Under the pieces are notes generated by a model. That model ran no database searches. It was not told the DNA's origin and was given only the letters and a program-made list of their open reading frames with translations. Both the position numbers and the translations under genes were made by a program. A DNA stretch of 33,610 nucleotides from a virus: positions 1 through 33,610 of the IMG/VR virus record IMGVR_UViG_3300046543_000151; one strand, given 5' to 3'. Of this stretch, positions 1-33,610 are shown one piece after another; the first letter of the stretch is position 1, and each line of letters opens with the position of its first letter.

Positions 1-1
1 G

Positions 2-124
2 CAATCAGGCGCTATTCAGATTGCCATCTCCATTCTCACGCCAGAATACTTGCTGACCGCTAATCGACTTCGAAGTATTGTCGCCACCATCGACGCTGAG
101 TTGGCGAAGAAGGAGGGAGCGTAG
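2..124 (+). CDS. 3' end of an unrecognised phage protein (partial)
   Basis: The left edge of the window cuts this gene; 40 codons remain before the TAG at 122-124. The visible C-terminus (…LTPEYLLTANRLRSI…, ending KKEGA) is compatible with a short helical segment, but no family can be named from it. The frame is accepted as coding because it ends inside a strong AAGGAGG ribosome binding site directly followed by TAG-ATG of the next gene, which is typical of a tightly packed phage operon reading toward the integrase. It probably belongs to the rightward operon that begins with the repressor gene at the right edge of the window. Confidence 0.6.
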   Translation, partial: QSGAIQIAISILTPEYLLTANRLRSIVATIDAELAKKEGA

Positions 125-223
125 ATGTGCGCACGGTGCGGAAGCATGATGCTCGCAGAGCACGACGGCGGATGGTGGGTCTGTATGGTCTGCGGCAATA
201 CGTGGAAGGAGGGAGCGTAGATG
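109..223 (+). repeat. 19-bp direct repeat bracketing the zinc-ribbon gene
   Basis: The sequence gaaggagggagcgtagatg occurs at 109-127 and again, without mismatch, at 205-223. Each copy contains the end of one reading frame (…KEGA-stop), its Shine-Dalgarno site and the ATG of the next gene. The copies are 96 bases apart, exactly one gene unit. This could be the scar of a tandem duplication, or a recombination joint by which the minigene was gained. Confidence 0.85.
125..220 (+). CDS. 31-aa zinc-ribbon miniprotein
   Basis: This is a very short gene. The 31-residue product has two CxxC knuckles, CARC at residues 2-5 and CMVC at residues 20-23, with a GGWW segment just before the second. The spacing suits a minimal zinc ribbon binding one zinc ion. 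The start ATG follows the upstream stop directly (TAG-ATG) and has a strong AAGGAGG site 8 bases upstream. The stop lies in an identical junction that starts the next gene, so the whole gene is bracketed by a 19-base direct repeat (109-127 and 205-223). Function is unknown; a nucleic-acid or protein-binding role is inference. Two independent CxxC pairs and the perfect ribosome binding site make chance unlikely. Confidence 0.7.
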   Translation: MCARCGSMMLAEHDGGWWVCMVCGNTWKEGA

Positions 224-463
224 AGCGATCGTCTCATGAGCGCGGAGGAAATCGAGCGTATGACAGGCTGGAAACGCTTCTCGAAGCAGGTTCAATGGTT
301 TTCCGAGCAGTTCGGCGTGAAGGTCGCCACATGCAGCGATGGCAGTCCTGTCATGACGTGGGCGAACTTCAACGCGCTGAACGCTCGGCGTCTTGGATTA
401 TCATCATCCGATCCGGCACCTAAAAAACGCCTCGTCCTCGTCTCCGACAGCAAACAAAAATGA
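221..463 (+). CDS. DUF4224-like protein next to the integrase
   Basis: This 80-aa protein has the pattern of the DUF4224 family: an N-terminal LMSAEEIERMTGWKR segment, then SKQVQWFSEQFGVKV and a C-terminal LNARRL-like stretch. Members are small phage proteins commonly encoded directly before a tyrosine integrase and are often suspected of excisionase-like DNA binding, though that role is not shown here. The ATG follows an AAGGAGG site. The gene overlaps the integrase start by 4 bases (ATGA), so the two are translationally coupled. An overlapping reading frame at 127-423 on the same strand is a shadow. Family assignment is by motif recall; function as a directionality factor is inference. Confidence 0.75.
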   Translation: MSDRLMSAEEIERMTGWKRFSKQVQWFSEQFGVKVATCSDGSPVMTWANFNALNARRLGLSSSDPAPKKRLVLVSDSKQK

Positions 464-1521
464 ACGCACGTCGCCGAATCATCGATAACGGTCTTCCAAA
501 ACGCGTCTATCCCCGTAGCGGAAGCTGGTATTGGTTTCCGAAGAACGGCCCGTGGATCAAACTCTGCCGGATCGAGGATGGCGAGCGCAAGATGCTGGAG
601 CGCCTCGCCGCCGAGATGAAGAAGCGCGAGGGGTCGAAGGGAACCGGGAATATTCCTGCTTTCGTCGAAATGTACATTGCCGCCAAGAAAGGCGAGCACC
701 GCGAAAAGGGCTGGTCGAATTACGGAAACCCGGTGAAGGCAGACTTCGCCGACGGCGATCTAGAAGATGCCGATACTGCCGCCTGCAAACGCTTCCTTCG
801 AAACAACTGGTCCACGAAGCTCTCGATGCAGCGTGCGATGCGGGCGTTCCTGAGCGGCTTCTTCCAGTGGTGCAAGGAAGAGGGTTACTACGATGCGCCG
901 AACCCGATTACCGGCATGCGGCTTGTTTCTCCCAAGCCGAGGCAGGTGTACATCACGAACGAACATTTCGAGGCCATACGAGCGCAGCTCGCCAGCCAGC
1001 CGATGATCTTGTGCATGGTCGATCTGTGCTACCTGACGTTGCAGCGGTCCACTGAGATACGTGACCTGCGCTGGCGCAAAACCGACGAGAAGACGGCTAA
1101 CTGGGTTGACCGGGATAACGGCGTGATCCACTTCGTGCCGTCGAAGACTCGCGAGTCCAGCGGAATCGCCATTGATTGGCCGATCACGCCTGAGATTGAG
1201 GCGGTGCTGGAGCGCGCGCGAACCACCGGCAACGTCAAATCCCCGTACGTGATCCACACGCCGAAGGGTGGCCAATGGGTCAACACCCACGCGCTGAAGA
1301 TGTGGCATAAGGCGTGCCGAGCGGCCGGCCTGGCGAGTTACAAATACACGATCAAAGACATCCGTGCAAAGGCAATGACCGATGCCAAATCGCAAGGATA
1401 CGAGATGGATGCCCTGATGGTCGCCGCGGCGCACAGCGACATTGCGACGACGAAGGTCTACATGAAAGACCGCAAGACGCCTCTCAGCAATATTCATCTG
1501 AAGTTACCAAAATCAGCATAG
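460..1521 (+). CDS. int: tyrosine-type site-specific integrase
   Basis: This 353-aa recombinase should catalyse integration and excision between attP and a bacterial attB. The N-terminal 60 residues look like an arm-type or AP2-like DNA-binding region (SGSWYWFPKNGPWIKL). Residues about 62-150 form the SAM-like core-binding domain. The catalytic domain shows Arg196 (LTLQRSTEIRDL), Lys229 (SKT), Arg302 in the box II segment KDIR, His325 (AAAHS) and the nucleophile Tyr334 (TTKVYMK). The usual box II histidine is replaced by Lys299, a substitution tolerated in some phage integrases. Length is normal for the family. It is the main gene of the rightward operon and is followed, after one small gene, by the repeat-rich probable attP at 1778-1984. 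Confidence 0.95.
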   Translation: MNARRRIIDNGLPKRVYPRSGSWYWFPKNGPWIKLCRIEDGERKMLERLAAEMKKREGSKGTGNIPAFVEMYIAAKKGEHREKGWSNYGNPVKADFADGDLEDADTAACKRFLRNNWSTKLSMQRAMRAFLSGFFQWCKEEGYYDAPNPITGMRLVSPKPRQVYITNEHFEAIRAQLASQPMILCMVDLCYLTLQRSTEIRDLRWRKTDEKTANWVDRDNGVIHFVPSKTRESSGIAIDWPITPEIEAVLERARTTGNVKSPYVIHTPKGGQWVNTHALKMWHKACRAAGLASYKYTIKDIRAKAMTDAKSQGYEMDALMVAAAHSDIATTKVYMKDRKTPLSNIHLKLPKSA

Positions 1522-1531
1522 GAGAGCAACG

Positions 1532-1777
1532 ATGTTCTCGATCACAAAATCCATTCGCCCGGATAGGTGCGGACTTTGCAAGTGGGCAAATAAAGAAAGC
1601 CGCTATCAAAAGCAATTCGGGAATGCCCTTCCAGGATATGGCTACGACCATCAAAATGGGGTGCTGATGGATGTGCTGGTGTGCAAGAGAATGCCCCCAT
1701 CAACCAATGAAAACGGCAATGGCGTTTCCCCGGTCGTAGGTGATGGAAACTGGTGCGGAGAGTTCGAAGAGAAGTAA
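1532..1777 (+). CDS. Cys-rich small phage protein
   Basis: This 81-aa protein starts 10 bases after the integrase stop with a good ribosome binding site (AGGAGAG, then ATG). It has CxxC at residues 13-16 (CGLCKW), a third cysteine in VLVCKRMPPS at about residue 51, and a C-terminal WCGEFE motif. The arrangement CxxC…CxxxPP…WCGE recalls small cysteine proteins common in proteobacterial phages, which probably bind zinc. No enzymatic function can be named. It closes the rightward operon and its stop lies only about 2 bases before the first repeat of the probable att region. It is not an excisionase by any visible motif. Confidence 0.7.
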   Translation: MFSITKSIRPDRCGLCKWANKESRYQKQFGNALPGYGYDHQNGVLMDVLVCKRMPPSTNENGNGVSPVVGDGNWCGEFEEK

Positions 1778-1778
1778 G

Positions 1779-1984
1779 AATATTAGAAACGATTCTCGGA
1801 ATATTAGAAGCGCCTTACTGGTATTGGCTTTGCGGCAGATTGAATTGAGTGCCGCTCAAAGCGGAAAATTCTGTGCCGAGCCTTATCCAGTAAGGCTATC
1901 AGGCATAACGTTTCTAATATTTTGCTCATATAACAGGCAAGCACTGGCGCGGCTTTGAGCGCATTTCCAAGAAAATATTAGAAG
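1779..1984. repeat. probable attP region with four AATATTAGAA sites
   Basis: The gene-free stretch 1778-2038 is dense in repeats. The 10-mer AATATTAGAA occurs at 1779-1788, 1800-1809 and 1974-1983 on the plus strand and inverted at 1912-1921. The first and the inverted copy extend to a perfect 13-bp inverted repeat (1779-1791 with 1909-1921). Nested inside are inverted repeats of 10 bp (1812-1821 with 1887-1896), 9 bp (1854-1862 with 1952-1960) and 6 bp (1832-1837 with 1850-1855). Position after the integrase, A+T-rich direct and inverted short sites and a central core-like dyad fit integrase arm sites in an attP. The core sequence itself is not proven. Confidence 0.6.
1879..1897. other. candidate att core dyad
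   Basis: AGCCTTA at 1879-1885 and TAAGGCT at 1891-1897 form a perfect inverted repeat around TCCAG. Read as 6-bp arms (AGCCTT/AAGGCT) with a 7-base spacer (ATCCAGT), it matches the geometry of a tyrosine-recombinase core site. It lies between the AATATTAGAA arm-like sites. This is a prediction from geometry only; the host attB is not in the window. Confidence 0.35.
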
Positions 1985-2038
1985 GTTTCCAACCTGAGAT
2001 AAAATCTCGCGGGAAAATGAGCGGGCAAACAGAGAAAG

Positions 2039-3190
2039 ATGAGTACACGCCGGATTGACGATATTGAAGTTCTGCGCGCCATTGCTGTTTTGCTGGTCGT
2101 CGCGTCCCATTTTAGAGCACTGGTATACGCCCCAGGCGCCGTGCTCGCATTCATAGACACGAAGCTCGATCTAGGCGTCGGCGTGGATCTATTTTTCGTC
2201 ATCTCGGGATTCGTCATCACGCCCGACCTGATACGGTCATTCGATGGCGCAAGTTCGACAGGTGATCGCTGGCGCGTCTCGGGCGCCTTCTGGGTTCGCC
2301 GGATCTTCCGAATCCTGCCGTCTGCGTGGCTATGGATGGCGGCGTTCGTCGCAATCTCGGCATGGTTCAACCGGTTCGCCGCCGCTGGTCCGCTGTCAGC
2401 AAATGTCGGTGACGCGCTCGCAGCGCTCGGGCAGTTCGCAAACATCCACTGGTATCGCTGCTACGCTGGAAAGGCCGTATGCGGCGTCAATGCGATTTTC
2501 TGGAGCCTGTCGCTCGAAGAGCAGTTCTATCTCGTGCTGCCGCTCGCGTTCATTCTCTTCCGCCGTCACGTGGTCGCGTTCGCAATCGTCGCCACGGCGG
2601 TGCAATTGTTCCTCGCCCGACCGATGTGGTCGCTGCCGTGGGCGATCCGCACAGACGGGCTTTTCATCGGCGTCCTGCTCGCATTCTTCAGCCTGACGCA
2701 TGGGTATCTCGCATCGCTGCCGTCGTGGTTGCGCGGTGGCTTCGCGCGAATCGTGGCGTTGGTTGCGGTTATCGCGTTGGTATGGAACGGGTGGCTGCTG
2801 ACGCCCGCATGGCCGGGGTTCGTCGCCGTGATAGGTGGCCTACTCGTGTGGATGGCATCGTACGACGCCGGGCTGATCGTGCCTTCGGGCGCACTGAAGA
2901 AGGCGCTACTGTGGGTCGGCTCGCGCTCGTACGCAATCTACCTGATTCATGTTCCCGTCGTGGCGATCACGCTCGAACTGACGAACCGCGTGTTCGATCC
3001 ATCGCTGATCGCGCCGGGTACGCTCAATCCGATGATGATCGCTTTCGCGTTGGCTTTGACGGCGATCCTTGCTGACCTGAACTTCAGGTTCGTCGAGACG
3101 ACATTAAGGCGCGTGGGCGTGCGGCTGTCCGATAGGATTCAGGCACGCGCCACGCACACGACGCATCGCGTCACGGAACCTGCGCGATAG
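2039..3190 (+). CDS. OafA-like membrane O-acyltransferase (probable seroconversion gene)
   Basis: This 383-aa integral membrane protein belongs to the acyltransferase-3 family. It starts with the typical IDDIEVLRAIAVLLVVASHF segment including the family histidine (His24), followed by FFVISGFVI. The conserved FWSLSLEEQFYLVLPL motif is at about residues 155-170, and roughly ten hydrophobic helices follow. Family members transfer acetyl or other acyl groups to cell-surface sugars; phage copies commonly modify host O-antigen and block adsorption of related phages. Position between the probable attP and the tail genes is that of gtrABC in P22, which supports a lysogenic-conversion role (inference). 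A GAGAAAG ribosome site precedes the ATG. The last 20 bases overlap the convergent fibre gene. Confidence 0.9.
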   Translation: MSTRRIDDIEVLRAIAVLLVVASHFRALVYAPGAVLAFIDTKLDLGVGVDLFFVISGFVITPDLIRSFDGASSTGDRWRVSGAFWVRRIFRILPSAWLWMAAFVAISAWFNRFAAAGPLSANVGDALAALGQFANIHWYRCYAGKAVCGVNAIFWSLSLEEQFYLVLPLAFILFRRHVVAFAIVATAVQLFLARPMWSLPWAIRTDGLFIGVLLAFFSLTHGYLASLPSWLRGGFARIVALVAVIALVWNGWLLTPAWPGFVAVIGGLLVWMASYDAGLIVPSGALKKALLWVGSRSYAIYLIHVPVVAITLELTNRVFDPSLIAPGTLNPMMIAFALALTAILADLNFRFVETTLRRVGVRLSDRIQARATHTTHRVTEPAR

Positions 3191-4268
3191 ACACGTAGAG
3201 GATTTTCGCGAACGTCGCGAGGGTTTGCGCCGAGCCAGTCGACTGGACCAATTGGACCGTGATTGTGTCATTGGCCGCGCAGTTCACCAGCGCTGTCCCA
3301 TTCGATATCATGGCGCCGCTCGCCGCGTAATAGTTGACCGCTGCAGCTTGAGTTGTGCCGTTTTTCGCGATGTTCCCTTGAAGCGTGCCAGCCGCCCCTA
3401 CGGTCGACGACAGTTCAAGCTGAAACGACACCAGGTAGTAGCCAGCGACTGGCGCCGTGAAGACACCGGTCGCTGCGGTGAAGTTGCTAGCTTGATCACT
3501 GACCGTAGTCCAACCCGTGATCGTCGTCGCAGATCCGCTCGGAATCGACTGACCAGACGTGTTGGTAGCGAATACCTTGGCTGTCGACGTTCCGACCAGC
3601 GTCGTGAATTTGCCGGCTGCCGCAGCTGTACCGCCAATCGCAGGCGGAGATGCAAGGTAGGTGCTAAATCCAGTGCCGCTCACAGTACTACTTGCAGAGA
3701 GAGTCGTAAACGCGCCGGACCCAGCCGTCGTTCCGCCGATCGCGCCAGGAGCCGCAAACGTCGCCCCTCCGAGGGTTGCCGCATTGATCGACGTATTGCA
3801 ACTGAAGCCGCTTCCTGGGTTCCAAACAATGGCGCTCGACGTGCTGTTGCAGTTCGGCATCAAGAATGCCGCGACATTCCCCGTTGATCCAGTTACGTTC
3901 GCCAACACGGAGTTCGCGCCGATCTGCGCCAGATTTCCGAGCGTGACACCGTTCGTCGTCGACTGGAAAGCGTAGGTTCCAGCGCCGGTCCTCGTTAGAA
4001 AGCCAGTGCCCGAGAAGCCCGTGATGTTATCCAGCGCTGTACCGCTCGCACTAGATACGCCCGTGCCGCCGTGATTGACGGCGAGCGTTCCCGTTACTGA
4101 ACTAAGTGTCACGCCTCCCCATGCCGGCGGAGTGCTAGCGCCAGTCGATAGGATCGCTTGCCCTGCGGTCGATCCAGCAGGGTTGAGCAACTGAATAGGC
4201 GTCGTCGTGGCGCCCCATGACGCAATGGCGCAAACGGCAAGTGCTGCTGCGAGAAAGATTCGTTTCAT
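3171..4268 (-). CDS. exported tail-fibre-like protein with C1q/TNF-like C-terminus
   Basis: The 365-aa product starts with a clear Sec signal peptide: MKR, a hydrophobic core of about 13 residues, and an SWGA cleavage region near residue 20. Next come fibre-type Gly/Ser/Thr/Ala-rich repeats with the phage-fibre motif LAVNHGGTGVSSASGTALDN. The C-terminal 130 residues (GVFTAPVAGYYLVSFQLELSS… to TFAKILYVSIAQ) resemble the C1q/TNF jelly roll seen on tail fibres and secreted proteins. The start used here overlaps the stop of the HNH gene by one base; a longer upstream frame lacks the signal peptide at its N-terminus. A signal peptide is unusual for a virion protein, so it may be a secreted glycan-binding protein instead. 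It is the last gene of the leftward late operon. Confidence 0.75.
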   Translation of the reverse strand: MKRIFLAAALAVCAIASWGATTTPIQLLNPAGSTAGQAILSTGASTPPAWGGVTLSSVTGTLAVNHGGTGVSSASGTALDNITGFSGTGFLTRTGAGTYAFQSTTNGVTLGNLAQIGANSVLANVTGSTGNVAAFLMPNCNSTSSAIVWNPGSGFSCNTSINAATLGGATFAAPGAIGGTTAGSGAFTTLSASSTVSGTGFSTYLASPPAIGGTAAAAGKFTTLVGTSTAKVFATNTSGQSIPSGSATTITGWTTVSDQASNFTAATGVFTAPVAGYYLVSFQLELSSTVGAAGTLQGNIAKNGTTQAAAVNYYAASGAMISNGTALVNCAANDTITVQLVQSTGSAQTLATFAKILYVSIAQVP

Positions 4269-4744
4269 TATTGATTCCCGGATTGAGCCAAATAGGCAAC
4301 GGCCTCTAAAAGTGCATCGCGGGTATCTCCTAAGAGACCTAGCCCCGTATTGCACTTCCCACACAAGATTCCACGGACATGACCGTCTTTATGACAATGG
4401 TCTACATTCATGGTCTTCTCCGTAAGTTCAATTTTGCAAAGCGCGCACCCTCCTCCTTGAGAGGACAACAGAGAAAGTGCTTTGGCTAACGTAATTCCAT
4501 ATTTCTGTCGATATGCAGAGTTCTTGCATACCAAGGCATCGCGCTTTCTCTTCTCCGGGTCTGCTCGTCGTTTTGCATACAGTTCGGCCATCTTTTCGGG
4601 ATTCTCTTCTCTGTACTTCTTGAGATATTCCTTCATGTAGGCCCTATATTCCGGGCGACTCCTGCGGAACTGTGTCATGTAGCAGTTTTCGCAGAGACCT
4701 TTGCAGTAGTGCTTCTTTTCAGGATGACACGTAGCCAGTTTCAT
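4268..4744 (-). CDS. HNH endonuclease of the endonuclease VII type
   Basis: This 158-aa protein carries an endonuclease VII-like zinc-HNH module at its C-terminus. CxxC pairs at residues 100-103 and 128-131 flank the DHCH motif at 115-118 (VDHCHKDGHVRGILCGKCN), then GLGLLGD. The N-terminus has four further cysteines (CHPEKKHYCKGLCENC), followed by a basic charged helix rich in Arg, Lys and Glu. Proteins of this form are usually free-standing homing endonucleases, occasionally resolvases. A 10-bp inverted repeat ends two bases before the ATG and may hide the ribosome binding site. The gene sits between the holin-like gene and the exported fibre gene and looks like a mobile insertion in the late operon. 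Confidence 0.85.
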   Translation of the reverse strand: MKLATCHPEKKHYCKGLCENCYMTQFRRSRPEYRAYMKEYLKKYREENPEKMAELYAKRRADPEKRKRDALVCKNSAYRQKYGITLAKALSLLSSQGGGCALCKIELTEKTMNVDHCHKDGHVRGILCGKCNTGLGLLGDTRDALLEAVAYLAQSGNQ

Positions 4745-4746
4745 AC

Positions 4747-4789
4747 TATTTCCGCGATAGTTAGAAACCCTAATTATACCGCGGAAATA
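4747..4789 (-). promoter_or_regulatory. 10-bp hairpin at the HNH start, with TATAAT in its loop
   Basis: TATTTCCGCG at 4747-4756 pairs perfectly with CGCGGAAATA at 4780-4789, leaving a 23-base loop. On the minus strand the stem ends two bases before the ATG of the HNH gene, and the only purine-rich ribosome-site-like sequence (CGGAAA) lies within the stem. The loop holds a perfect minus-strand TATAAT (4773-4778), but no good -35 hexamer was found at the right spacing. It may limit translation in long late transcripts, or mark a weak local promoter. Confidence 0.5.
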
Positions 4790-4792
4790 AGA

Positions 4793-5356
4793 CTATTCGA
4801 CTTGCACCGATGGAGCCTGCGCCAACAAACGCGTCTTCTCTGCGCTGCCCGCGCTGCTGCCAAAGTAATAGGCGATTACCCCGGTCCACGCCGTACCAAG
4901 CGAACCGAGCATCAGCATCAGCGCGTCATGCGTAGCTTGTGGCAGCGGATAGAACATCATTAGCGCAAGTACGCCAAAGAAACCAAGAGTGACGAACAGG
5001 GCGAGAAATGGCGCCACAAAGCTCTTGGTGCTGAGCTGCATCTGCCTGGCGCTTTCGCGATCCTGCACAGACAGAGCGGCTAACGTTTCCGTATCCTTGA
5101 ATCCTGCCTCGGCCATGCGCGCGGCATAATCCTGATCGGCTTTGCGCATCGCCGCGAGTTGTTCTGGCGTGGCGCCGGTGATCGCCGCGGCAACTGCGTT
5201 CTGACGATCATCGATCGAGGTGTTGGGCGGAACGGTCATTCCGAATACAGATTCAAGCGCAGTCACTGCGCCGCCAGCAAGCGGTCCACCAATCACCGAA
5301 GCAATCGTTGGGGCAAGCTTCTTGACTACGGTAAGTGCATCCGCCCATCCTGACAT
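4793..5356 (-). CDS. holin-like membrane protein (3TM gene-transfer-agent holin type)
   Basis: This 187-aa protein has an amphipathic Ala/Gly-rich N-terminus, a polar helical middle with a Gln/Arg-rich stretch, and two strong membrane segments at about residues 113-136 and 145-167. It ends AYYFGSSAGSAEKTRLL. The tail YxFGSSxGSxxK and overall plan match the 3TM holin family first described in gene transfer agents. It follows the lysozyme gene, separated by one base, so it probably belongs to the lysis cassette, either as the second holin or as a holin antagonist. The role is inferred from family and neighbours. No separate spanin gene was recognised beside it. Confidence 0.7.
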   Translation of the reverse strand: MSGWADALTVVKKLAPTIASVIGGPLAGGAVTALESVFGMTVPPNTSIDDRQNAVAAAITGATPEQLAAMRKADQDYAARMAEAGFKDTETLAALSVQDRESARQMQLSTKSFVAPFLALFVTLGFFGVLALMMFYPLPQATHDALMLMLGSLGTAWTGVIAYYFGSSAGSAEKTRLLAQAPSVQVE

Positions 5357-5357
5357 T

Positions 5358-5804
5358 TCAGGCTCCTCTTAACATCATGTCGGCCAAGCGAACCGCTCGG
5401 CCCTTGACTTGCGACGCCCAAGCAGAATTAAGCATTCCACTTGACGCATCCTTGTACTTACCTTGACGCATCGCTGCGAGGGTATTCTTGAAGCCGAGCA
5501 ACTTCGTGATTCCGAGATTGAACGCCATGTTTGATAAAACGCGCTGGCGAACATCATTCAAGTTGACCCACCACGGAAGGTTATGATCGAGATCAGCAAA
5601 TACGGCTTGAATGTCCTGAGTCAGAAGAACGTTCACCTGTTCATCGGTGAGCGGATATGACCAACCGTCAGGCAACGGCGACGCCTGCAAATTGTGGCCG
5701 ACACCAACCGTATCGACGCCCATTGTGTCTTTGTACGGCTTGTACTCGACTCCCTCATCGCGACGCAACTCGGAAATCAGCACAAGCAGATTATCGTCAT
5801 TCAT
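5358..5804 (-). CDS. T4-type lysozyme (GH24 endolysin)
   Basis: This 148-aa muramidase should cut the glycan backbone of peptidoglycan at lysis. The GH24 catalytic triad is visible with canonical spacing: Glu17 (RRDEGVEY), Asp26 (YKDTMG) and Thr32 (VDTVGVGH), with His37 in the GHNL motif. The helical C-terminus includes NLNDVRQRVLSNMAFNLG. No signal peptide or signal-anchor-release segment is seen, so the protein should collect in the cytoplasm and depend on a holin. Its ATG overlaps the end of the upstream holin gene by 8 bases, and the next holin-like gene follows at once, giving a compact three-gene lysis cassette. Confidence 0.95.
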   Translation of the reverse strand: MNDDNLLVLISELRRDEGVEYKPYKDTMGVDTVGVGHNLQASPLPDGWSYPLTDEQVNVLLTQDIQAVFADLDHNLPWWVNLNDVRQRVLSNMAFNLGITKLLGFKNTLAAMRQGKYKDASSGMLNSAWASQVKGRAVRLADMMLRGA

Positions 5805-5970
5805 CGCCCTTACGCCCCTTGTTTTTGATCAGGTAGTACGCCTGAAGACAGATATATGCGATTGTGAATATCGCGACCCACCAGTTAATGTCGTGGCTTG
5901 AAAACCAAAGCCAATAATTAACGCCAATTGGCGGTGCAGCCTTGACTGCATTTGTCGCGATATCATTCAT
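5797..5970 (-). CDS. small holin
   Basis: This 57-aa protein begins MNDIATNAVKAAPPIGVNYW and has one clear transmembrane segment at about residues 29-49 (INWWVAIFTIAYICLQAYYL). A weaker hydrophobic stretch (NYWLWF) lies before it, and the tail is short, charged and basic (KNKGRKGDE). This is the build of small phage holins, and it sits directly upstream of the lysozyme with an 8-base overlap. A ribosome-site-like GGAAA lies upstream of the ATG. It should form the membrane lesion that frees the endolysin. Assignment rests on topology and gene order; holin families are too diverse for a confident subfamily. Confidence 0.8.
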   Translation of the reverse strand: MNDIATNAVKAAPPIGVNYWLWFSSHDINWWVAIFTIAYICLQAYYLIKNKGRKGDE

Positions 5971-5986
5971 GAAATTTCCCCGAATC

Positions 5987-7552
5987 TTAGGTCTTCAGCG
6001 ACAGTGCGCCGATTGTTGTATTGAAATAGATAGCTCCACTTGGAAGCCCACCAGCACCAGCAGCAGCATCATTCGCATAACGGCGAAGTGAATTGATCGC
6101 GTTAAGCACGAATATGGATGAATTGTTTTCGTCTGGCTCGATCGTGATCGTGGCGCCGTTTAGCCGGTAGCAACCAGTCTTGGTCCATTGGCCATTAGCC
6201 ATAACGCCGGCATCAGTCACCACAGAAGGGAGCCGGGCGTTCGAATTAAGATCATTGAAGATTACGCAGTTTCGGAACGCGACTGTCCCGGCAAAGGAAT
6301 TCGGAAGGAACACACCAGTTCCCCCTGCGGTAGCGCCAGGCTGAAACAAGCAACCATCGAACACTAGACTGTGGAAGAGAGTTTGCCCGACCACGGTCGA
6401 CAAAATGACTCCGAAAGAAGCCGTTTCGAACCAGCATCCGCTAAACAACGTAGGCCGAATGATCGCACCGACGAAGACGACATCCTTTGCATTGGCCGCC
6501 CATGTGCAACCAATAAGCTTTGGTCCACCAATCGATCCGGCGCTTTGCTCAGAAATCGAGAGCGCTGTTGCGTTATTTCCAAATGTGCAACGGTTGAGAA
6601 CAGATTGAGAACCGCCGACGTCACATGCAACGCCAGTGCAATTCTGAAAATCGATGCGTTCGAGCGATGAATCGTAATAACCGTAGTTGCTCGAATTGAT
6701 GAACCCGTTCACGAATCCGAAAACCAGCATGTCAAAAAACGTGACGTGCTGCGCCATCTCGGTCGCTGACCCAGTTTCAAATCCGTTGCAGCTTCCATTT
6801 CCAATCAGCGACAGCGCGCCGAATCGAATTCCTTGGCCTTGATCATTAATGAGTTTGACCATTGAGCCAGAAAAGCCAGCTTTCGCAGCAAGGCGCGTTG
6901 CATATTGCCCTTTACCGACCACGGAAACAGTGGCGTCCATGATGATAGAAGCATCGATCAGAAAGACGCCCGTGCCGAGCTCTACGCAGCCGCCACCGAT
7001 CGCCGCACAATGCGCGATGGCATTGTTGATCGAAGAAACACAAGAGTTCGTTCCGGTCGGATCAGCGCCAAAGTCAGTCGCGTAGACAACATCATTGAGC
7101 CGGTTAGAGAGCTTGGAGCCAGATGCGACTGATCCATCCGTAACGGTGCCATCACTCGGCGCGCCAATGACACGGATAGCGCCACCGCGGACGTAGACTT
7201 TCTGTACGCCTACAGGAATGGGCGAAGTAAAAACAAGCCCATAGCCGGCGAGACTGTATTGATCCGGGCCCTGGAATGAGGCATCGAAAAATACTTCAAT
7301 ATTTGCCGCGGAGAAATACTGGTTCGCAAGAGTCAGCGCGAGCGAGACACCCGGCGTGAAGTCCACACCAGCAGAGAACGTTTCTACCTTGGCGCTCGCC
7401 GCCAGCGAGGCAATATCGGCTTGCGTCAGATAGCGGGAATCGAGCACCGAAATCGGCAATGCTCGCGTGACACCGTTGCAGGTTTGCCAGACTGGCAGTT
7501 TATCGTCTGAATTGACGGACGTTGCTACGCAGAGATCCCCGATGGTCGACAT
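5987..7552 (-). CDS. tailspike with pectate-lyase-like beta-helix
   Basis: This 521-aa protein has an N-terminal adaptor of about 150 residues (MSTIGDLC…DDKLPVWQTCNGVTR). From about residue 157 there is a right-handed beta-helix entry of pectate_lyase_3 type, with ATDFGADPTGTNSCVSSINN, then GGGCVELGTGVFLI and many short strands rich in Gly, Asn, Cys and Val. Such spikes bind and often hydrolyse or deacetylate host surface polysaccharide. No catalytic residues can be pinned down by eye, so depolymerase activity is inferred from fold only. The first 40 residues resemble the 70-aa protein encoded at 25381-25593, probably a shared attachment motif. The gene lies between a small tail protein and the holin. 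Confidence 0.85.
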   Translation of the reverse strand: MSTIGDLCVATSVNSDDKLPVWQTCNGVTRALPISVLDSRYLTQADIASLAASAKVETFSAGVDFTPGVSLALTLANQYFSAANIEVFFDASFQGPDQYSLAGYGLVFTSPIPVGVQKVYVRGGAIRVIGAPSDGTVTDGSVASGSKLSNRLNDVVYATDFGADPTGTNSCVSSINNAIAHCAAIGGGCVELGTGVFLIDASIIMDATVSVVGKGQYATRLAAKAGFSGSMVKLINDQGQGIRFGALSLIGNGSCNGFETGSATEMAQHVTFFDMLVFGFVNGFINSSNYGYYDSSLERIDFQNCTGVACDVGGSQSVLNRCTFGNNATALSISEQSAGSIGGPKLIGCTWAANAKDVVFVGAIIRPTLFSGCWFETASFGVILSTVVGQTLFHSLVFDGCLFQPGATAGGTGVFLPNSFAGTVAFRNCVIFNDLNSNARLPSVVTDAGVMANGQWTKTGCYRLNGATITIEPDENNSSIFVLNAINSLRRYANDAAAGAGGLPSGAIYFNTTIGALSLKT

Positions 7553-7556
7553 GTCT

Positions 7557-7763
7557 TTAGCTCGTTGTGGTTGGTTCTGCGATCGTCCATTGCGTGCCGG
7601 CGATTATCTCCGCGTAAATTGCGCGGCCGTGCGGCATCACATCGTCAGGCGATGCGTTGAATTTGACCGGCGTATTGCCGAGTGACGGAAAGACGACATC
7701 GACAGTGATCATCTTGCGCGAAGCATCCGTATATACCGGATTGGCAATCGAGTGATATTCCAT
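7557..7763 (-). CDS. small tail-associated protein, unknown
   Basis: This 68-aa protein (MEYHSIANPVYTDASRKMITVDVVFPSLG…) lies between the fibre and tailspike genes, one base from the fibre stop and four bases from the spike start. The composition suggests a small beta-rich domain ending in IAEPTTTS. It resembles short conserved proteins found beside tail fibre genes and could be a fibre chaperone or connector, but no family motif is definite. It is accepted as real because it fills the space between two certain genes in the same operon without gaps. Confidence 0.7.
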   Translation of the reverse strand: MEYHSIANPVYTDASRKMITVDVVFPSLGNTPVKFNASPDDVMPHGRAIYAEIIAGTQWTIAEPTTTS

Positions 7764-7764
7764 A

Positions 7765-8811
7765 TCAAGCCGTCCTCACGTAAAGAAATACACCGGCCTG
7801 CGCCGTCCCTGTCGACACCCATGTACCGGCCACAGCTGGCGTCGGCGCTGAAGCATTACCCAATGCAAGCGCGCCAATGCCATTAGCTTGCTGATTAGCG
7901 AGCGCGCTGGCCTGCGTCACGGCCAAGGAGCCATTGATGAGAAGCGGAGCCGCTACGAGAACGTATCGGCTGTTCACCGCGTCCCAAGCAAGAGAACGAG
8001 AACTATCCGTGATCAGAGCGACCGTTCCGCCTTGGGCGATGAGATTCCCGGCCGATCGGATATCGCCGTTTGAAGCGTTGACGCCGCCCTGCGCGACGAT
8101 CGATCCGTCTGCGGTTATCGTGACGCGGCCGAGTTCAACGGTGTTGTCGGAATTGACAGTGCGGAGGATGAATCCGCCCGTGCTGCTGATACCACGATTG
8201 CAAGTTAGAAAGGCTTGGCCTAAGCCAGCGACATCCGCCCATCCCAGATGCACGCCTTGAATAGTCGGAGCGGAAGGATTAGATGCCCTTACCCATCCTG
8301 CATCGACAAACTGCATGCTGAGGTAATAGCGCGATCCGTCATTGCCGACGATGACGCGGGGAATGCTTTCGGGCGATGTCGTATCGGTCGGGACGTAGAC
8401 ATACATCCCATACCCATTGACCCACACTTGATTAGTAGATGAGCCAGAACGAGCGCGAAGCGTGGCAAGATCGGCTGCGCTTTGAACGCTCGACGAAGCC
8501 ACGGCGACCGCTACTGGGTCAGTTTCATTCAATGACGCGTAAATGATTCGACCGGCTGCATCGAGAACCGTAATGGAATACGGTATCTGACAATACATAT
8601 GAATCTGCGCGCCAGCCGATACCGCGTGACCATGCGTCGTTCGGATCGGCTGAGCGACCACGACGCTACCGGCGATGTCAGAAGTGACAACGGCGGGATA
8701 GGCCACAGGATCAAGGCCGGGTTGGCCGATGTAGATCGAGCCAGATTCAAGCGGCTGCCCGTAAAGATCCGTGAAAAAAGGAAGCGCACGCGCCTCGCTG
8801 GTGGCTGCCAT
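7765..8811 (-). CDS. tail fibre/spike protein with P22-tailspike-like head-binding domain
   Basis: This 348-aa protein begins MAATSEARALPFFTDLYG and carries the pattern LESGSIYIGQPGLDPVAYP…AQPIRTTHGH…YSITVLDAAGRIIY. That matches the N-terminal particle-binding domain of P22-type tailspikes (GKIYIGxxxxDP…). After residue about 110 it continues as repeat-like fibre segments (TITADGSIVAQGGVNASNGDIRSAGNLIAQGG) and ends in FLYVRTA. This start was chosen because the domain begins here and GGGAG lies upstream; a longer frame to 8934 overlaps the coat gene. It probably attaches to the tail hub and either binds receptor itself or carries the following spike. Confidence 0.85.
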   Translation of the reverse strand: MAATSEARALPFFTDLYGQPLESGSIYIGQPGLDPVAYPAVVTSDIAGSVVVAQPIRTTHGHAVSAGAQIHMYCQIPYSITVLDAAGRIIYASLNETDPVAVAVASSSVQSAADLATLRARSGSSTNQVWVNGYGMYVYVPTDTTSPESIPRVIVGNDGSRYYLSMQFVDAGWVRASNPSAPTIQGVHLGWADVAGLGQAFLTCNRGISSTGGFILRTVNSDNTVELGRVTITADGSIVAQGGVNASNGDIRSAGNLIAQGGTVALITDSSRSLAWDAVNSRYVLVAAPLLINGSLAVTQASALANQQANGIGALALGNASAPTPAVAGTWVSTGTAQAGVFLYVRTA

Positions 8812-8826
8812 AGCATTCTCCCAAAG

Positions 8827-8867
8827 GTAAGCGAAGCGCCCCGAAGGGCGCCCGAAACGTTGCTTAC
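8827..8867 (-). terminator. two-tier hairpin with UUCG loop after the coat gene
   Basis: On the minus strand GCGCCC-TTCG-GGGCGC (8836-8851) gives a 6-bp GC stem capped by the very stable C(UUCG)G tetraloop. An outer pair, GTAAGC at 8827-8832 with GCTTAC at 8862-8867, encloses it and includes the coat stop codon. There is no clear U-run after the stem, so it may be a partial terminator, an RNA-processing site or a 3'-end stabiliser. Any of these would keep coat message more abundant than the tail genes. Confidence 0.5.
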
Positions 8868-10180
8868 GTTTGGTTGAAGAGCATGATGCCGGCCATTTCC
8901 GGATTGGTGACCGACACGCCATAAAAAGCGTCAACCCGGTACAGCGACTTGTACGTTTCGATGTGCGCTTGCTTGGTCATCACAATTTCGATGCCTTGCT
9001 CCGTCGATCCGCGCATCACTGCGAGGCCTTGATCGGACGGCACAGCCAAACGGCCCGGCAGGATTTCGATCGCTTCCTTCTTCCAGAAGCAGTTCACCGG
9101 AGCCGAAACCGTGTTGAGCCAGGTGATCGCAGCGCCAGTTGCCGGGGTTGCCGTAACGTTCTGGTATGCGAGTTCCGCATCCGTGCCGCCCTGACCCGAG
9201 ATGATGGCCGGAGCGATCGTCACCGTACCCGTACCGCCTGCACCCGAGACGATTGCGACGATACGGAACGTCTTGAGTTGGCCGGTATCCACCTTCGTGA
9301 TCGGGTGGACGTTGTTGACGCCCGTGATCGTGAAGGCGTCGCCGACCTTGACCGTGCCGGACGTGACCGTGATAGCCAAGTTCTGGATACGGTTATCGAC
9401 GTTCGACTGAAGCGGGCCGGTCGGCGATGCTGCGAGAGCCTTCGGGGTGGTGAACTGGTTCGCACCGTTGACCGTAACCGTGACGCCTGCTGCAGCCGTG
9501 AGACGTGCGATGTAATCAGCCTTCAGAACGCGTTCGAAGCCTGCCACCTGACGACCGACCGTTGCCATTTCATAGGCGTTGGCGGCTTTCTGTCCTTCAA
9601 CGACATATGCGCGGCTGGCGAGGTTACCGGCCATTGCGTTGTAATCGCGCGAACCGAAGACCGAATAACGGCCTTCGTAGTCGATGCCCGATTCGTTCAT
9701 CAGCGCATCAGCTTGGGCGATGTCGTCAAAGCCGGTTGCTGCAACCGTGCGCTTCACAACCAGCGTGCCGAGCGTCGAAGCGGCGTTCACGACGGCGAGG
9801 TTGATGTCAGAGGCGATCTTTTGCTTGGCTGCGTCGCCAAGACGGTTTTCTTGCAGAGCGTCTCGCAGTTCGGTCGCGTCCATTGTCCACGGCGAGCTGC
9901 GGATCGTGTCGATCGCGGCCGGGATCGTCAACTGCGTCTTGCCGACGAAGTTTGCGGTCTGGTCCAGACCCGAGAACGAGCGTGCGATGTACGGCATCGG
10001 GCGGCGGATCATGTCGCCGGCACGAGCCATCATGGTTTGATCGTTCTGGAAAACGGTGACGGCTTTCGACATGACCAATTGGTCATTGAAGCCTTCAAGA
10101 AGACGTTCGAAAGCGACGCGCTCTTCCTTGCCGAAGGAATTGGCGGTCGACAGGAAAGGTGCTGAGGGCGGGTTAGACAT
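8864..10180 (-). CDS. major coat protein (P22 gp5-like)
   Basis: This 438-aa protein is close in length to the 430-aa P22 coat. The body is an HK97-fold shell protein with an inserted domain at about residues 240-330 (TVNGANQFTTPKALA…NLAITVTSGTVKVGDAFTITGV…FRIVAIVSGAG). That domain corresponds to the telokin-like I-domain of P22 coat. The C-terminal part matches the P22 plan (VNCFWKKEAIEILPGRLAVP…YKSLYRVDAFYGVSVTNPEMAGI). The start at 10180 is taken because the protein begins MSNPPSAPFLSTANSFGKEER and an AGGA site lies upstream. The gene follows the scaffold after a 212-base leader with an inverted repeat and precedes the fibre gene. Confidence 0.95.
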   Translation of the reverse strand: MSNPPSAPFLSTANSFGKEERVAFERLLEGFNDQLVMSKAVTVFQNDQTMMARAGDMIRRPMPYIARSFSGLDQTANFVGKTQLTIPAAIDTIRSSPWTMDATELRDALQENRLGDAAKQKIASDINLAVVNAASTLGTLVVKRTVAATGFDDIAQADALMNESGIDYEGRYSVFGSRDYNAMAGNLASRAYVVEGQKAANAYEMATVGRQVAGFERVLKADYIARLTAAAGVTVTVNGANQFTTPKALAASPTGPLQSNVDNRIQNLAITVTSGTVKVGDAFTITGVNNVHPITKVDTGQLKTFRIVAIVSGAGGTGTVTIAPAIISGQGGTDAELAYQNVTATPATGAAITWLNTVSAPVNCFWKKEAIEILPGRLAVPSDQGLAVMRGSTEQGIEIVMTKQAHIETYKSLYRVDAFYGVSVTNPEMAGIMLFNQT

Positions 10181-10302
10181 GGCAGTAGTCCTAATAAAAG
10201 AGACGAAAAATGAATGGCGAGAACGCCACAGATTTCGCATCCAGCAGGACTAACGCAGGCAATGCCGCGCCGATGGGGCTGAGATACGGTGAAACAGGCC
10301 GC

Positions 10303-10339
10303 TTATCTCCCGAAAGGATTTAGCTCAGTCAGGAGATAA
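10303..10339 (-). promoter_or_regulatory. 8-bp inverted repeat in the coat leader
   Basis: The gap between the scaffold stop and the coat start (10181-10392) has no convincing gene. It holds TTATCTCC at 10303-10310 and its exact complement GGAGATAA at 10332-10339 with a 21-base loop. No convincing sigma70 promoter was found nearby. The arrangement suggests an RNA structure in the coat leader, perhaps a processing site that sets the ratio of coat to scaffold. Confidence 0.4.
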
Positions 10340-10392
10340 TTAGCTTTCCGAAATGCTACAACTATTTGTTATATCAGGCAAGTAGCGTTTGC

Positions 10393-11238
10393 TTACTTCT
10401 GCGCCATCTGCTTCTTGTACGCAACGACGCGTGAGTAATCGCCTGTGCGGGCTGCCTCGTCGCGAAGCTTTTCAAGTTGCGAGTTTGACGAATTGAAGCC
10501 TGTTCCGCGCTCGGACGTAATGCGAGCTTCCGGCGCCGGGCGGCTGGTTTTCTTCGTAGCCAAGGAAATCTCCAACTTTGCGACTGCGACAGTGAATTTG
10601 ACCGGATCGGTGATCTTCGCGAGATCCATCAACCGAGCAGGCGATTTCGAGAGCGCATAGACCAAGACGGCGGGATCATCAGCGCCGCGCATCAGTAGAC
10701 CGGCCTGCGTCTGGTTCAGGATCGTGCCGACTTCCGATTCGGCTTCTTCGAAGTCTTCCACGCCGAGCGATTCCTTGCGAGCAGCGTAAGACTTCTTGAA
10801 GTTCTCGACTTCCTCTTGTTCCTTGCGCTGGGCATCAAGTTGCGCGCGATTTTTTGCTTCATGCGCGGCCTTGTCATCCATCCACTTATCGTACGCTTCC
10901 GAGAATCGAGTCTCGTCATAGTCGTACTGGTCGAGCGTCGGTTTCGCAGCAAGCCCCTGGACGGGCGGCGGCAACTTCGCGCGCAGCTCGTCGTTCTGCT
11001 TTTGGAGTTCGCGTTTCTCGCGAAGAATCTCCTTGTGGCTCTTGCGCAACTCCGCGACCCACTTGGGCGCCGGTTGGCCCTTCAGTGACGGGGGATCACC
11101 TTCGGGTTGTTCGGCGCCCTCCGCAGGCTCTTGCTCTTGGGACTCCTGATCTTCGTCGTCAAACAAAGCGGGAGCCGCGATTTCGGCAGGCTGTTCCTGC
11201 TCAAGTTCGGGTTGCTGCACATCGAGTTCTTCGTTCAT
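10393..11238 (-). CDS. scaffolding protein (P22 gp8-like)
   Basis: This 281-aa protein is acidic and disordered at the N-terminus (Glu/Gln-rich, residues 1-60). It has a long coiled-coil and charged middle (SHKEILREKRELQKQNDELRA, residues about 75-95) and ends in a basic helix-turn-helix-like tail (LEKLRDEAARTGDYSRVVAYKKQMAQK). In P22 the C-terminal basic HTH binds coat protein and directs procapsid assembly. The start at 11238 is chosen over an upstream ATG because AAAGGTGAG is correctly spaced and the acidic domain begins there. It lies directly upstream of coat, as in P22, but is separated from the terminase gene by a three-gene island on the other strand. Confidence 0.9.
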   Translation of the reverse strand: MNEELDVQQPELEQEQPAEIAAPALFDDEDQESQEQEPAEGAEQPEGDPPSLKGQPAPKWVAELRKSHKEILREKRELQKQNDELRAKLPPPVQGLAAKPTLDQYDYDETRFSEAYDKWMDDKAAHEAKNRAQLDAQRKEQEEVENFKKSYAARKESLGVEDFEEAESEVGTILNQTQAGLLMRGADDPAVLVYALSKSPARLMDLAKITDPVKFTVAVAKLEISLATKKTSRPAPEARITSERGTGFNSSNSQLEKLRDEAARTGDYSRVVAYKKQMAQK

Positions 11239-11249
11239 TCGCTCACCTT

Positions 11250-11294
11250 TAGGTGGAAAAATGCAATTCGGCAAGTATACGACAAATCCACCTA
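11250..11294. promoter_or_regulatory. candidate operator between scaffold and RHH genes
   Basis: TAGGTGGA at 11250-11257 and TCCACCTA at 11287-11294 form a perfect 8-bp inverted repeat in the divergent gap 11239-11327. TATACG occurs at 11276-11281 and 11308-11313. RHH repressors bind short inverted repeats, so this is a natural target for the protein encoded at 11328, which could control both itself and the scaffold side. No clear promoter hexamers were found. The first arm also overlaps the scaffold ribosome-site region. Confidence 0.4.
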
Positions 11295-11327
11295 GTAAGG
11301 ATGACGATATACGTCTACCATACACAC

Positions 11328-11465
11328 ATGGACCGATTCCAAATTTACCTGCCCGAACCGATGCTCAAGCGACTACGCGAGATTGCCGATAAAGAAGGCT
11401 ACTCAGTAGCCGAGGTAATCAGGCGCATGGTTCAGAAACAACTCGACGAAAAGGAACAGAAGTGA
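11328..11465 (+). CDS. ribbon-helix-helix DNA-binding protein (Arc/CopG-like)
   Basis: This 45-aa protein has the full RHH plan: a short strand RFQIYLP (residues 3-9), helix A EPMLKRLREIADKEG (10-24), and helix B SVAEVIRRMVQKQLDE (26-41). Such proteins dimerise through the N-terminal strand and bind inverted repeats in DNA as repressors. The ATG at 11328 places the strand at the N-terminus as in Arc; an in-frame ATG at 11301 is possible and has AAGG just before it. The stop overlaps the next ATG (TGATG). A P22 parallel is the arc/mnt locus, also among late genes, but homology cannot be claimed. Confidence 0.8.
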   Translation: MDRFQIYLPEPMLKRLREIADKEGYSVAEVIRRMVQKQLDEKEQK

Positions 11466-11689
11466 TGCCCTACTTGATGATCGCCTTATTCTCACTCGCC
11501 GCGTTGCGAGTGCTCTATCTGATGCGTCATTCGGTCATGGATGCGATCGGGTTCGTGATCCTGTTCCCATTCGTGCTGGCCGATGACATACGGCGCAACG
11601 GCCGTGAAGTGCTCAAGACTATTTTCGGATGGAGCGCTGCGATTGGCGCCCTATTCCTTGTCATCACCGTTTTTCATATCTCATTCTGA
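11465..11689 (+). CDS. small two-TM membrane protein
   Basis: This 74-aa protein has hydrophobic segments at about residues 2-15 and 23-38 (MDAIGFVILFPFVLA), and a third at 52-72 (IFGWSAAIGALFLVITVFHI). These are separated by basic loops (RHSV; DDIRRNGREVLK). Two or three membrane passes are plausible. It overlaps the RHH stop and the next start (TGATG on each side), so all three genes are translationally coupled. Possible roles are superinfection exclusion or membrane partnering with the following hydroxylase. Both are inference; no known family is recognised. Confidence 0.7.
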   Translation: MPYLMIALFSLAALRVLYLMRHSVMDAIGFVILFPFVLADDIRRNGREVLKTIFGWSAAIGALFLVITVFHISF

Positions 11690-12285
11690 TGCGTAATTTC
11701 CACATCCTCCGCGACGGCATGGACGTAAGCGCCCTCGCGCTCGCAATCTCGATGGACCCTGAACTTTGGACGGCTGACACGTTCCTGCGCAACTATCCAC
11801 AGGGACCGTTCGGCGATACCGACACGATCATGCTGCGCTTCCCGGAGATTCAGACCGGCATGAGCGAGGAAGAAATCGAGCTGTACAAGCAGAACAAGCT
11901 TGCCGGGTACGATCAGCACGAGTCGATCGCTTATCCGGCATGGTCGAAGCTCACGCAGGCGCATCGCTTCGTGTTCGATCTGGCGCAGTTCGCTCAAGCG
12001 ACACGGATCGGCAGAGTAATGGTGAATCGGATTCGCCCTGGCGGCCGCATCTTCCGCCACGCCGACACGCCCGAGCATGTCAGATATTGGCGCCGGTTCC
12101 ATCTTGTGATTCAGGGGCAGCCAGGCGCTGTGATCTATTGTGGCGCGGAGAAAGATGGCAGCAAAGACGAAACGCTTCAGATGCTCACGGGGCGCCTGTT
12201 CTGGTTCAGAAACGAACTTGAACACGAAGTGCGCAACGAATCATCCGTCGATCGCATATCAATGGTGATCGATTTGCACGTTTAG
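11689..12285 (+). CDS. AspH-like 2-oxoglutarate/Fe(II) hydroxylase
   Basis: This 198-aa protein matches the aspartyl/asparaginyl beta-hydroxylase (AspH) cupin fold. The metal motif HxD is His124-Ala-Asp126 (GGRIFRHADTPEH), followed by RFHLVIQG at 136-143. The distal metal histidine is His179 (NELEHEVRNESS), with Arg189 as candidate 2-oxoglutarate ligand (VDRISMVIDL). The family hydroxylates Asp, Asn or other side chains in proteins, and some members act on small molecules. The substrate here is unknown; a capsid or host protein is possible. The gene starts by TGATG overlap with the membrane protein gene. Its stop overlaps the convergent terminase stop by four bases. Confidence 0.85.
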   Translation: MRNFHILRDGMDVSALALAISMDPELWTADTFLRNYPQGPFGDTDTIMLRFPEIQTGMSEEEIELYKQNKLAGYDQHESIAYPAWSKLTQAHRFVFDLAQFAQATRIGRVMVNRIRPGGRIFRHADTPEHVRYWRRFHLVIQGQPGAVIYCGAEKDGSKDETLQMLTGRLFWFRNELEHEVRNESSVDRISMVIDLHV

Positions 12286-13550
12286 ACCTTGGCCCAGTGA
12301 TTCACGGTCGGAATGATCCGAACTGACTGAGCCAGATTCGCCTTCTTGATCCGCTGCTCGGCAACGGCCTTGAAGTGAGACATAGCGATGCAGGTATAGC
12401 GGAACGAATCTGCGGCGTGCGAATGCTCGTCATGCTGCGGATGTCCTGCTTTGTTGCGCGAGTAGCGCCGCAGGTGTTCCAGCAGTAGATCGCAGTCGTC
12501 CGAGATGAACGCCGTCTTGAGCGCCGCGCGGGCTTGCTGGATGCCAGTCTCGACCGGCAGCGATGGAACAATCTGCACCTGCCAACCATACGTGCGCATG
12601 AGTGCTTCGGATGACATACCGGTATGCAGTGAGCGCGCACGGCCATCGTGTGGCAACCAGACGGTGACGTGCTTCCATCCGTTCTCAATTAGCCAATCGC
12701 TGTAGTCCTTCAGCGACAGACCGTTATCCTCATGGAATGCCAGCACACGAAGACCGCTGATGTCGGCCTGCGCGATCGTGATTGAGGTAAGGTCGGCAAC
12801 GCCCAAGTCGAAAATGGCGTGCGTCGTCAGTGCTGGATCTTCGGAGATTGGCCGGATGCGATTCCCAACCGATAGCGCGTGCATCTCCTTTCGGTAGATA
12901 GCGCCATCTGTCGCTGCCATCGGCACGCCTTCCCAAATATGGTCGTAACGGTCTGGATCGTCATTCTTCGAACGCTGTCGTTCAGCTTCGAGCGCGGCAT
13001 TCCAGAACGGATTGCGGTCCCAGTTCACCTGTACGACGCGGGCATTGGCGGGCGGCTTTGCGATGAACGTCGTGTAGACCGGATCGGTATCCATCTCCGG
13101 GTTCATCGACATCCAGATTTCTGACGTTTCTTTGCGGATAGTCGGCAGCAACAGATCGAGCGAGCGTTGCGACAATGCTTGAGCTTCCTCGCACCAGACA
13201 ATATCGATGTTGTCGAGCGACTTGATCGAATCTGCCGTGACATCCGACAGACCACGGAAAATGAACTTGCTACCGTTTGCCCCGGCGATTTCCGTATTCT
13301 TGACGGTGAAAAACGACGATAGCCCTGCCGCGGCGATACGCGATTCGATCATCGACTTGACCGATTCATTGATCGATTGCTGAATCTCACGGCAGCATAG
13401 GACGCGGATCGGCTCGGATGCCGCGCGAATGATAAGCGCCGTCCCGAATGACATAGACTTGCCGGAGCCGCGCCCACCGTGAAAAACGGTATAGCGCGGA
13501 CCTTGAGTCAGCAAGCATTCAGCCCATTCCGGAAGGGAAATCTCGCTCAT
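12282..13550 (-). CDS. terminase large subunit (packaging ATPase-nuclease)
   Basis: This 422-aa motor protein has Walker A GGRGSGKS (residues 25-32), Walker B IDIVWCEEA (115-123, with catalytic Glu121) and the coupling motif MSMNP at about 147-151. Its C-terminal RNase H-like nuclease carries Asp248 (THAIFDLGVAD) and an acidic site in HAADSFRY near residue 389. The type is the PBSX/Terminase_3 branch. It translocates DNA into the procapsid through the portal and cuts at termination. It overlaps the portal stop by four bases (ATGA). The candidate small subunit is more than 13 kb upstream in the operon, not adjacent as in P22. Confidence 0.95.
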   Translation of the reverse strand: MSEISLPEWAECLLTQGPRYTVFHGGRGSGKSMSFGTALIIRAASEPIRVLCCREIQQSINESVKSMIESRIAAAGLSSFFTVKNTEIAGANGSKFIFRGLSDVTADSIKSLDNIDIVWCEEAQALSQRSLDLLLPTIRKETSEIWMSMNPEMDTDPVYTTFIAKPPANARVVQVNWDRNPFWNAALEAERQRSKNDDPDRYDHIWEGVPMAATDGAIYRKEMHALSVGNRIRPISEDPALTTHAIFDLGVADLTSITIAQADISGLRVLAFHEDNGLSLKDYSDWLIENGWKHVTVWLPHDGRARSLHTGMSSEALMRTYGWQVQIVPSLPVETGIQQARAALKTAFISDDCDLLLEHLRRYSRNKAGHPQHDEHSHAADSFRYTCIAMSHFKAVAEQRIKKANLAQSVRIIPTVNHWAKV

Positions 13551-15844
13551 TTACCGACCGCAGCATGATTCGACACATGCACGGGAGGCGCCACAGGAGT
13601 CGGCGCATTGCCTGCGGTCAGTTGCTGAGCAGACGGATCGACCTGCTGCGTTCCGTGTAGCGCGTTGATGCCCGGCGACGGTGCGGCGACGCCGGTCGAG
13701 GTCGCCTGATTCACCTTGGCATCCATCGGCCCTTGCGGCTGGCTTTGGCTCACCTGTCCGGCCTGCGCGTTCACACGGTTCTCGATGTTCTGAAGCATCG
13801 CCATGATGGTCGACAACTGGCTTGCGTTCGTGTCCGAGATCGCCTGCGCGGCTTTCGCCTGGTTGAGTTCGGCACTGGAAAGGCTCTGTACGGCTGCCGC
13901 TTCGCTCTTGGTTGCGTTGGCCTGTGATTCGCGAGCCTGAGCCAGCAGCGCGACCGTCTGAGCGTCTGGCGGTGCGTCTGCTGCCTGCTGCTGCTCGGCG
14001 TCCAGTTCCTTCTGTTCCTCGTCGTTCGGCTTCACGACGCCTGCCTTCACGAGCTGCATCCGCGCGAATTTGGACAGATCTTCCATCCCTTCGCCGTCGA
14101 GATTACGGACGAGCGTCGCAAGCATCAATTGCTGCATCTGCGGATCGGAGATCCCCGGCAGGATTTTAGCAATCGCGTTGACGGTCGAATCTTTGCGGCT
14201 ATTGAACGCGGGGCCAACGTCGACAAACACATCGAGGCCGGGCGTGAACGAGCGCGCAATCGTCGGCTTTCCTTCGTCATCGATTGCGGGAACATTGATC
14301 GTCGTCGACTCGGGTGAACCATCCTCACCGTTTGCCGAAAACTTGCGGTTGTCTTCGGTGTAGACATCGCATGCCATCGACAGATAAATCTTGCCGCAGC
14401 GCTGCATCGCGCGGGACATGTTGTCGACGAAGATGTAGACCTGCATATCTTGGTGCGCTTGGACTCGACTTACCAGCGCGTCGGACGTATTGGATGTCAC
14501 CTGACCGGCTGCCAGATCGCCGCCTGTCACGTCCATCATGTCGGCTGCGGTAATCTGCACAAGGCCGGCGAGCGCGGGCGGTACGTCAGGCTGTTTGATG
14601 TAGCCGACCGGTCCTGAGACTGTCTGCGAGCCGTCTGCGCCGGTAATCGGATTGACGGTAAGGTATGGATTGTTGTCGACCAGATCGCGCGCCCATGCCA
14701 ATTCGTGGCCGGCGACTTGCTCTGGCACAAAAATTGGCTTCTCGCGAGGCGTAAATGCCGTGATGTCCGCAAGCGTGCTGATCTGCATGTTGTACAGACG
14801 CTGCGAGTCCTTCGCGAGCCGCACGGCACCCTGAAAGCGCTCGATGCCGTCGATGATCTGGCGGATACCATAGACGACGACGATCGGGATTTCAGAGCCA
14901 GCGATATAGCCGCAATCCTTCAGGACGCCACAGCCATCCATGAAATACTTGCGTACCTTCTTGCTGTTGCGCTTGCCGTTGCGGACCTTGATGTAGCCGA
15001 CCGACGCCAAATGCTGCTCTTGTTCCTCCGCTTCCTCGCGCTCATCAGCATCGAGGCCAGCATATACCTTCTGTTCTACGCCAGAATGCGGTTCGCGCCA
15101 GACCGAATACTTCTCTATCTTCTTCTCGACCTCGTAATACTCGCCGATGTAGACCGAATCGTTCGTGAACCAGTCGAACTGCTTCAGCGAGCGCACCATC
15201 TTGAAACTGCTCGGGCGCTCCTTGAGTTCGACGGCATCGCCGAGATATTCGGTCGTGTACGTGTCCCACGAAATCGGGTTCAGTACCGTGCACCACTTGG
15301 CATCCGACTTGTCGAGCTTCCGGCTATCCGGATCGAAGAACACGCTGATGTCAGCGTCATTGATCGGCTCAAAGCAGATCCGTTGCGGCGTATCGTCATC
15401 CAGTTCCGTTTCCGCGCGATGATCGTAGTCGTTCGTCAGACGCCACGCGCCGACACCGCCAGCAACCGCTTCCTCGAATGCCGACACATAGACATCCTGT
15501 GCGCCGCTGTATTGTTCGTCCGATCGGTAGACGATGCGGAGCGCATCTAGATCGTCCTGGCGGCTGTCGTCCTCGCTCGCCCGGAAATTGACCGTCATCG
15601 CATTGGCGCGATATTCCGAGACGATCCGGCGCACGGCTTTCTGCACCTTGTTGACGACGAAGCGCGGCCGGTTATTGAACTGAGCACCAAGGCCACCTTC
15701 CCATTGTGCGCCGTCGACGAAGGCAAAACGCCGGTCTTCGAGCGCTGCGAGCCGGATTTGCTGTTGCGGCCCGTAAGCGCGATCGAACCGGGCGGTAGCG
15801 CGCTCCCATACCTTCGCCTGTCGTTCTTCTTTGGTCAGAGCCAT
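13547..15844 (-). CDS. P22-type portal protein
   Basis: This 765-aa protein is close to the 725 aa of P22 gp1. The N-terminal region contains the pattern EDRRFAFVDGAQWEG and NRPRFVVNKVQKAVRRIVSEYR seen in P22-type portals. The alpha-helical C-terminal part is Gln/Ala-rich (about residues 630-720) and probably forms the barrel that reaches into the capsid. The dodecamer would form the DNA channel and bind terminase and gp4. Start codon and coupling are clear: the first codons overlap the end of the GNAT gene by 10 bases, and the stop overlaps the terminase start by 4. Confidence 0.95.
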   Translation of the reverse strand: MALTKEERQAKVWERATARFDRAYGPQQQIRLAALEDRRFAFVDGAQWEGGLGAQFNNRPRFVVNKVQKAVRRIVSEYRANAMTVNFRASEDDSRQDDLDALRIVYRSDEQYSGAQDVYVSAFEEAVAGGVGAWRLTNDYDHRAETELDDDTPQRICFEPINDADISVFFDPDSRKLDKSDAKWCTVLNPISWDTYTTEYLGDAVELKERPSSFKMVRSLKQFDWFTNDSVYIGEYYEVEKKIEKYSVWREPHSGVEQKVYAGLDADEREEAEEQEQHLASVGYIKVRNGKRNSKKVRKYFMDGCGVLKDCGYIAGSEIPIVVVYGIRQIIDGIERFQGAVRLAKDSQRLYNMQISTLADITAFTPREKPIFVPEQVAGHELAWARDLVDNNPYLTVNPITGADGSQTVSGPVGYIKQPDVPPALAGLVQITAADMMDVTGGDLAAGQVTSNTSDALVSRVQAHQDMQVYIFVDNMSRAMQRCGKIYLSMACDVYTEDNRKFSANGEDGSPESTTINVPAIDDEGKPTIARSFTPGLDVFVDVGPAFNSRKDSTVNAIAKILPGISDPQMQQLMLATLVRNLDGEGMEDLSKFARMQLVKAGVVKPNDEEQKELDAEQQQAADAPPDAQTVALLAQARESQANATKSEAAAVQSLSSAELNQAKAAQAISDTNASQLSTIMAMLQNIENRVNAQAGQVSQSQPQGPMDAKVNQATSTGVAAPSPGINALHGTQQVDPSAQQLTAGNAPTPVAPPVHVSNHAAVGK

Positions 15845-16293
15845 TTTGCGTGCTTCCTTTCGATTTCTTCGAATCCGCGTCGCTCAAACAAAGCCCGCGC
15901 GGGGAATAGGATCTTTTCGCCGGCCATGAACAAGTGAACCCCTCGGCGCTTCAATTCGTTCTCAGTCGCTTCGAATAACTGCAATCCGATCATTGCGCCG
16001 CGCCGGTCGGGCTTACAGAAAAAGATATCGCCGACGCCTTCGAGACATTCGCCATAGTGGATACTCGGCCGCACGAACACGACGAAGTAAGCGACGATCT
16101 TTCCGTCCAGACGCCCAATCATCATGGTCAACTGGTCGGCATCCTGCATCGCTTTATAGAGCGTCACATTCGGCTTCAGATCGTATCCACGATGTTTGTG
16201 AAGGCTAATCTCGTCATAATGCTCGTGCAGGAGCGGCAACAGTTCGTCATAGACATCATGGAACCGCTCAACGGAGAAAACTGGCTTGGTCAT
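15835..16293 (-). CDS. GNAT-family acetyltransferase
   Basis: This 152-aa protein has the GNAT layout: QLTMMIGRLDGKIVAYFVVF (strands beta 2-4), then DIFFCKPDRRGAMIGLQLFEATENELKRRG with the acetyl-CoA loop RRGAMIG at about residues 98-104, and the C-terminal ALFERRGFEEIER. Substrate is unknown. GNAT genes of this size occur next to portal genes in several phages; modification of a virion or host protein is possible. It starts 8 bases after the ejection protein gene stop and overlaps the portal start by 10 bases, so it is co-translated with structural genes. Confidence 0.85.
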   Translation of the reverse strand: MTKPVFSVERFHDVYDELLPLLHEHYDEISLHKHRGYDLKPNVTLYKAMQDADQLTMMIGRLDGKIVAYFVVFVRPSIHYGECLEGVGDIFFCKPDRRGAMIGLQLFEATENELKRRGVHLFMAGEKILFPARALFERRGFEEIERKHAKWL

Positions 16294-16301
16294 GAGTTGT
16301 C

Positions 16302-19300
16302 CTAACGGCGACCGTTAAACTGATTTGCGGCTGTGGCGCCTGCCACATACCCCGCTTTCTGCGACAGTTGCTGGATGAACAGACGACGGGCCGCGAGCGA
16401 TTCGTAATTACGCAATGCCGAGGCCAATAGTTTACCGTTAGACAGAAGTTTTGCCGCGTTCTCGGTCGTGATCGAGGAAACCTTTTGCGAGATCGTCCGA
16501 TTGAGCGCCCCACTTATTGCGCCGACTACAAGACCACCAGCAGCGCCAAACGGTCCCGCAGCAGAGCCGAGAGCGCCACCGATCAGGCTTTGTACTGTGG
16601 CATCTTTGAACGCCTCGCCGAGATTGCGCCCGAAGCGCTTTGCTGCGCCTTGATTCTGTGCTGTGTCGCTGCCGCCGATCTTGCCCGTCTTGGCATAGGT
16701 CGTCGTCTGGTTATGCAGGTCCTGTGCGACGCTGCCGAACTGGCTGGCGTCCTCTTTCGACATGAACGGCGAATACTTGTCGGCCGCTCCCTTGAACGTA
16801 CCACGGTTGAATTCCGTTCCGCCCCGGCTGTTCAGGTTGCGATCCGATACTTCGCTCAGTGCCAGCTCGCGCGCCTTCTGTTGGCGAAGTGCGATCGCCT
16901 TTGATCGGTCAGCCGCTTCCATATCCGGCAGCAACTTGTCGAGCTTGCGCAGATCGGCCGGCGATGATGCGTTGCTTACTACGTCCTGAGCCTGCGCGAG
17001 CGCTGTCTGACTCGTCTTCTGCGATTCGATCGACGCGATATTCTGTGCGTGCGCGCCGTGCAATTCTTTGTAGGCCGGAGATTGGTTGTCGAGGATGCCT
17101 TTGAATTCCTCGTGCGCTGCTGCGAACTTTTCAGGGTTCTTCAGCATGGCTTGCCGGATATACTCTTGCCCTTCGGCTGGCAGTCCTGTCAGATCATTCT
17201 TGTTCTGAAGGTGCTTCGCCAATGCTGCGAGCGCGTCGAGCGTTGCATCAGGAACCTTGTCGGCAGGACGGAAGCCGGGTTTCATCTGTTCCGCTTTGAC
17301 GCCGTTGATCGTGTTGATCAGCTTTTCAGCGCTCACTTCGCCGGTTGTCGGATTGATGGCGCCATTCACCCGTGTCTGCAATGCAGTCATCGCGTCAATA
17401 GGACCGCTCGCTTCGGCAAACTTTGCCCTCGCCGCACCGTATTCCGGATAGGCTTGGTCCATCTGTTCGAGTAGCGCCTTCTTTACCGCGGTGTAGCGCG
17501 TGACCTTGGACGTATCGCCAGCGAGGGAAGCCTTCGAGATCAGCCCATCGATACCCTGCTTTGCGTCGAGCAAGCCGCGCCCGGTTGCCGTAACTGAGCC
17601 ATCCGGATTGACCGTAATCGCTGCCTGTTCGCCACGGTCGGCAGCAATGTCGCCAGCCTCGCCAATCGCTTCCTTGAATGTAGGCCGCTTCGCGAGGTTT
17701 TTCCACGCGTCAGAGTCGAGCGTCGTCGATGCATTCATTGGCAGGAAGTTATCCGCCGCGTCCGCGCTTCGTGCAGCCTTCGCCGCCGCCAACTGTTCGG
17801 GCGTGCCGGTGATCTGGTCGAGCGTCGCTGCCGCGTCAGCGTGTTTCGCCTTCTGCAAATCCTCGAAGACGGTCGAACCTTGATCGGCTGCAATCTTCTT
17901 TGCGAGCTTGACCGGCGCCTCAAACTGCGGCGCTTGGAGACGGTCTGCTACCGGCTTGGCGAGCGGCTGAACTTCGGTCTGCCCTTGCGCTGCCAGTGCG
18001 TCACTCTTTTGCGCCGCTGCTTCGCCGGCCTGTTCTGCTGCTTGTGGCGCGGCCGGCGTGCCCGAATTGTTCGGCGCTTCGGCCGGCATCGAGCCAGGCG
18101 CTTTGCCTTTTTGCAGCGCGGCTGCGATCGCCTCATCATTGTTCGCCGATGCATTGGCAGCAACAGACGGATTCGCGTTCGTGTTCGCCTTTTGGAGCGT
18201 CGTCACGTTGGCATCATTCGCCATTTCTGCCGCGGTCGGCGTGTATCCAGGCGTTTGCGACGCTGGAGCCGTTTCGATCTTTGTCGCCAATTCGTTTGGC
18301 GTGTGACCGGTTGCGCTCGCGATGTCGGCCGCTACCTGAGCATCAGGAGCCGCGCCACTTGCTGCGACCTTCGTCGCTTCGGATGGCGTGCTGCCGAACA
18401 TCTCTTGCAGGCGTGCGATACCTTTTGCCACTGTGGGATTCTCGGCAAGAGCGGAGATTCCCTTGCCAATGACCTTGCCAACGCCTAGACCGGCTGCACC
18501 AGCACCAGCACCAACAGCGGCATCGCGCGCCACTTCGCCAACCGACTTGTTCTGTGCGATAGACGGAGCCGCGCCGACGAATGCGCCACCAGCCGCAGCG
18601 CCCGGAAGCGATGCGCCACCCGCTGCGACATACGGGAGCGCCGAGCCAGCCACGCCAGCCACCTTGCCGGCCATGCTGTTGTTCGTGTCGCGCGCTATCT
18701 TCGCATCGATCTGCTGATGCGCGGCGTTGGCTTGATTGGCGAAGTCATCTGCGCCCACCAGACGACCGCCAGCCGAGGCGATGTCGAGCAGACTACCTGC
18801 GACACCTCCGACAGCTTTCTCGGCCACGTCAGACATCGTTGAGCCGTTCTGGGATGCTGTCGACGGGTTCTGCGGTGCGGTCGGCATTGCGTCAGCCGAT
18901 ACGCCGCCGAGCGGATTCCAGCCGCTGCTCGTGTCCTGCGCGGCCGGTTGCTGAGCAGGCATCGTCAGCGTGCCATTGGCGACACCGGCCTTGATCGTCG
19001 CCAGTTGGTCCGGCGTGAGCGTGCCAGCCTGCATCGCGGCGAGTGTTTGTGGGCCGATCGGCTTAGGAGCGGCGGCCGCGGGATTGGCTGCATTTACGCT
19101 CGGAGCCGCGCCAGTATTGGCATCAGGGGTTGGCACGGGCGCCTGCAACTGGCTAGGATCGATACCTATTTTCGAGGCGCGCTGCTCGACCGACTTCATG
19201 TCTTCAGGAGACAGGCGCCCGGCGTTGTAGTCAGCCACGATCTGAGCATTGACACCAGCGCCCGAAGGAGCAGCCTGCGGAGCCTGAACCGTTGCCGTCG

Positions 19301-19841
19301 GCTGCTGCTGTGCGCCACCACCAAGGCCGACGACAGACGAATCAAGCCCATATGATGCAGCGCTCGGCAACGGAGCAGCCGGAATCGGAGCATTCTGGCT
19401 CGGATCAGGCTGAGGCGCATCCTGGCCGCCATTGCCAGTGAAATGCGCCATCACGCGATTCGTATATGCGCGTGTCTGTCCACCCCAGTTCGCAGGATCA
19501 GTGCCGCCGATATACTGCGTGATCGCGCCTGCCGCACTGCCTGTGCGCTGGATTCCCTCTTTCAGCAGATACGCAGCACCGAGCGCCGCTGCCTGTGGCG
19601 ACGAAAGCGGGTCAATGTTGTACTTCTTGATGATCAACTGACGCGTCGCGGGCGTGAACTGGTAGACAGATTTCGCTTGAGCGCTGGAAACTTGATCCGC
19701 ATTCGATTTTTCTCCGGCGACGCGGATACTCGAAAGCAATCCGGGTGGGATTCCTGCCACATTTGAAGCGGCCTCGTCTGCCGCCGCATAAACCGGGTCT
19801 TTGAAACTTTTTGGGAACGCAGACGCGTCATAGTCAGCCAT
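16302..19841 (-). CDS. large DNA ejection protein with N-terminal lytic transglycosylase domain (gp16-like role)
   Basis: This 1179-aa protein begins with a soluble lytic transglycosylase-like domain. Catalytic Glu44 lies in VAGEKSNAD, followed by SAQAKSVYQFTPATRQ (52-67) and ALGAAYLLKEG. Beyond residue 140 it becomes Ala/Pro/Gln-rich. Hydrophobic glycine-rich segments lie near residues 390-460, and a second Gly/Ala membrane-like stretch lies in the last 100 residues (SLIGGALGSAAGPFGAAGGLVVGAISGAL). P22 gp16 is ejected to help DNA cross the envelope; this version is about twice as long and adds its own peptidoglycan hydrolase. A good AAGGAGA site precedes the ATG. It lies last in a gp7-gp20-gp16-like order. 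Confidence 0.85.
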   Translation of the reverse strand: MADYDASAFPKSFKDPVYAAADEAASNVAGIPPGLLSSIRVAGEKSNADQVSSAQAKSVYQFTPATRQLIIKKYNIDPLSSPQAAALGAAYLLKEGIQRTGSAAGAITQYIGGTDPANWGGQTRAYTNRVMAHFTGNGGQDAPQPDPSQNAPIPAAPLPSAASYGLDSSVVGLGGGAQQQPTATVQAPQAAPSGAGVNAQIVADYNAGRLSPEDMKSVEQRASKIGIDPSQLQAPVPTPDANTGAAPSVNAANPAAAAPKPIGPQTLAAMQAGTLTPDQLATIKAGVANGTLTMPAQQPAAQDTSSGWNPLGGVSADAMPTAPQNPSTASQNGSTMSDVAEKAVGGVAGSLLDIASAGGRLVGADDFANQANAAHQQIDAKIARDTNNSMAGKVAGVAGSALPYVAAGGASLPGAAAGGAFVGAAPSIAQNKSVGEVARDAAVGAGAGAAGLGVGKVIGKGISALAENPTVAKGIARLQEMFGSTPSEATKVAASGAAPDAQVAADIASATGHTPNELATKIETAPASQTPGYTPTAAEMANDANVTTLQKANTNANPSVAANASANNDEAIAAALQKGKAPGSMPAEAPNNSGTPAAPQAAEQAGEAAAQKSDALAAQGQTEVQPLAKPVADRLQAPQFEAPVKLAKKIAADQGSTVFEDLQKAKHADAAATLDQITGTPEQLAAAKAARSADAADNFLPMNASTTLDSDAWKNLAKRPTFKEAIGEAGDIAADRGEQAAITVNPDGSVTATGRGLLDAKQGIDGLISKASLAGDTSKVTRYTAVKKALLEQMDQAYPEYGAARAKFAEASGPIDAMTALQTRVNGAINPTTGEVSAEKLINTINGVKAEQMKPGFRPADKVPDATLDALAALAKHLQNKNDLTGLPAEGQEYIRQAMLKNPEKFAAAHEEFKGILDNQSPAYKELHGAHAQNIASIESQKTSQTALAQAQDVVSNASSPADLRKLDKLLPDMEAADRSKAIALRQQKARELALSEVSDRNLNSRGGTEFNRGTFKGAADKYSPFMSKEDASQFGSVAQDLHNQTTTYAKTGKIGGSDTAQNQGAAKRFGRNLGEAFKDATVQSLIGGALGSAAGPFGAAGGLVVGAISGALNRTISQKVSSITTENAAKLLSNGKLLASALRNYESLAARRLFIQQLSQKAGYVAGATAANQFNGRR

Positions 19842-19893
19842 ACGTTCTCCTTATTTGATAAGATCGATGCATCACCATCATATGGATAGCAAA

Positions 19894-20427
19894 ATGAACG
19901 ATTCCGAAGCATGGCGCTCGGTAGTTGGTTTTGAGGGCTTCTACGAAGTTTCTAATTTCGGACGAGTGCGCACGGTTCAACGAGAAGTCAACTACAAAAA
20001 CATCAAGACCAGAACTATTCCGAGCAAAATCAGATCGACGAACGCGCTCCTGAAAGGATACCCGGCTGTAAATCTCTCCAAAGAAGGTAAGACAAAGATG
20101 CGTTTGGTCCATGTTATGGTGCTTGAGGCTTTCGAAGGCCCAAAACCAACGCCAGCACATGAGGGTTGCCATGCAGACGGAAACCCGCTGAACAATGTAT
20201 TGGACAACCTTCGATGGGGAACACGAAAAGAAAACAAGGCCGATCAATTTATTCATGGAACCGCTATCCAAGGCGAAAGAATGGGTAGTTCCAAACTCAC
20301 AAATGAGATTGTTAGGTCCATTCGATCCGATGCTAGGACGGCGCGCCCAATCGCCGCAGAACTTGGGCTCTCCGCGAGCACAATCCAGCGAGCTAGAAAT
20401 GGTCGGACGTGGAAGCATGTCGAGTAG
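19894..20427 (+). CDS. antisense HNH homing endonuclease with NUMOD4 domain
   Basis: The NUMOD4 motif opens the protein (SEAWRSVVGFEGFYEVSNFGRVRTV). It is followed by an HNH_3 core (LVHVMVLEAFEG…HADGNPLNNVLDNLRWGTRKEN) and a C-terminal helix-turn-helix of NUMOD/IENR type (IVRSIRSDARTARPIAAELGLSASTIQRARNGRTW). This is a free-standing homing endonuclease. The frame is open further upstream, with ATGs at 19867 and 19882 and a TTG at 19855; ATG 19894 is chosen because NUMOD4 begins three codons later and a GGA lies upstream. The gene is on the plus strand, exactly between the gp20-like and gp16-like genes of the minus-strand operon. Confidence 0.9.
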   Translation: MNDSEAWRSVVGFEGFYEVSNFGRVRTVQREVNYKNIKTRTIPSKIRSTNALLKGYPAVNLSKEGKTKMRLVHVMVLEAFEGPKPTPAHEGCHADGNPLNNVLDNLRWGTRKENKADQFIHGTAIQGERMGSSKLTNEIVRSIRSDARTARPIAAELGLSASTIQRARNGRTWKHVE

Positions 20428-20429
20428 CG

Positions 20430-21788
20430 TCATTGCGTCGGATCGAAGGAATTAGCGCCAGGCGTCGTGTAATAACTCGGCGCCACCTTCTTACTAAACT
20501 GGGTGAAGCTGTCTCCTTGCTTGACGAATGCAGCACCGTTCGGCGTCTGGATGGTCATGTCACGATAGGCGGGACCGACCGAGCCGTTATTGCCGCGCAT
20601 CCAATCGCCGCGAGCATTCGACCATGCTGCTTTTGAGGCGAGGAATTTCTGACGCGCTTGCAGGTACGTCGCCCACGCTTTCGGGCTGTCCGTGATCTGC
20701 GGAACGTTCTGCACTGCACGTGCGGTCGACGCGTCCGTGAAGTTTCCATTTACCATGCTCGCTGTCTCGGCCTGCGTCACGAGCGAAGACGCCTCTTGGC
20801 GCAACTGCTGAAGCTTCGACGTATCGCCCGTCCACTTCCGTCCGGCTTGGTCCCACGTTGCTCCGAGCACGCCACTTGCGCCGCCGTTCTCGATTTGGCT
20901 GAACGCGTTTGCGAGTTCGCCGGATTGGTCAGAAAGCTGCTGATTCGACTGGCTGGCGTTGTATTCTGGCTGAGCGGCAGTGATCGCCGCGGGAGGCGCG
21001 ACGAGTTGCTGATTGGCGATTCCAGTCTGAGCAGTCGTCAGCCCCGTTCCAGCATTGGTCGATCCGATAGTCGCTGCTGCTTGCGCCGGCGCATACGCGG
21101 CTTGAGTTCCAGCCGTAGAAGCGTTTGCATTCGCTTGAGCGACCGTCGCAGGGACTGTTGCCTGCGCAACGACCGCGCCCGCCTGGGATTTCTGGTTCCC
21201 ATACAATTGCTCCGCCGTGTTCGCGCTGCCAGCGTTGAGAATGTTCGATGCGACTTGCTTTGCGGCTTCCGGATTCTGATTGATGAGGGCTTCGAAAGAG
21301 CGTGTCGACGCTGCGCCTTGCGTATCGCCCGAGTTTTCTTGACGTACAGCTCGCGCTTCCAGCAGTTGGAGTGCGCCTGGAACGTCGTTCGCCTGCAATC
21401 GCGCCTGCATGCCTGCTACCGTGCTCACCGCATCGGCCGACATCTGCGCGCGCGTGTTTTCCCAGTTGTGTTGCGTCTGCTGCTGGTTCTGGCTGACCTG
21501 TTGCGCAAACTCGGGATACTTGTTCGCCAACGCCTGATAGTCAGCCGACTGAGCGTTCGGGTTCGACGCTAGCGCCTGCGATTCCATTTGAAACGCTTGC
21601 TGGCGCTGGTTGTTATTGATCTGTAAGCCGGAGTTCGACACGCTGGCCGCGCTGCCTGCATTAGACGCCGCAATCTTGGCTGGCAGTGTCGCCGCATTCA
21701 CTCCAAGTTGCTGGCCGGTCAATGCCGCTTGGCCCATCTGCGTGTCGATGTTCTTGCCGATATTGGAGAAGTCGATCAGATCGGCCAT
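20430..21788 (-). CDS. DNA ejection protein (gp20-like)
   Basis: This 452-aa protein is low-complexity, Ala/Gln/Asn/Ser-rich and mostly helical. It begins MADLIDFSNIGKNIDTQMGQ and has long Gln-rich coiled stretches (residues 35-130) and a repetitive Ala/Thr middle (200-260). Length and position equal P22 gp20 (471 aa), the second of three proteins ejected into the cell envelope before DNA. Sequence identity to gp20 cannot be verified by eye because of low complexity, so the call leans on gene order: gp7-like, this gene, then the large transglycosylase protein. Its start is two bases from the end of the gp7-like gene. Confidence 0.75.
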   Translation of the reverse strand: MADLIDFSNIGKNIDTQMGQAALTGQQLGVNAATLPAKIAASNAGSAASVSNSGLQINNNQRQQAFQMESQALASNPNAQSADYQALANKYPEFAQQVSQNQQQTQHNWENTRAQMSADAVSTVAGMQARLQANDVPGALQLLEARAVRQENSGDTQGAASTRSFEALINQNPEAAKQVASNILNAGSANTAEQLYGNQKSQAGAVVAQATVPATVAQANANASTAGTQAAYAPAQAAATIGSTNAGTGLTTAQTGIANQQLVAPPAAITAAQPEYNASQSNQQLSDQSGELANAFSQIENGGASGVLGATWDQAGRKWTGDTSKLQQLRQEASSLVTQAETASMVNGNFTDASTARAVQNVPQITDSPKAWATYLQARQKFLASKAAWSNARGDWMRGNNGSVGPAYRDMTIQTPNGAAFVKQGDSFTQFSKKVAPSYYTTPGANSFDPTQ

Positions 21789-21789
21789 A

Positions 21790-22476
21790 TCAGGTTCCCG
21801 TGAAAAGGATCGGATTACCGGCAGCCGTCTGTCCGTAGTTCGGCTGATTCGCTGCGCTTCCGGTCGCGTAAGCGTTCACGCCCTGCGTAATCGCGCCGAT
21901 GCCCGAATTGAACGAGTTAGAGAGCGAGCCAGCCCGCGACGTTTCTGCATTGGCTGTCTGATTGTTCGCATTCGTCGATGCGCCTTGAAACGCATTGCTT
22001 GCTGCCTGAGAACCGCTAATCGCGTTCAGACCGTTACCCATCAACTGGTTATAGCCAGCGAGACGCTGCGTAATTAGCCCGTTGAGCGTGTTGATAGACG
22101 TATTGCCTAGAACGTTGCTCGTGTTACTGCCGCGCAATCCGCCAGTAGCTGAAGCGTTGGCGAGAATGTTTTCGTTCGCCGTCTGCATGTCGCCCTGATA
22201 CTGTGCGCCGGTCTTGATGCCATTGATCGCATTGCCTTGCGCGCCGGCACCATTAGCCCCGAGCAAATCCTCGTAACCCGTCATGCCAGTTTGACCAGCC
22301 GCGAGATACGGCTGTATCTGAGTCTGCATTGTGTTGTACTGCTTATTGGCGAGCGCGAGATTGTTCGCCGCAGATTGCGATTGCGCATCCGCCGCGTCAC
22401 CCGCAGCGCTCGCGGACATGGCAGAACTTGCCACGCCACCGACGACAGCCGCCGCTCCTACCGCTGCTGCTACCAT
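21790..22476 (-). CDS. DNA transfer protein (gp7-like)
   Basis: This 228-aa protein (P22 gp7 is 229 aa) has a hydrophobic Ala/Val/Gly N-terminus (MVAAAVGAAAVVGGVASSAMSA) that resembles a membrane-active segment. A region then follows the common DNA-transfer-protein pattern: DAADAQSQSAANNLALANKQYNTMQ, then IQPYLAAGQTGMTGYEDLLGANG. The rest is Asn/Ala/Ser-rich. Such proteins are packed in the virion and ejected first to help form the trans-envelope channel. It lies between the 134-aa protein and the gp20-like gene with gaps of three and one bases. Confidence 0.85.
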   Translation of the reverse strand: MVAAAVGAAAVVGGVASSAMSASAAGDAADAQSQSAANNLALANKQYNTMQTQIQPYLAAGQTGMTGYEDLLGANGAGAQGNAINGIKTGAQYQGDMQTANENILANASATGGLRGSNTSNVLGNTSINTLNGLITQRLAGYNQLMGNGLNAISGSQAASNAFQGASTNANNQTANAETSRAGSLSNSFNSGIGAITQGVNAYATGSAANQPNYGQTAAGNPILFTGT

Positions 22477-22479
22477 GTT

Positions 22480-22884
22480 TCACCCCACGTCGCTTTCATA
22501 TGTGCCGCCTATACGGTATGTGCCTGATGGCAGTGAACTTCCGTCATACTTGTGCAACGTGAGGACCGCAGAGAGCGGCGCACACATGCCATTAATCGAT
22601 ATGCCTGCGTCTGAGCAGCCATGCAGTACCGCCCATGTATTGCTTAGTCCCTGATGCGTGAAAGGCAGCGTGACTGATTTAACCGCCCCTATGGCGATTA
22701 TCTCGACATAGATCAATGTTCCGATCTGCGCCCATACGCCCGATGCCGAACCTCCGACGCAATCAGGCGTGAATCCATTCATCGCGCTGCCGTTAATGGC
22801 ATTGCCGATCGCATCCGCTACTGCCGAATCACCCCCGAGAGCCGCGGCGAGTGATATCTGATTCACGCGGGTTAGATTGGCCAT
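22480..22884 (-). CDS. 134-aa virion-associated protein, unknown
   Basis: It lies where P22 has gp26 (tail needle) and gp14, but lacks the long coiled coil of a needle. The product begins MANLTRVNQISLAAALGGDSA and then looks beta-rich, with Gly/Ser loops and four cysteines (CVGG, HGCSD, GMCA and none near the ends). It ends in YRIGGTYESDVG. The ATG is taken at 22884, where it overlaps the gp10 stop (TAATG); a longer frame only adds gp10-overlapping residues. A small receptor-like or plug domain at the tail tip is possible, but there is no family evidence. Confidence 0.65.
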   Translation of the reverse strand: MANLTRVNQISLAAALGGDSAVADAIGNAINGSAMNGFTPDCVGGSASGVWAQIGTLIYVEIIAIGAVKSVTLPFTHQGLSNTWAVLHGCSDAGISINGMCAPLSAVLTLHKYDGSSLPSGTYRIGGTYESDVG

Positions 22885-24593
22885 TACGTGTTCAATGGCT
22901 CCAGTTCGAGATCCAGTCCAAACCAAGTGACATGCTGCGTCGTCACATGGTCAATGCGCACCTGCAATTTGTTACGCGTCAGACCGCCAGGTAGCCAACG
23001 GATGCGCTTGCTGTATCCACCTCGCGTGACTGCCTTCGTATAACGCGTCTGTGACCAGCGAATGCCATCCGACGAGTAAGTCATTGCGATTCTCGATGTG
23101 TCGCCGGCCTGCCCTGTTACGCACTTCAGTTCGACCGATCGAAGCCCCGCAGAAGCCAGCGGTAACATGACCATAGGAGACGAGGAACGATGCAGTACAG
23201 GGGCGCTATAGTGGCCACCAGTAGTGCTATCCAAAAAGCCAACACGATTATCAGCCAGATCACCACAAGCCCACATTCCATTGAAGCGGACGAAATTTCT
23301 AGCGCGGTAAAAGTCATCAGCCGTTGCTCCGCTATTTAATTGCGTCCAGAACTTAACGCCAAGGCCGGCAGTTGCAGTGGCATCAAACAAGAGCGTCTTG
23401 TTCGGCAGATGCACATACAGGAATTCCGAATCCTCGAACGAGATCGCTTCGAGTGTGACCACAACGATTTGATCAGCCGTCAGCAAGGACAACTCATAGT
23501 CGACCGCAGCAGAACTGATCTTGGCCGGCGCGTTGCCATTGAGCATCCATACGCCCTTTGGCATGTTCCGACCGCCGCCAATCCATGCGAGTGTGCGATT
23601 GAAATAGCACATGGTTTGACGCGAGGCACAGCCGATGTCGAATGTGTACGACTGCTGAGCCGTGAACGGGAAGTTGTTCCCTCCCGTGTTAGCCATCGTC
23701 TGAGTAGTATTGCTGCCCTGTACGTAGAGCTGGTTGTTCAGCTTGTAAATCGACGTAATGCCGTCCGGATCGTATTCCGCGCTGCCGAAATATCCCGGAA
23801 AGAACGTCAGATTGACGAGCGAACTAGAGAAGACGACCGTTCCATCGGTCACCATCACATACCCGGCCATGAAACAGGCGTCGACAACGGTCCCAATGCC
23901 GGCCGATTTGGTCATATCGACCTTGATCAACGCGCCGAGATTGTTCCAACCGATAAAGAACGATGCGCCTGTTCCACCACCGCTCGAAAGCACCTGCGCA
24001 AGAGGATTGCCGGGAATCTGCGAGGTAAGCACCTGCGGCGCGTTCTGAATCGATGCGCCAGTGATTACGCCACTCGATACGGAAGTCACAAGCACGGTAG
24101 CGTAGACGCCAAGCGGCCCGAGCGTGATCGTGTCGCCGACGTTGTAGCCTGTCCCGCCAGCCGCTATGCTGAGCGCTCCGGCGCTGCTGAAACCGCCAGG
24201 CGCGTAGTAATACAGGTTATTCGCGCTGACGATCAGCAGGAAGTCGAAGCTGTAATCCAGTCGGCAGCGCAGCCCGTCGTTAGCTATCGTGCCGAGCCAC
24301 GTCCGAACGCCAGTGGTGCTGTACGAATAGACCGAGCCGCCCTGCACACGATACATCACGCCATTCCACAAGATTCCGCCGCGATCAGACTCGCCGGTGA
24401 ACGTCGACGCCATCCATTGCGTCAATCCGCCATGCGATGTGCAAGTACCGGGCTTATCCTTCGTCGGGATCTGGCGCAACTTCACGTTGACCGCAAATTC
24501 TCCCTGCACATTGCCGTCATCAGTCGTGCTTGTCCCTCCCGTCATCAAAGGAAGCGGGACTGCCTGAATGTTGGCTAAGGGCACTTGCGCCAT
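22884..24593 (-). CDS. P22 gp10-like packaged-DNA stabilisation / tail hub protein with inserted domain
   Basis: This 569-aa protein matches the gp10 plan. The N-terminus is MAQVPLANIQAVPLPL, then VQGEFAVNVKLRQIPTKDKPGTCTSHGGLTQW. A propeller-like series follows, including ACFMAGYVMVTDGTVVFSSSL, FFPGYFGSAEYDPDGITSIYKLN and the C-terminal VELKCVTGQAGDTSRIAMTYSSDG. Gp10 forms the hexameric tail hub below gp4 and seals DNA. It is about 100 residues longer than P22 gp10 (472 aa). Residues about 136-217 are an added GGTGYNVGDTITLGPL-type domain common in tail fibre proteins. The ATG overlaps no gene but follows the stop of the 55-aa protein directly. Confidence 0.9.
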   Translation of the reverse strand: MAQVPLANIQAVPLPLMTGGTSTTDDGNVQGEFAVNVKLRQIPTKDKPGTCTSHGGLTQWMASTFTGESDRGGILWNGVMYRVQGGSVYSYSTTGVRTWLGTIANDGLRCRLDYSFDFLLIVSANNLYYYAPGGFSSAGALSIAAGGTGYNVGDTITLGPLGVYATVLVTSVSSGVITGASIQNAPQVLTSQIPGNPLAQVLSSGGGTGASFFIGWNNLGALIKVDMTKSAGIGTVVDACFMAGYVMVTDGTVVFSSSLVNLTFFPGYFGSAEYDPDGITSIYKLNNQLYVQGSNTTQTMANTGGNNFPFTAQQSYTFDIGCASRQTMCYFNRTLAWIGGGRNMPKGVWMLNGNAPAKISSAAVDYELSLLTADQIVVVTLEAISFEDSEFLYVHLPNKTLLFDATATAGLGVKFWTQLNSGATADDFYRARNFVRFNGMWACGDLADNRVGFLDSTTGGHYSAPVLHRSSSPMVMLPLASAGLRSVELKCVTGQAGDTSRIAMTYSSDGIRWSQTRYTKAVTRGGYSKRIRWLPGGLTRNKLQVRIDHVTTQHVTWFGLDLELEPLNT

Positions 24594-24761
24594 TTACTTT
24601 TTCTTCGCGACTTTCTTCAGCGCAGGGTTCTTCTTCTTCGCCTTAGCCGATGCCCCACGCGCAGCCGATGCGAGGATTGCACCCGCGTTCGCCTTCGGAA
24701 TGCCTTCCTTGCGCGCGATCTTGGCTTGCTCTGCTGCGAAACCTGGATGCTTCTTCGACAT
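24594..24761 (-). CDS. 55-aa basic Lys/Ala-rich phage protein
   Basis: The product is MSKKHPGFAAEQAKIARKEG… with a core HPGFAAEQAKIARKEGIPKANAGAILASAARGAS and a lysine-rich tail ending KKVAKKK. The pattern KHPGF…KIA.KEG……AGAILA…R.AS…NPALK is one I recognise from small conserved proteins of many phages and prophages, of unknown function. High charge (over a quarter Lys/Arg) suggests nucleic-acid binding or a packing role. The stop TAA directly abuts the ATG of the gp10 gene, and the spacing to the gene before it is short, so it is well placed in the tail operon. Confidence 0.75.
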   Translation of the reverse strand: MSKKHPGFAAEQAKIARKEGIPKANAGAILASAARGASAKAKKKNPALKKVAKKK

Positions 24762-24770
24762 GACGACTCC

Positions 24771-25142
24771 TTACGAGAGGTGCGATTGCGGCGAGTAGAA
24801 GATATCGACGCCCGACGTATTCGCCGCGGCGAGAACCGTCGTATCGTTGTCAGCCGGGTTCAGCGTGACTGCGATCGACAGCCCGAACTTGCACGGGAAC
24901 GTCTCCAGCCCGAAATCGATACGCTGCGGCACGTTTGCCGGCAGCATGATCGTCATCACCGGAATGTCGGTTCCGAGCACCGGCGCAGACGCCTTGTCGA
25001 AGATCTTCAGGTAGCAGACAACCGTCGCCCATCCGCTCATTCCGTCGAATCCGCAAGGGATGGCAGACAGAACGTTGGCATTCGTCGTCGCAGCAGTGAC
25101 GAGATGAAATCGTTTTAGCGAGCTAATACACGTTACATTCAT
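24771..25142 (-). CDS. 123-aa virion-type protein, unknown
   Basis: The product begins MNVTCISSLKRFHLVTAATTNAN. It then has an apparent beta-sandwich pattern: VCYLKIFDKASAPVLGTDIPVMTIMLPANVPQRIDFGLETFPCKFGLSIAVTLNPADNDTTV. The motif YLKIFDKxxxPxxGTDxPVxTxxLP occurs in many small phage proteins encoded near tail or decoration genes; the exact role is unknown. The start at 25142 is chosen because it overlaps the upstream stop (ATGA). A longer frame to 25214 would only add residues that overlap the preceding gene. It precedes the 55-aa basic protein gene. Confidence 0.7.
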   Translation of the reverse strand: MNVTCISSLKRFHLVTAATTNANVLSAIPCGFDGMSGWATVVCYLKIFDKASAPVLGTDIPVMTIMLPANVPQRIDFGLETFPCKFGLSIAVTLNPADNDTTVLAAANTSGVDIFYSPQSHLS

Positions 25143-25372
25143 GGAACACCTCCTCCAACGGCCGAACCAGTTCCACCCGCCACGAGATCGGCCTGATTCG
25201 CGAGAGCAATCCAATAGTCACGCAGCGCCTTTGCCTGCACGACGACATTCGCGCCGGTCAGAATGGTCGACAGCGCGATAGACGCGTCCCGCCGATCGCC
25301 GAACGGATCGGGCATCGTGTTCGGTGCGACTGGCAAGTCTGAGAAGTGCGGATTCTTCTTTGTGGCGGCCAT
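25139..25372 (-). CDS. 77-aa hypothetical protein
   Basis: The product (MAATKKNPHFSDLPVAPNTMPDPFGDRRDASIALSTILTGA…) has a polar Pro-rich N-terminus, a central helix VVVQAKALRDYWIALANQADL and a Gly-rich end. No family is recognised. The stop overlaps the next ATG (ATGA), and the upstream neighbour ends 8 bases before its start, so it is in the structural operon between the 70-aa and 123-aa genes. Its place between gp4 and gp10 genes suggests a minor virion or assembly protein. Confidence 0.65.
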   Translation of the reverse strand: MAATKKNPHFSDLPVAPNTMPDPFGDRRDASIALSTILTGANVVVQAKALRDYWIALANQADLVAGGTGSAVGGGVP

Positions 25373-25380
25373 TTCGGCTC

Positions 25381-25593
25381 CTAGAGTGCGACTTTTACAA
25401 CATTGCCAGCGCTCGTATCAATCCAGAGCTGGCCGGTACCTGAGGGCGGTTGTACTGTCGGCAACTGAGCCAGCACAGCCAAGAGAAGGTTGATTGACGT
25501 GCGCTGAGTCGTGCCGCTTGATGCCGCATAGATCGGCACTTGGTCGGCGAGGTTCGGAGTCTGGTCGAAGCAGAGATTTTGAATGGTAGTCAC
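25381..25593 (-). CDS. 70-aa protein with tailspike-like adaptor motif
   Basis: The product opens MTTIQNLCFDQTPNLADQVPIYAASSGTTQR. This closely follows the tailspike N-terminus at 5987-7552 (MSTIGDLC, then DDKLPVW, NGVTR). Shared features are M(T/S)TI, (N/D)LC, D-x2-P-(I/V)-(Y/W), G-x-T and an LL/LD helix. The remainder (LPTVQPPSGTGQLWIDTSAGNVVKVAL) resembles fibre segments (GxLWxDTSxGNVLKVA). It may be a tiny spike or fibre, or an adaptor for one. It lies just after the gp4 gene. Confidence 0.7.
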   Translation of the reverse strand: MTTIQNLCFDQTPNLADQVPIYAASSGTTQRTSINLLLAVLAQLPTVQPPSGTGQLWIDTSAGNVVKVAL

Positions 25594-25605
25594 GCCGCTC
25601 TCCGA

Positions 25606-26127
25606 CTAGAATCCGTTGATGTTATTGTCACCGGACCAAAGTTCCATGTCAGGCGAGAAAGATGAATCGGGACCCGCATCCAATTTAGGCGGACGGTTAA
25701 TAAAAAACTGAACTCCATCAGCCCAGACCTGATTCCCGCTTCCAACCGGCATGTTGGTGTTGCGCTGATACTGCGGAATCCGCTTGCCGGCGTAGAGCAT
25801 CTGGTCCCGCGATATCTTCAACTGAGCGACCGTGATGCTCGATAGGTTCTTGCCAATGCTCGGCGCCGCTATGATCGCCGCGGACAGGATTACGAGATTG
25901 ACGAGGTGCATTGGGATGTTCACGACCGTTTCTAGGTTCGCAATCCCCGGAGCATCGGCGTAGCTCCATCCAGGAACACGCGCGCCCTTCACTTCGAGTT
26001 CAGCCAGATACGCGTCCAGTCGATCGGAGATGCGCTCCAAATCCTCCGGCTCCATGTCGTACACGGCGGACGTTAGGCCGAGTTCGCCTAGACCTTGCTG
26101 CACGAAGTAGGATTTCGGAGCTTTCAT
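25606..26127 (-). CDS. tail accessory factor gp4-like (packaged DNA stabilisation)
   Basis: This 173-aa protein (P22 gp4 is 166 aa) has the gp4 pattern. It begins with a helical N-terminus FVQQGLGELGLTSAVYDMEPEDLERISDRLDAYLAELEVKG. Next come ADAPGIANLETVVNIPMHLVNLVILSAAIIAAPSIGKN and a C-terminal RDQMLYAGKRIPQYQRNTNMPVGSGN. Gp4 binds the portal as a 12-subunit ring and starts tail assembly, and in P22 also has muramidase activity. Here no clear catalytic motif is seen. It starts 60 bases after the coiled-coil protein gene and precedes the 70-aa gene. Confidence 0.9.
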   Translation of the reverse strand: MKAPKSYFVQQGLGELGLTSAVYDMEPEDLERISDRLDAYLAELEVKGARVPGWSYADAPGIANLETVVNIPMHLVNLVILSAAIIAAPSIGKNLSSITVAQLKISRDQMLYAGKRIPQYQRNTNMPVGSGNQVWADGVQFFINRPPKLDAGPDSSFSPDMELWSGDNNINGF

Positions 26128-26187
26128 GGCTTATCCGAGTAGATCGTTGCTCTCAGACCCGCAGACGCCAGGAGGATTTTCATCTCG

Positions 26188-26487
26188 TCACGCTGCCGGC
26201 TGAGCAGTTTCTTCCGTACCACTAAGCTTCGCCTTCAGTTCCTTGGCCGCTTTCGTGCGTCCATCCAGCTTTACCTGCTCATCTGCGATCTGAGCCTGAA
26301 GCGCAGCGTTCTCTTTCTCCAACTTCGCCAGATCGGCAGCGTCCAGCGCTTCCTGAGCCGATGCGAACCAGCCCGAGGCGATATGCTGATCGTGCTCCGT
26401 CTCGTCGACGACCTTCTGCGCGAGCTTGCCCCAGACCTTCTCGCCTTCGCCCGCATCTTCGAGCGGCTTGAATACGGCAATCGACAT
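26188..26487 (-). CDS. 99-aa coiled-coil protein, unknown
   Basis: The first gene after the late-promoter candidate. It begins MSIAVFKPLEDAGEGEKVWGKLAQKVVDETEHDQHIASGW, then has a strong heptad-like coiled coil (DAADLAKLEKENAALQAQIADEQVKLDGRTKAAKELKAKLS) and an Ala/Gln-rich end. No family is recognised. A purine-rich GGGGAAAAA lies just upstream of the ATG. It is probably a virion or assembly factor because it heads the block that continues with gp4. Confidence 0.7.
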   Translation of the reverse strand: MSIAVFKPLEDAGEGEKVWGKLAQKVVDETEHDQHIASGWFASAQEALDAADLAKLEKENAALQAQIADEQVKLDGRTKAAKELKAKLSGTEETAQPAA

Positions 26488-26495
26488 TTTTTCCC

Positions 26496-26573
26496 CTAGA
26501 AATGCTTCTCGCGCGGATCGCAGCAGGTTTCACCCTCGCTGATCTGCCGCGCGCACCACCAACAACGCAGAAT
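26496..26573 (-). CDS. possible 25-codon Cys-rich microgene with ATT start
   Basis: This stretch reads (ATT)-L-R-C-W-W-C-A-R-Q-I-S-E-G-E-T-C-C-D-P-R-E-K-H-F-stop. It has a CxxC pair, a later CC and a DPREKHF end that look protein-like. An AGGA Shine-Dalgarno-like site lies 9 bases before the ATT, at the distance expected for an ATG. It may use a rare ATT or CTG start, or have lost its ATG. It lies between the promoter candidate at 26591 and the 99-aa gene. Confidence 0.3.
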   Translation of the reverse strand: MLRCWWCARQISEGETCCDPREKHF

Positions 26574-26590
26574 ACTTAGGTTTCCTGCGT
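26565..26590 (-). promoter_or_regulatory. 6-bp hairpin in the late leader
   Basis: ACGCAG at 26565-26570 and CTGCGT at 26585-26590 pair with a 14-base loop, at or just after the expected transcription start of the promoter at 26591-26618. It could be a 5'-end protecting structure or a regulator-binding dyad next to the -10 box. Low confidence. Confidence 0.3.
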
Positions 26591-26618
26591 ATTTTATCTC
26601 AAATAGGATATATATCAA
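26591..26618 (-). promoter_or_regulatory. sigma70-like promoter for the structural block
   Basis: Read leftward, TTGATA (26613-26618), a 16-base spacer and TAAAAT (26591-26596) form a good sigma70 promoter in an A/T-rich island between the 82-aa gene and the 99-aa gene. Expected start is near 26584. It would transcribe the gp4, gp10, ejection, portal and terminase genes. No other promoter of this quality was seen at this junction. Confidence 0.5.
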
Positions 26619-26622
26619 CGGT

Positions 26623-26871
26623 TTATGGCTTGGCCTTCACGATGTTTATCTGCACAGCCGGCGCGCCTTCCTTGCCGCTTAGTTCCATCTGCATCGCCGT
26701 CAGGTCAGGCAGACTCTTGCGCAGAAGGATTTCGATTGCCTTCAATCGGCTCATCGGAATTTCGGATTCCTTAGCACCAAGTGCATAATTCTGCAAGACA
26801 TTTATCAACTGACTTGCTTGAATCTTTGCCCGTACATCCTCTTGGTGCGTCTTACGTAGGCGCGCTGCCAT
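26623..26871 (-). CDS. 82-aa conserved phage protein, candidate small terminase subunit
   Basis: The product (MAARLRKTHQEDVRAKIQASQLINVLQNYALGAKESEIPMSRLKAIEILLRKSLPDLTAMQ…) has a basic helical N-terminus. It carries the pattern RxKIQxSQLIxxLxxxxxG…MSxxxxxAxxILLxKxLPDL, which I recall from short phage proteins often placed just before packaging genes and sometimes labelled small terminase. The role is not proven, and the large subunit is about 13 kb downstream. The GGGAGGATGAA site is very good, and the upstream gene ends inside it. Confidence 0.6.
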   Translation of the reverse strand: MAARLRKTHQEDVRAKIQASQLINVLQNYALGAKESEIPMSRLKAIEILLRKSLPDLTAMQMELSGKEGAPAVQINIVKAKP

Positions 26872-26872
26872 T

Positions 26873-27043
26873 TCATCCTCCCTTGTTCGACTCTATCGCG
26901 ATCTCATCCCGCAGAATCTGAGCTGCTGCGACGAGTTCGTGCGCTTCGTTCCATGCTGCCTCGCCAGCCGACGACTTGAGCCGTGCGACACGCTTCTCGA
27001 CTTCGGCAAGCCATGATGCGGCTGTGTTTGATTTGACTGTCAT
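26873..27043 (-). CDS. 56-aa helical protein, unknown
   Basis: The product (MTVKSNTAASWLAEVEKRVARLKSSAGEAAWNEAHELVAAAQILRDEIAIESNKGG) is one long amphipathic helix pair with no cysteine and a possible short coiled coil. The stop TGA is 1 base before the ATG of the next gene, and the last codons GGA-GGA serve as its ribosome binding site. The gene start overlaps the end of the Ref-like gene. The tight packing on both sides supports it. No family is recognised. Confidence 0.65.
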   Translation of the reverse strand: MTVKSNTAASWLAEVEKRVARLKSSAGEAAWNEAHELVAAAQILRDEIAIESNKGG

Positions 27044-27318
27044 TTTCTACCCCCGTAAAGTCGTTCGATCGTCGCCGCTAGGCAATCTAGTTCGCTTACC
27101 TTCACCACTTCCCACATGCGCCGCTGGCCGTGGATTCCGTTGAAGCTTCCCTGATGACAGTCTTTGCAGAGCGGGATCACGCAGAATCCGGGGCTTTTCC
27201 GTCCGGGCGTGCGACCGGCGAGGATGTGATGCGCGTCACTCGGGCCATGTGCTCCGCATACAGCGCAGTCGAGTTCCTTCACGCGCGCAATGTGAAGTCG
27301 TTCGGCTGCGACTGTCAT
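27040..27318 (-). CDS. HNH nuclease, Ref/DUF968-like
   Basis: This 92-aa protein has CAVCG (residues 18-22), an HH in DAHHIL (28-33) and VIPLCKDCHQGSFNGIHGQRR. It is a zinc-bound HNH core like the RecA-dependent Ref nuclease of phage P1 and DUF968 proteins (CxxCG…HHI…IPLCxxxH). Such proteins help recombination or process DNA. The variant end CKDCH and the Gly-rich insertion (AGRTPGRKSPGF) are noted. It is probably a recombination-class enzyme rather than a homing endonuclease because it is small and encoded among early genes. Start overlaps the upstream stop (ATGA). Confidence 0.75.
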   Translation of the reverse strand: MTVAAERLHIARVKELDCAVCGAHGPSDAHHILAGRTPGRKSPGFCVIPLCKDCHQGSFNGIHGQRRMWEVVKVSELDCLAATIERLYGGRK

Positions 27319-27659
27319 AGTGCCCTCGCTTCTGCCCGTTGGTTTGCTCCGAGGGAGCGCCAGACCTCTACACGAGCCTGAGCAGCCACCATCAGCCAGC
27401 GGAGCCGTTCCTCGGTCTCAACGGCGGTCTGAAGCGATTCCAGCAGGGTGCAATACTCATCGCTTGCATATGCTTCACGCTCCTGCGCCGCGGTCGTCTT
27501 GTGGCCGCCCGTCTCGGCCTGCTGCATCATCAGCGCTTTCTGGCTCTTCCTGAATTCTTCGAGGTAGACGCGCTCGGCCTTCGCCTTTGCAAGAGCCATC
27601 GCGTTGTCTCTCATAAAGTCGAGAGCGCGAAAGATGTTGATTTCCGATTCTTCGCTCAT
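27315..27659 (-). CDS. 114-aa conserved helical phage protein
   Basis: The protein runs ALDFMRDNAMALAKAKAERVYLEEFRKSQKALMMQQ, then TTAAQEREAYASDEYCTLLESLQTAVETEERLRWLMVAAQARVEVWRS. It is a long helical protein with the recognisable phage signature AxAKAKAERVYLEEFRKSxKAxLMxQ…QEREAYA…EExLRWxMVAAQxRxEVWRS. I know the pattern as conserved and of unknown function in tailed-phage early regions. It is coupled to both neighbours by ATGA overlaps. A role in recombination or replication is only guessed from its neighbours. Confidence 0.8.
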   Translation of the reverse strand: MSEESEINIFRALDFMRDNAMALAKAKAERVYLEEFRKSQKALMMQQAETGGHKTTAAQEREAYASDEYCTLLESLQTAVETEERLRWLMVAAQARVEVWRSLGANQRAEARAL

Positions 27660-27892
27660 GTCGGCTCCTGCATCGCCATCCGACGCGGAAATGGGCTGAT
27701 GATGTCGTTAAATGTTCTTCGCATGACACGTTCGCCCTCTTCCTTTCCGTATGCGTATGCGGTGCGCATCAGCGCCTTCTCATCGTCTGAGCGTCCAGCT
27801 AGGTTCATGAACCCGAGGAAGTGCTCGAACAGGCAGTCCGTCGTGTGCGAATACTTCCCCGGTTCGGCGCAGCCAGCGCAGCAGTTAGTCAT
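27656..27892 (-). CDS. 78-aa Cys-containing protein, unknown
   Basis: The product has CC-x2-C at residues 4-8 and an HTTDC cysteine at about 20 (MTNCCAGCAEPGKYSHTTDCLFEHF), then a helical region with KEEGERVMRRTFNDIISPF. Cysteines and His suggest zinc binding. The ATG has an AGGAG site, and the stop overlaps the next ATG (ATGA). No family is recognised. It belongs to the chain of small early proteins between the SANT-like protein and the Ref-like nuclease. Confidence 0.7.
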   Translation of the reverse strand: MTNCCAGCAEPGKYSHTTDCLFEHFLGFMNLAGRSDDEKALMRTAYAYGKEEGERVMRRTFNDIISPFPRRMAMQEPT

Positions 27893-27904
27893 GTCGCGCT
27901 CCTG

Positions 27905-28192
27905 TTATCCGAAAATGCGGTGCCAAAAAGGGCGCTTTGGAATATCTGCGCACGCCATCGAGCTAAGCGATGGAGGATCGAATGCCGGAGGCCGGGGTGG
28001 CGCTTCTTCGAACCAATCGCCCTCAACGCCACATTGGTCGATTAGGCAATTCTGCGAGCGCATCAGGGAGCACGAAGCATTCTTGTCGCCTCGCACTGGA
28101 TCGATCGGCGCCTTTGGGTGATGGCACATCGGAACATTTCCGTAGTTAAAATCAATGTGCTTGCAGTTTCTGCACAGTTTCATTTCAGTCAT
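27905..28192 (-). CDS. 95-aa Cys-rich zinc protein, unknown
   Basis: The N-terminal half has C-x2-C (LCRNCKHID), MCHHP and SCSLMRSQNC, with CGVEGDWFEE. This is the pattern of small phage zinc proteins (CxxCxH…CxHP…CxxxR…C…G.WFE). The C-terminus is Pro-rich and ends RPFWHRIFG. The start at 28192 (MTEMKLC) is preferred over an upstream ATG; MKLC at 28183 is also possible. It overlaps the 59-aa gene end by 8 bases. Function is unknown. Confidence 0.7.
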   Translation of the reverse strand: MTEMKLCRNCKHIDFNYGNVPMCHHPKAPIDPVRGDKNASCSLMRSQNCLIDQCGVEGDWFEEAPPRPPAFDPPSLSSMACADIPKRPFWHRIFG

Positions 28193-28364
28193 GCGCCTTC
28201 TCCTCAAGCACGCGAATCTCAACTGCCGGGCCGTGTGCCTCAAGCAGCGCGACTTGCGCCGCCAGCCATGTCTGCCAGTGCTTTTCCTTCACCGACGCCA
28301 GAAGGCAGCCGCCGGCCTTCGCGTAATAGGCTTCGAATTGCTCTCTTCCATTTAACACGCTCAT
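28185..28364 (-). CDS. 59-aa protein, unknown
   Basis: The product (MSVLNGREQFEAYYAKAGGCLLASVKEKHWQTWLAAQVALLEAHG…) is helical and Trp-containing, and ends IRVLEEKAHD. Its ATG overlaps the upstream stop (ATGA) and uses GGAGCAGAA as ribosome site. No family is recognised. It lies in the row of small coupled early genes. Confidence 0.65.
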   Translation of the reverse strand: MSVLNGREQFEAYYAKAGGCLLASVKEKHWQTWLAAQVALLEAHGPAVEIRVLEEKAHD

Positions 28365-28573
28365 TTCTGCTCCTCCGCCAGACCGCGCCAACGGTCCATT
28401 TCGTAGATGATCGGCGCACGAAGCATGTCGCGATCGCTCAATCGAAAGTCGCCGAGCTTCCAGTAATAGCGACGGTTCTTTTCGTCCGCTCCGTTCTGGT
28501 AAATAATCTCCACGTCATACCAGCCCTCTCGGATTGGCGGGGTCGCGCACGGATACCATTCGGTTAGATTCAT
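28361..28573 (-). CDS. 70-aa protein, unknown, bracketed by repeated junctions
   Basis: The product (MNLTEWYPCATPPIREGWYDVEIIYQNGADEKNRRYYWKLGDFR…) reads like the short WY-rich domain WYPxxxPPxxxGWYD…YYWxG found in many phage proteins of unknown function. The gene starts by ATGA overlap with the 28-aa gene and ends by ATGA overlap with the 59-aa gene. Both junctions share the same 14 bases (tcatttctgctcct on the plus strand), so the gene is bracketed by a direct repeat. Confidence 0.75.
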   Translation of the reverse strand: MNLTEWYPCATPPIREGWYDVEIIYQNGADEKNRRYYWKLGDFRLSDRDMLRAPIIYEMDRWRGLAEEQK

Positions 28574-28656
28574 TTCTGCTCCTGTGCGGGCTTGGTCCAG
28601 TCTCGGCGCTTGATACCGAGGGCGAACCAGAGCGCGTCAAAATCGGCTGGAATCAT
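28570..28656 (-). CDS. 28-aa microprotein
   Basis: The product MIPADFDALWFALGIKRRDW… ends AQEQK. Its ATG overlaps the stop of the SANT-like gene (ATGA), and its stop overlaps the next ATG (ATGA), so it is read as part of a continuous coupled chain. No separate family is known to me. Codon arrangement and perfect coupling on both sides support translation, though a product this short could serve only as a coupling leader. Confidence 0.55.
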   Translation of the reverse strand: MIPADFDALWFALGIKRRDWTKPAQEQK

Positions 28657-29255
28657 GCTGCTGCCTCCTCGAAATCACGCAAAGCCATCGATTGCTGATA
28701 GACGCGGCTTTCGTATCGCCCTTTGCTCAGTTTGGGCGGCTCCGCATCCATGACCTGCGCCATCGCTACACCGAAAACATTGCCGATCATCTTGCCTTCC
28801 TTCATCCGCTTATTTACGTAGCGCGTCCGGTTGTATTCCTTCTTGGTCTTCGGACCGGGGCTGATGGCGTCTTCGTGGTTGCCGATCCCATATACAGCGA
28901 TATAGGGTCCGCCGGGATGAGTGCGGCGCCATGATTGAATATGAATCGTCTTCGCGGTGTACGCATGGCGCAAAAGGGTTGAGCCATGCTTGACAGTGCA
29001 TTTGAAGCGGTCTGCGATCTGGCGCGAACTGAAAACATATCCTTGCGCCATTTCCCGCAGGACGATCGCCAAAATATTCGAACGTGGGCCCCGGTTCAGG
29101 TGCGGTCGCGCTCCGAGCTTCAGCGCCTGGACGCGAACCATGATCGCTCGCTCAGTGCGATTCGGAATCAGCGGCAGGCAATATTTCATGAGGTTGTTGC
29201 TCGCCCACGTGTCGCGGATGATCTGGTCTTCTTCTTTCGTCCATTTGCCGCTCAT
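28653..29255 (-). CDS. SANT/Myb-like DNA-binding protein, candidate late regulator
   Basis: This 200-aa protein opens MSGKWTKEEDQIIRDTWASNN…LPLIPNRTERAIMVRVQALKLG, a Myb/SANT-type tri-helix (W-T-x-E-E-D, then helix-turn-helix with R-T-x-x-A). A second basic half follows (LAIVLREMAQGYVFSSRQIADRFKCTVKHGSTLLRHAYTAKTIHI) that looks like a winged-helix or HTH unit. It is probably a DNA-binding regulator. Its place near the end of the early block, upstream of the structural genes, suits a late activator, but this is inference. The start at 29255 is set by the WTKEED motif and an overlap with the gene before. Confidence 0.7.
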   Translation of the reverse strand: MSGKWTKEEDQIIRDTWASNNLMKYCLPLIPNRTERAIMVRVQALKLGARPHLNRGPRSNILAIVLREMAQGYVFSSRQIADRFKCTVKHGSTLLRHAYTAKTIHIQSWRRTHPGGPYIAVYGIGNHEDAISPGPKTKKEYNRTRYVNKRMKEGKMIGNVFGVAMAQVMDAEPPKLSKGRYESRVYQQSMALRDFEEAAA

Positions 29256-29764
29256 GCTGCGTTCCTCAGTTCGTACCGCGTCGTCTTCTTCATCGGCGCC
29301 ACGCCGACAACTTGTCCATCGCGCATCCGCTTCTCGATCTGATCCGACGCCCAAACGTATTTCCGCTTGCTCACTGCCTCGACCAGTTCCTCAAAGACGT
29401 GGATGCCGCCGTTGATGGCCGTCAGCTCGTCGCCGGTACTTACCCTGCGGCCCATCGCAAAGAACCGCTCCTGCACCGAAATAAGCGCGTTGCTGGCGTC
29501 ATAAACCGCCTGCAGACCGATGTGCTTGTTTTTAGCTTGCTCGCACAGCACGAGGCAGACGTTGCAGGCGGTCACGAGCGCGCCCCAGTCGTCTTGCGTT
29601 GCTTCGCCCTTGGAGAGCGCCAGCGCGGCCATGTGCGTCGTCAGCAGTACCTTTTCCTTCAGTTCGCCCTTTAGCGGTTCATCGCCTTCGAAGAGCGTCG
29701 TGATCGTATCTTTCACGCCTACCTTCGGCACATATTTCCGTCTTGGTTTCCGATTCCCTGCCAT
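29252..29764 (-). CDS. 170-aa phage protein, unknown
   Basis: The product (MAGNRKPRRKYVPKVGVKDTITTLFEGDEPLKGELKEKVLLTTHMAALALSKGEATQDDW…) has a basic N-terminus and a long helical body. The body includes NVCLVLCEQAKNKHIGLQAVYDASNALISVQERF, followed by ELTAINGGIHVFEELVEAVSKRKY. The C-terminus is basic. I recall similar proteins in phages of beta- and gammaproteobacteria without known function. It overlaps the SANT-like gene start by 4 bases. Confidence 0.75.
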   Translation of the reverse strand: MAGNRKPRRKYVPKVGVKDTITTLFEGDEPLKGELKEKVLLTTHMAALALSKGEATQDDWGALVTACNVCLVLCEQAKNKHIGLQAVYDASNALISVQERFFAMGRRVSTGDELTAINGGIHVFEELVEAVSKRKYVWASDQIEKRMRDGQVVGVAPMKKTTRYELRNAA

Positions 29765-29779
29765 TTATCCCTCCCCCGT

Positions 29780-30007
29780 TTAGTCTTCAAGACCTGCCAA
29801 ATAATCGATTGAGCATTCCAACACTTGCGCCATTTCCACCACGATCAAGAATTTCGGCATCGCGCTCCGGTTCTCGATTGCGGTGATCGTGGAAACGTGA
29901 ACTCCAACCTGGGCCGCGAAATCGCGCAACGCGAACCCGCGGCGAATTCGTTCTGCCTTGAGCCGCTTTCCAAACTCGCCGAATCCAGGCTTGCGTGCGA
30001 ATGCCAT
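29780..30007 (-). CDS. XRE-family HTH regulator
   Basis: The 75-aa product is a single HTH_3 domain: FGKRLKAERIRRGFALRDFAAQVGVHVSTITAIENRSAMPKFLIVVEMAQVLECSIDYL. Helix 2-turn-helix 3 is RDFAAQVGVHVSTITAIENR. It probably represses or modulates a phage promoter; it is separate from the Cro/CI pair at the right end. The ATG at 30007 is chosen because a longer frame runs into the upstream gene without sense. Confidence 0.85.
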   Translation of the reverse strand: MAFARKPGFGEFGKRLKAERIRRGFALRDFAAQVGVHVSTITAIENRSAMPKFLIVVEMAQVLECSIDYLAGLED

Positions 30008-30009
30008 CT

Positions 30010-30294
30010 CTACCCCCTCGTCAAAACCTCGATTGCCTGTTCTGCGCTTTCCACCACATGAATCTCGCCGGACCATTCGTCGTGAAACACTTTCTGATCT
30101 GCGGTAAGCCGGCGCTTGCTGAGCGGCTGGCTTGAGTCCTTCACTTCGAGCAGGATGTTTCGCCCTCTGAAGCCAACAACCAAATCCGGGAAGCCTTGCC
30201 CGACCGTGTGAGTCGGGACGACTTTCGCGCCGACCAAGCGAAGCGCTTTCACGATCTCGACTTGGTTCGCGTCTACCTTGGCAGCTCGTCTCAC
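30010..30294 (-). CDS. VRR-NUC domain nuclease
   Basis: The 94-aa protein has the VRR-NUC (PD-(D/E)xK) core: an N-terminal E in VEIVKALR, GFPDLVVGFRGRNILLEVKD (Asp in PDL, E-x-K in LEVKD) and QKVFHDEW. Such nucleases can act as resolvases or structure-specific nucleases in phage recombination. GTG at 30294 is taken as start because it overlaps the upstream stop (GTGA), and the product begins directly with the domain. A longer frame to 30519 is a shadow. Confidence 0.85.
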   Translation of the reverse strand: MRRAAKVDANQVEIVKALRLVGAKVVPTHTVGQGFPDLVVGFRGRNILLEVKDSSQPLSKRRLTADQKVFHDEWSGEIHVVESAEQAIEVLTRG

Positions 30295-30437
30295 GCTTCT
30301 TCCTCCGGTGAATCGGGCTGCTCCTCCCATTCCTCGAAGGCCCGTCGGTCTCGCTCGAGTTGGCTTTCCAGTGGCTTGCCTTCCGCGTAATCCGCCAGAA
30401 GCTTGGCGATGAAGTGCTGCACAGGAACGAAGGTCAT
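30291..30437 (-). CDS. 48-aa acidic protein, unknown
   Basis: The product (MTFVPVQHFIAKLLADYAEGKPLESQLERDRRAFEEWEEQPDSPEEEA) has an amphipathic N-terminal helix and a strongly acidic tail. The ATG overlaps the primase-helicase stop (ATGA), and its own stop overlaps the GTG of the VRR-NUC gene. No family is recognised. Tight coupling on both sides supports it. Confidence 0.65.
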   Translation of the reverse strand: MTFVPVQHFIAKLLADYAEGKPLESQLERDRRAFEEWEEQPDSPEEEA

Positions 30438-32215
30438 ACTTCCTCCGTCTGGCGGCTCGAGAACGGGACATGCATGTACGGCCGGCGCGAATCCCTGGCG
30501 CTGAACTGCATGCAGTCACGATTCAGGAACAGGAACAGCTTTTTGTACTGCGTGTCGCCGTTCCGGTTCTTGTGTAGCTCGAGCGTTGCGTCCGGCTCGT
30601 CCAACTTCGCGTCGCCTTCCTGCTTCTGTGCCGACCAGACGGCAAACACGTTGTCCGCGGCGTCGGTAAGCTTCGAGCTGCCCGAAATGTCCATCTTTCC
30701 GGGCGCCTTCTTCTCGTCCTGTCCCTTGCGTGGGTGCGCCACCAGATGCACATGCACGCCGTTGCCTCGAGCGAATGCGGCCAGTTTGCGCATGGCTTCC
30801 TTCTGCGAAGTCATTGCGCCGGCGCCATCCTCGAGCACGTCGGTCATCATCAAACTGTCGATCACGAAATGCCGGATGCCGTAGCGCTTGTAACCGTAGG
30901 TAAAGACCGTCAGAAGGCGATCTATAGACGCCGTGCCGACGAGGTTGAACAGCCACATGCGATCGCGCAGCCAGTCGGACATGGCGTCCAGATATGCCGG
31001 CGTCGGGCGATCCAATCCGCCAAGTTGCTTGGCCATGCGCTTACCTTGGCGTTCCGGCGTCATCTCGCCCGAGAACACGCAAATCTTCGTGCCTTGGTCC
31101 ATCAGACCGATCAGCACTTGATTCAACATCAGCGATTTGCCATGGCCGTTGTACCCGGTCCACACGGTTAATTCGCCCGGACGGAAGTCAAACCAGAACT
31201 GTTTTTCGCCGCAGAACGACAGGAACGGATTCGTTACCTGATCTTGGGTCGGATAGAACAGCGCCTTTACACCGCCCCAAAAGTCGGAAATCTCGCGCAG
31301 TTCTTCCGGATCGAAAGACTTTCCTTCCGCCAGGCACCTCGAGAAATCTTCCGAGGTCGCGCCGGCAAGTAGGTATTCATTCGCGTCCTTCTTCGGAAAC
31401 TTCACGATTCGGCAGCGCTCGATACCGAGGCGCCCGGCAACTTCCTTTGCGCCCTTTTGGCCCGCTTCGTCGTTGTCGTAGCAAAGGTAGATATCGCTGA
31501 AGCGCTCGAGCCGGTTCCAGTCGTTGTCGATCCACTGGTGATTGCCGGCGCCCGCGTTCACCGAAACAGCCGGGATTCCCATCTGATGCAACGTCATGGC
31601 GTCGATCTCACCCTCTGCGATCGCGAGCACGCGGCGCTTCGGGTCGATCAGATGCCAGCCGAACAGGCACGGCTCGGCGCCGGCTTCCTGGCGCATGTCC
31701 TTCTTGTCCGCGATGTTCCGCGTCTTGGCGTTGATCAACTCGCCTTCACGCAGGTATGGGAACACCGCATACGTCTTTCCGCTGCGCTCAGCTTCGGCAA
31801 TCTTGAACGCTGCGATCGTCGATTGCTCGAGACCGCGCGCCGACAGCCATTCATTGACCGCGGCCTTGGGTGCCGAGCACTTGGGTTTTTCCGGGCGCTT
31901 GTAGCTCGGCATCTCGCGCACTGGCGCCTCGTCGCGCACGCCAAGGAACCGTTTCGCATCGCGCATCGCATCGGCCACAGACACCATGCGGCACTTGCCC
32001 CACAGGTCGAGCAGATCGCCGGCGTCGCCAGTCGCGAAATCCTTCCACACGCCGCGCTTCGAACCGGTAAGGCAAACAGACATGCTCGAGCCAGACTCGC
32101 CACCTACTCCGCCAACCTTCCATTCCTTGCCGGCCTTCTTGCCTTGCGGGAGCAAGTACTCGACGATCGTCGCAGCGTTATCGTTCATCAGCGTTGCCAA
32201 TTCCTTCGCGTTCAT
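30434..32215 (-). CDS. replicative primase-helicase
   Basis: This 593-aa protein joins a TOPRIM primase half and a DnaB/T7 gp4-type helicase half. The TOPRIM motif AIAEGEIDAM is at about 199-208 (Glu201), with YDNDEAG at 246-252. Walker A GYNGHGKS is at 354-361, the Walker B-like HFVIDSLMM at 449-457, and HVHLVAHPRK at 488-497. No N-terminal zinc finger is obvious. It should unwind and prime phage DNA after loading by the initiator encoded just upstream; the genes overlap (ATGA). A longer frame upstream is discounted because of that overlap. Confidence 0.9.
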   Translation of the reverse strand: MNAKELATLMNDNAATIVEYLLPQGKKAGKEWKVGGVGGESGSSMSVCLTGSKRGVWKDFATGDAGDLLDLWGKCRMVSVADAMRDAKRFLGVRDEAPVREMPSYKRPEKPKCSAPKAAVNEWLSARGLEQSTIAAFKIAEAERSGKTYAVFPYLREGELINAKTRNIADKKDMRQEAGAEPCLFGWHLIDPKRRVLAIAEGEIDAMTLHQMGIPAVSVNAGAGNHQWIDNDWNRLERFSDIYLCYDNDEAGQKGAKEVAGRLGIERCRIVKFPKKDANEYLLAGATSEDFSRCLAEGKSFDPEELREISDFWGGVKALFYPTQDQVTNPFLSFCGEKQFWFDFRPGELTVWTGYNGHGKSLMLNQVLIGLMDQGTKICVFSGEMTPERQGKRMAKQLGGLDRPTPAYLDAMSDWLRDRMWLFNLVGTASIDRLLTVFTYGYKRYGIRHFVIDSLMMTDVLEDGAGAMTSQKEAMRKLAAFARGNGVHVHLVAHPRKGQDEKKAPGKMDISGSSKLTDAADNVFAVWSAQKQEGDAKLDEPDATLELHKNRNGDTQYKKLFLFLNRDCMQFSARDSRRPYMHVPFSSRQTEEV

Positions 32216-33012
32216 GCTTGCTCCCTGATCCGTTCGCCGTTGCGCCACTGGTATGCGTTCACCGCGGTACATCCCGCATTCACCGCTTGCCACTCTTTCC
32301 CGAATCCCGCCTCGGACCACCAACATCCGTCTGCGCCTTCACCGTCTTTCCATCGCTGCTGGTTCAGGTAGGTCAGCGGGGCCGGCTCATAGCCCGTCTG
32401 CCACTGCTTGTTCGTCGCCTTCATCGTCTCGACGTGGGCGATTATTTCTGCCGCCACAGATTCGAATCCGGCCTTCACCCACTTCTCAGCGCATTTCGCC
32501 TTTGCCGTTCTTCGGTCTGTTGCCGGCCAAGCCTTCCAAAATCTGTCGAAGCCTTCGTCAGAAGGCGATATGTCTTTGTTCTTATCTACTCTTATCTTAT
32601 CGGTTACCCCATGGGTTACCCGTGGGTTATCCCATGGGTTTCCGTCGGGTATCCCGTGGGTTTCTTTGCTGTCCTCAATTTTTGCTTTACGAGGACGGCC
32701 ACCCTTACCACCATTGGCCCAAGCGGCAATCAGAGATGCGTTGTAGACATCCCATCCGACGACTGTGATCTGTCCGCCCTGACGAGAAACAAACCCGCAT
32801 TCGGTCATCGCTTGCTCGAGCTTTGAAGCGTCCCCGCTGTACCTGCAAATAGCCTTGAGCGCCGCTGTCGGAAGGTCGAAATACCACGTGCGACGGTTCT
32901 GGCAGTGCGCCCACAACCTGATTACGTACAAAGGGGCGGCTTCGTCATCATCTAGCAGCGCGACGAGTGTCCGCGTCTTCCAGTGATCCACAAAGTCAGG
33001 GTCAACGATCAT
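32212..33012 (-). CDS. phage replication initiator with internal iterons
   Basis: The 266-aa protein has an N-terminal winged-helix-like region (residues 1-90, with LPTAALKAICRYSGDASKLEQAMTECGFV). A basic linker follows (GGKGGRPRKAKIEDSK), and then THGIPDGNPWDNPRVTHGVTD, which is encoded by tandem 11-bp DNA repeats. The C-terminal half (FDRFWKAWPATDRRTAKAKCAEKWVKAG…TYLNQQRWKDGE) recalls phage O/DnaD-like replication proteins. Like lambda O, the gene holds its own origin repeats. It probably binds iterons and loads the helicase; the next gene is the primase-helicase, overlapping by ATGA. Confidence 0.8.
   Translation of the reverse strand: MIVDPDFVDHWKTRTLVALLDDDEAAPLYVIRLWAHCQNRRTWYFDLPTAALKAICRYSGDASKLEQAMTECGFVSRQGGQITVVGWDVYNASLIAAWANGGKGGRPRKAKIEDSKETHGIPDGNPWDNPRVTHGVTDKIRVDKNKDISPSDEGFDRFWKAWPATDRRTAKAKCAEKWVKAGFESVAAEIIAHVETMKATNKQWQTGYEPAPLTYLNQQRWKDGEGADGCWWSEAGFGKEWQAVNAGCTAVNAYQWRNGERIREQA
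32568..32664. other. probable replication origin: 11-bp iterons and AT-rich segment
   Basis: From 32602, units GGTTACCCCAT, GGGTTACCCGT, GGGTTATCCCAT, GGGTTTCCGTC and GGGTATCCCGT run head to tail, then GGGTTTC to 32664. Consensus is GGGTTAYCCRT with an 11-base period, about one helical turn. The adjoining 32568-32601 is A/T-rich with CTTATC three times. This matches the lambda-type origin plan of iterons beside an unwinding element inside the initiator gene. Confidence 0.6.
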
Positions 33013-33027
33013 TTTTCAGTTACCGGA

Positions 33028-33051
33028 AACCCATGGGTAACCCATGGGTTA
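33028..33051. promoter_or_regulatory. palindromic iteron pair upstream of the initiator gene
   Basis: AACCCATGGGT occurs twice in a row at 33028-33049, each a palindrome. The CCCATGGG core also lies in the iteron cluster at 32608-32615 and 32631-32638. The pair covers the stop of the 35-aa gene and lies 15 bases before the initiator ATG, so the initiator could bind here to control its own synthesis. Confidence 0.55.
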
Positions 33052-33156
33052 TTTGTGTTTCAGATCAAAGAGACTGAACGCCTTGACGACCGTGGTCGAT
33101 GAAATCCATCCCCGGCAGTAGGCGCGCATCACGGCTCTTTTCAGAATCGATTTCAT
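33049..33156 (-). CDS. 35-aa phage protein
   Basis: The product begins MKSILKRAVMRAYCRGWISS and ends VVKAFSLFDLKHK. I recognise the motif MxAYCRGWI…T…FxLFxL as that of a tiny phage protein encoded before the replication gene, of unknown function. A GGACC-like site precedes the ATG weakly. The stop lies within the palindromic iteron pair. It is the first gene after the Cro-like gene and the 72-base gap 33157-33228, in which no clear promoter or other element was seen. Confidence 0.6.
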   Translation of the reverse strand: MKSILKRAVMRAYCRGWISSTTVVKAFSLFDLKHK

Positions 33157-33228
33157 GTCGGTCCAAACTTTTTCTATGTGACGATCCGACTTTGAAAGCC
33201 CGGACAACCGTTCTTTGACTATGCTGGT

Positions 33229-33438
33229 TTATGCAGTTGCTGCCGCACGTTCCGACATCACTTCCGCATGCAGGCGTTGGATCGCAACTAGCACTTTCCA
33301 TGTGCAGTTCGGTTGCCCGCGCAAGATGCGGTTGACGGTCGGTTGAGAAATTCCGATGCGAGTTGCCAGTTCGGTCTCGACCATGTTCGTAGCCGCTTTG
33401 ATTTCAGCCAGCATTTCGGCAGGCGGTCGTAAATCCAT
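33229..33438 (-). CDS. Cro-like HTH repressor
   Basis: The 69-aa product has an HTH (ETELATRIGISQPTVNRILRGQPNCTWKVLVAIQRLH), with the DNA-reading helix SQPTVNRILRG. It is the first leftward gene, next to the divergent operator region, as cro is. Start at 33438 is chosen because GGGGA lies upstream and longer frames run through the promoter. It probably represses the CI promoter and, at high levels, its own. Confidence 0.8.
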   Translation of the reverse strand: MDLRPPAEMLAEIKAATNMVETELATRIGISQPTVNRILRGQPNCTWKVLVAIQRLHAEVMSERAAATA

Positions 33439-33469
33439 TTCGGTCCCCAGGTTGGTTCGACTTGAGGCT

Positions 33470-33498
33470 AGTCTATACGACAACGCATAGGGAGTCAA
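33470..33498 (-). promoter_or_regulatory. leftward early promoter (for cro-like gene)
   Basis: Read leftward, TTGACT (33493-33498), a 17-base spacer and TAGACT (33470-33475) form a good sigma70 promoter 32 bases before the Cro-like ATG. The -10 box overlaps the first operator-like site, so repressor binding would block it. Confidence 0.6.
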
Positions 33499-33535
33499 TA
33501 CTTTGACGGATAGTTATTTGAAGGTGGTCTATCCG
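33471..33535. promoter_or_regulatory. three operator-like sites in the immunity region
   Basis: Related sites are GTCTATACGAC (33471-33481), GTCTATCCGCC (33527-33537) and, inverted, AACTATCCGTC (33505-33515). CGGATAG at 33507-33513 and CTATCCG at 33529-33535 make a perfect 7-bp inverted pair. Three spaced sites between divergent HTH genes resemble the lambdoid three-site operator. Confidence 0.55.
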
Positions 33536-33547
33536 CCCGCGTATATT
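33518..33547 (+). promoter_or_regulatory. rightward promoter for the CI-like gene
   Basis: TTGAAG (33518-33523), an 18-base spacer and TATATT (33542-33547) face right. The ATG follows only 6 bases after the -10 box, so the transcript may start at or near the A of the ATG and be leaderless, as lambda cI is from PRM. The third operator-like site lies in the spacer. Confidence 0.5.
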
Positions 33548-33553
33548 CCGGGT

Positions 33554-33610
33554 ATGACCATTTCCGACCGACTAGACCAGGCGATGACTCGACGGGATGG
33601 CTCGAAGATG
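33554..33610 (+). CDS. CI-like repressor, 5' end only (partial)
   Basis: The frame begins MTISDRLDQAMTRRDGSKM and runs off the right edge. The start MTxSDRLxxAM is typical of CI/S24-type and XRE phage repressors. It is divergent from the Cro-like gene across a three-site operator region. No ribosome binding site is seen, and the ATG lies 6 bases after a -10 box, which fits a leaderless transcript. Only 19 codons are visible, so the C-terminal (S24 or other) domain and length are unknown. Confidence 0.65.
   Translation, partial: MTISDRLDQAMTRRDGSKM

Follow-up and report, generated by a model that had tools for sequence, protein, structure and literature searches.

Positions 1779–1984 of the window (the whole stretch of DNA that was analysed, a linear viral contig of 33.6 kb) are very probably the intact attachment site (attP) of a temperate podovirus of the P22-portal type, presumably infecting a soil bacterium, and sequence comparisons indicate that this site would be used by the lambda-type tyrosine integrase encoded beside it. 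Sites of this kind, in which a tyrosine integrase serves a lambda-type attP, are already known. At the level of the clade to which this integrase belongs, the frame of the attP is constant, and the 7-bp overlap at its centre appears to have been replaced repeatedly, which would redirect related phages to other host genes. The parts of the contig that were examined contained no recognisable host DNA.

The genes on the left of the site form a pair. A putative excisionase (DUF4224; PHROG 1266, excisionase; positions 221–463, plus strand) is overlapped by 4 bp by the gene of a 353-residue tyrosine integrase (460–1521, plus strand). The integrase matches PF00589 with an E value of 1.8e-12, and its catalytic set, R196-K229-K299xxR302-H325-Y334, is invariant in an alignment with 36 relatives. 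The best PDB match of its AlphaFold model (pLDDT 84) is full-length lambda Int (E=5e-13). The Pfam arm-binding domain gave no match in the integrase; the modelled N-terminus consists of strands 16–19, 22–25 and 33–37 and a helix (42–57) ahead of the core-binding domain. Between int and the attP lies a small cargo ORF of 81 residues (1532–1777, plus strand). This slot, from the int stop codon to the first arm, is occupied by short ORFs that are unrelated between the window, L091 and L339, and is empty in the related contigs L002 and L003, which lack the 81-residue ORF.

On the other side, the attP adjoins an O-acetyltransferase gene (2039–3190, plus strand; PHROG 3333, O-antigen acetylase-like), which is a putative lysogenic-conversion gene. 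In P22-like phages, seroconversion genes are located right beside attP. L002 carries other genes at this position. Past the O-acetyltransferase come structural genes, including that of the P22-type portal.

The site itself is built on four exact copies of the 10-mer AATATTAGAA: the arm sites P1 (1779–1788), P2 (1800–1809) and P'2 (1974–1983) are direct, on the plus strand, and P'1 (1912–1921) is inverted, on the minus strand. The first-pass annotation had already recognised these copies, three direct and one inverted, at exactly these places, in what it described as a gene-free gap just past the integrase operon. Indeed, the excisionase–integrase pair lies to the left and no recognised gene is found inside 1779–1984; a mechanical ORF of 72 residues (1740–1958) that overlaps the array is unsupported. 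Exact copies of the 10-mer are confined to this segment within the whole 33.6 kb, which has no other 206-bp stretch with four copies, and with at most one mismatch there are five matches in the window against 0.64 expected. Shuffling the segment 5000 times by dinucleotides never gave three copies of any 10-mer, let alone four.

The same annotation reported a perfect 13-bp inverted repeat (1779–1791/1909–1921) and an AGCCTT-ATCCAGT-AAGGCT dyad (1879–1897, plus strand; a perfect 6 bp with a 7-bp spacer), and both are present. Taken by itself, the 13-bp repeat carries less weight, because simple palindromes dominated its shuffle count. A second perfect pair of 10 bp had been overlooked: GCCTTACTGG (1812–1821) and CCAGTAAGGC (1887–1896), which are nearly symmetric about the core at 1845–1859 described below. 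In the left half of the attP the arms are followed by TTGAGTGCCGC.

Relatives of the integrase were found with an alignment query; a GTDB scan that used peptides of the integrase itself returned none. Among phages and plasmids, no DNA match to the array or the int region turned up, and in a viral scan for two spaced arm copies the matches listed were swamped by other contigs. Five phage contigs are close to the window by their integrases (L002 and L004, 99% identity in amino acids; L003 and L005, 88%; L091, 85%), and the distant members, at 58–65%, are the viral contigs L093–L099 and L339 and the bacterial loci L009, L010, L011 and L031. The same four-copy topology is present in L002, L003, L004, L005, L091, L093, L094, L095, L096 (where the inverted copy is degenerate) and L339. 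In several relatives that have no cargo ORF, P1 abuts or overlaps the int stop codon. In L002 and L004 the array is flanked on either side by phage DNA homologous to the window; it is therefore internal and uncut, as had been proposed from the phage genes around it. As a separate observation, the integrase is 99% identical to the L002 protein (window 460–1521, L002 7145–8203), whereas the structural regions of the two contigs are only about 78–83% identical in DNA, which suggests a recent exchange of the integration module or a strong constraint on it.

The position of the crossover is given by the integrated relatives. Four prophages could be mapped at both ends (L009, L010, L011 and L031), mostly or all in multi-contig assemblies. 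In each of them only two direct arms follow int and then host DNA begins, and the inverted and direct arms are found at the opposite end of the prophage, 23–41 kb away. This splitting of the array at the core supports an attP in which the 10-mers behave as arm sites. The sequence common to attL and attR is 11–16 bp long: GCTGAATCCATATCAG in L009, TGCTGACCGTACTT in L010, GCTCACTTATTATCA in L031 and CTGCCCATCAG in L011, the last being read by eye from both ends because the longest match returned there by the script was an arm site. All four have the same position with respect to the arms and take the form CTGA-N7-TCAG, with some mismatches in the half-sites; the seven central bases (N7) are identical at attL and attR in every case.

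In the window the corresponding sequence is TTGA-GTGCCGC-TCAA (1845–1859), 34 bp to the left of the dyad. It comprises, on the plus strand, a left half-site TTGA (1845–1848; clade consensus CTGA), the presumed 7-bp overlap or strand-exchange region GTGCCGC (1849–1855), which is variable in the clade, and a right half-site TCAA (1856–1859; consensus TCAG). The assignment is made by register with the relatives, since no integrated copy with the window's overlap was found. An overlap of 5–7 bp would fit the data equally well, the cleavage positions being deduced from sequence.

A core-anchored, gap-free alignment of 11 non-redundant attPs supports this position. In all 11, 35 bp separate the end of P2 from the core and 52 bp separate the core from the start of P'1, so the form CTGA-N7-TCAG is in rigid register with the arms. 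The information content is 1.4 bits for P2, 1.33 and 1.32 bits for the two core half-sites and 0.34 bits for N7, and in an unbiased scan of all dyads in the same attPs the core ranks first as the most conserved. The dyad at 1879–1897 and its counterpart on the left, the palindrome-like element CCTTACTGGTATTGG (1812–1828, plus strand), are moderately conserved elements; the former is an accessory element or due to chance. Most relatives retain a further stretch past the inverted arm (1922–1965; TTGC-CA-A-AA-AGGCA ... GGCGCGGCTTTG), and cousins such as L108, L110 and L387 retain part of it; it is possibly a site for the excisionase or a host factor.

The host targets are known for the mapped prophages. 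Uninterrupted attB sites were found in related genomes by joining the flanks (about 320 bp), with 91% identity over 320 bp for L031, 90% for L011 and 93% for L010. An ECF sigma factor (region 4) is encoded at one of the three confirmed sites, and the other two lie in the genes of an M20-family peptidase and an OprD porin. Host protein genes are interrupted in three of the four mapped cases, with no obvious replacement sequence, and lysogeny would therefore silence these genes until excision.

The flanks of L009 match several short copies per Paraburkholderia genome. Two of these copies exceed the cut-off score of RF02278 (Betaproteobacteria toxic sRNA), and the interrupted copies fall below it. 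L327, a locus of another record, is an insertion at this same site, next to the same host gene. It therefore appears that a given overlap has a given target; in the L327 record the phage integrase could not be located. The insertions seen in sRNA genes (L191/L192, which is the L009 prophage, L327, L420 and L421) amount to two prophages of this arm-site family in the multicopy RF02278 gene. The attL side seems to re-form the 5' part of the RNA and to contribute a GC-rich hairpin with a T-rich sequence after it, possibly a replacement terminator.

The host and attB of the window's own phage were not found in the genomes scanned: the 14-mer TGAGTGCCGCTCAA has nine matches in 206 Paraburkholderia/Caballeronia-type genomes, at unrelated loci, which is the chance level. 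A 17-mer match to the window core in L433, in a gene which its translation suggests to encode baseplate J, was rejected, as no arm copies lie near it and such a match is expected by chance given the author's estimate of the collection size. A tRNA anticodon target for GTGCCGC was also rejected by reasoning, since neither strand has a T at loop position 33.

Three other explanations have been weighed against these data. The first-pass annotation had placed the crossover core in the dyad at 1879–1897, which does have a perfect 6-bp symmetry, a 7-bp spacer and a position between arm sites. A crossover there is very unlikely: the attL and attR of the four relatives exchange at the equivalent of 1845–1859, the position of the dyad falls within phage DNA at the far junction of each of the four prophages, and the dyad is not kept as such, being fully paired (6/6) in the window only and showing 0–4 of 6 pairs in the ten other attPs. 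The earlier interpretation therefore stands for the attP, the arm sites and the uncut state, and had to be corrected for the core. Instead of serving for attachment, the repeats might be operator or replication-origin iterons, or form a regulatory RNA. Direct and inverted repeats would be in keeping with such a role, as would the strong folding of the strand (z -5.4), which results from the long inverted repeats between the arm sites, but integration has physically divided the array in four genomes, and Rfam gave no match. The prophage junctions refute this as the main function, which makes the proposal extremely improbable; the repeats may nonetheless have a dual use.

That N7 differs in nearly every lineage and that the insertions lie in unrelated genes could also be explained by low-specificity integration of the Tn916/Tn1549 type, in which N7 would be a coupling sequence gained at each insertion, with no homology needed. 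The identical overlaps at the two ends argue against this, attL and attR having the same 7 bp in four of four prophages, and the empty sites of the nearest relatives carry them too. Moreover, two genomes have an insertion at one and the same target (L009 and L327), and the window, L002–L005 and L091 retain one N7, GTGCCGC, despite a diverged surrounding attP, L003 in particular being clearly diverged from the other carriers in the remainder of the site. Integration of the Tn916 type is thus very improbable.

In the favoured interpretation, a lambda-type attP with its core at 1845–1859, the N-terminal domain of the integrase would bind the four AATATTAGAA copies, and its core-binding and catalytic domains would take the TTGA/TCAA half-sites and cut at the borders of GTGCCGC. 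The partner in recombination would be a host attB with the same 7 bp, and the excisionase, whose gene immediately precedes int, would drive the reaction in reverse.

This organisation resembles that of lambda, where arm sites also flank a core with a 7-bp overlap between inverted half-sites and the xis and int genes are adjacent; the fold predicted for the window integrase is likewise closest to full-length lambda Int. Unlike in lambda, the arms have another sequence and are arranged as two direct copies on the int side and one inverted and one direct copy on the far side, and no IHF or Xis sites were identified in the window attP. The nearest described parallel to the clade is the integrase clade of the HE-PICIs, which has an arm-like motif at a fixed distance, changing attP cores and many protein-gene targets (PMC10111431). 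In both cases a single integrase clade has many protein-gene targets, which are interrupted. However, the HE-PICIs are satellites that insert in prophage late genes, whereas the elements described here are apparent prophages and viral contigs with chromosomal targets, and the doubled HE-PICI motif, tgTGTATTGCantgTGTATTGCa, differs from the motif in the window-clade arrays that were read.

The integrases that target tRNA-Pro anticodon loops in Burkholderiaceae prophages (most of L012–L030 and L345–L384) are about 40–54% identical to that of the window. The anticodon stem-loop serves as their core, with the sequence CTGA-TTTGGGA-TCAG or, in the TGG type, its complement, and the arm topology of the tRNA-Pro loci L352, L355 and L356, and of the non-tRNA cousin L387, is similar to that of the window. 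They differ in their arm motifs, of the TTAGAC- and TTAGGGA-types, and in their constant tRNA overlap. In L372, L379 and L384 the array is reversed relative to int, roughly as a mirror image of the window layout.

In an unrooted tree of 53 integrases, the 13 members of the window clade form a single group (SH-aLRT 100). The rows outside this clade that have a recognised target nearly all use tRNA-Pro genes, with the anticodon stem-loop as core. The window clade carries ten different N7s and none of the tRNA-Pro anticodon-loop overlaps. The use of tRNA genes is likely ancestral on this sequence evidence, although unproven because the tree is unrooted. The cousins L372/L379 and L387 have non-tRNA overlaps too, and the departure from tRNA may therefore have occurred more than once.

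The link between anticodon loop and 7-bp overlap, and the idea of secondary sites, are already established (PMC8371274). No paper on the window's integrase clade was found in a literature search that missed most subscription journals. From a lambda experiment, Rutkai and co-workers, as cited in PMC8371274 and PMC10111431, reportedly proposed in 2006 that secondary sites have a role in changing integration specificity. Switching in lambda is experimental, whereas the window clade offers a natural pattern only, with no switch observed in action. The likely route would be integration at a secondary site, followed by an excision that retains the new overlap.

On balance, we lean towards seeing the clade as a natural overlap-swapping module that left the tRNA-Pro anticodon loop, kept its arms, spacing and CTGA/TCAG half-sites fixed, and acquired at least ten overlaps, reaching protein genes and a multicopy small-RNA gene through repeated capture of secondary sites. 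The corrected position of the core decides where attB must be sought. With a natural set of attPs that combine one frame with ten overlaps, the evolution of specificity mainly through the overlap DNA rather than through the integrase becomes testable.
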